Assembly: GCA_019119365.1 (NCBI GenBank)
Contig: DWXD01000014.1
Location: 1 to 64,000, forward strand
DNA length: 64,000 nt
Direction of reading: 5' to 3'
DNA from: Candidatus Gemmiger stercoripullorum
GTDB lineage: Bacteria; Bacillota; Clostridia; Oscillospirales; Ruminococcaceae
The notes under the pieces: generated by a model
Databases searched by the model: none
What the model was told of the DNA's origin: nothing
The model's input: only the letters and a program-made list of their open reading frames with translations
In this document: positions 1-64,000 of the stretch, piece by piece
Position numbering within the stretch: the stretch's first letter is position 1
How the letters are laid out: each line of letters begins with the position of its first letter
Made by a program: the position numbers and the translations under genes

Positions 1-27
1 CGCCGCAGAGATGTTCGCTCTGCGGCG
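1..27. terminator. Perfect 10-bp inverted repeat (CGCCGCAGAG / CTCTGCGGCG), probable terminator hairpin
   Basis: Sequence CGCCGCAGAGatgttcgCTCTGCGGCG at the window edge, downstream of the minus-strand ORF at 49-168. Confidence 0.55.
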
Positions 28-48
28 CGCCGCTTTTCTGTTTTCGGT

Positions 49-168
49 TTACTGCTCGTTGAACGCATCGCGGGCGATCTCAACCGCACCGCGCACACCG
101 GCGGCCGTCACGTCCTCAAACTGCATGCTGAGGCCGCTGAGCAGGCTGGCCAAAATACGCTTGGACAT
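49..168 (-). CDS. Small protein (39 aa) MSKRILASLLSGLSMQFEDVTAAGVRGAVEIARDAFNEQ
   Basis: Complete short ORF with AAAGGAG Shine-Dalgarno 8 nt upstream of ATG; directly downstream of HPr-like gene; below the ORF-track size cut-off. Confidence 0.55.
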   Translation of the reverse strand: MSKRILASLLSGLSMQFEDVTAAGVRGAVEIARDAFNEQ

Positions 169-226
169 ATTCATTGCTCCTTTACTGTACAAAACTGTGT
201 GCCGGCCATATGGTCCGGCGGCGTCT

Positions 227-448
227 TTAGTGCTTCATGGCACGGACGACGCGGTCCAGGTCGCTCTCGTCATCGCAGACGATCTTCACGGGATGGCTGT
301 AATCCAGGCTCATCATGCCGAGAATGCTCTTTGCGTCAGCGATGCTTCCCTTCATGTCGTGCACGCCAACCTCGTTGTAACATTTGGCAGCGGCAGACAC
401 GATCTCCTTGACTTCAGAGAAGTTGGAAACCTTGACTTGTCTTACCAT
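227..448 (-). CDS. HPr-family phosphocarrier-like protein lacking the GxHARP active-site motif
   Basis: MVRQVKVSNFSEVKEIVSAAAKCYNEVGVHDMKGSIADAKSILGMMSLDYSHPVKIV...; KSILGMMSL matches the HPr KSIMGVMSL segment; SD GGAGG 8 nt upstream; extended -10 TGCTATAAT upstream. Confidence 0.8.
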   Translation of the reverse strand: MVRQVKVSNFSEVKEIVSAAAKCYNEVGVHDMKGSIADAKSILGMMSLDYSHPVKIVCDDESDLDRVVRAMKH

Positions 449-830
449 AATCCAAAACCTCCATACATATCCCACCGCACCGGCCTGTTCCGGCGCGGGT
501 AAGGCCGCGGCGCCATCATGCGCCGCCCTCGCCTTACAGTGGGTATTATAGCACGGGGGCAAAGATTTTAGTCAACCTGCGCAGTTTTGCTTGCGTTTTT
601 TCTGCAACTTGCACAAAAGGCAGGTGTTGATAACCTCCCTTTTGGCCCATATGCCCTTCATTTATGAATTTGTTGTAACGAATTTCACCACTTTATATTT
701 TTCAAGACGCCGTTATTTATATTACAGTTTGCAAAATCATGTTTTTTCACCTGTTTTACCGCTTTTTTACTTGCCAACCGGCTGAAGCAGGCATGACGAT
801 ATACAACATTACTCCATATAAAAAACTTTT

Positions 831-2995
<2,165 letters not shown>

Positions 2996-2999
<4 letters not shown>

Positions 3000-5383
3000 T
3001 CTGTTTCCTCTTTCTTATATTTTGCAGGTCTTTCTGTGGCTTTGCGGGGGTGACGGCCAACGGCCAGGCCGATCAGGTAGACGGCGTAGACCGCCCAGGC
3101 CCCCAGCGCGATACCGGCCGACAGGCGCAGGCCCGGCGTGCGGTAGGTAAAAACGATGTCGGCTGCCCCGGCCGGGACCTCCACCGCCATCAAGCCGTTG
3201 TCGACCGGCCAGATCTCGGCGGTTTCCCCGTTGACGGCGGCTGAAAAGCCGTCGTCATACGGCACGCTGAACAGCGCCAGGCCGGGCTCCGCCCGCTCGG
3301 TGCGGGCGGTGAAACCGGTGCGCGTGGCGGTGAAATCCACAGCGGCCGTAGCGCGGCGGGCGGCGCAGTCGGCGGTATAGCCGTCCCAGCTGCGGGCCTC
3401 CAGCTCGGCGTCCGGCAGCGGCAGCAGGCCGGTGCGGGCGGCCTGTTCTTCGGTGAGCAGCAGCGCCTTCATCAGCACGGCGGCGCGCTCCTCCTCGGGG
3501 ACGTTTTCGATCCGCTCCGGCGTGATATACCAGTCGTAGCACAGGCCCATCGGGACCCAGTTCTCGTTTTCGTACACATCATAGTGGGCCGTGGCGGCCG
3601 CCAGCGTCCAGCCCCGCGCGGCATCCTCCGCCCAGGTCTCGGCGGCGTCTTTGGGCACCAGCGTATAGCGCACGCTGAGCAGCCCGCGCAGCGCGTAGAG
3701 TTCCGTTCCCGGTTTGGAGTTCACGTCCCGCGTGACCCCCACCGACGGGTAGAATGCAAGGATATGCGGCGCAACGGTGGAGTGGAAGCAGTTGATGCAG
3801 GGTCTGTCGAGCCAGACGCCCATATTGTTGTAGCACTCGTAGGCGTCCAGGCGGTAAAATTCCTCCTGCGGCAGCACGGCGCGCAGTTCGTCCACCGCCC
3901 CCCAGGTCATGGGCACATAGCTGCGGTCGTTGTACCACTGGCCGTATTTGGTGATCGAGATGTGCACGCTGCCGTACAGCAGCACAAAGCCGGACACCGC
4001 GGCCAGCAGCATGCCCGCGAAGCGGCGCGGTGTGCGGCGGCCCAGGCGCAGCAGCCACCAAAACAGCGCGCAGCCGAGCACGCTGACCGCAAACAGCGCC
4101 CAGAAGCGCAGCTGGTTGTCGACCACGCCGAGGCGGAACGCGCCCTCGTCATCCGTAGAAGGTACAAGCGCAAACGCCGCCGCGGCCAGCGTGACGCCCA
4201 GCACCAGACGCAGGGCGCGGCGGACCTCGGTACGTCGCAGGCTTTCGCGCTGCAGCGCCCGGCAGGTGGCCGCGCACAGCACGAGCAGCGGCATATAGTA
4301 CCAGCGGGCATAGTAGCTCGAATTGAGCGCATAGAACAGGCTGTTGAGCGCCGGGACGAACGCGCAGAGCGCGCAGATCTTCAGCAGGCGCGCAAACGGA
4401 TGCCGCCGCCAGACGCGGCAGAACGCAATGCCGCCCGCCAGCCCCACGACCGGCAGGTAGGCCGAAAGGCTGGTCCATTTGGTCACGCCTTCGCTGAACA
4501 GGTCGGTCAGATAAGGGGCGTCCGGCATCAGGAAAGTGCTGAACAAAATTGCCAGGTATTGCTGCGCTTTGCCGTAAACGAGATAACCGTAGCCGTCAAA
4601 CGGGTCGATCGTGCGCGGGTTCTGCAAAAGCGACAGCCCCGCCGGGATCAGCAGCACGCACCCGGCCGCGCAGCCGAGCAGCGTCTCGAACGCAAGGCGG
4701 CCGAAGGTGTGCGGCGTCAGCCGGTAGACCCGGCCCGCGCACAGGCAGAGAAAATAGAGCAGCAAAAACACGGCCTGCCCGGCAAAGAAGAAATAGTTGG
4801 TCAGCAGGTTGAGCGCGGCCCAGAACGGGAAGCGCCCGCGCCGGCCGTCCAGAACCGCGTCGTCAAGCGCCGCAAGCATATACGGGAACAGTGCGGCGCT
4901 GTCCAGAAAGAAGAAAAAGAAGATGTTATAGATATTATAGCCGCAGAACGCGTACAGCACCGCGCCGGCCGCGCTCCAGTTTTCGTCTTTTACCCAGCGG
5001 CGCAGCCACAGGTACGCCCCGCCGCCCGCCACGGCAAACTTCAGGCAGAGCACCGGGACCATCGTGAACGGCATCCAGCGCGGCGGCACCCACAGCGTGA
5101 GCCAGAAAAACGGCGAACCGAGGCAGTAGTAGGAGTAGGCGTTGACAAAGCCGCTGCCGAGGTCGGTCGCCCAGCTGAACGACCCGCCGCGCTTGACAAA
5201 GTCGTTGGCGTAGGCGTAAAACGGGATCATCTGGTCGTTGAAGTCCCCGGCATAGTGGAAGAAAGAACCGGAAACGCCGTCCACAATGCAGTGCGGCAAA
5301 AACAGCGCCGCAGCCAGCGCCAGGCACAAAAGAAACACGCGGCCATAGCCGCTGCGGCGCGGCCGCTGCAAGGGCAGTGTCAT
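2996..5383 (-). CDS. YfhO-family membrane protein
   Basis: Multi-TM protein with GDFNDQMIPFYAYANDF...SWATDLGSGFVNAYSYYCLGSPFFWL, typical of YfhO; SD GGAGGGG before ATG at 5383. Confidence 0.88.
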
Positions 5384-5510
5384 ATTTTCCCCTCCTGCTG
5401 CAAATACGCCGTATAAAAAGGTTTTCCGGCGCGCCGAATCGTGGTATACTGAAATGGCAAGCCCTGCTGCCGCCGCGCGGCAGCCAAACCGGGCCCCGAA
5501 AGGACAAACC

Positions 5511-6113
5511 ATGGAGACCTATCCCTTCAGCGCCCTGTTGGGGCGGATGAAATACATCACGCGCTGGAGCCTGATGCGCAACGGCCGCGCGGAAAGCCTG
5601 AGCGAACACACGGCCGACACGGCGCTGATCGCGCACATGCTGTGCCTGATCGCCCAAAACTGCACCGGAACAGGCGCGGGCATCCGCCCCGATACCGTCG
5701 CCACGGCGGCGCTGTACCATGACGGGCCGGAGATCCTGACCGGCGACATGCCGACGCCGGTCAAGTATAAAAACGATTCGCTGCGCACCGCCTACAAAGC
5801 GGTCGAAGCGCAGAGCGCCCGCGCCATTGCCAGCCTGCTGCCCAAAGAGCTGGCCGCCACCGGCGAAGCGTACCTGACCGGCGCGGTGCTCAGCGACGCC
5901 GAGCGCAGGCTGCTGAAAGCGGCGGACCGGCTTTCGGCGCTGATCAAGTGCATGGAGGAATGCCAGTCCGGCAACCGCGAATTTGAAGCCGCGCTCGCCC
6001 AGCAGCGCCAGGCGCTGGCCGACATGCACTGCCCCGAAGCCGACTTTTTTATGCAGCATATGCTGCCCTGCTATTCGCAGAATCTGGACGAATTGACCCG
6101 CGGGCGGTTCTGA
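5511..6113 (+). CDS. HD-domain 5'-deoxynucleotidase, YfbR-like
   Basis: METYPFSALLGRMKYITRWSLMRNGRAESLSEHTADTALIAHML...ALYHDGPEILTGDMPTPVKY. Confidence 0.9.
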   Translation: METYPFSALLGRMKYITRWSLMRNGRAESLSEHTADTALIAHMLCLIAQNCTGTGAGIRPDTVATAALYHDGPEILTGDMPTPVKYKNDSLRTAYKAVEAQSARAIASLLPKELAATGEAYLTGAVLSDAERRLLKAADRLSALIKCMEECQSGNREFEAALAQQRQALADMHCPEADFFMQHMLPCYSQNLDELTRGRF

Positions 6114-6116
6114 GGC

Positions 6117-7094
6117 TTACTCGTTGCAGCGGAACACCGCGTCGATCAGCACGTCCACATCGGTAAAGTGGGTCAGGCGGGCACAGGCGCGGCGCAGCGC
6201 CGCGGCCCCGCGCAGGCCTTTCATATAATGCATGGCCTGGCTGCGCGCCTGGGGCATGGCGGCCCACTCCCCTTTTTCTTCGCACATTTCATAGACCTGG
6301 CGGCGCAGGGCGGCCATGCGCTGCGCCAGCGTCGGCGGCGCAGGCGGCGCCTGCCCGGCCAGTACGGCGTTGACGCGGCCGAACAGCCACGGGTCGCCCA
6401 GCGCGCCGCGGCCGATCATGACGCCGTCGCAGCCGGTTTGTTCAACGGCCTGCTGCGCGCGCTCGGGGGTTGTGATATCCCCGTTCGCAAACACCGGGAT
6501 GCGCACGGCCTGTTTGATGGCCGCCACGGCGTCCCAGTGGACCGGCGGGATGTACATCTGTTCCCGCGTGCGGCCGTGAACGACGAGCAGGTCCGCGCCG
6601 TTTTGCTCGCACTGGCGGGCCACCTCCGGCCCGGTCAGGTGCTCGTCATCCCAGCCGGTGCGCATCTTGACGGTAAGCGGGGTATCCTCCCCCAGCGCCT
6701 GCCGCGCCGCGCGGACCATCGCCCCGCACAGCGCGGGGTCCAGCATCAGCTTGCTGCCGGCCCCGCCGCCGGTGATCTTGGGCGCCGGGCAGCCCATGTT
6801 GAGGTCGAGTATATCGAACCGGATCTCCCGGTCCCGCAAAATCGCGATGGACTGCCCGAGCAGGTCCGGCTCACAGCCGAACAGCTGCACGGCGTACAGC
6901 CCGTGGGGGTCGCGGTCCCGCAGCAGGGCCAGGCTCTTTTTATCGCCAAAGGTGATGGCCTTGGCGCTGGCCATCTCGCTGACTGTCCAGGCCGCGCCGT
7001 GGTCCGCCATCAGGCGGCGGCAGGCCGCGTCGCTGAGACCGGCCATCGGCGCGAACGCCGCCCCGGCCGGGATCGTTAATTTTCTAAGCTGCAT
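6117..7094 (-). CDS. dusB: tRNA-dihydrouridine synthase
   Basis: FAPMAGLSDAACRRL...LDLNMGCPAPKITGGGAGSKLM...GRTREQMY...GVMIGRGALGDPWLF. Confidence 0.92.
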   Translation of the reverse strand: MQLRKLTIPAGAAFAPMAGLSDAACRRLMADHGAAWTVSEMASAKAITFGDKKSLALLRDRDPHGLYAVQLFGCEPDLLGQSIAILRDREIRFDILDLNMGCPAPKITGGGAGSKLMLDPALCGAMVRAARQALGEDTPLTVKMRTGWDDEHLTGPEVARQCEQNGADLLVVHGRTREQMYIPPVHWDAVAAIKQAVRIPVFANGDITTPERAQQAVEQTGCDGVMIGRGALGDPWLFGRVNAVLAGQAPPAPPTLAQRMAALRRQVYEMCEEKGEWAAMPQARSQAMHYMKGLRGAAALRRACARLTHFTDVDVLIDAVFRCNE

Positions 7095-7262
7095 GGATAC
7101 CTCTTCCTTTAATAAGCAGGCGGGTGGCCGCCCGGGGCGGCGCGCCGCTGCCAAAACGCTGCGCTTTGGCACAGCCAACCCAAACATTGTATCATATCCC
7201 CCACAAGTTCGCAATTTGTGTTATACTACCTTTATGAAATTTTACACAGGAGGACCAACGCC

Positions 7263-9788
7263 ATGAAACTGCTGGTGCTGGACGGCAACAGCCTTTTGAA
7301 CCGCGCGTTCTTCGGCATCCGCGTGCTGACGACCAAGGACGGCCGGTATACCAACGCGATCTTCGGCTTCCAGAATATTCTGCTCAACCTGCTCTCCACC
7401 CACAGCCCCGACGCTGTCGCCATCGCCTGGGACGAGCGCGCGCCGACTTTCCGCCACAAAGCCTACGACGGTTACAAGGCCACCCGCCACGGCATGCCGG
7501 AGGAACTGGCCCAGCAGCTGCCGGTGGTCAAGGAGCTGCTGGACGACCTCGGCTTTGTGCAGGTGAGCCAGGCCGGGTGGGAGGCCGACGACATCCTGGG
7601 CACACTGTCCGCCGCCTGCGCGCGCGCGGGCGGCACGACGCTGCTGGCGACCGGCGACCGCGACAGCCTGCAGCTGGTGGACGACAAGACGACCGTGCTG
7701 CTCGCGACCAACCGCGAGACGCTTATCATGGACCCGGCGGCGATCCGCGAAAAATACGGCGTGGAACCGCTGCAGCTCATTGAGGTCAAGAGCCTGATGG
7801 GCGATTCGTCCGACAACATCCCCGGCGTGCCGGGCATCGGCGAAAAGACCGCGCTGGCGCTGGTGCAGAAGTTCGGCAGCCTGCAGGGCGTATATGAACA
7901 CCTGGACGACGCAGTCATCAAGCCGAAACAGCGCGAGCGGCTGGCCGAAAACCGCGAACAGGCCGAGCTTTCCCGCATGCTTGGCACCATCCGGCGGGAC
8001 GCGCCGATCGAGACCGCCCCCGAAACCTACCGCCGCCGCCCCGGCGACCCGGCCGCAGCGGCCAAACTGCTGGCAAACCTGGAGATGCACAAGCTGGCGG
8101 CGCGCTGGGCGCTGGACGAGACGCCCGCCCCCGCCGCAGACGCCGCCGAGCTGCCGGCCGTGGAAGCCGCGCCGCTGCCCGGGGGCATCGCCGGGCGGGT
8201 ATACGTCGCCCAAAACCCCGCCCCGGCCAAAGGCGAGGAGGGCGGCTGGTACGCCGTGCAGGGGCAGGCTGTCTATACGCTGGCCAAGGCCGACATCCCC
8301 GCCCTGCTGGACAGCGGGGCCGAGGTGTGGGCGTTTGACGCCAAACCGCTCTACCGGCTGGCGCTTGAAGCGGGCGGCGCCGGGCAGAGCATCCGTTTTG
8401 ACGGCAAGCTGGCGGCTTACCTGCTGAACCCTTCGGCCAGCGATTATCAAGTCGCGCCGCTGGCGGCCGAATACGGCGTTGCGCCGCAGTTTTCCTGCGA
8501 GAGCTGCCCCGACGCCGGGGTGCTGGCCGCGCTGTGCGGCACGCTGGCCGGGCATCTTGACGAACAGGGGCAGCACCGCCTGCTGGCCGAGATGGAACTG
8601 CCGCTGGCGCGCGTGCTGGCGGATATGGAGCGCATCGGCTTCGCCGTGGATGCCGACGGCATCCGCGCCTTTGGCGAAAGCCTGCGCGGCGAGCTGGACG
8701 GCATTTTGCAGCGCATCTATACGGCGGTCGGGTACGAATTCAACCTCAACAGCCCGCAGCAGCTCGGCGAAGCGCTGTTTGACAAGCTCGGCCTGCCGCC
8801 GCGCAAAAAAAACAAGCGCGGCTATTCGACCGACGCCGAGACGCTGGAAAGCCTGCGCCCGTACAGCGAGGTCGTGGACGATATCTTAAAGTACCGCACC
8901 TATGCAAAACTGCTTTCAACCTATGTAGAAGGGCTGCTCAAGGCGCTGGGCCCGGACGGGCGCATCCATTCGACCTTTATCCAGACCGAAGCGCGCACCG
9001 GGCGCATCAGCTCGACCGAGCCGAATTTGCAGAACATCCCGATCCGCACCGAGCTGGGCAGCCGCCTGCGCGGCTACTTTGTGGCCGGGGCGGGCATGAC
9101 GCTTGTCGACGCCGACTATTCGCAGATCGAGCTGCGCATCCTTGCGCACATCACCGGCGACGAAGCCATGCAGCACGCCTTTTTGAGCGGGGCGGACATC
9201 CACCGCTCGACGGCGGCCAAAATATACCACCTGCCGGAGGAAAACATCACGCACGAGCTGCGCAGCGCAGCCAAGGCGATCAACTTTGGCATCATGTACG
9301 GCAAGGGCGCATTCTCCTTGAGCCGGGACCTGAATGTGCCGGTCAAGGAGGCGGACGCTTTCCTGAAGACTTATCTGGACACCTTCCCCAAAGTGGACGG
9401 ATACATGAAAGACTGCATCGCCCATGCCAGGGAAAAAGGCTATGTGGAAACGCTGTTCGGGCGGCGGCGGCCGCTGCCCGAGCTCGCAAGCTCGAATTTC
9501 CAGGTGCGTTCTTCGGGCGAGCGCATGGCGCGCAACACGCCGATCCAGGGCACGGCGGCCGACATCATCAAGCTGGCGATGGTCCATGTATGGCAGCGCC
9601 TGCGCGACGAAGGGCTGCACGCCCGGCTGCTTTTGCAGGTACACGACGAACTGATCGTGGAGACGCCGCTGGATGAAGTGGAGCGGGTCAAAGCGCTGGT
9701 CAAAGAAGAGATGGAGCAGGTCGTGCAGTATGAAGTGCCGCTGACCGCCGAGGTCGGCACCGGCAAAACCTGGCTGGAAGCGCACTGA
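7263..9788 (+). CDS. polA: DNA polymerase I
   Basis: N-terminal 5'-3' exonuclease (MKLLVLDGNSLLNRAFFGIR...GDSSDNIPGVPGIGEKTA) and family A polymerase motifs (DADYSQIELRILAHITGDE, QVHDELIVE). Confidence 0.97.
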   Translation: MKLLVLDGNSLLNRAFFGIRVLTTKDGRYTNAIFGFQNILLNLLSTHSPDAVAIAWDERAPTFRHKAYDGYKATRHGMPEELAQQLPVVKELLDDLGFVQVSQAGWEADDILGTLSAACARAGGTTLLATGDRDSLQLVDDKTTVLLATNRETLIMDPAAIREKYGVEPLQLIEVKSLMGDSSDNIPGVPGIGEKTALALVQKFGSLQGVYEHLDDAVIKPKQRERLAENREQAELSRMLGTIRRDAPIETAPETYRRRPGDPAAAAKLLANLEMHKLAARWALDETPAPAADAAELPAVEAAPLPGGIAGRVYVAQNPAPAKGEEGGWYAVQGQAVYTLAKADIPALLDSGAEVWAFDAKPLYRLALEAGGAGQSIRFDGKLAAYLLNPSASDYQVAPLAAEYGVAPQFSCESCPDAGVLAALCGTLAGHLDEQGQHRLLAEMELPLARVLADMERIGFAVDADGIRAFGESLRGELDGILQRIYTAVGYEFNLNSPQQLGEALFDKLGLPPRKKNKRGYSTDAETLESLRPYSEVVDDILKYRTYAKLLSTYVEGLLKALGPDGRIHSTFIQTEARTGRISSTEPNLQNIPIRTELGSRLRGYFVAGAGMTLVDADYSQIELRILAHITGDEAMQHAFLSGADIHRSTAAKIYHLPEENITHELRSAAKAINFGIMYGKGAFSLSRDLNVPVKEADAFLKTYLDTFPKVDGYMKDCIAHAREKGYVETLFGRRRPLPELASSNFQVRSSGERMARNTPIQGTAADIIKLAMVHVWQRLRDEGLHARLLLQVHDELIVETPLDEVERVKALVKEEMEQVVQYEVPLTAEVGTGKTWLEAH

Positions 9789-9813
9789 ACAATAAAGGAG
9801 CAACAAAAAACAT

Positions 9814-10821
9814 ATGCTGATTTTAGGGTTTGAATCCAGCTGTGACGAGACCGCCGCCGCCGTCGTGGAGGACGGGCGCCTCCTGCGCTCGAACGTCATT
9901 GCCACCAGCGTGGCCGAACAGGCGCTGTACGGCGGCGTGGTGCCGGAAATTGCCAGCCGCCGCCATGCGGAGTCGATCAGCCAGGTGGCAGACAAAGCCC
10001 TGGCCGACGCCGGGCTGACCATCGCGGATATCGACGCCGTCGCCGTCACGTTCGCGCCGGGGCTGATCGGCGCGGTGCTTGTCGGCGTCAACTTTGCCAA
10101 AGGGCTGGCCTACAGCGCGGGCAAGCCGCTGGTGCCGGTACACCACCTGCGCGGGCATATCGCGGCCAACTACCTGACCCACCCGGAACTGCAGCCGCCG
10201 TTTTTGTGCCTTGTCGCCAGCGGCGGGCACAGCCACATCGTTATGGTCGAAGACTGGTGCCGTTACCGCGTGCTGGGCCGCACGGTGGACGACGCCGCGG
10301 GCGAAGCGTTCGACAAGGTTGCCCGCACGCTGGGGCTGCCCTACCCCGGCGGGCCCAGCGTCTCGCAGGCCGCCCGCAGCGGTGACCCGCACGCCTACAA
10401 GCTGCCCGTGCCGCATGTGGAGGGCAAATATAACGTCAGCTTTTCCGGGTTAAAGACCGCCGTTGTCAACGAAGTCCACAACGCCGAACAGCGCGGCGAG
10501 GCGGTGCGCGTCCCCGATATGGCCGCCAGCTTCCAGGAGCGCATCGCGCAGATCCTGGCCAAAAAGCTGCTGGCCGCCGCGGCCGATACCGGCGCCAAAA
10601 CCGTCTGCCTGGCCGGGGGCGTGGCCGCCAACGGCCGCCTGCGCCAGCTTGTCAACGACGGCGCGCAGAAGCTGGGGGCGCGGGTATTTTTGCCCGAGCT
10701 GAAATACTGCGGCGACAACGCGGCGATGATCGCCGCACAGGGCTACCATGAATACAAGGACGGCAACCTGGCCGGCCTGCGCCTCAACGGCCTGCCGACG
10801 CTTGAGATCGATTACCGGTAA
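9814..10821 (+). CDS. tsaD: tRNA N6-adenosine threonylcarbamoyltransferase
   Basis: MLILGFESSCDETAAAVVEDGR...HHLRGHIAANY...GGPSVSQAARSGD. Confidence 0.97.
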   Translation: MLILGFESSCDETAAAVVEDGRLLRSNVIATSVAEQALYGGVVPEIASRRHAESISQVADKALADAGLTIADIDAVAVTFAPGLIGAVLVGVNFAKGLAYSAGKPLVPVHHLRGHIAANYLTHPELQPPFLCLVASGGHSHIVMVEDWCRYRVLGRTVDDAAGEAFDKVARTLGLPYPGGPSVSQAARSGDPHAYKLPVPHVEGKYNVSFSGLKTAVVNEVHNAEQRGEAVRVPDMAASFQERIAQILAKKLLAAAADTGAKTVCLAGGVAANGRLRQLVNDGAQKLGARVFLPELKYCGDNAAMIAAQGYHEYKDGNLAGLRLNGLPTLEIDYR

Positions 10822-10826
10822 AAGGC

Positions 10827-10855
10827 TTGCGCAAACGGGGCATCTATTGTAAAAT
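10827..10855 (+). promoter_or_regulatory. Promoter TTGCGC-17-TAAAAT for glnS
   Basis: TTGCGCAAACGGGGCATCTATTGTAAAAT between tsaD and glnS. Confidence 0.6.
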
Positions 10856-10888
10856 ACTACATTGAAACTAACTTTTGGGGTGGAAACC

Positions 10889-12550
10889 ATGTCTGACGAA
10901 AAATTTTCCAATTTTCTGACCGATATCATTGACGCCGACCTGGCCGAGGGCAAGGTCAAAGAGGTCCACACGCGTTTCCCGCCGGAGCCGAACGGCTACC
11001 TGCACATTGGTTCGGCCAAGGCCATCTATATCAACTACATGGTCGCCAAAACCTACGGCGGTAAGTTCAACCTGCGCTATGACGACACCAACCCCGCGCG
11101 CGAAGGCGACGAGTATGTGCAGAGCATTCTGCGCGACCTGGAATGGCTTGGCGCGCACCCGGACGGCGGCATTTTTTACGGCAGCGACTATTTTGAAAAA
11201 TGCTATGAATGCGCTGAAAAGCTGATTGAAGACGGCAAAGCCTATGTCGACGACCTGACCCGCGAACAGATGCAGGAGTACCGCGGCAACGACGCGGGCA
11301 AGCCGAGCCGCCCTTCCCCCTACCGTGACCGCGCGCCGGAGGAAAACCTCGACCTGTTCCGCCGCATGCGCGCCGGTGAGTTTGCCGACGGCGAAAAGAC
11401 GCTGCGCGCCAAGATCGACCTGGCCAGCCCCAACATGAACATGCGCGACCCGGCCATCTACCGCATCAAGCATGTCGGCCACCACCGCCAGGGCGACAAA
11501 TGGTGCATCTATCCGCTGTATGACTTTGCCCACCCGATCCAGGATGCGATCGAGGGCATCACCCATTCGCTGTGCAGCCTGGAATTTGAAAACCACCGCC
11601 CGCTGTACAACTGGGTCATCGAGAACCTGTTCGGCGGCGAGTTCCCCAAACAGCGCGAGTTCGCCCGCCTGAACGTGACCAACACGGTCATGAGCAAGCG
11701 CTACCTGCGCGAGCTGGTTGAGAAAGGCATCGTAGACGGCTGGGACGACCCGCGCATGCCGACGCTGTCCGGCCTGCGCCGCCGCGGCTACACGCCGACG
11801 AGCATCTTTGAGTTTGTGCGCGGGGCGGGTATCTCCAAGGCGGACAGCCTGGTCGATATGCGCCAGCTGGAAGCTGTTCTGCGCGCCGAGCTGGAGCTTT
11901 CGGCGCAGCGCCGCGTGGCCGTGCTTGACCCGGTCAAGCTCATCATTGACAACTACCCGGCCGACCAGTGCGAATATTTCGAGCTGCCGAACAACCCCAA
12001 CCGCGACGCGAACGACCCGAGCACCCGCCCGGTCGCCTTTACCAAAGAGGTCTGGATCGACCGCAGCGATTTCTTTGAGGTCCCGCCGCCGAAGTTCAAG
12101 CGGCTGACCCTGGGCAGCGAAGTGCGCCTGATGGGCGCCTATCTTGTGCGCTGCACAGGCGTCGACAAGGACGAAGCCGGCAACGTGACCGCCATCCACG
12201 CCGAAGCCGACCTTGCCACCCGCAGCGGCAACCCCGCCGACGGCCGCAAAGTGCGCGGCACCATCCACTGGGTCAGCTGCGCGCACTGCATCGACGCCGA
12301 GGTGCGCCTGTACGACAAGCTGTTCACCGAAGCGAACATGAACGGCATCCCGGAAGGCGCCGACTTCAAGGATTACCTGAACCCCGAGAGCGTTGTGACC
12401 GTGCCCCACGCCAAGCTGGAAGCCAGCCTGGCCGGGGCCAAGCCCGGCGAACGGTTCCAGTTCGTGCGCACCGGCTACTTTACCCCGGACAGCCGCGACC
12501 CGCATGTGTACAACCGCATCGTGACGCTGAAGGACAGCTTCAAACTGTAA
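10889..12550 (+). CDS. glnS: Glutaminyl-tRNA synthetase
   Basis: FPPEPNGYLHIGSAKAIYINYMVAKTYGGKFNLRYDDTNPA; MSKRYL motif; SD GGGGTGG. Confidence 0.96.
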   Translation: MSDEKFSNFLTDIIDADLAEGKVKEVHTRFPPEPNGYLHIGSAKAIYINYMVAKTYGGKFNLRYDDTNPAREGDEYVQSILRDLEWLGAHPDGGIFYGSDYFEKCYECAEKLIEDGKAYVDDLTREQMQEYRGNDAGKPSRPSPYRDRAPEENLDLFRRMRAGEFADGEKTLRAKIDLASPNMNMRDPAIYRIKHVGHHRQGDKWCIYPLYDFAHPIQDAIEGITHSLCSLEFENHRPLYNWVIENLFGGEFPKQREFARLNVTNTVMSKRYLRELVEKGIVDGWDDPRMPTLSGLRRRGYTPTSIFEFVRGAGISKADSLVDMRQLEAVLRAELELSAQRRVAVLDPVKLIIDNYPADQCEYFELPNNPNRDANDPSTRPVAFTKEVWIDRSDFFEVPPPKFKRLTLGSEVRLMGAYLVRCTGVDKDEAGNVTAIHAEADLATRSGNPADGRKVRGTIHWVSCAHCIDAEVRLYDKLFTEANMNGIPEGADFKDYLNPESVVTVPHAKLEASLAGAKPGERFQFVRTGYFTPDSRDPHVYNRIVTLKDSFKL

Positions 12551-12573
12551 CGCGCTGTTTTACCGCACAATAG

Positions 12574-12620
12574 AAAAATCCCGCACACCGTTCTTTTGAG
12601 AACCGTGTGCGGGATTTTTG
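12574..12620 (+). terminator. Rho-independent terminator (long, bidirectional)
   Basis: AAAAATCCCGCACACCGTTCttttGAGAACcGTGTGCGGGATTTTT. Confidence 0.9.
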
Positions 12621-12649
12621 TTTGGGTTGGCTCCGGCTGCGCGCCGCGC

Positions 12650-13087
12650 TCATTCAAGGGAGACGCCCTGCTTCTCGGCCAGGGCTTTGGCCCAGGCGGC
12701 GATGGCCTCGCCGTCCGACAGGCGCATCTTGTAGCCCTTGCCGTCCACCTCCAGATAATCGCCGCAGACATTGACCTGCTGCACGCTTTCATCCAGGTTG
12801 TAGATGGTCAGGCTGATCGTCTGGCCCGTCACTGGCTCCTTCCGGCCGTGGGTGACGGCCTTGCTCAGAAGGCTGACGACGGCGGCCGAATCGTCGCCCA
12901 CTGCGGTCATCGTCACGCCCGGCGGGGTGACGGTTACGTCGATGTGGTCGATGTCGCGGGCATACAGATACATCATCGTGCGGGTGCCCATCAGCGTTTT
13001 GATGCCGAACACACAGAGCACGGCAATGACAACGGTCAGCGCGCGCTTGAGGATCGTGCGGGAATTGTTCTTCTTTTCCTTTTCCAT
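12650..13087 (-). CDS. Membrane-anchored hypothetical protein (one N-terminal TM)
   Basis: MEKEKKNNSRTILKRALTVVIAVLCVFGIKTL...; convergent to glnS. Confidence 0.75.
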   Translation of the reverse strand: MEKEKKNNSRTILKRALTVVIAVLCVFGIKTLMGTRTMMYLYARDIDHIDVTVTPPGVTMTAVGDDSAAVVSLLSKAVTHGRKEPVTGQTISLTIYNLDESVQQVNVCGDYLEVDGKGYKMRLSDGEAIAAWAKALAEKQGVSLE

Positions 13088-13119
13088 GGTGGCGGCTCCC
13101 TTTTGTACTTGGTTGGGGT

Positions 13120-14022
13120 TCAGGTTTCTTCCGCGGCGGGGTCTTCCGCCTGGGTCATGGTAACGATATCCCGGATGGCCTGCCCGGTCGGCGTACCGGC
13201 CAGACCGCCGATGCCGGTCTCGCGCAAATCGGAGTTCATCGCCGCGCCGACCTCCGCCATGGCGTCGATGACCTCGTCGGCCGGGATATGGCCGACCACG
13301 CCGGCCAGCGCCATATCGGCGGCGGACACCGCATTGACGGCCCCGACGACATTGCGCTTGATGCAGGGCAGCTCGACAAGGCCCGCGACGGGGTCGCACA
13401 CAAGCCCTTCCAGGTTGGCCAGCGCCATCGCGAACGCCTCGGCGCAGGCTTCGGCCGTGCCGCCCTTGAGGTCTGTGAGGGCGGCGGCCGCCATGCCGCT
13501 GGCCGCGCCGACCTCGGCCTGGCAGCCGCCCTTGGCCCCGGCCAGCGTGGCGCGGGCGGCCACGATCTGCCCGAACCCGGCGGCCACATACAGCGCGCGG
13601 CAGACGGCTTCTTCATCGGCCGCACCGGCGCGCCACAGCGGCAGCAGCACCGCGGGCAGAACGCCGCAGCTGCCCGCCGTGGGCGCGGCGACGATGCGTT
13701 TCATGCAGGCGTTGCACTCGGCGGTTTTCAGCGCTTCGGCAATGACCTGCGCATAGTAGCCGCCGCTGTACAGCGCCCCGGCCGCCGCCGCGGCTTCCAC
13801 TTTGGCGGCGTCGCCGCCCGCAAAGCCGCTGGCCGAACGGTCGCTGCCGCGGTAGTTTTCACTGGTTTTTACCATCACGCCCCACAGGCGGCGCATGGCC
13901 GCGCGGGATTCCGCTTCGGTCAGGCCGCTTTCGGCCAGATCGCTGCGCAGGATCACTTCGTACAGCGGGCGGCCTTCGGCCTTGCAGGCGTCAAGCAGCG
14001 CACGCACAGAGGAAAACGACAT
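13120..14022 (-). CDS. sdaAA: L-serine dehydratase alpha subunit (Fe-S type)
   Basis: NACMKRIVAAPTAGSCGVLPAVL...CDPVAGLVELPCIKRNVVGAVNAV. Confidence 0.94.
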   Translation of the reverse strand: MSFSSVRALLDACKAEGRPLYEVILRSDLAESGLTEAESRAAMRRLWGVMVKTSENYRGSDRSASGFAGGDAAKVEAAAAAGALYSGGYYAQVIAEALKTAECNACMKRIVAAPTAGSCGVLPAVLLPLWRAGAADEEAVCRALYVAAGFGQIVAARATLAGAKGGCQAEVGAASGMAAAALTDLKGGTAEACAEAFAMALANLEGLVCDPVAGLVELPCIKRNVVGAVNAVSAADMALAGVVGHIPADEVIDAMAEVGAAMNSDLRETGIGGLAGTPTGQAIRDIVTMTQAEDPAAEET

Positions 14023-14032
14023 AGACCTCTCC

Positions 14033-14704
14033 TTATGTTTTTTCGCTGTCCAGGTTGAGGCTCGTGACTTTGACGATGCCGGGCTGGCGGCGCAGATGCT
14101 CGACGAGATCCTCCGGCAGCGGCTGGTCGCATTCCAGCACCATGACGGCGTAGCCGCCCGCGGCCGAGCGGTAGAGCTGCATTGTGGCGATATTGATGTT
14201 ATGCGCGCTCAACGCGCCGGTGACGGCCGCCACATGGCCGGGGGTGTCCTGGTTGTGGACGATGAGCGTGTCGCGGTCCGCACCGAAGTTGGTCGTAATG
14301 CCGTCGATCTGGCAAATGTTGATGCGCCCGCCGCCAATGGACGAGCCCATGACCTCCAGCCTGCGACCGCTTGCCCCCGCAAGGCGCAGCAGCGCCGTGT
14401 TGGGGTGCGCGCCGCGCAAAACGACCGTCCCGATGCGGACGCGCAGACCTGCCTTTTGCGCCAGCGCAAAGCTGCGCGGGATGGCCTCATCGTCCGGCTG
14501 CAGGCCCAGCAGGCCCGCCACCAGCGCGCGGTCCGTGCCGTGGCCGCGGCCGGTGGCCGCAAAGCTGCCGTGCAGAAGGATCTCGGCTTCGGCCGGGGGT
14601 TCCCCCAGCAGCTTGCGGGCCGTCAGACCGATGCGCACCGCACCTGCCGTGTGGCTGCTGGACGGCCCGGTCATCACCGGCCCGAGAACATCAAACAAAC
14701 GCAT
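14033..14704 (-). CDS. sdaAB: L-serine dehydratase beta subunit with ACT domain
   Basis: MRLFDVLGPVMTGPSSSHTAGAVRIGLTARKLLG...GHGTDRALVAGLLG...C-terminal ACT. Confidence 0.94.
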   Translation of the reverse strand: MRLFDVLGPVMTGPSSSHTAGAVRIGLTARKLLGEPPAEAEILLHGSFAATGRGHGTDRALVAGLLGLQPDDEAIPRSFALAQKAGLRVRIGTVVLRGAHPNTALLRLAGASGRRLEVMGSSIGGGRINICQIDGITTNFGADRDTLIVHNQDTPGHVAAVTGALSAHNINIATMQLYRSAAGGYAVMVLECDQPLPEDLVEHLRRQPGIVKVTSLNLDSEKT

Positions 14705-14790
14705 AGGCCCCTCCTGTGCGCGGAAGCGATAAATGATAATATAAGGAAAACCGCCAGCCAAATATCTTGCATTCGGCTGGCGGTTTTTGG

Positions 14791-14878
14791 CGGAGTAAGA
14801 GGGATTTGAACCCTCGCGGCCCGTTAAGACCCTACGCCCTTAGCAGGGGCGCCTCTTCGACCTCTTGAGTATTACTCC
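14791..14878 (-). tRNA. tRNA-Ser(GCT)
   Basis: GGAGTAA...TTACTCC acceptor stem, anticodon loop CTGCTAA, long variable arm, GGTTCAAATCC T-loop. Confidence 0.95.
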
Positions 14879-14915
14879 AAGTCAAAGTGATAAGATATTC
14901 ACTTGTTTATAAAAA

Positions 14916-15006
14916 TGGCGGAGAGGATGGGATTCGAACCCATGGTCCGCTCGCGCGGATCGCTGGTTTTCAAGACCAGTTCCATAAACCACTCGGACAC
15001 CTCTCC
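14916..15006 (-). tRNA. tRNA-Ser(TGA), CCA encoded
   Basis: GGAGAGG...CCTCTCCGCCA, anticodon loop CTTGAAA, long variable arm, GGTTCGAATCC. Confidence 0.95.
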
Positions 15007-15140
15007 ATAGTGGCCCCACCAGATGCGAGTTATATATTATCATACCCGTTTGTTTCTGTCAAGGCCCCGCGCGGGAATAATTTTTGCAAACAGACGCCGC
15101 CCGGCCCGCCGCGCCGGGTTTTGGCCGCCGCAGCGCGGTT

Positions 15141-15533
15141 TCAGTCATAGTCATACTCCGGGCTTTCGGCGGCGCGGGCGTCCAAGTAACGGGCCAGGCG
15201 CTCCATGGCGGTGTAGCTGATGCGCCCTGTATCGGCCAGCGCGCCGAGCATGGCGCGCGCGTCTCCGCCGTACAGGCGCTGCAGGTGGGCGGCGCTGACC
15301 GCCCCGCAGTAGGTTTCGCGGCGCACAAGCGGCGTATACACATTTTTGTTGCCTTGACGCTGTACGCTGACAAAATGCTTGTTTTCCAGCCGCAGCAGAA
15401 AATTGAGCAGCGTGGTATCGGCCCAGCGGCAGCTCTCGGGCAGACGGGCGGCGATCTCCCGCCGGGCGGCCGGACGGCCGCAGGACCACAGCGCGACCAT
15501 CACCTGCTCCTCGCTGTGTGAAAGCGTCTCCAT
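15141..15533 (-). CDS. BlaI/MecI/CopY-family transcriptional repressor
   Basis: METLSHSEEQVMVALWSCGRPAARREIAARL...WADTTLLNFLLRLENKHFVSVQRQGNKNVYTPLV (penicillinase-repressor winged helix). Confidence 0.88.
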   Translation of the reverse strand: METLSHSEEQVMVALWSCGRPAARREIAARLPESCRWADTTLLNFLLRLENKHFVSVQRQGNKNVYTPLVRRETYCGAVSAAHLQRLYGGDARAMLGALADTGRISYTAMERLARYLDARAAESPEYDYD

Positions 15534-15543
15534 GTTTGCCTCC

Positions 15544-15669
15544 TACATTTGTGGTTGATTTTCATGTTTTTATTTTACATTTGTAGTAGTTAAATTTTCA
15601 ACCCCGCAAAGTGCACAAATTTCCGAGCGGCCTATTGTGCGTTATTTCGGTTTTGATTTTACATTTGTA
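15544..15669. promoter_or_regulatory. Three BlaI-like operator boxes (TACATTTGTG 15544-15553; TACATTTGTA 15576-15585 and 15660-15669)
   Basis: Repeated TACA-TT-TGTA; box 2 overlaps a minus-strand promoter TTGAAA-18-TAAAAT upstream of the BlaI-family gene. Confidence 0.7.
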
Positions 15670-15766
15670 GCAGAACTTGTTCGCCGCCCGTGGGCATTTG
15701 TCGTTCTTTCGCCCCGGCGGGCGGTTTCCGCGCCCTGTTTTCGGTATTTTGCCGGTCGCTTTCGCC

Positions 15767-15796
15767 TTGCGGGGCCGGGCGGGCGCGGCGTATAAT
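15767..15796 (+). promoter_or_regulatory. Promoter TTGCGG-18-TATAAT for serC
   Basis: TTGCGGggccgggcgggcgcggcgTATAAT. Confidence 0.6.
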
Positions 15797-15860
15797 AACC
15801 ATTGTTGGGCGGCGCTCAACGCACAATTCCGCAAAAGAGGATCAGGAGGAGGAAATCTTC

Positions 15861-16958
15861 ATGGCGAGAGTCTACAATTTCAGCGCCGGGCCTTCGATGT
15901 TGCCCGAATATGTTCTGCGCAAGGCACAGGCGGACCTGCTGGACTACCAGGGTTCCGGCCAGAGCGTGATGGAGATGAGCCACCGCAGCCCCTGGTTTGA
16001 GGATATCCTGCACAACACCGAAGCCGCCATGCGCCGCGTGCTGGGCGTGCCGGACAACTATAAGATCGGCTTTTTCCAGGGCGGCGCGACGCAGCAGTTC
16101 GCGATGGTGCCGCTGAACCTGATGACGACCGGCACGGCCGACTACATCGTGACCGGCAACTTCAGCAAGAAAGCCGCCGAGGAAGCCGCCAAATTCGGCA
16201 TCGCGCGCATCGCCGCTTCCAGCAAGGACAAAAACTTTACCTATATTCCCGACGTCAAGGCCATCGAGTACGACCCGAACGCCAGCTACATCCACATCTG
16301 CCAGAACAACACGATCTTCGGCACAAAGTTTGCCGAACTGCCGCAGGTGGCGGGCGTCCCGCTGGTGGCGGACATGAGCTCGATGATCTTCTCCGAGCCG
16401 ACCGATGTAAGCAAGTATGGCTGCATCTACTTCGGCGTGCAGAAGAACGTCGCGCCCGCCGGGATGGCCGTCGCCATCCTGCGGGAGGACCTGCTGGGCC
16501 GCAGCGCCAAAGGCATCCCGGCCGAAAATATCCCGACCATGATGAACTACACGACGCTGCTGAAAGCCGACAGCATGTACAACACCCCGCCCTGCTGGTG
16601 CATCTACATGACCGGGCTGATGATGGAGTATCTCGAGCACGAGATCGGCGGACTGGACGCGATGAAGAAGATCAACGAGGAAAAGGCCGCGCTGCTCTAC
16701 GCCTATCTGGACGGGCAGGACTTTTACAAGAATCCGGTCGAGAAGCCTTTCCGCAGCCTGATGAACGTGACCTTTACCTCGCCTTCCCCGGAGCTGGACA
16801 AGGAATTCTGCGCCGAGGCCGCCGGGGCCGGGCTGCTGAACCTCAAGGGCCACCGCCTCGTGGGCGGCATGCGCGCTTCCATCTACAATGCCATGCCGCG
16901 CGAGGGCGTTATTAAGCTGGTGGAATTTATGGAGCAGTTCCGCAAAGCGCACGCGTAA
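15861..16958 (+). CDS. serC: Phosphoserine aminotransferase
   Basis: MARVYNFSAGPSMLPEYVLRKAQADLLDYQGSGQSVMEMSHRS...FFQGGATQQFAMVPLNL. Confidence 0.97.
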   Translation: MARVYNFSAGPSMLPEYVLRKAQADLLDYQGSGQSVMEMSHRSPWFEDILHNTEAAMRRVLGVPDNYKIGFFQGGATQQFAMVPLNLMTTGTADYIVTGNFSKKAAEEAAKFGIARIAASSKDKNFTYIPDVKAIEYDPNASYIHICQNNTIFGTKFAELPQVAGVPLVADMSSMIFSEPTDVSKYGCIYFGVQKNVAPAGMAVAILREDLLGRSAKGIPAENIPTMMNYTTLLKADSMYNTPPCWCIYMTGLMMEYLEHEIGGLDAMKKINEEKAALLYAYLDGQDFYKNPVEKPFRSLMNVTFTSPSPELDKEFCAEAAGAGLLNLKGHRLVGGMRASIYNAMPREGVIKLVEFMEQFRKAHA

Positions 16959-16992
16959 AAAATAGTGACTGCAAGACAGGAGCCGAGCAAGT

Positions 16993-18153
16993 ATGTATAC
17001 GATCAAAACAATGAACGCGATCTCCCCGGTCGGGCTGGCCAAGCTGCCCGCCGCCCTGTTTGAGATCGACAACGAATCCACCGCGCCCGAGGGTATCCTG
17101 GTGCGCAGCGCCGACCTGCACGAAATGCCGCTGCCGGACAGCCTGCTGGCCATCGCCCGCGCAGGCGCCGGGACCAACAACATCCCGCTGGACAAATGCA
17201 CCGAGGCCGGCATCGTCGTGTTCAACACGCCGGGCGCCAACGCCAACGCCGTGGCCGAGTTGGTCATCGGCGCGCTGGTGGCGGGCAGCCGCAACATGCC
17301 CGCCGCCATCCGCTGGGCCGAAGGGCTCAAGGGCAGCGCCACACTGGCCAAAGATGTGGAAAAGGGCAAAAAGCAGTTTGTCGGACCAGAGCTGCGCGGC
17401 AAAACGCTGGGCGTCATCGGCCTGGGCGCGATCGGTTCGCGCGTGGCCAACGCCGCCGTGGCGCTGGGCATGGAAGTGCTGGGCTACGACCCGTACATCA
17501 GCATTGACGCCGCGTGGAGTTTGTCCCGCAGCGTACAGCACTGCGTGGCGCTCAGCGACATGCTGCCGCGCTGCGATTACCTGACCGTGCATGTGCCCTA
17601 TCTGCCCTCGACCAAAAACACGATCAACGCCCAGACGCTGGCCATGTGCAAGGACGGCGTGCGCGTTTTGAACTTTGCGCGCGGCGAGCTTGTCGACAAC
17701 GCCGCCATCCTGGAAGGGCTGGACACCGGCAAGGTCGGTTCCTACTTCTGCGACTTCCCGGCCGAAGAGCTGCTGGGCGTTCCGGGCGTGTGCTGCACGC
17801 CCCACCTGGGCGCTTCTACGCCCGAGAGCGAGACCAACTGCGCCGTGATGGCCGCGAGCGAGCTGAGCGATTACCTGCGCAACGGCAACATCATCCACAG
17901 CGTCAACCTGCCCGACGTGCAGCAGCCGCGCCTGGGCGGCCGCCGCGTGTGCATGATTCACAAAAATGCGCCCGGCGTGATCTCGGCCATCACCAGCGTG
18001 CTGACGGCGGCCAGCCTGAACATTGAGAACATGGTCAACAAGAGCCGCAAGGACGTCGCTTACACCATGCTGGATGTGACCGGCACGATCGAGCCCGGGC
18101 TGGCTGAAAAGCTCCGCGGCATTGAAGGCGCCATTCGCGTGCGCGTGCTGTAA
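16993..18153 (+). CDS. serA: D-3-phosphoglycerate dehydrogenase with ACT domain
   Basis: GAGTNNIPLDKCTEAGIVVFNTPGANANAVAELVIG...LGVIGLGAIGSRVANAAVALGM...C-terminal ACT. Confidence 0.95.
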   Translation: MYTIKTMNAISPVGLAKLPAALFEIDNESTAPEGILVRSADLHEMPLPDSLLAIARAGAGTNNIPLDKCTEAGIVVFNTPGANANAVAELVIGALVAGSRNMPAAIRWAEGLKGSATLAKDVEKGKKQFVGPELRGKTLGVIGLGAIGSRVANAAVALGMEVLGYDPYISIDAAWSLSRSVQHCVALSDMLPRCDYLTVHVPYLPSTKNTINAQTLAMCKDGVRVLNFARGELVDNAAILEGLDTGKVGSYFCDFPAEELLGVPGVCCTPHLGASTPESETNCAVMAASELSDYLRNGNIIHSVNLPDVQQPRLGGRRVCMIHKNAPGVISAITSVLTAASLNIENMVNKSRKDVAYTMLDVTGTIEPGLAEKLRGIEGAIRVRVL

Positions 18154-18192
18154 CCGTACTGTTTCGTTTGCCTTATCATATTCTCCTTGTGC

Positions 18193-18227
18193 AAAAACCG
18201 GCAGTTTAATAACAACTGCCGGTTTTT
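18193..18227. terminator. Bidirectional Rho-independent terminator
   Basis: AAAAACCGGCAGTTtaataacAACTGCCGGTTTTT. Confidence 0.9.
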
Positions 18228-18231
18228 GCTG

Positions 18232-18408
18232 TCAGCGCATATACTGTTCGATCATCTGCTCGACATTGTGCAGGGCTTTCTCGGCCCCGCGGGTCATTTT
18301 ACGCATGTTTTTCCGCAGCTGGCGCTGGTCGCAGGTAGCGGCATACACCGCGGCAGCCCCCACCGCCGCGCCCATGGCGGCGGTAGCCATTGAAATCATC
18401 TTGTTCAT
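18232..18408 (-). CDS. Small Ala-rich protein (58 aa)
   Basis: MNKMISMATAAMGAAVGAAAVYAATCDQRQLRKNMRKMTRGAEKALHNVEQMIEQYMR; SD AGGAGAGGACC upstream; below ORF-track cut-off. Confidence 0.65.
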   Translation of the reverse strand: MNKMISMATAAMGAAVGAAAVYAATCDQRQLRKNMRKMTRGAEKALHNVEQMIEQYMR

Positions 18409-18484
18409 GCAGGTCCTCTCCTTTCCTTGCGTTGTAGGGTTAGTATGCCCGCAGCGCGCCCGATATACGGCGCTGGCGGGAAAT

Positions 18485-18526
18485 GGAAACAGGCGGAAGC
18501 TGCCCGGGCAGCTTCCGCCTGTTTCC
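18485..18526. repeat. 42-bp perfect palindrome (21-bp arms, no spacer)
   Basis: GGAAACAGGCGGAAGCTGCCCGGGCAGCTTCCGCCTGTTTCC. Confidence 0.9.
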
Positions 18527-18539
18527 CATTTAAGTTGTG

Positions 18540-19163
18540 TCAGGGAATCGCTTCGTCATTCATGCGGCGCTCGTCCTGCAGCAGAGCAGCCAGGGCGCGC
18601 CGCGCGGTTGCGCTGCCGCGCTCTGTATACAGGCAGAGCAACAGCCGCACCAACCGGTCATATTCCTGCGGGGCCTGCGGACAACTGCCCGCGGCCACCG
18701 CACAGGCGATCTGTTCGCCGCCACCCCCGGCAACATCACAGTGTTCCAAGTGTGCCTTGTGTACGGCGTGTTCATATGCTTTTTCCATTATACTGCCCCG
18801 CTGCCGGGCTGTTTTATGCAGCTGCAGCGCTCTGGACCGGTCCACAGGAACGCCAAGACCATGTTCATAGAGTACAGCCCGGTAAAAGGCGGCTTCCCGC
18901 CCCTGTTTGCCGTCTGCAATGGCAAGCAGAAGCGCAGCGTCCACACGGCAGAAATAATAACGTACAGGGATCGGCGCACACCATTCCGGCACGAGGGGCA
19001 GAAGTTGCCGGAGGCTGCTGCCGCTTTCCACGCGGGCGGAAAGCGGCGGTCCTGTGCGTACCCGAGGACGCAGGCACTGCATCCCCATCTGTTCAAGGCT
19101 GGCCGCAGGCAGCTGCCACAGATGCCCCTTCAGCGAATGTCTGCCCCACAGCTGCACGCCCAC
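18540..19163 (-). CDS. Sel1-like repeat-containing protein
   Basis: ALLLAIADGKQGREAAFYRAVLYEHGLGVPVDRSRALQLHKTARQRG matches Sel1 repeat; GTG start with AAAGGGGG SD; promoter TTGACA-17-TACAAT. Confidence 0.65.
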   Translation of the reverse strand: MGVQLWGRHSLKGHLWQLPAASLEQMGMQCLRPRVRTGPPLSARVESGSSLRQLLPLVPEWCAPIPVRYYFCRVDAALLLAIADGKQGREAAFYRAVLYEHGLGVPVDRSRALQLHKTARQRGSIMEKAYEHAVHKAHLEHCDVAGGGGEQIACAVAAGSCPQAPQEYDRLVRLLLCLYTERGSATARRALAALLQDERRMNDEAIP

Positions 19164-19196
19164 CGCGCCTGCCCCCTTTCCACTGGCGACAGCCCC

Positions 19197-19225
19197 ATTG
19201 TAGCATAAGTTTCTCCGAATGTCAA
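19197..19225 (-). promoter_or_regulatory. Promoter TTGACA-17-TACAAT
   Basis: Reverse complement TTGACATTCGGAGAAACTTATGCTACAAT upstream of the Sel1-like gene. Confidence 0.75.
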
Positions 19226-19230
19226 ATTAT

Positions 19231-19247
19231 ATTATCGTTATGATAAT
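19231..19247. promoter_or_regulatory. Operator-like inverted repeat ATTATC-5-GATAAT
   Basis: attatcgttatgataat in the divergent intergenic region between Sel1-like and XRE genes. Confidence 0.55.
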
Positions 19248-19322
19248 TATATATCAGTCCGTTTCCTCTACCCTAATAACAATATACGAACAATACAACC
19301 GTTCCGGCGGAGGAAACAGAAC

Positions 19323-19613
19323 ATGGTAAACTATTACGACCGGATCAAAAACCTGCGGGAAAGCGCAGGGCTCACGCAGGCGCAGCTGGCGCACAAGCTG
19401 GGCGTGACACGCGCGGCGGTCAACGCCTGGGAAATGGGTATTTCCGCACCATCCACCGCATTGCTGATCGAGCTTTCGCGGCTGTTCGGCGTCTCCAGCG
19501 ACCACCTGCTGGGGCTGGATGAACACGCCGCACTGGATGTTTCCGGCCTGACAGAGGAGGATGTCGTCGTTCTCCAGCGTTTGGTGCAGCTGCTGAAAAA
19601 GAAAAATTCTTAG
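19323..19613 (+). CDS. XRE-family HTH regulator
   Basis: MVNYYDRIKNLRESAGLTQAQLAHKLGVTRAAVNAWEMGISAPSTALLIELSRLFGVSSDHLLGL. Confidence 0.9.
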   Translation: MVNYYDRIKNLRESAGLTQAQLAHKLGVTRAAVNAWEMGISAPSTALLIELSRLFGVSSDHLLGLDEHAALDVSGLTEEDVVVLQRLVQLLKKKNS

Positions 19614-19906
19614 GGTGTAGCTTAAAAATCCCCCGCACTGTCTCATTCCACTAAAAAACCGCGTCTGCTGTGTTGCGGGGCCCTGCAACACACGAAGTAT
19701 GGCGGCGGTTTTGCGCCTGTTATTCGCTGCTTTTCCAGCGCTTTTGATCTATCGGATACCCGCCAGAGACCGCTGCGCGTATAATTCGCCGGTTTCCGGC
19801 TTTTTCCGGCAGCGAGTTTGTGGTAAAATCAGAACAACAGACCGAAACGCGGCACATCCGTGCTGTGCGCTGCGGGCTGGAATTTTTGTGAAATGAGTGT
19901 GGCGTT

Positions 19907-20734
19907 ATGCCGGTTGCCCCCAAAACTGTCCTTTGCATCCACGACCTGCCCGGGTTTGGCCGGGCGGGGCTCGCGGTGATCGTTCCCATCCTTTCGGCGC
20001 TGGGCCTGCAGGCCGTGGTCCTGCCCACAGCCGTGCTTTCCACCCACACGGGCGGGCTGGGCGCCCCGGCTCGCCTTTCGAGCCCCGGCTACGGCCCGGC
20101 GGCGCTGGCGCACTACCGGCGGCTGGGCGTGCGGTTCGACTGCATCTATTCCGGTTATCTTTCCGAGCCGGGCCAGGCGCTGCTGGTGGAGCAGGCGATG
20201 GAATACTGGCCCGGGGCGCTCAAGGTCGTGGACCCGGTCATGGGCGACCACGGCCGCCTGTACAGCGGTCTGCCGGGCGAGATGGTCCCGGCGATGTACG
20301 CGCTGTGTTCCCGCGCCGATTTGATCCTGCCCAACGCGACCGAAGCCGCGCTGCTGCTGGGGGACCCGCTGCCGGGCAGCGCCGCGCCGGAATACGCGGC
20401 CGGGGCGGCCGAGCGCCTGACCCGCCTGTGCCCGCAGGTGCTGCTGACCGGCGTTACGGCCGGGCGCAGCGTTCTGTGCGTGGGCGCGCAGCGCGGGCAG
20501 GACGGCTACACCGTGCGCACGCCGCTGCTGCGGCCGTTCCACGGCACGGGGGATATTTTCGGCGCCGCGATGGTGGGGCGGCTTTTGCAGGGCAACGCCC
20601 CGCAGGCCGCCGCGCAGGCCGCCGCCGTGTTTGTGGGCGATTGCCTGCGCGCCACGCCGGAGGGCGCGGACGAACGGCTGGGCGTGTGGCTGGAAAGCGT
20701 GCTGCCCCGCCTGCTGCCCGCCGGGGAGAACTAA
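19907..20734 (+). CDS. pdxK: Pyridoxal/pyridoxamine kinase
   Basis: CIHDLPGFGRAGLAVIVPILSALGLQAVVLPTAVLSTHTGG...VDPVMGDHGRLYSG...LPNATEAALLLG. Confidence 0.88.
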   Translation: MPVAPKTVLCIHDLPGFGRAGLAVIVPILSALGLQAVVLPTAVLSTHTGGLGAPARLSSPGYGPAALAHYRRLGVRFDCIYSGYLSEPGQALLVEQAMEYWPGALKVVDPVMGDHGRLYSGLPGEMVPAMYALCSRADLILPNATEAALLLGDPLPGSAAPEYAAGAAERLTRLCPQVLLTGVTAGRSVLCVGAQRGQDGYTVRTPLLRPFHGTGDIFGAAMVGRLLQGNAPQAAAQAAAVFVGDCLRATPEGADERLGVWLESVLPRLLPAGEN

Positions 20735-20775
20735 CGCGCCCCGCCCTATTTTCCGAAAGAAGGAAGTCAAAAAAC

Positions 20776-21273
20776 ATGCCTGTCATCAACATCGTACTTG
20801 TAGAGCCGCAGATCCCGCAGAACACCGGCAACGTGGCGCGCACCTGCGCCGTGACCGGCGCGCGGCTGCACCTGGTGGGGCCGATGGGTTTCACGCCCGA
20901 CGATAAAAAATTAAAGCGCGCCGGGCTTGACTATTGGTCCCAACTTGATATAACATACTATCAGGACCTGTCTGAATTTTGGGCCGCCAACCGGGGCCCG
21001 TATTTCTTCTTTACCTCCAAGGGCACGCACCGCCACACCGATGTTTCGTACCCCGACGGCGCGTATCTCGTCTTCGGGCGGGAGGACGCCGGACTGCCGG
21101 AGGAACTGCTGGCCGCCCACCCGGAGCAGTGCGTGCGCATTCCGATGCGCCGGGGCGAGCGATGCCTGAACCTGTCCAACTCGGTGGCTGTCGGCGTATA
21201 CGAAGCGCTGCGGCAATGGGATTTCGAGGACCTGGGGACCCGCGGACAACTGACCAAATACGAATGGAAGTGA
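20776..21273 (+). CDS. trmL: tRNA (cytidine(34)-2'-O)-methyltransferase
   Basis: MPVINIVLVEPQIPQNTGNVARTCAVTGARLHLVGPMGF...FGREDAGLPEEL...RCLNLSNSVAVGVYEALRQ. Confidence 0.95.
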   Translation: MPVINIVLVEPQIPQNTGNVARTCAVTGARLHLVGPMGFTPDDKKLKRAGLDYWSQLDITYYQDLSEFWAANRGPYFFFTSKGTHRHTDVSYPDGAYLVFGREDAGLPEELLAAHPEQCVRIPMRRGERCLNLSNSVAVGVYEALRQWDFEDLGTRGQLTKYEWK

Positions 21274-21282
21274 GAGGACCCG

Positions 21283-22188
21283 ATGGAACGCAAAATCGCG
21301 ATCGTGACCGATTCCAGCTGCGATATTCCGCAGGACCTGGCTGAAAAGTACGGCATCGACATCATCGACTTTCCGATCAACCTGGACGGAAAGGAATACT
21401 TTGAGCGCCGCGACCTAACGCGGGAAGAGTTTTACGAACTGATGCGGCAGGCCAAAGGCGTGCCCACCACCGCCGCCATCACGATGCTGCAGTGGCACGA
21501 CGTTTATGCCAAATACGCCGACGAAGAGTATACCGACGTGCTGCATGTGAGCATCAACAGCACCGGCTCCGCCACCTACGGCTATGCCCAGCAGGCGGCC
21601 GAAATGCTGCGCGAGGAACGCCCCGACTGCAAAATGCGCATCCATCTGGTGGACAGCCACACCTATTCAATGGTGTTCGGCTGGTACCTGTGCGAATGCG
21701 CGCGCAAGCTGCGCAACGGCGGCGAGCTGCGCGACTGCATCCTGGAGCTGGAGAGCAAGCTCGGCCGCGTGGAGATCGGCCTGGCCGCCTACAGCCTCAA
21801 ACAGCTGAAAAAATCCGGGCGCGTATCCGCCGCCGCGGCGTTTGCCGGGGAACTGCTGGGCCTGCGCCCGATCATCAGCCTGACCGACGGCGTCAGCCAT
21901 GTGGAGGCCAAAGTGCGCGGCGACGCCGCCGTGATCCCCGCGATGCTCAAATGGGTCAGCACCCGCGTGGACGACATGCGCGACACCCCCTACATGATGG
22001 CGTACACCTCCAGCACCCAGAAGCGCGACGAACTGCTCAAGCTGTGCAAGAAGGAGTTCGGCCACCCGCCGATGCATATCTTCCAGCTGGGCGGCGTGGT
22101 CAGCGCCAACACCGGGCCGGACTGCATCGCCATTGCCTTTGAGGGCAAGCCCCGCCGCCTGGCGGACTATGAACCGCCGCTGCCGTAA
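21283..22188 (+). CDS. DegV-family fatty-acid-binding protein (FakB-like)
   Basis: MERKIAIVTDSSCDIPQDLAEKYGIDIIDFPINLDGKEYFERRDLTREEFYELMRQ...VPTTAAIT. Confidence 0.92.
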   Translation: MERKIAIVTDSSCDIPQDLAEKYGIDIIDFPINLDGKEYFERRDLTREEFYELMRQAKGVPTTAAITMLQWHDVYAKYADEEYTDVLHVSINSTGSATYGYAQQAAEMLREERPDCKMRIHLVDSHTYSMVFGWYLCECARKLRNGGELRDCILELESKLGRVEIGLAAYSLKQLKKSGRVSAAAAFAGELLGLRPIISLTDGVSHVEAKVRGDAAVIPAMLKWVSTRVDDMRDTPYMMAYTSSTQKRDELLKLCKKEFGHPPMHIFQLGGVVSANTGPDCIAIAFEGKPRRLADYEPPLP

Positions 22189-22207
22189 TTTTAACCGACA
22201 CCCCGCC

Positions 22208-22235
22208 GGGGCGCTTGCCAGCGCCCCGTTTTTTT
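22208..22235 (+). terminator. Rho-independent terminator whose loop is TTGCCA
   Basis: GGGGCGCttgccaGCGCCCCgTTTTTTT. Confidence 0.9.
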
Positions 22236-22243
22236 GTTATAAT
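22215..22243 (+). promoter_or_regulatory. Promoter TTGCCA-17-TATAAT nested in the degV terminator, driving queT
   Basis: -35 TTGCCA 22215-22220, -10 TATAAT 22238-22243, exact 17-bp spacer. Confidence 0.75.
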
Positions 22244-22249
22244 AGCCAA

Positions 22250-22356
22250 CTGTTGAGCAACTTAGGATTTTAGGCTCCGCCGCCCGGCACCGCCGGGCGG
22301 CGAAAAACCGGCCGGGGCTGGCGGTCCCGCGCGCGGTCAAAATCTATCCGCCGGAG
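22250..22356 (+). ncRNA. preQ1-III riboswitch upstream of queT
   Basis: GAGCAACTTAGGATTTTAGGCTCC...GGGGCTGGCGGTCCCGCGCGCGGTCAAAATCTATCCGCCGGAG closely matches my recollection of the Faecalibacterium prausnitzii preQ1-III aptamer; GGCGG/CCGCC helix abuts the SD GGAG 6 nt before the queT ATG. Confidence 0.9.
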
Positions 22357-22362
22357 TGTATT

Positions 22363-22986
22363 ATGCTGAAATGGATCGTTGTGTTTGCGGCTGCCGTACT
22401 GGCAGCCTTTTTGGGCGTTCGCCTGGCGCTGCGCAGGCAGCCGGCCGGTGCGCCCCCGCGGCAGGACCGCACCGCGCGCCTTGTGCGCTGCGGCATGATC
22501 GCCGCCGTGTATGTGGTGCTGTGCCTGGCGCTGCAGCCGTTTTCCTACGGCGCGGTGCAGGTGCGCCTGGCCGAAGCGCTGTGCCTGCTGCCCGTGTTCG
22601 GGGCCGAGTACATCGTCGGCGTCACGCTGGGCTGCCTTCTGGCCAATGCGCTCGGTTCGACCGTGATCGACGTCGTGTTCGGCACGCTGGCCACGCTGCT
22701 GGCCTGCCTTGTCACCTGGCGGCTGCGCAGCCTGCGCGTGCGCGGGCTGGCTTTGCCCGCCGCTGTGCCGCCGGTCGTTTTTAACGCGCTGATCGTCGGC
22801 TGGGAGATCAGCTTCTTCTTTTCCGACACACCGGCCACATTGCCGGTCACGCTGTTCAACATGCTGACCGTCGGCATTGGCGAGGTCATCAGCTGCGGCG
22901 TGCTCGGCGTCGCGCTTGTCAAGCTGATCGAGCACAACCCGGCGCTGCGGCGTATGTTTGCCGCCGGGCAGACGCACGCCGCCTGA
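22363..22986 (+). CDS. queT: QueT-family queuosine-precursor ECF transporter S component
   Basis: AAVYVVLCLALQPFSYGAVQVRLAEALCLLPVFGAEYIVGVTLGCLLANALGSTVIDVVFGTLATLLACL. Confidence 0.9.
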   Translation: MLKWIVVFAAAVLAAFLGVRLALRRQPAGAPPRQDRTARLVRCGMIAAVYVVLCLALQPFSYGAVQVRLAEALCLLPVFGAEYIVGVTLGCLLANALGSTVIDVVFGTLATLLACLVTWRLRSLRVRGLALPAAVPPVVFNALIVGWEISFFFSDTPATLPVTLFNMLTVGIGEVISCGVLGVALVKLIEHNPALRRMFAAGQTHAA

Positions 22987-23024
22987 ACCGCCAAAAATGC
23001 CGCTTTCATGGGGAGGGAAACGAA

Positions 23025-23684
23025 ATGACGGCCGATTTGATCCTGTGGGACTGGAACGGAACGCTGCTGGACGATGTCGCGCTGTGCGTGGACGCGCTCA
23101 ACCGCCTGCTCCGGCGCTACGGCTATCCGCAGCAGTACGATCTTGATGCTTACCGGGATATTTTCGGTTTCCCCGTGGAGGAATATTATGTGCGGGCCGG
23201 GTTTGATTTTTCCCGCCACCCGTTCCCGGTGCTGGCCGAAAGCTATATGCAGGACTATCTCCCCCATTCGGCCGCCTGCCCGCTGGCGCAGGGAGCCCAA
23301 GAAACGCTGGAAGCCTTCCGCACCGCCGGGCTGCGCCAGGTGGTCCTGTCGGCCTCGCCGGCCGACACGCTGGCACACCAGGTAACGCAGCGCGGTATCC
23401 GCCCGTATTTTGACGAGCTGCTGGGCCTTTCCGATATCTATGCCCGCAGCAAGGTGGCCATCGGGCTCGCTTATCTGCAGCGCAGCGGCTTTGCGCCGGA
23501 GCGCTGCGTGATGATCGGCGATTCGGTGCACGATGCCGAGGTCGCGCAGGCGCTGGGCGTGCGCTGTGTGCTTTTGTGCAGCGGCCACCAGAGCGAGGCT
23601 GCGCTGAAAGCCGCCGGCGCGCCGGTATACCCCGATTTGCCGGAAGCGGCGGCCGCTATCCTGCGGCAGGCGCAGGCACAATAA
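23025..23684 (+). CDS. HAD-superfamily hydrolase (phosphoglycolate phosphatase-like)
   Basis: [22 protein letters not shown]...VVLSASP...[24 protein letters not shown]. Confidence 0.9.
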
Positions 23685-23697
23685 AAATATCGTTTCG

Positions 23698-23740
23698 CAC
23701 CCGCGCAGGTTTGACAAGGCCCCCTGCGCGGGTGTATTAT
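23698..23740 (+). promoter_or_regulatory. Inverted repeat (11-bp arms) enclosing -35 TTGACA, followed by -10 TATTAT; secA promoter and probable terminator
   Basis: CACCCGCGCAGgtTTGACAaggcccCTGCGCGGGTGTATTAT; 18-bp spacer. Confidence 0.75.
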
Positions 23741-23812
23741 TATGAGGTGTATGTAAAGCACCCGGACCAAATACATTCGCCGCCCAGACGGCAGAAAACA
23801 GGGGTTTACGAT

Positions 23813-26686
<2,874 letters not shown>

Positions 26687-26756
26687 TATCACATCCAGGC
26701 AGGCGCCGCGCCCGATGGGCGCGGCGCCTGCGCTTTTGCAAAACGGAGGAAACCGG

Positions 26757-27158
26757 ATGAAGGCACATGTATCAGCCGAGCCGCGCTGCGCGCTCGTGTG
26801 GAACTTTGCCCCCAGCGCGCCGGGCTACGGCGCGCTGGAGCTGGCGGCGCGGCGCTTCCGCCTGCGGCTGCGCGCGGTGGGGCCGCAGGACCTGGGGGCG
26901 CGCGTGGCCGACCTGTGCGCCGGGCGGCCCGGCCAAGCAGCACCGCTTGGCGCAAACGCCCCGGCGCTGCCTGCGCTGATCGTCAGCGGGCTGGACCATA
27001 CGGACGGAAGTCTCGGGCAGTTTTTGGACGCGGTGCAGCGCGGCGGGGCCGGCATCCCGCTGCGGGCGATGGTAACGCCGGTGAGCCGGACCTGGACGCT
27101 GGCCGAGCTGCTCAACGAGCTGAACGCCGAACATAAGGCCGTCAGGGGGCAGGCATGA
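26757..27158 (+). CDS. DUF3783-family protein
   Basis: ALIVSGLDHTDGSLGQFLDAVQRGGAGIPLRAMVTPVSRTWTLAELLNELNAEH; overlaps apbE start (ATGA). Confidence 0.75.
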   Translation: MKAHVSAEPRCALVWNFAPSAPGYGALELAARRFRLRLRAVGPQDLGARVADLCAGRPGQAAPLGANAPALPALIVSGLDHTDGSLGQFLDAVQRGGAGIPLRAMVTPVSRTWTLAELLNELNAEHKAVRGQA

Positions 27159-28243
27159 GCCGCCGCCTTCTGGCCGCCCTGGCCGGGCTCGCGCTGGCCG
27201 CCGTCTTTGCAATCAGCTTTTACCGCGACCGCACACAGCCCCAAGAATACAGCACGACCTGGTGGGACCTGTTCGACACCGTAACCGTTGTGACCGGTTA
27301 CGCCGCCAGCGAAGCCGAATGGCAGGCGCAGACGGACGCGCTGTACGCAGACCTTTTGCGCTGCCACCAGCTGTTTGACATCTACGCGCGCTATGACGGG
27401 CTGGTGAACCTGGCCGACGTCAACGCACAGGCGGCGGCCGGGCCGGTGGCTGTCAGCGACGAGCTGATGGCGCTGCTGCAGTTCGGCAAAGAAGCGTATG
27501 AAGCGACCGGCGGCGCGTGCAACATTGCCGCCGGAACGGTGCTCTCGCTGTGGCACGATGCGCGCGAGGCCATTCAAGCCGCGCAGGCGGCCACCGGCGA
27601 GAGCGCCGCGGACGGCGGCGAGCTGCGCGCACTGCTGCCCGACGGCGCCGCGCTGGCACAGGCCGCCGCGCATATGGATATCGACAGCCTTGTGCTGGAC
27701 GAAGCGGCCGGGACGGTCTTTTTTGCCGACCCGCAGCTCAAGCTGGACGTGGGGGCCATCGCCAAAGGCTGGGCGCTGGAACGCGCCGCGCAGGCCGCCG
27801 AGGCGCGCGGGCTGGAAAGCGCGCTGCTCAACGCCGGGGGCAGCGTGCGGGCCATCGGCACAAAGCCGGACGGCACGCGCTGGACGGCCGGGGTGCGCGG
27901 CCTGGACGAAGCCTATCCCCCGCTGGCCGAAGTGACGCTGGAACCCGGGCAGAGTTTGATCGTGAGCGGCGACCAGGAACGGTATTTCACGCTGGACGGC
28001 GTGCGCTACCACCACCTTATTGACCTGCAAACGCTGCAGCCCGCCCGCTATTGCCGCCAGATCGCGGTGCTGGGCCAAGACGCCGGTTGGGGCGACGCGC
28101 TTTCTACCGGGCTGTTCTGCCTGGCGCCGGAACAGGGCGCGGCGCTGCTTGACAGCGGCGGCACGCCCGGCGCGGCAGCGCTGTGGGCGTTTGAGGACGG
28201 CAGTATACAAACTTCGCCGGGCTGGCCCGGGCAAACCGGTTGA
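27155..28243 (+). CDS. apbE: FAD:protein FMN transferase
   Basis: DLFDTVTVVTGY...VNLADVNAQ...DVGAIAKGWALERAAQAAEARGLESALLNAGGSVRAIG...HHLIDLQT. Confidence 0.9.
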   Translation: MSRRLLAALAGLALAAVFAISFYRDRTQPQEYSTTWWDLFDTVTVVTGYAASEAEWQAQTDALYADLLRCHQLFDIYARYDGLVNLADVNAQAAAGPVAVSDELMALLQFGKEAYEATGGACNIAAGTVLSLWHDAREAIQAAQAATGESAADGGELRALLPDGAALAQAAAHMDIDSLVLDEAAGTVFFADPQLKLDVGAIAKGWALERAAQAAEARGLESALLNAGGSVRAIGTKPDGTRWTAGVRGLDEAYPPLAEVTLEPGQSLIVSGDQERYFTLDGVRYHHLIDLQTLQPARYCRQIAVLGQDAGWGDALSTGLFCLAPEQGAALLDSGGTPGAAALWAFEDGSIQTSPGWPGQTG

Positions 28244-28266
28244 CCCGGCCCGCAAAAACAGAAGGA

Positions 28267-28310
28267 CCCCCGCCTGGGCAGCGCCGCGGCCGCCCCGGGC
28301 GGGGGCTTTT
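28267..28310 (+). terminator. Rho-independent terminator after apbE
   Basis: CCCCCGCCtGGGCaGCgccgcGGCcGCCCcGGGCGGGGGCTTTT. Confidence 0.75.
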
Positions 28311-28684
28311 CAAAAGACATGATACGGTTCATGCGGCTGGGGCAAAAGCCCCATGGAAACGCCGAGGGCTTCGTCCACGCGCTGCATATCCTCGGGCGGG
28401 ATGCGCCCGGCGCGCTCGCGCAGGCGACGTTTGTCCAGCGTGCGGATCTGCTCGGTCAGCACAATGCTGTCCTTGGCCAGGCCGCAGCGGTCCGCGCGCA
28501 CGCCGATGTGGGTGGGCAGGCGGTTTTTGTCCTGCCGCGAGGTGATGGCCGCCGCGATGACGGTGGGGCTGTGGCGGTTGCCGATCTCGTTCTGGATGAT
28601 AAGTACCGGCCGCACGCCGCCCTGCTCGCTGCCGACGACCGGGCTCAGGTCCGCGTAAAAGACTTCTCCTCTGTGCACTTCCAT
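28310..28684 (-). CDS. MazF/PemK/EndoA-family endoribonuclease toxin
   Basis: MEVHRGEVFYADLSPVVGSEQGGVRPVLIIQNEIGNRHSPTVIAAAITSRQDKNRLPTHIGV...DSIVLTEQIRTLDKRRL. Confidence 0.92.
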   Translation of the reverse strand: MEVHRGEVFYADLSPVVGSEQGGVRPVLIIQNEIGNRHSPTVIAAAITSRQDKNRLPTHIGVRADRCGLAKDSIVLTEQIRTLDKRRLRERAGRIPPEDMQRVDEALGVSMGLLPQPHEPYHVF

Positions 28685-28697
28685 CTGCTGGCCCTCC

Positions 28698-28723
28698 CTG
28701 TAAGTTGTTTGTGACACTTACAG
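28698..28723. promoter_or_regulatory. 8-10-8 inverted repeat CTGTAAGT...ACTTACAG in mazF 5' region, overlapping -10 TATACT
   Basis: ctgtaagttgtttgtgacacttacagtata. Confidence 0.65.
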
Positions 28724-28744
28724 TATAAGCAGCGCGGATGGTTT

Positions 28745-29152
28745 TTAATCACCCCTGCGCTCGAGCACCGCAAACGCAAGCGCCAGACCGCCGTCATGGC
28801 TCAGCGAAAGATGCGCCGTGAGGCGCTTTTCGGCCGCCCAGGCCGCCGCCGCGCCGGACAGCGCGTAGTACGGCGCGCCGCTTTCACGCCGCAGCACGGC
28901 GATCTCGGCGAGCGCAAAGCCGCCCAGCCCCACGCCGCAGGCTTTCAGGAATGCTTCCTTGGCGGCGAAGTTGGCGGCGGCGGTCTCCCAGCGGGCCTTG
29001 CCGCTGCGCGCGGCGAGCAGGGCCTGCTCCTGCGCCGAAAAAACGCGGTGCAAAAACGCCTCGCGCTGCAGGCAGCGCTCCATGCGGGCGGACTGGCACA
29101 GGTCGGTCCCGATGCCAAAGATCCCGGCTGTTTCAGCGCACATAGGTGACAT
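28745..29152 (-). CDS. acpS: Holo-[acyl-carrier-protein] synthase
   Basis: IFGIGTDLCQSARMERCLQREAFLHRVFSAQEQALL...NFAAKEAFLKACGVGL...HLSLSHDGGLALAFAV; exact start (29152 or 29143) uncertain. Confidence 0.92.
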   Translation of the reverse strand: MSPMCAETAGIFGIGTDLCQSARMERCLQREAFLHRVFSAQEQALLAARSGKARWETAAANFAAKEAFLKACGVGLGGFALAEIAVLRRESGAPYYALSGAAAAWAAEKRLTAHLSLSHDGGLALAFAVLERRGD

Positions 29153-29669
29153 AGCCTTCCTTGCGCGGGGCGGCGGGCTTCTCCCCTTCCGGCGCGGGAT
29201 AGCCGAGGATGCAGTTGCCGATGCCCTCCAGGCGTTCGGCGTTGGGCACGCCCCATTTTTGCAGCAGGGCCTTGCCTTCGGCGGTGGCGAACACCTCTTT
29301 GGCGCGGTGTATCCAGCAGCTGCCCAGCCCCAGGCTGGCGGCGGCGTTGAGCAGGTTGCCCATCACAAGGCTGCCGTCGTACTGGTATGTACCGCAGGCG
29401 GTATCTGCCAGCACGACGAGCACGGTGAGTGCGCCGTAGAACGGGTCGCCGTCAGAGCCCATGATGGCGGCATTCATGCGGGAAAGTTCGTCCCGCGCGG
29501 CTTTGTCCTGCACGGCGACGATGACCGGGCTCTGGCGGCCCATGCCGGTGGGGGCAAACGTCCCGGCCTGCAGCACGGCGTCCAGCGTTTCGGCGTCCAC
29601 CTGGCGGTCAAGGTACGCGCGGCAGCTGCGGCGCGTTTCGAGGGTATGCAGGGTCTCGTTGGTCAACAT
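29133..29669 (-). CDS. Nitroreductase-family protein
   Basis: LETRRSCRAYLDRQVDAETLDAVLQAGTFAPTGMGRQSPVIVAVQD...LGSCWIHRAKEVF. Confidence 0.9.
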   Translation of the reverse strand: MLTNETLHTLETRRSCRAYLDRQVDAETLDAVLQAGTFAPTGMGRQSPVIVAVQDKAARDELSRMNAAIMGSDGDPFYGALTVLVVLADTACGTYQYDGSLVMGNLLNAAASLGLGSCWIHRAKEVFATAEGKALLQKWGVPNAERLEGIGNCILGYPAPEGEKPAAPRKEGYVTYVR

Positions 29670-29888
29670 ACAGATTCCACCTTTCTTTTGGCGTAAGCGG
29701 CGGACCGGCGCCCGCCGGGTTCACTCGCCGGTTTGTTTTGTATTGTTTATGTTATTATACCACAAAGGAGGTCGCTGCGGCACACTTTTTTGGCGCAGGA
29801 TGCGGCAAAAATCGGTTTTTGGGCCGCCGGGGCGCATCGTTAACCAAAAGTTCATTTTTATTTTCCAAGATTTGACGTTCGAGACCTT

Positions 29889-29917
29889 GCAGTTTTGTAG
29901 GAATTACGGTATACTAA
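29889..29917 (+). promoter_or_regulatory. Promoter TTGCAG-17-TATACT for pckA
   Basis: TTGCAGTTTTGTAGGAATTACGGTATACT. Confidence 0.7.
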
Positions 29918-29960
29918 CCATGGTAAACGAAATACTGGGATACAAGGAGGTATTTCCCCA

Positions 29961-31565
29961 ATGAAAAACATTGACCTTACCAAATACGGTATCACCGGCA
30001 CCACCGAGATCGTGCACAACCCTTCTTATGAAGAGCTGTTCGCCGAGGAGACCAAGCCCGGCCTGGAAGGCTACGAGAAGGGCCAGGTCAGCGAACTGGG
30101 CGCCGTCAACGTGATGACCGGCATCTACACCGGCCGTTCCCCCAAGGACAAGTTCATCGTTATGGACGAGACCTCCAAGGACACCGTGTGGTGGACCACC
30201 CCCGAGTACAAGAACGACAACAAGCCCGCCAGCAAGGAAGCCTGGGCTGCCTGCAAGAAGCTGGCCATCGAAGAGCTTTCCAACAAGAAGCTGTATGTGA
30301 TGGACGTGTTCTGCGGCGCCAACAAGGACACCCGCATGGCCATCCGCTTCATCATGGAAGTGGCCTGGCAGGCGCACTTCGTTAAGAACATGTTCATCCA
30401 GCCCACCGCGGAAGAGCTCGAGAACTTTGAGCCCGACTTTATCTCCTTCAACGCCTCCAAGGCGAAGGTCGAGAACTACAAGGAGCTGGGCCTGAACTCT
30501 GAGACGGCCGTCGTCTTCAACCTCACCGACCGCGAGCAGGTCATCCTGAACACCTGGTACGGCGGCGAGATGAAGAAGGGCATGTTCTCGATGATGAACT
30601 ACTACCTGCCGCTCAAGGGCATGGCTTCGATGCACTGCTCCGCCAACACCGACATGAACGGCGAGAACACCGCCCTGTTCTTCGGTCTGTCCGGCACCGG
30701 CAAGACCACCCTTTCCACCGACCCGAAGCGTCTGCTGATCGGCGACGACGAACACGGCTGGGACGATAACGGCGTCTTCAACTTTGAGGGCGGCTGCTAT
30801 GCCAAGGTCATCGACCTGGACAAGGATTCCGAGCCCGACATCTACAACGCCATCAAGCGCAACGCCCTGCTGGAGAACGTCACGCTGGACGAAAACGGCA
30901 AGATCGACTTCCATGACAAGAGCGTGACCGAGAACACCCGCGTGTCCTATCCGATCGACCACATCGAGAAGATCGTGCGCCCGGTTTCCGCTGGTCCCGA
31001 CGCCAAGAACGTCATCTTCCTGTCCGCCGACGCCTTCGGCGTGCTGCCCCCGGTCTCCATCCTGACCCCGGAGCAGACCGAGTACTACTTCCTGTCCGGT
31101 TTCACCTCCAAGCTGGCCGGCACCGAGCGCGGCATCACCGAGCCCACCCCGACCTTCTCCGCCTGCTTCGGCCAGGCCTTCCTCGAACTGCATCCCACCA
31201 AGTATGCGGAGGAACTGGTCAAGAAGATGCAGAAGTCCGGCGCGAAGGCGTACCTCGTCAACACCGGCTGGAACGGCACCGGCAAGCGCATCTCCATCAA
31301 GGATACCCGCGGCATCATCGACGCGATCCTCGACGGCTCCATCAAGACTGCGCCGACCAAGACCATCCCCTACTTCAACTTTGAAGTGCCCACCGAGCTG
31401 CCCGGCGTTGACCCCGCCATCCTCGACCCGCGCGACACCTATGCCGACGCGGCCGAGTGGGATACCAAGGCCAAGGATCTGGCTTCCCGCTTCCAGAAGA
31501 ACTTCGTCAAGTACGAAAGCAACGAAGCCGGCAAGGCCCTTGTGCCCGCCGGTCCGCAGCTGTAA
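29961..31565 (+). CDS. pckA: Phosphoenolpyruvate carboxykinase (ATP)
   Basis: [16 protein letters not shown]...[26 protein letters not shown]; strong SD. Confidence 0.98.
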
Positions 31566-31606
31566 GCGGCCGCCCGCCGCCTGAACGGCAGCCAACAGAA
31601 CCGCAG

Positions 31607-31642
31607 AGCCCCTGCCCCGCTTTTGCCCGGCAGGGGCTTTTT
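31607..31642 (+). terminator. Rho-independent terminator after pckA
   Basis: AGCCCCTGCCccgcttttgcccGGCAGGGGCTTTTT. Confidence 0.92.
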
Positions 31643-31712
31643 GCATGCTTTGCGTTGCGGCGGCGCGGCCGGCGTGGTATACTGTACGCAGAATGTTAGG
31701 GAGGGAGATATC

Positions 31713-32111
31713 ATGTATCAAGCAGGAGACGCCATGATCGAGGTGCGCGAGCTGCTCATCAAGGCGTTCGCATCGGCCTGGCGCGTGCGGGAAAGCGCGC
31801 TGCAGGCAACCGACCGGGACAGCTATATCCAGAGCAGCATCACCGTGATCGATACGCTGCAGGTCAGCCCCGAGATGATCTACGCCGAGGAAGGCCCCGG
31901 CCTGACCGACGGCGAGGAGCTGGACCACCTGGACGATCTTGTGCGCGCCGACGGCGTTTGGGTGTACTACGGCGTGCCGGAGGAGAGCTTTTTCCTTGTG
32001 ACCTGGATGGAAGACGCGGCGGCCGCGCAGCAGAAAGTCAGCGACCTGCAGGCGCAGGGCGGCTGTGTGGCCTGCGTGGTCGATTTAAGCGAAACATGGC
32101 GTTTTGACTGA
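31713..32111 (+). CDS. Hypothetical protein (132 aa)
   Basis: Own promoter TTGCGG-17-TATACT, SD GGGAGGGAG, overlaps the cca ORF region. Confidence 0.7.
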   Translation: MYQAGDAMIEVRELLIKAFASAWRVRESALQATDRDSYIQSSITVIDTLQVSPEMIYAEEGPGLTDGEELDHLDDLVRADGVWVYYGVPEESFFLVTWMEDAAAAQQKVSDLQAQGGCVACVVDLSETWRFD

Positions 32112-32139
32112 CGCCGAAAAAAGTGAAAGGAGGCCGCCT

Positions 32140-33531
32140 GTGGAGACCAAACTGCAACTGCCCCTGCCGCCGGTGGTGGCTGCGCTGCTGCGCACGCTGC
32201 AGGCGGCCGGGCACCAGGCGTTCGTTGTGGGCGGCTGCGTGCGGGACAGCCTGCTTGGCCGCGCGCCGGAGGACTGGGATATCTGCACAAGCGCGCAGCC
32301 CGGCGAGGTCGAAGCGCTGTTCCAGGGCCGCCGCCTGCTGCTGAACGGGAAAAAGCACGGCACGGTGGCCGTGGTGGAAGGCGGCAAAAGCTGGGAGATC
32401 ACGACCTTCCGCTGCGACGGCGCCTATAGCGACGGCCGCCACCCAGACGCCGTGCGCTTTGTTCCCGATGTGCGGCAGGACCTGGCGCGGCGGGATTTCA
32501 CGGTTAACGCGATGGCCTGGTCCCCTGCCGCCGGTCTGGTCGACCCGTTTGGCGGGCAGGCGGACCTGCGCGCCGGGGTGCTGCGCTGTGTCGGCGACCC
32601 CAACGCCCGCTTTGCCGAGGACGCGCTGCGCGTGCTGCGCGCGCCGCGGTTTGCGGCGCAGCTGGGTTTTGCGCTGGAGCCGGGCACGGCCGCGGCCGCG
32701 CGGCGCTGCCGCGGCGGCGTTGCGCTGGTATCGCCGGAGCGCATTTTTACCGAGCTGGACAAGCTGCTGGCCGGGGCGCAGGCCGGGCGTGTGCTGGCGC
32801 AGTACGGGGAGATCCTGGCCGGGGCGCTGCCGGAGATCTTGCCCTGCATCGGCTGCACACAGCCGAGCCGCTGGCACTGTTATGACGTCTGGCAGCACAC
32901 GGCCGTGGCTGTGGGGGCGGTCGAAGCGCACGCACTGGCGCAGACGCTGACCGGCCACGGCGATGCGCGCGGCGCGCGCGTGCTGCGCTGGGCCGCGCTG
33001 CTGCACGACCTAGGCAAGCCCGCCTGCCGCACCGAGGACGCCGACGGCACGGCCCACTTCCCCGGGCACAACCAGCGCGGCGGACGCATGGCGCGGGAGA
33101 TCCTGCTGCGCCTGCGCGCGCCCGCCAGCCTGACCGAAGGCGCGGCGGCCCTGGTGGCCGTGCACGATGCGCCGCTGCCTGCCGCCGACGCGGACATCCT
33201 GCGGCTGCTGCACCGGCGCGGGGCGGTGTTTTTGCGGCGGCTGTGCCAGCTGAAACTGGCCGACCTGGCCGCCCACGCACAGAACGCGGCGGTCACAGCG
33301 CGCTGGCAGGAAGTCACGCAGTTTGCCGCCCGCATGGAGACGCTGGCCGCAGACGGCTGCTACCGGCTGGACCGGCTGGCCGTGAACGGCGGCGATGTGC
33401 TGGCTGCGGGCCTGCGCCCCGGCCCGGCCGTGGGGCAGGCGCTGGACATCCTGCTCAACGCCGTGATGGACGGCACGCTGCCCAACGAGCGCACAGCGCT
33501 GCTGGCTGCGCTGCAGCGCGGGTTCTTATAA
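32140..33531 (+). CDS. cca: CCA tRNA nucleotidyltransferase
   Basis: HQAFVVGGCVRDSLLGRAPEDWDICTSA...RRDFTVNAMAW...HD domain; GTG start with AAAGGAGG SD. Confidence 0.94.
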   Translation: METKLQLPLPPVVAALLRTLQAAGHQAFVVGGCVRDSLLGRAPEDWDICTSAQPGEVEALFQGRRLLLNGKKHGTVAVVEGGKSWEITTFRCDGAYSDGRHPDAVRFVPDVRQDLARRDFTVNAMAWSPAAGLVDPFGGQADLRAGVLRCVGDPNARFAEDALRVLRAPRFAAQLGFALEPGTAAAARRCRGGVALVSPERIFTELDKLLAGAQAGRVLAQYGEILAGALPEILPCIGCTQPSRWHCYDVWQHTAVAVGAVEAHALAQTLTGHGDARGARVLRWAALLHDLGKPACRTEDADGTAHFPGHNQRGGRMAREILLRLRAPASLTEGAAALVAVHDAPLPAADADILRLLHRRGAVFLRRLCQLKLADLAAHAQNAAVTARWQEVTQFAARMETLAADGCYRLDRLAVNGGDVLAAGLRPGPAVGQALDILLNAVMDGTLPNERTALLAALQRGFL

Positions 33532-33544
33532 CAGGCCATGTCAT

Positions 33545-33580
33545 ATGGAAAAGCGGCCCCCGCCGGTGGCGGGGCCGCTT
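33545..33580. terminator. Terminator hairpin between cca and GT2 gene (convergent)
   Basis: AAAAGCGGCCCCCGCCggtGGCGGGGCCGCTTT. Confidence 0.85.
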
Positions 33581-33594
33581 TACACTTGTTTGGA

Positions 33595-34614
33595 TCAGTT
33601 GAACTTGAAGATCTTCTGCGCGACGCGGTAGCCCCACAGGGTCACGGCGCGGCCGCCTTTGCCGGGCAGGTTGCAGGCCCCCGCAACCGAGAGCAGGCAG
33701 CGCTTGTAGACGCGGCGGTCGTGCAGCTTGAGGAACTGCCAGAGCTCCTTTTTCTTCTGCAGGGCTTCGGGGGTGCCGTCCATGGTCAGGAAAACGCTGG
33801 AGATCGTCATCATCATGGACAGATAGTTGAACATATAGGCGCGCAGCTTTTTCTGTTCCGGCGGCAGGCGGTAGAGGTCGACCGCCGTGATCATCAGCTT
33901 GGTCACGCGCAGCTGCTGGTCAACGCGCTTGACCATGACCTTCTCGTTGACGCTCTGGTCCTCGCGGCCGATGAAGTAGCGGTAGAGGTCGAGGTCCATA
34001 TAATACAGCTTTTTGCAGTGCGGCAGCGGCAGATAGACAAAAATGTTGTCCACATAGAACGTGTGTTTGGGCAGGCGCAGGCCGCAGGCGCGCAGAATCT
34101 CGGTGCGGTAGATGACGCTGTGCATCAGGATGTTCTGGCTGGGCGGAAAGCGGCCGATGTCCGCCCAGGTAAACAGGCGGTCGGCGGGCAGCACGCCGGT
34201 GTAACGCACCGTGTGGCTGGTGTTGTCCACCGTATGTTCATAGACATAATTGCACAGCAGCAGGTCGACCGGCTCCGGCATGGCGGCAAACTCGCGCAGT
34301 TTTTCCATAACACGGGCAAGCGATTCGCCGTCGAGCCAGTCGTCCGAATCGACGACCTTGAAGTAAAGCCCCTGCGCGTTGCGGATGCCCTGGTTGACGC
34401 CCTCGCCATGGCCGCCGTTCTCCTGGTGGATCACGCGGATGATGTCGGGATATTTTTCGGCCCAGGCGTCGGCAATGGCGCCGGTCTCGTCTTTGGAACC
34501 ATCGTCCACCAGGATGATCTCGGCTTCGGGCCCGGCGGGCAGCAGCGTTTCGATGCAGCGGTCCATATAGGCCGCCGAGTTATAGCAGGGCACTGTGAAT
34601 GTGATCAGTTTCAT
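33595..34614 (-). CDS. Family 2 glycosyltransferase
   Basis: MKLITFTVPCYNSAAYMDRCIETLL...IILVDDGSKDETGAIADAW...VVDSDDWLD. Confidence 0.9.
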   Translation of the reverse strand: MKLITFTVPCYNSAAYMDRCIETLLPAGPEAEIILVDDGSKDETGAIADAWAEKYPDIIRVIHQENGGHGEGVNQGIRNAQGLYFKVVDSDDWLDGESLARVMEKLREFAAMPEPVDLLLCNYVYEHTVDNTSHTVRYTGVLPADRLFTWADIGRFPPSQNILMHSVIYRTEILRACGLRLPKHTFYVDNIFVYLPLPHCKKLYYMDLDLYRYFIGREDQSVNEKVMVKRVDQQLRVTKLMITAVDLYRLPPEQKKLRAYMFNYLSMMMTISSVFLTMDGTPEALQKKKELWQFLKLHDRRVYKRCLLSVAGACNLPGKGGRAVTLWGYRVAQKIFKFN

Positions 34615-34751
34615 GGGTGTGCTTCTCTCCTCTTCGCAAGCATGGCCGCCCGGCGGGCGGCGGCGGGGCGCGCCGCCCCGCCGGGCGCTGTCCCCTGCCC
34701 TTTGGCAGGCTGCGCCCTTTTATAGCATACCTGTTTTCAGGCAAAAAAACA

Positions 34752-34785
34752 AGGCCAAACGGTGCAAAATTGCACCGTTCGGCCT
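34752..34785. terminator. Near-perfect palindromic hairpin, likely bidirectional terminator
   Basis: AGGCCaAACGGTGCAAaaTTGCACCGTTcGGCCT flanked by A and T tracts. Confidence 0.8.
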
Positions 34786-34823
34786 GTTTTGAATGAATTT
34801 TGTGCAGCGATGCGGGAAGCCCC

Positions 34824-34955
34824 TCAGAATTCATTGCGCTGGAACTCATGCACGCCGGACGGCATGACGTCGTTATAGACATCCTCCGGCAGGCCGTAGC
34901 TCCCATCACGCTGAATGACACCGCGCATCCATTGCATGATCATGTGCAGCTTCAT
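34824..34955 (-). CDS. Small protein (43 aa)
   Basis: MKLHMIMQWMRGVIQRDGSYGLPEDVYNDVMPSGVHEFQRNEF; promoter TTGCAT-17-TATACT (35014-35042, minus) and AGGGGG SD; below ORF-track cut-off. Confidence 0.6.
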   Translation of the reverse strand: MKLHMIMQWMRGVIQRDGSYGLPEDVYNDVMPSGVHEFQRNEF

Positions 34956-35130
34956 TATAGCGAACCCCCTTTTGGCTGCGGGGCGTATCTTCCGCGCCCC
35001 TTTCTTTATCTATAGTATACCCGATGTGCACACAGAATGCAAGCAGCGCTTTGTACAAACTTACAAAAGTTATTTGTATATTATCCACATTTTCGTTGTT
35101 GTGTACATGTGCAATCGGCGTTTGTCCGCG

Positions 35131-35244
35131 TTACGCGCACAGTTCGCGCCACGCCTCCTCCATCGTATCGGCGGAGAAAAGGAACTCGCCCGTGCTGTCG
35201 TACACTTCGATATGGCCGTTCACGTTCTTGAATTGGGTGGTCAT
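35131..35244 (-). CDS. Small protein (37 aa)
   Basis: MTTQFKNVNGHIEVYDSTGEFLFSADTMEEAWRELCA; TATAAT upstream and AGGCAGGCGG SD-like region. Confidence 0.65.
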   Translation of the reverse strand: MTTQFKNVNGHIEVYDSTGEFLFSADTMEEAWRELCA

Positions 35245-35312
35245 GGGTACCGCCTGCCTTTCGCTTTTTCTGCTTTTATTATAGCGAAAGTGAAGGGTTA
35301 TAAACAGGACTT

Positions 35313-35753
35313 TCAGCTCTCGGCCGGGCAAATTGCATCCGGTTTTTGGGACCTTATCCCCGTACCCCCGGCACAGGCCACCCGGCGCGCGCCGCGCAGC
35401 CCGGCCAGCAGCCACAGGCAAAGCAGGAACCACAGCAGCGTGTATTTGGGGCAGACCAGCCCGGCCAGGTTGCCCCACTCGCCGCTGTAGTCCCACACTG
35501 GCACCCCCAGCAGCCGCGTGCAGAACAGCCCGAAAGCCAGCTCCACCAGCAGCACCCCGCCCGTGGCCCGCAGCGCCAGCGGCGCCAGCGGGCGGCCGCT
35601 GCGCTCCAGGCGGCAGAGCCCGCACAGGCACAGGCCCCCGGCAAAGAACATGGTCCAGTGGGTCATGCCGCGCCAGGCCAGCTCCACGCCCAGATACGCG
35701 GCGCCGCCCAGGATAAACACGGCGGCCGCCAGCCCCCTGCTTTTGTGCGCCAT
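35313..35753 (-). CDS. Putative ABC-transporter permease-like membrane protein (CmpB/PF06541-like)
   Basis: RGMTHWTMFFAGGLCLCGL...VELAFGLFCTRLLGVPVWDYSGEWGNLAGLVCPKYTLLWFLLC. Confidence 0.65.
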   Translation of the reverse strand: MAHKSRGLAAAVFILGGAAYLGVELAWRGMTHWTMFFAGGLCLCGLCRLERSGRPLAPLALRATGGVLLVELAFGLFCTRLLGVPVWDYSGEWGNLAGLVCPKYTLLWFLLCLWLLAGLRGARRVACAGGTGIRSQKPDAICPAES

Positions 35754-35760
35754 ACAAAAA

Positions 35761-35802
35761 GCCCTCCCTGCCATTGTTGAACATAGTCTGTGCAGGGAGG
35801 GC
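35761..35802 (-). terminator. pncB terminator (11-bp perfect stem) whose 3' arm supplies the downstream SD
   Basis: Minus strand GCCCTCCCTGC...GCAGGGAGGGCTTTTTGTATG. Confidence 0.85.
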
Positions 35803-35828
35803 GTGTTGTAATCGTTTTGTAACAGGTA

Positions 35829-37274
35829 CTATTTGGACAGCTTTTTCAGCAGCGCGCTGCGGGTATCCCAGAGTTTCTGGCTCAAGTCGACATAATAGCG
35901 GTGCGGGTTTTCAAAGCGCTTGACTTCGTCCCACAGCGTATTGACCTGCGCTTTGCAGAATTTGCGGATATCGTTCAGGCTCGGCGACTGGTAAACACAC
36001 TCGCCGTAGGAATAGATCTGCGTGGAAAGGCAGCGCGCCGTACAGTTGACGTAGGTACGTTCCTTCCAGGTTTCGACCGGGTCAAACAGCGTGATGCCGT
36101 GTTTGGTCTCAACGCTCTCGTCCGCCATGGTGATGAGATCGGCCATGGCCTTGCCGTCCTCGTCATAGATGCGCCAGACTTTTTTCAGGCACGGGATGGT
36201 CGTTTTCTCGGCGCTTTCGCTCAGCTTCATCTTGGGGGTATAGCTGCCGTCTTCTTCCTTGACGGCGGCCAGCTTGTACACGCCGCCGAACACCGGCTCG
36301 CTCTTGGCTGTGATCATATTTTCACCGATGCCGAAGCTGTCCACGCGCGAGCCCTGCAGGATCAGGTCCCGCACAAGGTATTCGTCCAGGCTGTTGGACG
36401 CGCAGATCGGGCAGTCCTGGTAACCGGCTTCGTCCAGCATGCGGCGGGCTTTTTTGGACAGGTACGCAATGTCGCCGGAGTCGATGCGGATGCCCTTGGG
36501 GCGCTTGCCCATCGGCTTGAGGACCTCGTCAAACACCTTGATCGCATCGGGCACGCCGTGGCGCAGCACGTTGTAGGTGTCCACAAGCAGCACGCAGGCG
36601 TCGGGGTACAGCTCGGCGTATTTTTTGAACGCCTCATACTCGCTGGGGAACATCTGCACCCAGGCATGGGCCATGGTGCCGGACGCCGGGATGCCGAAAT
36701 CGCGCGCGGCCATCACGCAGGAGGTAGAGCCGCAGCCGCCGATGTACGCGGCGCGCGCGCCGAAGTAGGCGGCGTCGTACCCCTGGGCGCGGCGGGCGCC
36801 GAATTCCATGACCGGCCGCCCCGCCGCCGCGCGGACGATGCGGTTGGATTTGGTCGCGATCAGGCACTGGTGGTTGAAGGTGACGAGCAGCAGCGTTTCA
36901 AGCAGCTGACATTCGATGGCCGGGCCCTCGACCGTGACGATGGGCTCCTGCGGGAAGATCGGCACGCCCTCCTCAATGGCCCAGATATTGCAGTGCAGCT
37001 TGAAGTGGGCGAGGTAGTCGAGAAATTCTTCGCGGAAGATCCCGGCGCTGCGCAGGTAGGCGATATCCTCCGGCGTGAAGCGGAGGTTGTTCACAGCGTC
37101 CATGAACTGCTGCAGGCCCGCCATGATCGCGTAGCCGCCGCCATCCGGCACACGGCGGAAGAACATGTCAAAGACGGCGATCTTATCGCGGTAGCCTTCC
37201 TCGAAGTACCCGGCCGACATGGTCAGCTCGTAAAAATCTGTCATTGTTGTCAGGTTGCGGCGTACATCCAGCAT
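35829..37274 (-). CDS. pncB: Nicotinate phosphoribosyltransferase
   Basis: LTMSAGYFEEGYRDKIAVFDMFFRRVPDGGGYAI...EFGARRAQGYDAAYFGARAAYIGG. Confidence 0.93.
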   Translation of the reverse strand: MLDVRRNLTTMTDFYELTMSAGYFEEGYRDKIAVFDMFFRRVPDGGGYAIMAGLQQFMDAVNNLRFTPEDIAYLRSAGIFREEFLDYLAHFKLHCNIWAIEEGVPIFPQEPIVTVEGPAIECQLLETLLLVTFNHQCLIATKSNRIVRAAAGRPVMEFGARRAQGYDAAYFGARAAYIGGCGSTSCVMAARDFGIPASGTMAHAWVQMFPSEYEAFKKYAELYPDACVLLVDTYNVLRHGVPDAIKVFDEVLKPMGKRPKGIRIDSGDIAYLSKKARRMLDEAGYQDCPICASNSLDEYLVRDLILQGSRVDSFGIGENMITAKSEPVFGGVYKLAAVKEEDGSYTPKMKLSESAEKTTIPCLKKVWRIYDEDGKAMADLITMADESVETKHGITLFDPVETWKERTYVNCTARCLSTQIYSYGECVYQSPSLNDIRKFCKAQVNTLWDEVKRFENPHRYYVDLSQKLWDTRSALLKKLSK

Positions 37275-37305
37275 GGCGCAGACTTCCTTTCGGTATGGGA
37301 TCGTT

Positions 37306-38649
37306 TCAGCGTTTTCCGAGCTTGCGGCGGCCTTCCTCGTTCAGGGCGATGAGCATGGCCGCCACCCAGATGAAGGCATAGACCGCCACCGTGATCATGG
37401 TCAGGATGACCACGACCCTGAAGTAGGTGGAGCTGAAAAACTCCCCTACGCGGGCCATCGTGTACAGGACCTGATTGCGGGAGATCGTGCTGCCCGCGAT
37501 CAGTTCGACCGTGCCGACCTCCTCGCCTTCGATCGACAGCGTAACGGTGCCGACGACATCCCCCTGCGTGATGGGGGCGGCCAGGCTTTCGGGCAGGTCG
37601 AAGGTCTGCTCGGTGACGGCGGCGCCGCCCTCCCGCGGGAGCAGCGTCATCATATCGTCGACCGGGTAGAGCATGACGGTGTCGGCCTCGGTGGCATAGC
37701 GCACCGGCAGCTCCGAGATGGGCTGGGTGGTATCCAGCGCCGCCGACACACCAAAGGTGGCAAACGCCCAGTCCATCAGCTGGCCGGTTTCGATCTGGGC
37801 CGGGTTGTCGCCGATATCGGTGGAGGAATGGAGCATGGCGCAGACATAGGTCTCGCCGTCCTGCGTGTGCCAGGAGGCAAAATTCTGCCAGCCGGAGGCC
37901 AGCGAACCGGTTTTGCCGCCGCGGGTATACTCCCGGTAAAGGCTGCTGGCCGGCATGATCATCTTGTCGGTGCTGATGATGGTATAGGGGGCGTCGTGGG
38001 CGCTGGCCTGCGGCACCTGCCAGGTGGCCTCCCCGGCCGCTTCGGCAAAAGCATCGTACTGCATGGCCGTGCGCAGCAACAGGTAGGCATCCCGCGCAGT
38101 GGTCATGTTGCCTTCATCCAAACCGCAGGGGTCGGTAAAGATCGTGCCGGTGCAGCCGATGGCCGCGGCCTCGTCATTCATCATGGCCACAAAGTTGTCG
38201 ATGCTGCCGCCGCCCATGTAGTCGGCGACGATATAGGCCGCCTCGTTGCCGGACTGGACCTCCATCGCATAGAGCAGCGTGCGCAGCGTGTGGGTCTCGC
38301 CGCTGCGGATATCGGCGCTGGAGGCGCCTTTGCCGTAAAGGTAATCATAAATGTAGGCAGGGGCTTCCACCGAGATCGTGTCCAGCTGGTCCTGATAGTT
38401 TTTCAGCAGCAGGATCATGGTCATCAGTTTTGTCAGGCTGGCCGCCTGCACCGGCGTCTCGCTGTTCTTTTCGTAAACGACGAGGTTTGTGTCGGTGTTG
38501 ACGACATAGGCGGCCTCGGCCGTGACCGTGAAGTCCGGGTCATAGCCGGACATAGCGGCCGCCGGGGTCGCCAGCCCCAGCGCGAACAGCAGCGCCGCAA
38601 GCAGCGCTGCCAGGCAGCGGAAAAGTTTTGCAGGAGAAACAGAACGCAT
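37306..38649 (-). CDS. D-alanyl-D-alanine carboxypeptidase (serine type, DacF/PBP5-like)
   Basis: Signal peptide; SLTK, SGN and KTG motifs; C-terminal TM. Confidence 0.92.
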   Translation of the reverse strand: MRSVSPAKLFRCLAALLAALLFALGLATPAAAMSGYDPDFTVTAEAAYVVNTDTNLVVYEKNSETPVQAASLTKLMTMILLLKNYQDQLDTISVEAPAYIYDYLYGKGASSADIRSGETHTLRTLLYAMEVQSGNEAAYIVADYMGGGSIDNFVAMMNDEAAAIGCTGTIFTDPCGLDEGNMTTARDAYLLLRTAMQYDAFAEAAGEATWQVPQASAHDAPYTIISTDKMIMPASSLYREYTRGGKTGSLASGWQNFASWHTQDGETYVCAMLHSSTDIGDNPAQIETGQLMDWAFATFGVSAALDTTQPISELPVRYATEADTVMLYPVDDMMTLLPREGGAAVTEQTFDLPESLAAPITQGDVVGTVTLSIEGEEVGTVELIAGSTISRNQVLYTMARVGEFFSSTYFRVVVILTMITVAVYAFIWVAAMLIALNEEGRRKLGKR

Positions 38650-38771
38650 AGGCAGTTCCTTACACTGTAAATGAAAAAAATCGGTTTCTCGGTTCCAAAG
38701 AAACCACGGGTCAGTTTTAGTATACCAAAATTGCAGGCCGATGGAAAGGGCGGCGCAAAATTTCACCGCGG

Positions 38772-40814
38772 TCAGTTGAGCGCCCCGGCCGTTGCGAACA
38801 GGCGCTCCACTTCGTCCGAAAGGGGGCGGTGCGCGGGGTCCGCCAGGTTGGGGTCGGTTTCAAGCAGCGCTTTGGCTTCGGCCTGCGCCACGCGCAGCGT
38901 GCGCGTATCCTGCACAAGATCGGCCACCTGCAAAGTGGGCAGGCCGTGCTGCGCTTCGCCAAAGAAATCGCCGGGGCCGCGCGTTTCCAGGTCGTATCTG
39001 GCGACGGCAAAGCCGTCCGCCGTGCGGCAGAGGAAATGCAGGCGCTCGCGCACTGCCTGGTTTTCATTGTCCGAGATCAGGATGCAGCAGGAATCGGCCG
39101 CCCCGCGCCCCACGCGCCCGCGCAGCTGGTGCAGCGCCGAAAGGCCGAAGCGCTCGGCGTTTTCAATGACCATGACCGTGGCGTTGGGCACGTCGACGCC
39201 GACTTCAATGACGGTGGTGGAGACAAGCACATCCAGCTCCCCCGCCTTGAACTTCTGCATGATCTCGTCCTTTTCCCGGGGTTTGAGCTTGCCGTGCAGA
39301 AGGCCGACGCGGCGGTTTGGCAGCAGGGCGCAGGCGGTCTCGGCATAATATTGCTTGACCGCTTTCATCCCGGCGTCCAGTTCGTTTTCTTCAATGGCCG
39401 GGCAGACGATATAGACCTGATGCCCGGCGGCGATCTGCTTATCCAGAAAGCCGTACATGTCCCGGCGCTTTTTGCCGGTGATAAACCAGGTTTTGACCGG
39501 CTTGCGGCCGGGGGGCAGCTCGTCCAGCACGCTGATGTCCAGGTCGCCGTAAAGCAGCAGCCCCAGCGTGCGCGGGATCGGCGTCGCGCTCATGACAAGC
39601 AGGTGCGGGCTCTGCGCCTTGCCTGCGAGCAGGCCGCGCTGGCGCACGCCGAAACGGTGCTGTTCATCGACAATGGCGAGGCCGAGGTTTTTGAAAACGA
39701 CCTGATCGGTCAGCACGGCATGGGTGCCGACGACCAGCCCGGCGCGCCCGTCTGCAATGGCGGCCAGCGCCACGCGGCGCTCGGCCGCTTTCATCCCGCC
39801 GACGAGCAGCGTCACGTTGACGCCGAAGGGTTCCAGGCGGTCGGCCAGCGTGGCCGCATGCTGGCGGGCCAGGATCTCGGTCGGGGCCAGCAGCGCGCTC
39901 TGCCAGCCGTTTTGCGCCGCAAACCAGATGGCCGCGGCGGCCACCAGCGTTTTGCCGCTGCCGACATCGCCCTGCAGCAGGCGGTTCATCGGCGTCTTGC
40001 CGCACAGGTCCTGCGTGATTTCCTGGGCGGCGCGGCGCTGCGCGCCGGTCGGCGCATAGGGCAGGCTGCGCCAGAACGGCCCCATATCCAGCGGGTGCAT
40101 CGGAGCCCCGGCGGCCCGGCGGCCGTGGCTGCGCAGCAGGAAGATGCCCAGCTGCAGGATGTACAGCTCCTCAAAGATCAGGCGGCGGCGCGCGGCGGCC
40201 GCCTCGGCGGCATCGTGCGGGGCGTGGATGGCCCGCACCGCTTCGGCCTTGCCCGGCATGCGATATTTTGTGAGCAGCTCGGGCGGCAGCGGGTCGGGCA
40301 GATCGGCGGCTGCCTCCAGCGCCGACGCCACGCAGCGGGCAATGCGGCCGGAGGGCAGCCCCTCGGTGGCTGCATAGACCGGCAGCAGCGGGCTGGCCGC
40401 GACCTCTGCCTCGGTCCGCACAAGCGGGTGCAGCATCTCGCGCCGGGTCAGCATGCCGCCGACCCGGCCCTCGAAATAATAGGTCTCGCCGGGGCGCAGG
40501 TTCTGCGCCGCATAGGGAGCGTTGAACCAGGAAAGCGCCAGCGTACCGGAATCATCAGCCGCCAGCACGCGGGTCAGTACACGGCCGCCCTTGATGCGGC
40601 GGTCGCCTTCGCGCTGCAGCACGGTGGCTTTTACACAGCAGTCGACGTCAAACGGCGCCGACGAGACGGTGTAAGGCTGCGTATAGTCGATATAGCGGCG
40701 CGGGTAGTGCAGAAGCAGGTCCCGCACGGTGCGGATGCCGAGCTTTTCAAACTTTTTGGCAAACGAGGGCCCCACGCCCTTGAGATATTGGATCGAACCG
40801 TCCAACGGCGGCAA
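38772..40814 (-). CDS. recG: ATP-dependent DNA helicase RecG
   Basis: LLQGDVGSGKTLVAAAAIWFA...APTEILARQHA...VDEQHRFGVRQR...MSATPIPRTL. Confidence 0.96.
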   Translation of the reverse strand: MPPLDGSIQYLKGVGPSFAKKFEKLGIRTVRDLLLHYPRRYIDYTQPYTVSSAPFDVDCCVKATVLQREGDRRIKGGRVLTRVLAADDSGTLALSWFNAPYAAQNLRPGETYYFEGRVGGMLTRREMLHPLVRTEAEVAASPLLPVYAATEGLPSGRIARCVASALEAAADLPDPLPPELLTKYRMPGKAEAVRAIHAPHDAAEAAAARRRLIFEELYILQLGIFLLRSHGRRAAGAPMHPLDMGPFWRSLPYAPTGAQRRAAQEITQDLCGKTPMNRLLQGDVGSGKTLVAAAAIWFAAQNGWQSALLAPTEILARQHAATLADRLEPFGVNVTLLVGGMKAAERRVALAAIADGRAGLVVGTHAVLTDQVVFKNLGLAIVDEQHRFGVRQRGLLAGKAQSPHLLVMSATPIPRTLGLLLYGDLDISVLDELPPGRKPVKTWFITGKKRRDMYGFLDKQIAAGHQVYIVCPAIEENELDAGMKAVKQYYAETACALLPNRRVGLLHGKLKPREKDEIMQKFKAGELDVLVSTTVIEVGVDVPNATVMVIENAERFGLSALHQLRGRVGRGAADSCCILISDNENQAVRERLHFLCRTADGFAVARYDLETRGPGDFFGEAQHGLPTLQVADLVQDTRTLRVAQAEAKALLETDPNLADPAHRPLSDEVERLFATAGALN

Positions 40815-40860
40815 TGGAAGCCCCTCCCTTCCCTGCTTTTTTGAAACGGACCGCTTTTAC

Positions 40861-40903
40861 AAAAACAGGACGAACCCGGCAGCGCTGCCAAAATTCGTCC
40901 TGC
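40861..40903 (-). terminator. Rho-independent terminator after fakA-like gene
   Basis: Minus strand CAGGACGAAttttGGCAGCGCTGCCgggTTCGTCCTGTTTTT. Confidence 0.85.
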
Positions 40904-40929
40904 GGTTGGTGATAGAGCGGGCGTTTTTG

Positions 40930-42621
40930 TTACTCCACGCTGATCATGTAGTAGTACACCGGCTGGCCGCCGCTGATGTGGCTGACCTCGATGTTGCCGC
41001 CGCACTTGCTCTTGACCAGTTCCGCCGTGTGCTCGGCGTCTTCGTTGCTGACATCGCAGCCGGAGATGACCGTGATGAACTGGGTGTCCTTCTTCTTCAT
41101 GCTGCGGGCCAGGCGGTAGGTCATCTTGGTGATATCGGAGCCGGTGGCGACGATCTTGCCGTTTTCCAGCGCCATGATCTCGCCCTTTTTGATCGGTTTG
41201 CCGTCAAACTCGCTGTCGCGCGCCGCATAGGTCACAAGGCCGGTGGCGACCTTCTCGGCAGCCGCCATCATGTTGATGGCGTTGTCCTCGGCGCTGGCCT
41301 CGGGGTCAAAGTTCAGCATGGCGGTCATGCCCTGCGGCACCGTGCGGGTGGGCAGCACCAGCACCTTGCGGTCGGCGAGCTTCTGCGCCTGCTCCGCCGC
41401 CATGATGATGTTCTTGTTGTTGGGCAGAACGAGCACGGTCTGGGCCGGAACGCTTTGGATGGCGGCGAGGACATCCTCGGTGGCCGGGTTCATCGTCTGC
41501 CCGCCGGACACAACGGCGTCCACGCCCAGATCGCCAAAGACGGCGCGCAGGCCTTCGCCCGCGGCCACGGCCACAAAGCCGTAGGGGCGCTCCGGGTCGA
41601 CGGCGGCATAGACGAACTCTTCCCCAGCTGCCGCGTTTTCTTCGGCGGCGGCCTGCTTTTCCAGGCTCTTGCCCTGTTTCTGGCGGGCCAGGAACTGCTC
41701 GTGCATGTTCTCGATCTTGAAGTTGGTCAGGTAGCCGTACTTGATCGCCTCGCTGAGCATAACGCCGGGGTCGGCGGTGTGCACATGGCAGTTGGCGACG
41801 TCGTCATCCTCAATGACGACGACCGAATCGCCGTTGGACTCAAGGAAGGCGCGCAGCTTGGCAATGCTGGCGCCGGGGTCCTTGTGGACAAGGAACTGGG
41901 TGCAGTAGCCGTTCTTGATGTCCTCGACCTTCATCAGGTCGTCGGTAAAAACGCCCTTGCCCGCGGCGTCGCTGTTCAGCTTCGGCTTGGGGGCGACTTC
42001 TTCGCTCTTGACCATGCCGCGCCCGTCAAAGACCTGCTGCATGCCCTCAAACACGATCAGGATGCCCTGGCCGCCCGCATCCACAACACCGGCCTTTTTC
42101 AGCACCGGCAGCAGGTTCGGGGTATCCTCCAGCGCAGCCTGACCGGCGGCCATGACTTCGGCCCACAGGGCCGGAACCTCGGTGGCGGTGGAGGCGGCGG
42201 CCGCTTCGGCCGCCAGGCGGGTGACGGTCAGGATGGTGCCTTCGGTCGGCTTCATGACCGCCTTGTATGCGGCTTCCACGCCCATCTGCAGCGCTTTGGC
42301 CAGGTCGGCCGCCTCCGCCTCCTGCTTGCCCTGCAGCGCCTTGGAGAAGCCGCGGAACAAAAGGCTCGTGATGACGCCGGAGTTGCCGCGCGCGCCGCGC
42401 AGCATGGCGGAGGCCGCCACCTTGCCGGCCTCTGCGACCGTGCAGGTATCGGGCAGCGCTTCCAGCTCCTGGGTGGCCGCGCCGATGGTCATGCTCATGT
42501 TCGTGCCCGTATCACCGTCCGGTACCGGGAACACGTTCAGCTCATCGACGCGGGTGCGCTGGTTGGAAATGTTGTGGGCGCCGGAGAGGATGGCGTCGCG
42601 CAGAGTCTTACCGTTGATCAT
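40930..42621 (-). CDS. DAK2-domain fatty acid kinase subunit (FakA/YloV-like)
   Basis: MINGKTLRDAILSGAHNISNQRTRVDELNVFPVPDGDTGTNMSMTI...ARGARGNSGVI-like. Confidence 0.92.
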   Translation of the reverse strand: MINGKTLRDAILSGAHNISNQRTRVDELNVFPVPDGDTGTNMSMTIGAATQELEALPDTCTVAEAGKVAASAMLRGARGNSGVITSLLFRGFSKALQGKQEAEAADLAKALQMGVEAAYKAVMKPTEGTILTVTRLAAEAAAASTATEVPALWAEVMAAGQAALEDTPNLLPVLKKAGVVDAGGQGILIVFEGMQQVFDGRGMVKSEEVAPKPKLNSDAAGKGVFTDDLMKVEDIKNGYCTQFLVHKDPGASIAKLRAFLESNGDSVVVIEDDDVANCHVHTADPGVMLSEAIKYGYLTNFKIENMHEQFLARQKQGKSLEKQAAAEENAAAGEEFVYAAVDPERPYGFVAVAAGEGLRAVFGDLGVDAVVSGGQTMNPATEDVLAAIQSVPAQTVLVLPNNKNIIMAAEQAQKLADRKVLVLPTRTVPQGMTAMLNFDPEASAEDNAINMMAAAEKVATGLVTYAARDSEFDGKPIKKGEIMALENGKIVATGSDITKMTYRLARSMKKKDTQFITVISGCDVSNEDAEHTAELVKSKCGGNIEVSHISGGQPVYYYMISVE

Positions 42622-42664
42622 GGTTCTTAACACCTCATTGTCTTACATCTTTCCGAAGGGGCGG

Positions 42665-43018
42665 TCAGTCGGAGATGATATCATCCACAAACACGTCGAT
42701 CCGCGCGACCTTGAGCCCGGTGGCGCGTTCCACTTCGTCCTGTACGCGGTGGGTGATGCTTTGCGTGATCGAAGCGATGTTGAGCCCGTACCCGACCTTG
42801 ATGTGCAGCGTGATGACCAGGCGGCCGTCCTGCTGGGAGACCGTGACGCCCTTTTCCGGCAGGCTGCCGTTGCGCAGGGTCTGCCGCACTTTGTTGGCCG
42901 GCGGAGTTTCGCCCATGGCGGCGATGCCGTAGCACTGCCTGGCCGCCTGCGCGACCAGACCGGAGAAGTAATCGTTGGTCAGGGAGATATGCCCATAAGG
43001 ATTGACTTTTGTGATCAC
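42665..43018 (-). CDS. Asp23/Gls24-family envelope stress protein (YloU-like)
   Basis: GHISLTNDYFSGLVAQAARQCYGIAAMG...VTVSQQDGRLVITLHIKVGYGLNIASITQSI. Confidence 0.88.
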   Translation of the reverse strand: MITKVNPYGHISLTNDYFSGLVAQAARQCYGIAAMGETPPANKVRQTLRNGSLPEKGVTVSQQDGRLVITLHIKVGYGLNIASITQSITHRVQDEVERATGLKVARIDVFVDDIISD

Positions 43019-43316
43019 AAGCCGAACCTCCTTTTGTTTGCGAGACCGGCGCCCGGGCGGGCGGCTGCGGGGCAGCGCGCCGGCAGCGCCGTATAATTGT
43101 AGATATTATACACTATTTTTTTTGGTTTGAACAGGGGTCAAATGCAGAAATTCCCGCAGGGAATGACTGCCAAAAACAAAGACATATTTTTGTCAGGCTG
43201 ATTTAACAATTCAGTCACAAAGTTTCCATGCGCGGCGCGTATACTGGTAATGACCAAAACGGGGGCCGCCCGGCCGGGCGGCGGCTGCCGCAAACCACAA
43301 CGCAAGGAGCTCCGTT

Positions 43317-43784
43317 ATGAATCTGTTGTTTTTTCTCACCCCGAAGCAGGATGTTTTGTTCGTGTACGAGGACTTCACACTGCGCCAGACGCTGGAGAAA
43401 TGGTCAAACCAGCGCTTAGCCACCATCCCTGTGCTGCGGCGCAACGGCGAATATGTAGGCACCATTACCGAAGGCGATATCCTGTGGGGGATCAAAAACC
43501 TGCACGGCCTGGACCTGGAGGCCAGCGAAGATGTGCCGATCTCCAGCTTTCCGCGGCGGCGCGATTACAAAGCCGTGCCGGTGACGACCGATATGCACGC
43601 CCTGCTGCAGGCGGCCATTGACCAGAACTTTGTTCCGGTGGTGGACGACCGCAATGTATTCATCGGCATCGTGCGCCGTACCGTGATCCTGCGCCGCTTT
43701 ACCGAACAGTACGAAGCGGACTGTTCGGGCGATCCCCTTTCGGCTGCGCCGCGCATCCCGCGGCCGGCCGCGCCGCGCGCCTGA
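43317..43784 (+). CDS. CBS-domain-pair protein
   Basis: LRQTLEKWSNQRLATIPVLRRNGEYVGTITEGDILWGI...AAIDQNFVPVVDDRNVFIGIVRRTVILR. Confidence 0.88.
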   Translation: MNLLFFLTPKQDVLFVYEDFTLRQTLEKWSNQRLATIPVLRRNGEYVGTITEGDILWGIKNLHGLDLEASEDVPISSFPRRRDYKAVPVTTDMHALLQAAIDQNFVPVVDDRNVFIGIVRRTVILRRFTEQYEADCSGDPLSAAPRIPRPAAPRA

Positions 43785-43821
43785 AGCGCCGCGGAATTTG
43801 TAATGAGAAAGGATGTTCCCC

Positions 43822-44955
43822 ATGAATGTATCCCTGTTCGGCCCCAAAAAGCTCGGTTTCGGCATGATGCGCCTGCCGATGATCCCGGGCGAAAACGGCG
43901 CGCCTGACCGCGTGGACACCGACCAGGTCTGCCGTATGGTGGACGATTTCATCGCACGCGGTTTCTGCTATTTTGACACCGCGCACGGCTACCTGGGCGG
44001 TTTGAGCGAGCAGGCCGTGCGCACCTGCCTGTCCAGCCGCTACCCGCGGGACCGCTACCTGCTGACCGACAAACTGAGCGACAGCTTCTTCCACAAAGAG
44101 GAGGATATCCGCCCGTTCCTGGAAAGCCAGCTGGAGGCCTGCGGCGTCGAATATTTCGACTTCTACCTGCTGCACGCGCTGTCCAGAAACAACTATGAGC
44201 AGTTCTGCCGCTGCAATGCTTTTGAGGTCGCGCAGCAGCTCAAGGCCGAGCGCAAGATCCGCCATGTCGGCTTCTCCTTCCATGACAAGCCGGAATTTTT
44301 GGACCGCGTGCTGACCGAACACCCCGAGATCGAGGCGGTGCAGATCCAGTTCAACTATGCCGATTTTGAAGACCCCGACGTGCAGAGCCATGCCGTGTAT
44401 GACGTCTGCCGCCGCCACGGCAAGCCGGTCATCATCATGGAGCCGGTCAAGGGCGGGCGTCTGGCCCAGCTGCCCGCGGCGGCCGCCGCCGAGCTGGAAA
44501 AGCTGCACGGCGGCAGCGCCGCGAGCTATGCGGTGCGCTTTGCGGCTTCGTTCGAAGGCGTGGAGATGGTGCTGAGCGGCATGAGCAGCGCCGAACAGAT
44601 GCAGGACAATTTGAGCTACATGCAGGATTTCCGCCCGCTGGACGGCGCCGAGAAAGCCGCCGTGGCCCGCGCCTGCACGGTGCTCAAGAGCCAGGACATC
44701 ATCCCCTGCACCAACTGCCGCTACTGTGTAGCCGGGTGCCCCAAGAACATCCTGATCCCCGACCTGTTCGCCTGCCTGAACGCCAGGAAGCAGTATCAGG
44801 ACTGGGACCGCGATTTCTATTACCGCGTCACGACCGAAGGGCACGGCAAGGCGTCCGACTGCATCCGCTGCGGCCAGTGCGAGCATGAATGCCCGCAACA
44901 CCTGGAGATCCGCGAACTGCTGAAGAAGGTGGCCGCCGCGTTCGAGAACGCGTAA
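43822..44955 (+). CDS. Aldo/keto reductase with C-terminal 4Fe-4S domain
   Basis: LGFGMMRLPMI...FDTAHGYLGGLSEQAVR...CTNCRYCVAGCPKNI...CIRCGQCEHECPQHL. Confidence 0.92.
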   Translation: MNVSLFGPKKLGFGMMRLPMIPGENGAPDRVDTDQVCRMVDDFIARGFCYFDTAHGYLGGLSEQAVRTCLSSRYPRDRYLLTDKLSDSFFHKEEDIRPFLESQLEACGVEYFDFYLLHALSRNNYEQFCRCNAFEVAQQLKAERKIRHVGFSFHDKPEFLDRVLTEHPEIEAVQIQFNYADFEDPDVQSHAVYDVCRRHGKPVIIMEPVKGGRLAQLPAAAAAELEKLHGGSAASYAVRFAASFEGVEMVLSGMSSAEQMQDNLSYMQDFRPLDGAEKAAVARACTVLKSQDIIPCTNCRYCVAGCPKNILIPDLFACLNARKQYQDWDRDFYYRVTTEGHGKASDCIRCGQCEHECPQHLEIRELLKKVAAAFENA

Positions 44956-44983
44956 GCGCCGGAAATACCGAACACAAAAAAAG

Positions 44984-45015
44984 CTGCCGGGCGCTTGGGC
45001 GTCCGGCAGTTTTTG
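44984..45015 (+). terminator. Terminator after aldo/keto reductase
   Basis: CTGCCGGGCGcttgggCGTCCGGCAGTTTTT. Confidence 0.8.
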
Positions 45016-45030
45016 GTTGGTCAATGCGCA

Positions 45031-45065
45031 AAAAGGGCCGCACGGCAACGCCGTGCGGCCCTTTT
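45031..45065 (-). terminator. Terminator after rplL
   Basis: AAAAGGGCCGCACGGCaacGCCGTGCGGCCCTTTT. Confidence 0.9.
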
Positions 45066-45087
45066 CTTGCGGATAAGGTGAAGAAAC

Positions 45088-45462
45088 TTACTTCAGCTCG
45101 ATCTTCGCGCCGACTTCTTCCAGCTTCTTCTGGATGTCCTCGGCCTCAGCCTTCGGAGCCTGCTCCTTCAGCTTGGCCTCGGGGGTCTCAACGAGCTTCT
45201 TGGCTTCCATCAGGGAAACGCCGGTCAGCTCCTTGACGGTCTTGATGACCTGCATCTTGTTGGCGCCGACGTCCTTCAGGATGACGTCGAACTCGGTCTT
45301 CTCTTCCTCAGCCGGAGCAGCGGCAGCGGCGGCAGCCGGAGCGGCAGCGGCGACGGCGGAAACGCCGAACTCTTCGCAGATGGTGTCCACGAGCTCTTTC
45401 AGCTCCAGGACGGTCATAGTCTTGACAGACTCGACAATGGCAGTGATCTTCTCAGAAGCCAT
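45088..45462 (-). CDS. rplL: 50S ribosomal protein L7/L12
   Basis: [36 protein letters not shown]...[28 protein letters not shown]. Confidence 0.98.
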
Positions 45463-45555
45463 GGTAGGATACCTCCATTAAAATTTTGTTTTGTTGTGCG
45501 CGGCGTCTTGTTTTGTGAGGGGCTTCACGCCGCAGCCCTCATGCAGCCTTCGGGA

Positions 45556-46071
45556 TCAGGCAGCGGGAGTTTCCTCCTGCTTGTCGACGATCCCCTGGAC
45601 CGCAACGGCCAGGCCGCCGATGATCCCGCTGAGGGAGCCGGCCAGCATGGACAGAAGGCCTTCGCGGTTGGGCATGGTGGACAGGCTCTTGACGCCGTTG
45701 GCGTCCAGCAGCTGGCCGTCGCAGAAGCCGCCCTTGACCGTGAAGCGCTTGGACTTGTCGCCTTCCGCATACTTGCACAGGATGCGGGCCGCGGCAGCCG
45801 GGTCCTCCGGGGACAGCGCGATGGCGGTGTCGCCCTTGAAGTACTCGGTCAGACCTTCGTAGGCGGTGCCTTTGACAGCCAGACGCAGCATGGTGTTCTT
45901 GACGACCATATACTCCACGCCGGCCTCACGCAGGTCACGGCGCAGCTTGGTGTCGTTCTCCACGCTGATGCCGTTGTAAGCAACGACAACGCCGGCCAGA
46001 GCGCCGCTGATCTTTTCGTTCATCTCCTTGACGAACGCCTTCTTGGATTCCAGGATCTTTGCACTGGGCAT
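45556..46071 (-). CDS. rplJ: 50S ribosomal protein L10
   Basis: VVAYNGISVENDTKLRRDLREAGVEYMVVKNTMLRLAV. Confidence 0.96.
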   Translation of the reverse strand: MPSAKILESKKAFVKEMNEKISGALAGVVVAYNGISVENDTKLRRDLREAGVEYMVVKNTMLRLAVKGTAYEGLTEYFKGDTAIALSPEDPAAAARILCKYAEGDKSKRFTVKGGFCDGQLLDANGVKSLSTMPNREGLLSMLAGSLSGIIGGLAVAVQGIVDKQEETPAA

Positions 46072-46137
46072 TTAGTTTTCACCTCGTTCCGCTTGTAAGA
46101 TCAAACAGGCAAGCGGCTTTTGTGATTTCGGAAAATC

Positions 46138-46263
46138 AAAAAGCCCCTTCCCCGTTGCCGGGAAAAGGGGCTTAGGACAGCATTGTGTTCAAAGCGCACG
46201 TTTCTCGGCAGGCGGGTTTGCACCCGTTAGGCCGCCCGGGCGGGCGGCACCTGCTGTCTTAAA
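46138..46263 (-). ncRNA. Ribosomal protein L10 leader with attenuator terminator
   Basis: Minus strand GACAGCAGGTGCCGCCC...CCTGCCGAGAAACGTGCG...AATGCTGTC then AAGCCCCTTTTCCCGGCAACGGGGAAGGGGCTTTTT. Confidence 0.88.
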
Positions 46264-46318
46264 AACAGCTTAGTTAGTATAGCACGGGAACGTGCGTTTG
46301 TCAAGCGATTTTTTCCGC

Positions 46319-47011
<693 letters not shown>

Positions 47012-47067
47012 TGCTTATTCCTCCATGTGTGGTAGTTATCGGAAATTTCCTCCCACGGGGCGGTTCA

Positions 47068-47493
47068 TCACTCTTCGACAGTGACGCCCATGCTGCGGGC
47101 GGTGCCCTTGATCATGCTGACGGCGGCTTCCAGAGAAGCGGCGTTGAGGTCAGGCATCTTGGTCTTGGCGATCTCCTCGGCCTGGGCCAGGGTGATGGAG
47201 CCGACCTTGTTCTTGTTGGGCACGCCGGAGGCGGTCTCGATGCCGGCGGCCTTCTTGATGAGGACCGGAACCGGCGGGGTCTTGGTGATGAAGCTGAAGG
47301 AACGGTCCGCGTACACCGTGATGACGACGGGGATGATCATGCCCATCTGGTTCTTGGTGCGCTCGTTGAATTCCTTGGTGAACGCCATGATGTTGACGCC
47401 CTTCTGGCCCAGGGCCGGGCCGACGGGCGGGGCCGGCGTCGCTTTGCCGGCGGGGATCTGAAGCTTGATGTAGCCAGTGATTTTCTGTGCCAT
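47068..47493 (-). CDS. rplK: 50S ribosomal protein L11
   Basis: [43 protein letters not shown]. Confidence 0.98.
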
Positions 47494-47628
47494 AATACTT
47501 GCACCTCCAAAATTTGTGGTGAGTTGCGGCCCGCGCGGCGGGCCTCCCACGGGCGCGGCGCCAGACGCCGTACCCTATAAAAACCGCGCTGCGGTTTTTA
47601 CCGGAAAGAATGTGTGCGGCCAGCCTGC

Positions 47629-48168
47629 TTACAGCAGCTTGACCTGATGCAGTTCCAGCTCGGCCGGGATCTCGCGCCCGAACATCGTGATCTTGACCTG
47701 CACCTTGCGGGCGGTCTTGTCGATGGATTCGACCGTGCCCACCGAACCGGCCATCGGGCCGGCAGTGATCTCGACGGTATCGCCCACGGCGTAGTCGATG
47801 GACGGCTCCGCCACCATCTCGACGCCGAGCTTGGCGACTTCGTCCTCGGACAGCGGCTCCGGCTTGGACGCCGGGCCGACAAAACCGGTGCAGCCGCGCG
47901 TGTTGCGCACGATGTACCAGGTGTTGTCGTTCATGACCATCTTGACAAAGACGTAACCGGGGTAGATCTTGTGCTGGACCTCTTTTTCGCCCACCTTGTT
48001 GCCCTGCTTGTCGAGGACGTCCTCGATCGCAGTTTCCGTGGGGACCTTGACATCGCAGATCAGGTCCTGCAGGCGGCGGTTCTCGACCATCGTCATCAGG
48101 TCCTGGGCGACCTTGTTTTCATAACCGGAATAGGTATGCACCACATACCAGTATGCTTGTTCTGCCAT
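47629..48168 (-). CDS. nusG: Transcription termination/antitermination protein NusG
   Basis: WYVVHTYSGYENKVAQDL...PGYVFVKMVMNDNTWYIVRNTRGCTGFVG...KOW. Confidence 0.97.
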   Translation of the reverse strand: MAEQAYWYVVHTYSGYENKVAQDLMTMVENRRLQDLICDVKVPTETAIEDVLDKQGNKVGEKEVQHKIYPGYVFVKMVMNDNTWYIVRNTRGCTGFVGPASKPEPLSEDEVAKLGVEMVAEPSIDYAVGDTVEITAGPMAGSVGTVESIDKTARKVQVKITMFGREIPAELELHQVKLL

Positions 48169-48200
48169 GGGGTTTGCCTCCGCGTATCAGGACATGGGCG

Positions 48201-48503
48201 TCACGCGCCGATGAGCAGGTGGATGATGCCGCCAAACGCGAGGTCAAGCAAAACCAGCACCACGGCCGCAATGAGCACGACCACAATGACCGTGATGGTC
48301 TTGACCTTGACATCCTGACGGCTGGGCCAGACGACCTTTTTCAGCTCGCTCTTGGTATCCTTGAAATACTTGCCGATGCGGCTGAAAAAGCCTTTGACGC
48401 GCGCGAGCAGCGGGGTCTTTTTCTTGCCCGCGCTGTCCTTCGCGGCCTTTTTCTGCTCAGAAGCCTTGGCGGCGGTATCGCTGCCCGCTTTTTTGTCAGC
48501 CAT
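48201..48503 (-). CDS. secE: Preprotein translocase subunit SecE
   Basis: RIGKYFKDTKSELKKVVWPSRQDVKVKTITVIVVVLIAAVVL. Confidence 0.92.
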   Translation of the reverse strand: MADKKAGSDTAAKASEQKKAAKDSAGKKKTPLLARVKGFFSRIGKYFKDTKSELKKVVWPSRQDVKVKTITVIVVVLIAAVVLVLLDLAFGGIIHLLIGA

Positions 48504-48521
48504 TGTTCAAAGCTCCTTCAC

Positions 48522-48671
48522 TTACTTGGTTTCGCGGTGAACAGTATGCTTCTTGCAGAAACGGCAATACTTCTTCATCTCGAGACGATCGGGATTGTTC
48601 TTCTTGTTCTTCTGCTTGTTGTAGTTGCGCTGCTTGCACTCGGTGCAAGCGAGAGTGATCTTGACAGTCAT
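48522..48671 (-). CDS. rpmG: 50S ribosomal protein L33
   Basis: [49 protein letters not shown]; below ORF-track cut-off. Confidence 0.96.
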
Positions 48672-48772
48672 TGTTCGGCACCTCCATTTAACGGTTTATT
48701 AAGCCTCCCTCGCGCTTGCGGGCCGCCCGAAAAAAAGGACAACAAAATAAAACCCGCAAAAGAGGTGATACC

Positions 48773-48801
48773 ATGTTAACACAAAGCGCGCGGTGCGTCA
48801 A
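48773..48801 (-). promoter_or_regulatory. Promoter TTGACG-17-TAACAT of rpmG-secE-nusG-rplKAJL operon
   Basis: Minus strand TTGACGCACCGCGCGCTTTGTGTTAACAT. Confidence 0.75.
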
Positions 48802-48850
48802 GGGGGAGGGGCAAATTTTTCACCGCGCCGTTTTTGCCGCAGCGGCGGCG

Positions 48851-51800
48851 TTATTCCAGCGGGATGTCGATCTCCTGCGCCAGCGTGAAGCTGTAGATGG
48901 TCAGCTTTGTGACCGGCACGCCCAGGCGCAGTGCAAACGCGCGGCGGTACAGCTGCAGCTGGGCGGCATACGCCTGGCGGTAGTAGGCCGGGTCGCGGGA
49001 GCGGTCGGTCTTGTAGTCAAGGATCTCGGCGCTGCCGTCAAACACGAGCACAAGGTCGGCGATGCCCTGCACAAGCACCTGTGCCCCGGCGGCCGCGCCC
49101 TGCACAGCCGCGCCGGGCACAGCCGCGGCCGCGGGCAGGGCCGTGATGAACGGTTCTTCCCGCAGAATGCGTTTTGCCTGGCGGATGCGCCGCCAGACGG
49201 CGCTCTCAAAAAACGGGCGCACGTCCTCGAGCCGCAGCTGCCCGGCCAGCGCCGGGTCCAGCAGCTGCAGCGCGGTCTGGCGCTCCACTTCGGCCGCCAG
49301 GTCCGGGGCGGGGCCGTCGAACGGAACGCTCTGCATAAACGCGTGGATGGCCGTGCCGCGCTCGGCCCCGGTAAGGCCGGATTTTTGCAGGAAGGCCGGG
49401 CGCTCGAGCCGCACGCCCGCGGCCGCGTGGGTCACGGCCGAAACGCTGACCTTGGCCGGGATGTCCTGCAGGGGGCGGTCCGGGTCCTGCCAGGCAAAGC
49501 TCTGCGCCAGCGCCGCGCGCAGGCGTTCGTCCGCCGGGGCGGGCGGTTCGGGCGCAGACGGCTGCGCGGGGGCCGGGGCCGGGCCGACACGGATGGCGAG
49601 CGGGGCGGAAGTTTCCCGCCAGCGGGGCAGGAAATCGCTGTAGCTCCACAGCGCGCCGCTGTCCGGGTGGGCCAGCGCCGCCGTCAGCAGCCAGCCCGCC
49701 CAGGACTGGAAGCTCTGCAGCATCTCGGGCCCGGTGGCCCCGGCATGGGCGCACAGGGCCGGGGTCTTGAGTTCGCGGTTCAGGCGCTTGACGGGCACTG
49801 TAATGATGAGCGCGTCCTGCGCGCGGGTAAGCGCGACATAAAGAATGCGCATCTCCTCGCTGAGGGTCTCCATGCGGATGGTCTGCGCAAGGGCGGCGTA
49901 GGGCAGCGTTTTATAGCGGCTGGCCTGCCCGGGCGCGCGCAGCATCAGCCCGACGCCGAGGCTGCGGTGGCACAGCACTGGGCGCACGGCGTCGCTCTGG
50001 TTGAATTTGTGCGAAGTGTTGGCGACAAAGACGACCGGGAACTCGAGCCCCTTGGAGCGGTGCACCGTCATGATCGAAACGCAGCCGGGGCGGCTCTGCC
50101 CGCCCCCGCCGGGCTGCACGCCGCCCGCCTGCTGCGCGGCGTTCATCGCGCGGACCAGCGCCGCCAGGCCGCGGCGGCCCGCGGCGGCAGCCCAGGCGGC
50201 GAAGGCCAGCAGGTCTTCGCGGCAGCGCGCGCCGTCCGGCATGGCCCCGGCCGCTGCCAGATAGCCGGTGCGGGCGAACAGCTCCTCGATCAGTTCGTCC
50301 ACCGGCAGCGTGCGGGCCAGGCGGCGGAACACGGCAAGGTCCTGCAGAAAAGCATCGAACCGGCCCCGGCCGCCGTGCAGCACGGCCGCATACAGGCTGC
50401 CGCCGCGCTGCTGTTCGCGCAGGCGGACAAGGTCGTCCGGCGTGTAGGGATAGAGCGGGCTGAGCAGCACCGCCGCGAGCTCGACATCCTGGGCGGGATT
50501 GTCGAGAATGCGCAGCAGCGCCGCGAACGGGCGCACATGGGGCGCGTCGAGCAGGTCGGCTGCGGTATCGGCAAAAACCGGCACCCCGGCGGCGCGCAGC
50601 GCTTCCTCATAAAGCGGGAAGTCCCCGCGGCCGCGCAGCAGGATGCAGAAGTCCCCGTACGCACAGGGGCGGGGGCCGTCCTTGCCGCGCACGGTAAAGC
50701 CCTGGCGCTGCATTTCGGCAATGCGCTGCGCAATGGCCGCCGCATCGGCCGCGGCGTCGGCGCCGTCCAGCACGCTGATCTCGCACAGGCCGCGGTACTC
50801 CCCCGGCCTGCCGACGACAAGGCGCTGGCCGGGGCCATAGGCGATGCCGCCGAGCGGCGCGGAGAAAACGGTCTCAAAGATGTAGTTGATGCCCTCGATG
50901 ACCGCCGGGGCGCTGCGGAAGTTGGCGTCCAGCGCGATCGTAGCCGGGCGCGCGAGCGGGATCTGCGGCGGGTCCGGGTAGGGCTGCCAGGCCGCCTGCT
51001 TGGCGGCAAAAACGCCGGGGTCGGCCTGGCGGAAGCGGTAGATGCTCTGCTTGAGATCGCCGACGAAGAAGAGGTTATCGGCCGCGGGCGAGGCGAGCGA
51101 AAAATAGATCGCATCCTGCAGGGCGTTGGTGTCCTGGTATTCATCGACAAGCACCGCCGCATAGCGCGCGCTGACCGTGGCGCACAGCGGCGTGCGCTCC
51201 CCTTCCGGCGTCTGCAGCAAATCGAGGGTGAGGTGCTCATAGTCGGCATAGTCGAGGACTTTTTCCTCGACCTTGGCGGCAAAAAAGGTCTTGGCAAACA
51301 GGCGCACCGCCCGCACAAGCGCCGCCACCAGCGGCGCGGCGCGGCGGCGGTCGGCCGCGAATTCGGCCCCCGTGCACAGCAGGAAATCGCTCTGCAGTTT
51401 CTGGGTCTGCTTTTTGGCGCGCTCGCGCAGCTCGTAGGCCGCAAGCGCCGCCGGGTTGCCGTCCCGCCCGCCTTTGATCGCGCCCGGGCGGCGCCATTCC
51501 TTCAGCAGCGAAAGCGCTTCCAGCGCGCGGTCCCAGTCCCCTGCGCGCAGGCGTTCGGCCAGCAGCGTGAGTTTGCTTTCGTCGTCGGCGAGCACGGCCG
51601 TATAGGCGCGGTCAGCGGTCTCGTCCCGCGCGGCGGCGGTCAGGGCGGCTTCGATCAGGCGCAGCGCCCCCTGCACGCGGCGCGCCGCGCTCTGCAGCAC
51701 CGCGCGGCCCCAGGGGGTATCCTGCGGCGGCGCTTCGGACTGCCAGGCAGCCGCGAATTCATCGAGCGCCCGGTCCGGGTGCGGCAGCGTGCGGGTGAAG

Positions 51801-52339
51801 TCGTACAGTTCGAGCAGCGCGGTCCCGGCTGTATCGTCGGTGCGGCCGCGGTCATAAAGATCGGCAAACGCACGGAAGTCGGGGTCTTCATACGCCTGTT
51901 CCAGCACCGCGGCCAGCGTTTCCTGGCGCAGGCGGCCGAGCGTGGCGTCATCGGCTGTCTCGAAGTCGGGCGGGACTTCGAGCAAGGCAAAATGCTGCTG
52001 CACAAAGTGCAGGCAGAACGCATCCACCGTGCCGATGGACGCGCGCTGCAGCCGCAGCTGCTGGCGGCGCAGGCGCTGGTCGCCGGGATGGGCGCGCACT
52101 TCGGCCAGCAGGCGTTCGGTGATGTCGGCGCGCAGCTTGGCCGCGGCCGCGTTCGTAAAGGTCATGATCAGCAGGCGGTCGGCCTCGACCGGCGCGTCGG
52201 GGTCGGTGATCAGGCCGACGGCGCGCTCGACCAGCACGCGGGTCTTGCCGGAACCGGCGGCCGCGCTGACCAGCAGGCTGCCGCCGCGGGCCGTGATGGC
52301 CGCGGCCTGCGCCGGGGTAAATTGGATCGCGTTGGACAT
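48851..52339 (-). CDS. addA: ATP-dependent helicase/nuclease subunit A
   Basis: FTPAQAAAITARGGSLLVSAAAGSGKTRVLVERAV...VDEYQDTNALQDAI...C-terminal DYKTD nuclease motif. Confidence 0.95.
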   Translation of the reverse strand: MSNAIQFTPAQAAAITARGGSLLVSAAAGSGKTRVLVERAVGLITDPDAPVEADRLLIMTFTNAAAAKLRADITERLLAEVRAHPGDQRLRRQQLRLQRASIGTVDAFCLHFVQQHFALLEVPPDFETADDATLGRLRQETLAAVLEQAYEDPDFRAFADLYDRGRTDDTAGTALLELYDFTRTLPHPDRALDEFAAAWQSEAPPQDTPWGRAVLQSAARRVQGALRLIEAALTAAARDETADRAYTAVLADDESKLTLLAERLRAGDWDRALEALSLLKEWRRPGAIKGGRDGNPAALAAYELRERAKKQTQKLQSDFLLCTGAEFAADRRRAAPLVAALVRAVRLFAKTFFAAKVEEKVLDYADYEHLTLDLLQTPEGERTPLCATVSARYAAVLVDEYQDTNALQDAIYFSLASPAADNLFFVGDLKQSIYRFRQADPGVFAAKQAAWQPYPDPPQIPLARPATIALDANFRSAPAVIEGINYIFETVFSAPLGGIAYGPGQRLVVGRPGEYRGLCEISVLDGADAAADAAAIAQRIAEMQRQGFTVRGKDGPRPCAYGDFCILLRGRGDFPLYEEALRAAGVPVFADTAADLLDAPHVRPFAALLRILDNPAQDVELAAVLLSPLYPYTPDDLVRLREQQRGGSLYAAVLHGGRGRFDAFLQDLAVFRRLARTLPVDELIEELFARTGYLAAAGAMPDGARCREDLLAFAAWAAAAGRRGLAALVRAMNAAQQAGGVQPGGGGQSRPGCVSIMTVHRSKGLEFPVVFVANTSHKFNQSDAVRPVLCHRSLGVGLMLRAPGQASRYKTLPYAALAQTIRMETLSEEMRILYVALTRAQDALIITVPVKRLNRELKTPALCAHAGATGPEMLQSFQSWAGWLLTAALAHPDSGALWSYSDFLPRWRETSAPLAIRVGPAPAPAQPSAPEPPAPADERLRAALAQSFAWQDPDRPLQDIPAKVSVSAVTHAAAGVRLERPAFLQKSGLTGAERGTAIHAFMQSVPFDGPAPDLAAEVERQTALQLLDPALAGQLRLEDVRPFFESAVWRRIRQAKRILREEPFITALPAAAAVPGAAVQGAAAGAQVLVQGIADLVLVFDGSAEILDYKTDRSRDPAYYRQAYAAQLQLYRRAFALRLGVPVTKLTIYSFTLAQEIDIPLE

Positions 52340-52374
52340 AGTGGCTCCTGTGAGGGGTGGGGTGTGGCATGCTG

Positions 52375-55300
52375 TCATTTGTCCGCTTTGGGCGGGGCGG
52401 GGCTCTCAAACGGGTCGCCCTCGGCGGCCGGGGCGCGCTCGCCTTCGCCGTCGGCATGGCGGCAGACGGCGCGGTAGTCGCAGTAGGCGCAGGGGCTGCG
52501 CCCGCCGGGCACGAAAGGCTCGGCTGCGATGCGCCCGCTGTAGAGGTTGTCCGCCATTTCGGCCAGCAGACCGTCCAGGTGACCGCGGATGCGGGCAAGT
52601 TTGTCCGGCCCGGCCAGGCGGCCGCGGGAAGCGGCGGCCACCGCGCCGGTCTTTTTGTTGAAGGTGAGCGGCACGAACGCGCCGGTGCCGCGCGTATCCA
52701 TGGCGCGGTAGATGCTCTCGTCGTCAAGCAGCAGGCCCTCGAGCGGGTAGCCTGGCGGTTCGGCTGCGGCGTCGCCGTCCGGGCGGTCCTGCGTTTTGGG
52801 GGACGGGTCCGCCCAGAGATATTCGACCCCGGCGGCGGCCGGGTCCTTGAACAGCGCGCCGCCGTTGCGTTCGATCGTGAAGAGGTAGAGCAGCATCTGG
52901 CAGTCGAGGCCATACCAGACTTCCTGCAATTTGAACTCCTTGCTGCCGGTTTTGTAGTCGACAACGCGCAGATAGGTGCGGCCGCCCAGCTCCATCGCGT
53001 CGACACGGTCGACCGTGCCCACCACGCGGATCGTGTGGCCGCGGCTGTCGGTCAGCTCGACCGGCGGCACAAAGGGGGCTTCGGGGTGTTCCGGGTCGGG
53101 GCGGTCGTCGATGCGCAGTTCGAACGCGACCGGCTTGAAGCCGGACTGGCGGATATCCCGCTGGATGAAGCCGAGCAGCCCGACGAGGTTGCGGCGGATA
53201 CGCGCAAGCAGGTACTGCATGCGCACGCCCGCCCCGGGCAGGTTGGCAGCCGTGTATTCTTCGACCAGCGCGGCGACCAGGGCCTCGAGCTGTTCGGGCG
53301 TGAGCGTTTCAAACGCGGTCCCCTGGCGGCTGAGCGCCTGCTCCAGCACCCAGTGGGTCAGCGTGCCGCTGATGTTGGGCGCGAGCTCGGCTTTCTGGCG
53401 CGGGCGCGCGCCGAGCACATACTGCATGAAATAACCGAACGGGCACAGCGCGTAGCGCTCAAAGCGGGTGGGGCTGATGTGCAGGCGCGGGCCGAGCAGC
53501 TTTTCGAGCGCGCCGAGGTCCTGTACGGCGGCCGGGTCACGGCGGGCGGCGCGGCGCACGGCGGCAAGGCCCGGCACGGCGGCCGGGGTGTCTTCGAGCG
53601 CGTCGAGGGCCTGCTCGACCGCGGTGCGCGCGGGCGTGTTGTGCTGCCACAGCCCACCCAGCAGGTCGAGCGCCGCGGCCGGGGTGGCCGCGAGGGCGGC
53701 GGGGTCGGGGCAGCTTTCCGGCACAGCCAGCAGTTCCAGCGCCGGGGCCAGCGCCGCCGTGACCGGCAGCCCGGCCGCGCCGCCCGGCCAGGACAGCCAC
53801 AGCCAGCGCGCGGGGGCAGTCAGCGCTTTATAAAAACAGACCTGCTCGCGGATGACACGGTTCTCAAAACAGTCGGGCAGTTCGGCCCCCTGGGCGATCA
53901 TAGCGTCGCGGTCGGCATGGGTCAAAAGGCCGCTGTCGCCCGGGGTCTGCGGGAACTCCCCTTCCGCCAGGCCAAGCACAAAGCAGGCGTCGGTCTCGGG
54001 CAGGCGCATGCGCCCGGCCGTTGTAAAGATCACGCTGTTGAGGCTCTGCGGGATATGGCCCATGTCGGTCGTGCGCAGCAGCAGCGTGAAAAAGTCGGCA
54101 TATTCGGCAGGCGTCAGCGTGTTGGGCGCACCGGCCGCCGTGCCGGTCAGCTGCACCATATCGTTGAGCAGGCCGGTCACAACGTTCCATTCGCGCAGGG
54201 CTTCGTCGGCGGCGGGCAGTTCGCCGCGTTCACGCAGGTCCGCGGCCAGCTGTTCCAGCGCACGCTCCGCGCCAAGGTCCTGCAAAAACAGATAGATGCG
54301 CTTTGTCAGCGCCGTCACATCGGCGCCGCGGGCTTTGGCGAGGAATTTCTGCGCGCGCTCGACCAAAAACAGGCGCGCCTGTTCGGCCAGCGCAAGGTCC
54401 TCTTTGTCCTGGTCGGACCAGCGGTCGGTATAGCCGCCGGGGTTGCGCGTAAACGGCGCGCGCCAGTCGTCGGCATGCAGCGGCCAGGTGTAGGCGTAAT
54501 TTTCGAGCGCGCAGGCCGTCTCCTCCGGCAGGTCGACAAGGCCGGTCTTGACAAGGCGCAGCAGCGCCGGGCTGCCCAGCCCGCCGCGCACAAGGTCGAG
54601 CGCCGCCAGCACGGCGCGCGCCGGGGCGGTGTTTTCCGGCGTTGTGGGTTCGTCGCAGAACAGCGGAATGCCCTGCAGGCGGAATTCGTAGCGGATGGCC
54701 GGCAGATAGGCCGCTGCGTCGCGGCAGATGACCGCCATGCGGTTGTAGGGCGTTCCGGCGCGCGCGCGGGCGCGCACGGCAGCGGCCACTGCTTTGGCCT
54801 CCGCCTGGCGGTCGTCCGCTTTATAAAAGGTGATGGCCGGGCCACCGGGCGCGGCGGCGTCGACGGTCTGCTCCGGCGTGTAGCCGGGGTCCGCCAGCAG
54901 CAGCGACAGTTCGGCCAGCGCCGGGGCCCGGCTGTGGCGCAGGTCCTCGGCCAGCTGCACGGTATGGGTCTGGACGCCCGCCTTTGCCGCCATCGCCTTG
55001 AGCGCCGCGGCGATCTGCCGCGCGCCGCTGAACACACCGAAGCCGCCGTCACGCTCCTGCAGGCCGTCGCAGCACAGGCAGACCGTCACATCGGCCGCGG
55101 GCAGCATAGCCGCCAGCAGCGCGCGCTTGGGGGCGTTGAAGGTATCGAATTCATCCATGTATACGGCGCGCCCGGCAAAAAACTCCGCGCCGCCGCCCGC
55201 TTCCTGCAGGCGGCGGGCGGCCAGCTCCTGCCGGTCGCCGGGGTCCATGCCGGTCTGGGCCAGCAGGCCCTCATATGCGCCGTAGATCAGGGCCAGCTCG

Positions 55301-55752
55301 CTGAGCTTGTCGGTATCGGCCCCGGGGGCGCGGGCATAGCGCGCGAGTTCGTCGGGGCGGACGCCGGCGCTTTTGAGCTCCTCAATGGTCTCGGCCGCCT
55401 TGCGGCAGAACGCCGCGCTCTGGCGCTGGCGGCTGTAGTAGGAGACCTGGTCCAACAGCTGGTCCAGCGCGCGGCGCACGAGCACGGCGCGCCCGGCTTC
55501 GGTCAGGGTGGGCACCGCCGCGCCGCCATAGCGCCGCAGCAGCGTTTCGGCCAGCGACGTAAAAGAGTAGCTTTCGACATAGCCGGACAGCGTATCGCCC
55601 AGCGTGCGGTAGAGCGCGCCTTCGGTGGAGGAGGTGAACTGTTCCGGCACGACGAGGATGCTGTGCAGTCCGGCCTCGGCACGGGCCTTGAGTTCGCGCC
55701 TCAGGCGGCTGGATTTTCCGCTGCCGGAGGGGCCGAGAAGTAAGGTGAGCAT
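52375..55752 (-). CDS. addB: ATP-dependent nuclease subunit B
   Basis: LLLGPSGSGKSSRLRREL...VPEQFT; C-terminal nuclease and Fe-S cysteines (CPFGYFMQYVL...CAYCDYRAVC). Confidence 0.93.
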   Translation of the reverse strand: MLTLLLGPSGSGKSSRLRRELKARAEAGLHSILVVPEQFTSSTEGALYRTLGDTLSGYVESYSFTSLAETLLRRYGGAAVPTLTEAGRAVLVRRALDQLLDQVSYYSRQRQSAAFCRKAAETIEELKSAGVRPDELARYARAPGADTDKLSELALIYGAYEGLLAQTGMDPGDRQELAARRLQEAGGGAEFFAGRAVYMDEFDTFNAPKRALLAAMLPAADVTVCLCCDGLQERDGGFGVFSGARQIAAALKAMAAKAGVQTHTVQLAEDLRHSRAPALAELSLLLADPGYTPEQTVDAAAPGGPAITFYKADDRQAEAKAVAAAVRARARAGTPYNRMAVICRDAAAYLPAIRYEFRLQGIPLFCDEPTTPENTAPARAVLAALDLVRGGLGSPALLRLVKTGLVDLPEETACALENYAYTWPLHADDWRAPFTRNPGGYTDRWSDQDKEDLALAEQARLFLVERAQKFLAKARGADVTALTKRIYLFLQDLGAERALEQLAADLRERGELPAADEALREWNVVTGLLNDMVQLTGTAAGAPNTLTPAEYADFFTLLLRTTDMGHIPQSLNSVIFTTAGRMRLPETDACFVLGLAEGEFPQTPGDSGLLTHADRDAMIAQGAELPDCFENRVIREQVCFYKALTAPARWLWLSWPGGAAGLPVTAALAPALELLAVPESCPDPAALAATPAAALDLLGGLWQHNTPARTAVEQALDALEDTPAAVPGLAAVRRAARRDPAAVQDLGALEKLLGPRLHISPTRFERYALCPFGYFMQYVLGARPRQKAELAPNISGTLTHWVLEQALSRQGTAFETLTPEQLEALVAALVEEYTAANLPGAGVRMQYLLARIRRNLVGLLGFIQRDIRQSGFKPVAFELRIDDRPDPEHPEAPFVPPVELTDSRGHTIRVVGTVDRVDAMELGGRTYLRVVDYKTGSKEFKLQEVWYGLDCQMLLYLFTIERNGGALFKDPAAAGVEYLWADPSPKTQDRPDGDAAAEPPGYPLEGLLLDDESIYRAMDTRGTGAFVPLTFNKKTGAVAAASRGRLAGPDKLARIRGHLDGLLAEMADNLYSGRIAAEPFVPGGRSPCAYCDYRAVCRHADGEGERAPAAEGDPFESPAPPKADK

Positions 55753-55788
55753 AAAGACCGCCTTTCAACGGACGGGGTTCAGAGACAT

Positions 55789-56385
55789 TCAAAACAGCGC
55801 GCACAGAGAATCGAGCAGGGCCGAACGCAGTTCGTACCGGCCGAACACGAGCGCGTTTTTGGCTGCGTCACCATAGTCGGCGCTGCTTGCCCCCACGCAC
55901 AGGGCCGGGTAAAGCACGCAGAACCAGTTATGGCCTTCCGCCTGCCCCAGTTCCACACGCAGCGCGGCATAGCGCCCGGCCGGCAGGCGGAAAGCGCCGT
56001 AGTCCCGGGCCGGGAAATCGCTTTCGGTCAGGCGGACCTGCACGGGTTGGCCGCCCGCGGCGCTGCGCGCTTCGGCCTGCAGCCAGGGCAGCGCGCGGGA
56101 AACGGCGGCCACGGCCTCGTCCCGGTTCCGGGCCTGCGCCGTGATGGCGGCGACAGCCTCCAGCAGCGCGTCGCGCACGGCCAGTTTTTGCAGCTGGTCC
56201 GCGGTCGAATCGCTGTTGGCGACGATGTGCAGGCGCAGCGTGTCGCCGCAGACGCGGCGGCAGAGAGACTGGTAGCGCCAGGCGGCGGCTGTGAGCAGCA
56301 CGGTGAGCACAAACCCCAGCGCGCAGCCAAGTTCCAGCGCGCGGCGCACGCGGGCCCCGCGCCCGCTCCGGCACGCAGATTTCAT
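55789..56385 (-). CDS. spoIIR: Stage II sporulation protein R
   Basis: LRLHIVANSDSTADQLQKLAVRDALLEAV...YGAFRLPAGRYAALRVELGQAEGHNWFCVLYPALC. Confidence 0.9.
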   Translation of the reverse strand: MKSACRSGRGARVRRALELGCALGFVLTVLLTAAAWRYQSLCRRVCGDTLRLHIVANSDSTADQLQKLAVRDALLEAVAAITAQARNRDEAVAAVSRALPWLQAEARSAAGGQPVQVRLTESDFPARDYGAFRLPAGRYAALRVELGQAEGHNWFCVLYPALCVGASSADYGDAAKNALVFGRYELRSALLDSLCALF

Positions 56386-56389
56386 AGAA

Positions 56390-56426
56390 AAACACCCCTT
56401 TCGCCCAACAGTATGGGCAAAAGGGG
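56390..56426 (-). terminator. ispE terminator hairpin whose 3' arm overlaps the spoIIR SD
   Basis: Minus strand CCCCTTTTGCCCAtactgtTGGGCGAAAGGGGTGTTTTT. Confidence 0.75.
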
Positions 56427-56465
56427 CCGCGCCCAAGCCGCGCACGGCGGGCAGGCGCGCATTTT

Positions 56466-57338
56466 TTATTGGCTTACGCGCGCGCCGCCGCGGTCGGGCC
56501 GCGCCAGATAAACCTGCTTATACCGGGCGCGCAGCGCTTCGGCCGCCGCCTGCGCTTTGTCTTCGGCGTCAAAGACGCCGAACACCGCTGCGCCGGAGCC
56601 GGTCATCAGGCTGGTCAGCGCGCCGTGTTCGTCGAGCAGGGCGCGGATGGCCGGGGTCTCGGTCGCGCCGGAACAATGCTCCAGCGCATTGCCTGCCGCC
56701 GCGCACAGCCCGGGCAGGTCCCCGGCGCGGATGGCGGCTTCCTGCCGGTCGCAGTCCGGGTGCAGCGGGCTGCCCATGCGGTCATAGCGCTGGAACGCCT
56801 CCGGCGTCGAGATGCCGACGCTGGGCATCACGACGACAAAGAAACAATCCGGGCAGGGCGGCAGCGGCTTGAGCAGGTCGCCGACGCCCTTGACGCGGCA
56901 GGTGCCGCCCATCAGCGCAAACGGCACATCGGCGCCGATCGAAGCGCCCAGCGCGCAGAGCTCGCTCATCGAAAGGCGCGCGCCGTACAGCTCGTTCATG
57001 CCGACAAGCACCCCGGCCGCGTCGGCGCTGCCGCCGGCCATCCCGGCGCGCACCGGCACCTGTTTATGGATCGTGATATCCACGCCCGCCAACAGGCCGG
57101 TATAGTGGAAAAAGGCCAGCGCCGCCTTGACGGCGGTATTTTTTTCGTTGACCGGTACAAAGCTGCCCGGCATGCGCACGTTGAGGTAACGGCTGCGGCG
57201 CAGCACCAGCGTCTCGTGCAGCGTGATGGCATGCATGACCATGTCCAGATCATGGTAGCCGCCCGGCAGCGTGCCCACGACATCCAGCGACAGGTTGAGC
57301 TTGGCCGGGGCCAGCACGGTCACGGTCTTTTTCTGCAT
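56466..57338 (-). CDS. ispE: 4-diphosphocytidyl-2-C-methyl-D-erythritol kinase
   Basis: APAKLNLSLDVVGTLPGGYHDLDMVMHAITL...VPVRAGMAGGSADAAGVL...MTGSGAAVFGVF. Confidence 0.95.
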   Translation of the reverse strand: MQKKTVTVLAPAKLNLSLDVVGTLPGGYHDLDMVMHAITLHETLVLRRSRYLNVRMPGSFVPVNEKNTAVKAALAFFHYTGLLAGVDITIHKQVPVRAGMAGGSADAAGVLVGMNELYGARLSMSELCALGASIGADVPFALMGGTCRVKGVGDLLKPLPPCPDCFFVVVMPSVGISTPEAFQRYDRMGSPLHPDCDRQEAAIRAGDLPGLCAAAGNALEHCSGATETPAIRALLDEHGALTSLMTGSGAAVFGVFDAEDKAQAAAEALRARYKQVYLARPDRGGARVSQ

Positions 57339-57363
57339 GGGTATCCCTCCAGATCAAAGCGGC

Positions 57364-58551
57364 TCATTCCCCCGCCGCGGGCAGCCAGCCGTGGGTTTCA
57401 AGGAAGCGGTGGATGCGGTGCACGGCGGTTTCGAGATGGTCGACGCTGTAGGCATAGCTGATGCGGGCGTAGCCTTCGCCGCAGGCGCCGAACGCATCGC
57501 CGGGGATGATGGCGACTTCTTCCTCCTTGAGCAGCTGCTCGCAGAATTCGGCGCTGCTCAAGCCGCTGCGGCGGATATCGGGGAAGACATAAAACGCGCC
57601 CTTGGGCTCAAAGCAGGTCAGGCCCAGGTCGTTGAGGGCCTTGACGATGTAACGGCGGCGGCGGTTGTATTCGTCGCGCATCTTTTCGATCTCATCATCG
57701 CAGGTGCGCAGCGCGACAATGGCGGCGTACTGGCTGGTGGTGGGGGCCGACATGATGCAGCTCTGGTGGATCTTGGTCATGATCTGGATGATCGGCTCCG
57801 GCCCGGCCGCGTAGCCCAGCCGCCAGCCGGTCATGGAATACGCCTTGCTGAAGCCGTTGACCACGATGGTACGCTCGGCCATGCCGGGCAGCGCGGCGAT
57901 GCTGACATGGCGGTCGAGGCCATAGGTCAGCTCGGCATAAATTTCATCCGACAGCACGACCACATCGGTGCCGCGCAGCACCTCGGCGATGGCTTCCAGG
58001 TCTTTTTGTTCCATGACCGCGCCGGTCGGGTTGTTGGGGTACGGCAGGATCAGCAGCTTGGTGCGCGGGGTGATGGCCGCGCGCAGCGCTTCCGGCGTTA
58101 AGCGGAAACCGTCCTCCGCTTTGGTGGCAATGTGCACCGGCACGCCGCCGGTCAGCTGGGTGATCGGCTCATAGCAGACAAAGCAGGGCTCCGGGATGAT
58201 GACCTCGTCCCCCGGGGAGACCAGCGCGCGGATGGCCATGTCGATGGCTTCGCTGCCGCCGACCGTGACAAGGACGTTGTCGATCTGATAAGAAAGGTCG
58301 AACCGGCGGGCCAGATACTGGCAGATCTCCGCGCGCAGCTCCTTGAGCCCGGCGTTGGCCGTGTATTTGGTGCGCCCCTGCTCCAGGCTGCGGATGCCTG
58401 CGTCGCGGATGCTCCACGGGGTTTTGAAATCCGGCTCGCCGACGCCGAGCGAGATGCAGTGGGGCATATCGGCCGCGAGGTCAAAAAACTTGCGGATGCC
58501 GGACGGGCGCATCTCCTGGGCCGCGGGCGCCAGCAGTTTATCGTAGTTCAT
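57364..58551 (-). CDS. PLP-dependent class I/II aminotransferase
   Basis: ISLGVGEPDFKTPWSIRDAGIRSLEQGRTKYTANAGLKELR...VNGFSKAYSMTGWRLGY; start overlaps Lrp stop (TGATG). Confidence 0.93.
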   Translation of the reverse strand: MNYDKLLAPAAQEMRPSGIRKFFDLAADMPHCISLGVGEPDFKTPWSIRDAGIRSLEQGRTKYTANAGLKELRAEICQYLARRFDLSYQIDNVLVTVGGSEAIDMAIRALVSPGDEVIIPEPCFVCYEPITQLTGGVPVHIATKAEDGFRLTPEALRAAITPRTKLLILPYPNNPTGAVMEQKDLEAIAEVLRGTDVVVLSDEIYAELTYGLDRHVSIAALPGMAERTIVVNGFSKAYSMTGWRLGYAAGPEPIIQIMTKIHQSCIMSAPTTSQYAAIVALRTCDDEIEKMRDEYNRRRRYIVKALNDLGLTCFEPKGAFYVFPDIRRSGLSSAEFCEQLLKEEEVAIIPGDAFGACGEGYARISYAYSVDHLETAVHRIHRFLETHGWLPAAGE

Positions 58552-59030
58552 CACAGCACGGTCCACTCCCTATCGTCGGTTTCTTCGTCCAGATACAGCC
58601 GCCCGCCGCGCTTGTAGGTGCGCAGCACAAAGCTGGTGGCGGTGGAAAGGACATCGTCCAGCGGGGACAGGCGCTTGGCGACAAAGATGGCGATTTCCTG
58701 GAAGCTGCGGCCCTTGATGACGACCTGCAGGTCGTAGCCGCCGCTCATCAGCAGCACGCTGTCCACCTCGTCAAAGCTGGCGACGACCGAGGCGATCTCG
58801 TCAAAACCGCGGCTTTTGCGCGGCGAAACATGCAGCTCAATGACGGCTTCAACCAGATTGACACCGGCTTTTTCCCAGTCGATGAGCGCTTCAAACCCGC
58901 GGATGTAGCCTTTTTCGGCGGCCTCATCCATCATGGCGGCCACTTCGACCGGCGTTTTGCCCATCATGGCGGCAATATCCTCCACCGGCAGGCGGGCGTT
59001 CTTTTCAAGAATACGCAGCAGCTCTTCCAT
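58551..59030 (-). CDS. Lrp/AsnC-family transcriptional regulator
   Basis: MEELLRILEKNARLPVEDIAAMMGKTPVEVAAMMDEAAEKGYIRGF; C-terminal RAM domain. Confidence 0.9.
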   Translation of the reverse strand: MEELLRILEKNARLPVEDIAAMMGKTPVEVAAMMDEAAEKGYIRGFEALIDWEKAGVNLVEAVIELHVSPRKSRGFDEIASVVASFDEVDSVLLMSGGYDLQVVIKGRSFQEIAIFVAKRLSPLDDVLSTATSFVLRTYKRGGRLYLDEETDDREWTVL

Positions 59031-59070
59031 CGTACAGCTCCCCTTTTCTACGGAAATAAAGATAGATGTA

Positions 59071-59859
59071 TTATATCACATCCTGCGGCGGTTGGGTAGC
59101 ACTTTTTTGCCCCTGCATCTCGCACATATCACGCCAGTAACGCCGGGGGGCGTGGGTGCGCTGGCAGGCTTCGTTGCGGCGTTCCTCGATGGTGAGGGCA
59201 TGGAAGAAACGCTTCCACAGCGCCTGCCAGTCCTCTTCTTCGGCGTCCGGGGCCGGGTCATAGCGCTGCATACGCAGGTAATGTACCTGCCGGTCGCGCC
59301 GCAGCAGGGCCATGCGGTGGGTGGCATCAAAGATCATGAAATCCTCGTCCGGCAGGCGGCTGCAGAAATGCCCGCGCAGCAGCGGCAGGATGCGGTGGCG
59401 CGGGTGGATGATGGCGCCGAGCATCTCGCCGCGCTGCTCAAAGCGCAGGAACTCGATGTATTTGCTGCTCTCATTGTCCACCCGCCGCGCCAGCGCCAGC
59501 GCTTCGGCCACCTCGGCGCGGCCCAGCATCTGCACGGTTGCGGGGCCGTTCTCAAAGCAGACGCGGGCAAAGCGCAGCAGGGTCAGGTCCTTGCCGGGTT
59601 CATCGGCCAAAAAGCCGCTGGTCAGGCAGCCCTGCACCCCGCCGCCCAGGCGGCGCAGCCCGGCCGCCACGCGGCGGGCGCGGTCCGCGCTGGTGGGGAT
59701 CTCACGGCAGCCGAAAAGGCTCACCTGCCCTTCCTCCGGCGGCTGCACGGCCGCGGGGAGCTCCCGGCGGGCATAGCTTTCATAGATGCAGCACAGAAAG
59801 CCGCGGAAACTGCCGTCGTAACAATAGCTGACGTTGCTCACATGCGCCGGGTAAGACAT
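59071..59859 (-). CDS. DUF4130/TIGR03915-type putative DNA metabolism protein
   Basis: YCYDGSFRGFLCCIYESYARRELP...FMIFDATHRMALLRRDRQVHYL...EEDWQALWKRFFHALTIEERRNEACQRTHAPRRYWRDMCEM. Confidence 0.82.
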   Translation of the reverse strand: MSYPAHVSNVSYCYDGSFRGFLCCIYESYARRELPAAVQPPEEGQVSLFGCREIPTSADRARRVAAGLRRLGGGVQGCLTSGFLADEPGKDLTLLRFARVCFENGPATVQMLGRAEVAEALALARRVDNESSKYIEFLRFEQRGEMLGAIIHPRHRILPLLRGHFCSRLPDEDFMIFDATHRMALLRRDRQVHYLRMQRYDPAPDAEEEDWQALWKRFFHALTIEERRNEACQRTHAPRRYWRDMCEMQGQKSATQPPQDVI

Positions 59860-61205
59860 TCGATCGCCTCCTGTCGGGTCTCGCGGGCGGCCGTGCGCGC
59901 GTCCACCCCGGCGGCCGCCAGGCGCTGGAGCTGCGGGGCGGCGTCCGGCAGCGGCACGGCGCGGAAATCGTCGAGCGAAAGCTGCTGCACGCCGACGCCG
60001 AACGCCCTGGGGTCTACGAGGGCGGCGGCGACCTCCTGCCGCGGCGCGCGCAGCGCTGGGGCGCGGCCGCTGCAGGTGATAAAATACTGCGCGCGTTTGA
60101 GCACGACGCCGATGCGCTTGAGTTCCGCCATGCCCAGCCGCTGGCTGCGGCGGGCGGCCACGATGCGCCGCGCGCTTTTGGGGCCGACCCCGGGCACGCG
60201 CAGCAGCGCCGCCAGCGGCGCCGCGTTGACTTCGACCGGGAAAAATTCCGGATGGCGCAGCGCCCAGTTACACTTGGGGTCGAGGTAGGGGTCAAAGTTC
60301 GGCTGCTCATCGCTCAGCAGTTCGGCCGCCGAAAAATCGTAGTAGCGCAGCAGCCAGTCGGCCTGATACAGGCGGTGCTCGCGCAGAAGCGGCGGCGGGG
60401 TGGTGAGCGCATGCAGGCGCGGGTCCGGCACAACCGGCAGATAGGCCGAGTAAAACACGCGCTTGAGCGCATATTTCTGATACAGGCTTTCGGTCAGGCG
60501 CAGGATGTGCAAATCGCTTTCCGGCGTTGCGCCAATGATCATCTGGGTGCTCTGCCCGGCCGGGGCAAAGGCGGAGGCATGCCGGTAAACGGCCAGTTCC
60601 CGGCGGCTGGCCGCGCTCTGCCGGGCGATCTGGCGCATCGGGCGCAGGATCGCCGCCTTGGCCTTGTCCGGCGCGAGGCGGTTGAGGCTCGTCTCGCTTG
60701 GCAGTTCAATGTTGACCGAAAGGCGGTCGGCCAGCAGGCCCAGGCGCTCGATGAGCAGCGGGTCGGCCCCGGGGATGGCCTTGGCGTGGATGTAGCCGTT
60801 GAAGCGGTATTCCTGCCGCAGGATGCGCAGCGCTTCGATCATGCGCTCCATGGTGGCGTCCGGGCTGCCGAGCACCGCGCTGGACAGGAAAAGGCCCTCG
60901 ATATAATTGCGGCGGTAGAAGCCGATCGTGAGCTCGGCCAGCTCCCGCGGGGTAAAGGTGGCGCGCGGGCGCGGGTTGGAGCGGCGGTTGACGCAATAGC
61001 TGCAGTCGTAGCTGCAGGCGTTGGAATACAGCACCTTGAGCAGCGAGACACAGCGGCCGTCCGGCGTGAAGGCATGGCAGATGCCCGGCGCGCTGCAGCT
61101 GCCCAGCTGGCCGCGCCGCCCCGGGCGGTCCACCCCGCTGGAGGTGCACGCCACATCATATTTGGCGCTGTCCGCCAGAATCTCCAGTTTCTCCGCCAGG
61201 TCCAT
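59838..61205 (-). CDS. Putative DNA modification/repair radical SAM protein (TIGR03916-like) with C-terminal HhH
   Basis: CHAFTPDGRCVSLLKVLYSNACSYDCSYCVNRRSN (CxxxCxxC) ... LLRVPGVGPKSARRIVAARRSQRLGMAELKRIGVVLKRAQYFITC. Confidence 0.88.
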   Translation of the reverse strand: MDLAEKLEILADSAKYDVACTSSGVDRPGRRGQLGSCSAPGICHAFTPDGRCVSLLKVLYSNACSYDCSYCVNRRSNPRPRATFTPRELAELTIGFYRRNYIEGLFLSSAVLGSPDATMERMIEALRILRQEYRFNGYIHAKAIPGADPLLIERLGLLADRLSVNIELPSETSLNRLAPDKAKAAILRPMRQIARQSAASRRELAVYRHASAFAPAGQSTQMIIGATPESDLHILRLTESLYQKYALKRVFYSAYLPVVPDPRLHALTTPPPLLREHRLYQADWLLRYYDFSAAELLSDEQPNFDPYLDPKCNWALRHPEFFPVEVNAAPLAALLRVPGVGPKSARRIVAARRSQRLGMAELKRIGVVLKRAQYFITCSGRAPALRAPRQEVAAALVDPRAFGVGVQQLSLDDFRAVPLPDAAPQLQRLAAAGVDARTAARETRQEAIECLTRRM

Positions 61206-61234
61206 GCGCTGCGCCTCCCCGCCCGAAAAATGGG

Positions 61235-61280
61235 TATAAAAAATAAACCCGCCGGTTCTCCCGGTCAAAAAACCGGCGGG
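61235..61280 (-). terminator. Strong terminator between S24 regulator and radical SAM gene (attenuator candidate)
   Basis: Minus strand CCCGCCGGTTttttgaccgggagAACCGGCGGGTTTATTTTTTATA. Confidence 0.85.
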
Positions 61281-61347
61281 AATGCAAAATCAAATGGATA
61301 AAAAATTCAGCGGCCTTATAACCCTATAAAATGAATAAAGTATACGG

Positions 61348-61411
61348 CCGCGGCAGAACAGGTCGCGTTTGTATTGGGTCCGGTTTATCGGGCCCGGGTT
61401 TTCTGCCGCGG
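61348..61411 (-). ncRNA. Structured RNA/leader candidate (11-bp closing stem with inner 7-bp hairpin)
   Basis: CCGCGGCAGAA (61348-61358) / TTCTGCCGCGG (61401-61411) enclosing GGGTCCGgtttatCGGGCCC. Confidence 0.5.
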
Positions 61412-61425
61412 GCTTGAAAGTCCGA

Positions 61426-61455
61426 ATTATGGGAACAAGGTTCTGCTATACTCAA
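61426..61455 (-). promoter_or_regulatory. Candidate promoter TTGAGT-18-CATAAT with GAAC-CTT-GTTC palindrome in the spacer
   Basis: Minus strand TTGAGTATAGCAGAACCTTGTTCCCATAAT. Confidence 0.45.
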
Positions 61456-61471
61456 AGACAGAAAGCAGCTT

Positions 61472-62098
61472 TCACCACTTGGCCTTGGTCTCCACGACCT
61501 TGCCTGCGATATAGAGGTGGTCCAGTTCTTCCCCCTTGATGACGAGGTCCTCATAGGCCGGGTTGAACGGATGCAACACGACCGCGTTGCCGCGCTGGAT
61601 ATATTTTTTCAGCGTGCCCTCCCCGTCCAGGCCGTAGACCATAACGCCAAGGTCGCCGTTATCAAGCGTGGTCTGGCGGCGCACCAGTGCCAGGTCGCCG
61701 TCCGAAATGCGGGGCTCCATGCTGTCGCCCTTGACCACGAGGTAAAAATAGTTCTGCGGGTCCTTGACGCTGGCATATTCTTTGCCGTAGTCCTCCTCAA
61801 AGGCGAGCGCACCGTAACCGGCGCGGACCGTGCCGACGACGGGGATCAGGTATTCGCCAAAGCTGGCAAAAGCGTTGCGGCCGACCGCGCCGGGGACGGA
61901 ATTTTCGCGCAGGCCCAGCAAGGCGTCCGCCGTGGTATCCAGGATCTCGGCCAGCTGGGCCACGGTCTGAGGGTCCGGCGTGGAGCGGCCGGTCTCCCAC
62001 TTGCCAACGGCCTGCTGGGTGACGCCGAGGCGGTGGGACAGCTCGGCCTGGCTGTATTTCTTTGCCCTGCGGGCTTCTTTCAAGCGTTCTGCAAACAT
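61472..62098 (-). CDS. XRE-HTH + S24 peptidase (LexA/CI-like) transcriptional repressor
   Basis: MFAERLKEARRAKKYSQAELSHRLGVTQQAVGKWETGRSTPD...VRAG cleavage-site-like; VKGDSMEPRISDGDLALV; GTLKKY. Confidence 0.92.
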   Translation of the reverse strand: MFAERLKEARRAKKYSQAELSHRLGVTQQAVGKWETGRSTPDPQTVAQLAEILDTTADALLGLRENSVPGAVGRNAFASFGEYLIPVVGTVRAGYGALAFEEDYGKEYASVKDPQNYFYLVVKGDSMEPRISDGDLALVRRQTTLDNGDLGVMVYGLDGEGTLKKYIQRGNAVVLHPFNPAYEDLVIKGEELDHLYIAGKVVETKAKW

Positions 62099-62154
62099 CG
62101 CGCGTGCTCCTTACCTTGGGCGGGGCAAGCCCCGCGGCATGTTTCATTGGCACC

Positions 62155-62183
62155 ATTATACAACCAATGGTAGTTTTTGTAAA
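62155..62183 (-). promoter_or_regulatory. Promoter TTTACA-17-TATAAT of the S24 regulator, with operator O1 (ACAACCaatGGTAGT) in the spacer
   Basis: Minus strand TTTACAAAAACTACCATTGGTTGTATAAT. Confidence 0.75.
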
Positions 62184-62227
62184 GGGTGCCTGCCGGGAAT
62201 TTTTTGGAATTTTTGTTGTATAACGTC

Positions 62228-62256
62228 TTGACAACAACCGTTAGTTGTATTATTCT
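62228..62256 (+). promoter_or_regulatory. Promoter TTGACA-17-TATTCT of the divergent small membrane protein, with operator O2 (ACAACCgttAGTTGT) in the spacer
   Basis: TTGACAacaaccgttagttgtatTATTCT region, exact spacing 17. Confidence 0.75.
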
Positions 62257-62264
62257 GGAAATAT

Positions 62265-62303
62265 AAAACAACCGGCGGTTGTTTTCAGAACCAAAATACA
62301 ACC
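62265..62303. promoter_or_regulatory. Operator O3 (AAAACAACCggcGGTTGTTTT, perfect) and half-site O4 (ACAACC at 62298)
   Basis: Same ACAACC-3-GGTTGT motif as O1/O2. Confidence 0.75.
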
Positions 62304-62346
62304 GCCGAAACACCTGATATAAAGAGAAACAACGGAGGAACTTGTG

Positions 62347-62616
62347 ATGAAACAACAGATGGTAAAACGCTGGCTGTGCCAATTTTTGCTGATCGCGCTC
62401 GGGTTTGTGCTGCTGGGTCTGGCCAGCGCGGCCGCCCAGGGTACCCTGTCGGTCCCGGCGGCGCTGGGGTTGGCCCTGGCCGCGCTGCTGGGCATGAACG
62501 TGCTGTGCGGTGCGCTGGCGCCCGCTGCGCCGCAGAAGGCGGCCGCGCCGGTCCGCCGCCCGGCGGCCCCTGTGCGTGTGCCGCTGCAGGTCGTGCGCGG
62601 CGGCCGCGCAGCCTGA
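62347..62616 (+). CDS. Small membrane protein (89 aa), two predicted TM segments and Pro/Arg-rich tail
   Basis: MKQQMVKRWLCQFLLIALGFVLLGLASAAAQGTLSVPAALGLALAALLGMNVLCGALAPAAPQKAAAPVRRPAAPVRVPLQVVRGGRAA; GGAGG SD 8 nt upstream. Confidence 0.75.
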   Translation: MKQQMVKRWLCQFLLIALGFVLLGLASAAAQGTLSVPAALGLALAALLGMNVLCGALAPAAPQKAAAPVRRPAAPVRVPLQVVRGGRAA

Positions 62617-62749
62617 ACGGGCTATCCCCTTTTTTCATATAACTGTACACCCCCTGCCCGCCGTTTTGGCGCGCGGGGGCACTGTGCATCCGCCGCCTGC
62701 TGTGATATACTAAAACTATATATCATCGCCCTGCGGGAGGAACAGCATA

Positions 62750-63532
62750 ATGAAAAGATCGCAGCCATTGTTGGAGGTCTGTGTCGACAGTCTGGCTTCT
62801 GCGCGCGCCGCGCTGGCGGGCGGCGCGGACCGGCTGGAGCTGTGCAGTGCGCTTGCCGTGGGCGGGCTGACGCCCTATGCCGCGCTGCTGCGGCAGATCC
62901 GCGCCGAGAGCCGCGTGCCGGTGCGCTGCCTGATGCGCCCGCGCCCGGGGGATTTCCTGTACACGGAGGACGAGCTCGCGCTGCTGTGCGCCCAGATGCC
63001 GGCGCTGCGTACCGCCGGGGCGGACGGGTTCGTGATCGGCGCGCTGACGGCGGACGGCGCGCTGGACACAGCGGCCATGCGGCGGCTGATCGCGGCGGCC
63101 GGGCCGGGGGCCGGGCTGACGCTGCACCGGGCCATCGACGTGAGCCGGGACCCGCGCGCCGCCTACCGTACCGCAGCCGCCCTGGGGCTGGACACCGTGC
63201 TGACCAGCGGGGCCGCCGCCCATTGCCTGCAGGGCGAAGGCGTGCTGCGCGCGCTGCTGGATGAGCGCGACCGCACCGGCGGGCCGGAGGTGCTGATCGG
63301 CGCCGGGGTGAACGCGGATGTGATCACCGCGCTGTGCGCCCGCTTGCCCGGGGCCCGCGCGTTCCACATGAGCGGCAAAACGGAAATGGAAAGCGGGATG
63401 CGTTTCCGCCGCCAGGGCGTGCCGATGGGCCTGCCCGGCCTGGACGAATGGCACATCCAGCAGACAAGCGCCGATGCGGTCCACGCGGCGCGCCAGGCGC
63501 TGGACGCCGCGGCCGCACCCAAAACCGTATAA
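62750..63532 (+). CDS. cutC: CutC-family protein
   Basis: LLEVCVDSLASARAALAGGADRLELCSALAVGGLTPYAALL...VPVRCLMRPRPGDFLYT...VLTSGAAAHCLQG. Confidence 0.93.
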   Translation: MKRSQPLLEVCVDSLASARAALAGGADRLELCSALAVGGLTPYAALLRQIRAESRVPVRCLMRPRPGDFLYTEDELALLCAQMPALRTAGADGFVIGALTADGALDTAAMRRLIAAAGPGAGLTLHRAIDVSRDPRAAYRTAAALGLDTVLTSGAAAHCLQGEGVLRALLDERDRTGGPEVLIGAGVNADVITALCARLPGARAFHMSGKTEMESGMRFRRQGVPMGLPGLDEWHIQQTSADAVHAARQALDAAAAPKTV

Positions 63533-63534
63533 AA

Positions 63535-63583
63535 AAGCTGCGCTGTTTCGGGCCGTCATGGCCTGAAACAGCGCAGTTTTTTA
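63535..63583. terminator. Bidirectional terminator between cutC and MATE gene
   Basis: AAAAGCTGCGCTGTTTCgGGCCgtcatGGCCtGAAACAGCGCAGTTTTTT. Confidence 0.9.
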
Positions 63584-63599
63584 TCTGTTTTTACCCGGC

Positions 63600-64000
63600 T
63601 TACAGCGCGGCGTCCGCTTCGGCCGCCTCGCCGTGGCGGGCCTGCATGCAGCGCTGCATCCAGCCGCCGCGCAGGTAGTAGACGATGAACAGCACACTGG
63701 ACAGCGTCCAGGTGATCGGGTAGCTGGCCTCGACCATCAGCAGCGTGTGCACCTGTGGCACCACTGCCAGCAGCCACAGGATGCGCAGCCCGCAGACGCC
63801 GAACACCGTGATCAGCGTGGGGACACGCACATCGCCGCAGCCGCGCAGCGCGCCGGAGAGGATCTCGATGCAGATATAGGTGATATACGCCGGCACCAGG
63901 AAGTGCATCATCTGGACGCCCTGGCTGATGACGGCCGCGTCCTGGCTGAACAGGCGGAACAGCAGCCCGGCCGCCGGGTACAGCACCAGGCTGATGAACA
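63600..64000 (-). CDS. MATE-family efflux transporter, C-terminal part (truncated by window end)
   Basis: LFRLFSQDAAVISQGVQMMHFLVPAYITYICIEILSGALRGCGDVRVPTLITVFGVCGLRILW; frame open to 64000. Confidence 0.85.
   Translation of the reverse strand, partial: FISLVLYPAAGLLFRLFSQDAAVISQGVQMMHFLVPAYITYICIEILSGALRGCGDVRVPTLITVFGVCGLRILWLLAVVPQVHTLLMVEASYPITWTLSSVLFIVYYLRGGWMQRCMQARHGEAAEADAAL

Follow-up and report, generated by a model that had tools for sequence, protein, structure and literature searches.

The XRE/CI-type repressor with an S24 peptidase domain encoded in the window (the whole 64-kb stretch of DNA that we analyzed) is, as we hold with considerable confidence, a chromosomal SOS repressor that replaces canonical LexA in an Oscillospiraceae/Ruminococcaceae clade, and that would govern both a regulon marked by the operator ACAAC-N5-GTTGT and a divergently encoded membrane effector; its DNA-binding, cleavage, and inducibility are inferred. 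An earlier note on this DNA had proposed a mini SOS-like switch whose most immediate target would be a small membrane protein. Comparative evidence supports this switch and this target, but the term "mini" is too narrow, since the operator is also found at recA, at uvrBA, and at one gene for a Y-family polymerase, and since LexA is almost entirely missing.

Faecalibacterium, Gemmiger, and their relatives are abundant human gut bacteria, and within the open-licence literature we found no paper on SOS regulation in these organisms; our prediction names a repressor, an operator, and targets. It would add an independent LexA replacement by a phage-type repressor to the cases known from the Bacteroidetes, the Streptococcaceae (HdiR), and Francisella (FddR), would provide a graded natural series for the LexA hand-over, a model proposed from Francisella, and points to a new SOS-controlled membrane-protein family with a predicted built-in C-terminal degradation signal.

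The S24 Repressor Gene and Its Product

The repressor gene (61472-62098, minus strand) encodes a protein of 208 amino acids in which Pfam recognizes an HTH_3 domain (1.3e-15) and a Peptidase_S24 domain (3.3e-24). The best reading of this architecture is a repressor of the XRE/CI-type helix-turn-helix plus S24 peptidase class, a putative non-canonical LexA. LexA and lambda CI are its top matches, both by sequence and by fold (the latter in the PDB), and the AF2 model consists of a strandless five-helix N-domain followed by an S24 C-domain. A canonical LexA was ruled out as an assignment by the TIGR00498 score, the domain content, and the position of the protein in the tree described below: it scored 72.1 bits against a cut-off of 110.95 in an alignment limited to residues 85-202, and Pfam gave no match to the winged-HTH DNA-binding domain of LexA, detecting HTH_3 instead.

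The serine of the GDSMEP motif, a lysine, and the Ala-Gly pair of VRAG had already been pointed out in the earlier note. We recovered them as Ser126, Lys164 (GTLKK), and Ala93-Gly94 (V-R-A-G), all of which are invariant in an alignment of 16 S24 orthologues. Judged by these residues, the protein qualifies as a putative autocleavable repressor; RecA-stimulated self-cleavage itself is inferred. It is the sole full-length S24 repressor that we detected in the source genome (2.2 Mb, Gemmiger-like), where one of the two other PF00717 matches is a signal peptidase I according to NCBIfam and the second resembles signal peptidase I by sequence.

Operators Within Both Divergent Promoters

The shared operator ACAAC-N5-GTTGT is located inside both divergent promoters. 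The repressor promoter (62155-62183, minus strand) is composed of a -35 region TTTACA (62183-62178) and a -10 region TATAAT (62160-62155) separated by a spacer of 17 bases; O1 (ACAACCAATGGTAGT, 62160-62174), which deviates from ACAACCNNNGGTTGT by one mismatch and is conserved in relatives, is positioned in this spacer and overlaps the -10 region by one base. The earlier note had given O1 as 62160-62175; its place in the repressor promoter holds, while the end coordinate has to be corrected to 62174. The promoter of the small membrane-protein gene (62228-62256, plus strand) possesses the hexamers TTGACA (62228-62233) and TATTCT (62251-62256), and its 17-base spacer (62234-62250) harbors O2 (ACAACCGTTAGTTGT, 62234-62248; one mismatch), just as had been described. 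The same holds for O3 (ACAACCGGCGGTTGT, 62268-62282), a perfect core within a palindrome (62265-62285) just downstream of the small-gene promoter and 34 bp downstream of O2, and for the half-site O4 (ACAACC, 62298-62303, plus strand), for which the sequence is the only basis. O1, O2, and O3 are the only matches to ACAACCNNNGGTTGT with at most one mismatch in the entire window.

This arrangement is widely retained. An operator within two mismatches is present at 79 of 80 relatives' loci, and a divergent small gene could be recovered at 71 of them; non-conservation of the divergent ORF and its operators, which according to the earlier note would have refuted the proposal, was not observed. Under a strict promoter test, an equivalent of the O1-bearing promoter was found in 66 of the 80 loci. 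An operator embedded in a divergent promoter of the form TTGANN-N16..18-TANNNT occurred at 60 of the 80 loci, compared to none of 3950 shuffled controls, and the spacer of these 60 promoters measured 17 bases in 59 cases and 18 in one. The distance between O1 and O2 clusters at 73-74 bp among the relatives' loci, and that between O2 and O3 is 34 bp in 27 relatives.

The position of O1 is the one at which an autoregulation site of a non-canonical LexA would be expected, although there are no binding data. In the absence of a binding assay one might suppose that another regulator recognizes ACAAC-N5-GTTGT and that the S24 protein is a mere bystander, but we regard this as hardly tenable: throughout the clade the S24 gene bears the motif within its own promoter, the motif is absent upstream of the canonical lexA genes found in this family (where no operator within one mismatch, only sequences with two or more, was found), and a palindrome with a fixed spacer suits a dimeric S24 repressor. 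The link between the operator and the S24 protein, which we favor over such a bystander role, is inferred from their co-occurrence and from the apparent autoregulation.

Distribution of the Repressor and Absence of LexA

S24 orthologues are encoded by members of Gemmiger, Faecalibacterium, Fournierella, Pygmaiobacter, and Anaerofilum. They were found in 16 of 81 genomes of the family, with 54-81% identity to the source protein. A canonical LexA scoring above the TIGR00498 cut-off is encoded by 47 of these 81 genomes, and only two possess both proteins: LexA is missing in 14 of the 16 genomes with an S24 orthologue and present in 45 of the 65 others (Fisher p=9e-5). This p-value is not corrected for phylogeny, and since the S24 orthologues form one clade, it treats what may have been one or a few losses of LexA as many. 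No canonical LexA above the cut-off was detected in any of 14 named genomes, which include F. prausnitzii, F. hattorii, F. gallinarum, G. formicilis ATCC 27749, G. gallinarum, Fournierella massiliensis, and Pygmaiobacter massiliensis. The source genome is about 90% complete, so that its own lack of LexA is no proof; the relatives and the named strains carry this point. Several genomes that are at least 95% complete contain neither LexA above the cut-off nor an S24 orthologue (G003, G010, G015, G027, G028, G035, G058, G068, and G072).

In the phylogenetic tree, the S24 orthologues constitute one clade (SH-aLRT 92) and the canonical LexA proteins another (100). The nearest neighbors of the S24-orthologue clade are S24 proteins of phages and prophages, with modest support. 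Since several of the viral entries are on long branches, a phage origin of the repressor appears likely rather than demonstrated. No relative above 40% identity exists among 2.9 million viral contigs, which indicates that the S24 gene is firmly established in the chromosome. We did not rely on MT839076, an unverified "phage" record of 4.6 kb without annotation that shows 71% identity, since it probably represents a piece of host DNA.

The Predicted Regulon

We scanned for the regulon by pattern and by gene searches. The source genome contains eight sites with at most one mismatch to ACAACCNNNGGTTGT; three of these are at the S24 locus, one is within an ORF, one is upstream of recA (contig C33), one upstream of a GyrB/ParE-like gene (C5), and two are at a prophage-like locus (C9). 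A further operator, with one half-site mismatch, is located upstream of uvrBA, and together these sites suggest an SOS regulon. The earlier note had looked to a genome-wide scan to define the regulon. Targets beyond the locus were indeed found (recA and uvrBA), but sites with two mismatches are not enriched (43 in the source genome versus 141 for the reversed pattern). Such loose counting fell below its control and was dismissed as uninformative, and the case for the operator rests for this reason on position and conservation and not on counts. Exact matches to ACAAC-N5-GTTGT are likewise near the control level in many relatives, and we used only their positions.

An exact operator upstream of recA is present in 19 of 28 genomes, namely in 13 of 14 named genomes, in each of which it precedes the recA match by no more than 163 bp, and in 6 of 14 others. 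The named set with this operator includes F. prausnitzii, F. hattorii, F. gallinarum, G. formicilis ATCC 27749, and G. gallinarum, as well as Fournierella massiliensis and Pygmaiobacter massiliensis. One additional genome among the 14 others, the seventh, has a recA site with one mismatch; a good recA operator was found neither in the remaining 7 of these 14 nor in Anaerofilum. Operators at uvrB(A) were detected in three genomes, as exact sites in G054 and G075 and with one mismatch in the source genome. Error-prone polymerases often form part of the SOS core; an operator at a Y-family polymerase gene was seen in G079 only, and this enzyme was dropped as a general target. The operator at the GyrB/ParE-like gene (G000:C5:41302-41316; L020) lies inside the promoter of that gene in the source genome alone among 14 genomes examined; since it was not found in the 13 relatives, we do not consider this gene a conserved target. 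As a control, the upstream regions of gyrB contained no operator within one mismatch. These predicted sites upstream of SOS genes (recA, uvr, polymerase) are what one would require of a non-canonical LexA.

Operators at Prophage-Like and Mobile-Element Loci

The C9 locus of the source genome (G000:C9, about 20341-33300; L019 4842-11001, L360 1-6841) is a compact prophage-like morphogenesis locus with genes for a transcription regulator, a terminase, a major head protein, a head-tail adaptor, a tape measure protein, a tail protein, and a peptidase/endolysin-like protein. It is flanked by a cardiolipin-synthase-like gene and by trpS/greA/lysS-like genes, and carries two exact operators, one of them in the promoter of the first gene. 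We recognized neither an integrase nor a dedicated repressor among its listed ORFs, and the locus possibly encodes a domesticated particle that is controlled directly by the SOS system of the host; no operator was found near terminase homologues in relatives. In relatives, operators in promoter-like surroundings were also present at loci that carry recombinases or otherwise resemble mobile elements (L103 2966-3021 in G054:C7; L105 3024-3068 in G020; L106 2976-2990 in G008), with two operators preceding a Ccr-like large serine recombinase in L103. Their placement suggests that mobile elements may make use of the host repressor, and prophage and recombinase loci with the host operator may be co-induced by DNA-damaging drugs.

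These sites, together with the XRE-S24 architecture and the proximity of the repressor to phage repressors in the tree, are what would be expected if the S24 locus were merely the immunity module left behind by a prophage or mobile element and not an SOS regulator. We consider this very unlikely in view of the chromosomal S24 orthologues in many species and genera, the lack of close viral relatives described above, the operators at recA and uvrBA, and the absence of LexA from most carriers. Moreover, the earlier note had seen no recognizable phage genes at the locus, and we likewise saw no integrase or structural genes adjoining the S24 gene. A role as chromosomal SOS repressor is the reading that we adopt in what follows.

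The Divergently Encoded Small Membrane Protein

The gene transcribed divergently from that of the repressor (62347-62616, plus strand; ATG preceded by GGAGG) encodes a helical-hairpin membrane protein of 89 amino acids that ends in ...GGRAA. The ORFs recovered in relatives range from 78 to 104 amino acids, and their products share a layout in which a basic N-terminus is followed by two hydrophobic helices and these by a basic tail; the AF2 model shows a helical hairpin with helices at residues 2-30 and 35-56 (mean pLDDT 78). No significant family match was found in Pfam, PHROGs, or NCBIfam (66 members for Pfam and NCBIfam), and fold searches in BFVD and the PDB returned nothing significant beyond scattered weak matches that we judged to be due to chance. 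As far as these comparisons can tell, this membrane protein with its two helices is unclassified.

In six F. prausnitzii-type genomes (L211, L212, L214, L216, L217, and L219), the small gene and the divergent operators were not found and the self-operator is kept. In L211, the one of these loci that was read through, sequences resembling tRNAs occupy the usual place of the divergent gene. In L116 (G025:C4 62500-68500), a transposase-like gene separates the S24 gene from the divergent promoter-operator, which stays intact on the far side. Among the remaining loci without a small-gene call, one runs off its contig and L221 is unresolved.

The only invariant residue in 66 aligned small proteins is the C-terminal alanine. 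Among 71 C-termini, 51 read -AA, 16 read -VA, -SA, or -IA, and 4 read -AAS; an ending of the type -[AVSI]A is found in 67 small proteins, compared to 1 of 189 other nearby genes. The codons for the terminal alanines vary synonymously. A terminal Ala-Ala is the main element by which ClpXP recognizes the ssrA tag (PMC7652416), and the C-terminus of the small protein looks like a ClpXP-type degron that would permit its fast removal after stress. Degradation data are lacking, and in SosA the C-terminus, which restrains the activity of the protein, is extracytoplasmic (PMC6851548); the -AA ending might have a different role, for example in partner binding or in recognition by a different protease. 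This is in our opinion unlikely, since conservation is focused on the final two to three positions of a predicted-cytoplasmic tail that varies elsewhere, with synonymous codon changes, and since the endings conform to the Ala-Ala-COO- rule of ClpXP (PMC7652416). We retain the putative ClpXP degron as the working interpretation.

As to function, we give roughly even chances to the idea that the small protein is an unstable SOS division inhibitor, an activity that is inferred. Its main rival assumes the same circuit with a membrane-depolarising or pore-forming stress peptide, akin to TisB or to class II holins, that induces dormancy. The hairpin with its short loop and basic tail has a holin-like outline, two members gave weak matches to a holin family, and SOS-controlled membrane peptides such as TisB exist; this possibility is a serious one, even if we are inclined to doubt it. 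None of its family or structural matches is significant, and the place of the gene beside that of the SOS repressor is the one held by division inhibitors such as SosA (PMC6851548). A division inhibitor remains the preferred interpretation.

The Proposed Circuit and an Inferred LexA Hand-Over

In undamaged cells, a dimer of the S24 protein would be bound to ACAAC-N5-GTTGT; its occupancy of O1 would autoregulate the S24 gene, and that of O2 and O3, in and downstream of the divergent promoter, would keep the small membrane protein tightly repressed. It would also occupy sites over the recA promoter and, depending on the genome, upstream of uvrBA, the GyrB/ParE-like gene, the Y-family polymerase gene, and mobile elements. 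Upon DNA damage, RecA-ssDNA filaments would induce the repressor to cleave itself at Ala93-Gly94, with Ser126/Lys164 as catalytic residues, and derepression would follow; this step is inferred from the chemistry of the S24 family. The small protein, a predicted two-helix inner-membrane hairpin with a basic, presumably cytoplasmic tail ending in -AA, would most likely block division or otherwise act at the membrane during repair, and would then be cleared by ClpXP via its C-terminal signal, as we infer.

Two genomes (G073 and G064) have kept LexA and possess basal S24 orthologues, the divergent membrane gene, and operators; no recA operator was found in either of them. A good recA site is also absent in some LexA-free lineages (e.g., Anaerofilum, G031, and G041), and the recA operator is present in Gemmiger, Faecalibacterium, Fournierella, and Pygmaiobacter. 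This distribution of LexA, of the divergent unit, and of the recA site is in line with a succession in which a self-contained divergent unit preceded the recruitment of SOS genes, as has been modeled for FddR of Francisella (PMC13148647). The direction of the series is inferred from the tree and is not proven. It is tentatively, and with slightly less than even confidence, that we combine these strands into one picture: a phage-derived SOS repressor in a dominant gut clade, whose core output would be a membrane-hairpin checkpoint protein with an ssrA-like degron, and in which the stages of the hand-over (LexA together with the unit, loss of LexA, recruitment of recA/uvrBA, and loss of the partner in F. 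prausnitzii) may have been preserved.

Comparison With Known Systems

The S24 protein shares with canonical LexA the S24 C-terminal domain, the Ala-Gly site, and the Ser/Lys pair; it differs in its CI-like instead of winged HTH, in its separate clade in the tree, and in its operator. HdiR of Lactococcus and Streptococcus is likewise a LexA-like S24 repressor in Firmicutes that lack LexA, and we know of no divergent membrane protein in the case of HdiR. As summarized elsewhere, HdiR controls its own gene, umuC, and, in S. thermophilus, cinA-recA (PMC8565304).

SosA of Staphylococcus aureus offers a parallel to the small protein: it is a membrane protein of small size under SOS control, and its gene diverges from that of the SOS repressor; it inhibits division, and C-terminal trimming raises its activity (PMC6851548). 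SosA has one helix and an extracellular C-terminus (PMC6851548), whereas the small protein has two helices and a predicted cytoplasmic -AA tail. YneA of Bacillus subtilis has a LysM domain, which the small protein does not contain, and no sequence or family match to SosA or YneA was found for the 66 members (Pfam/NCBIfam). The resemblance to SosA is one of position and logic and not of sequence, with control by the repressor inferred from the position of the operators.

The non-canonical LexA of the Bacteroidetes resembles the S24 system in several respects: a phage-type N-terminal HTH is joined to an S24 domain, LexA is replaced, the operator is a palindrome whose spacer measures 5 bases, and recA and repair genes belong to the regulon (PMC8565304), as is predicted for the Gemmiger clade. 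Type II topoisomerase genes feature in both regulons, as parCE in the Bacteroidetes (PMC8565304) and as the putative GyrB/ParE-like target in the source genome only. The Bacteroidetes motifs are CTAA-N5-TTAG and GGA-N5-TTC (PMC8565304), in contrast to ACAAC-N5-GTTGT, and the Gemmiger clade is further set apart by its different bacterial affiliation, by polymerases that are mostly outside the predicted regulon, and by the divergent membrane protein. FddR of Francisella recognizes GTG-N11-CAC and canonical SOS genes are not induced in this organism (PMC13148647), whereas operators are found at recA/uvrBA in the Gemmiger clade; no function is known for its main partner gene (PMC13148647), whereas that of the Gemmiger clade encodes a membrane hairpin. 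FddR nevertheless has in common with the S24 system a self-contained divergent unit built around an autoregulated phage-type S24 repressor, in a background without a canonical SOS LexA (PMC13148647).
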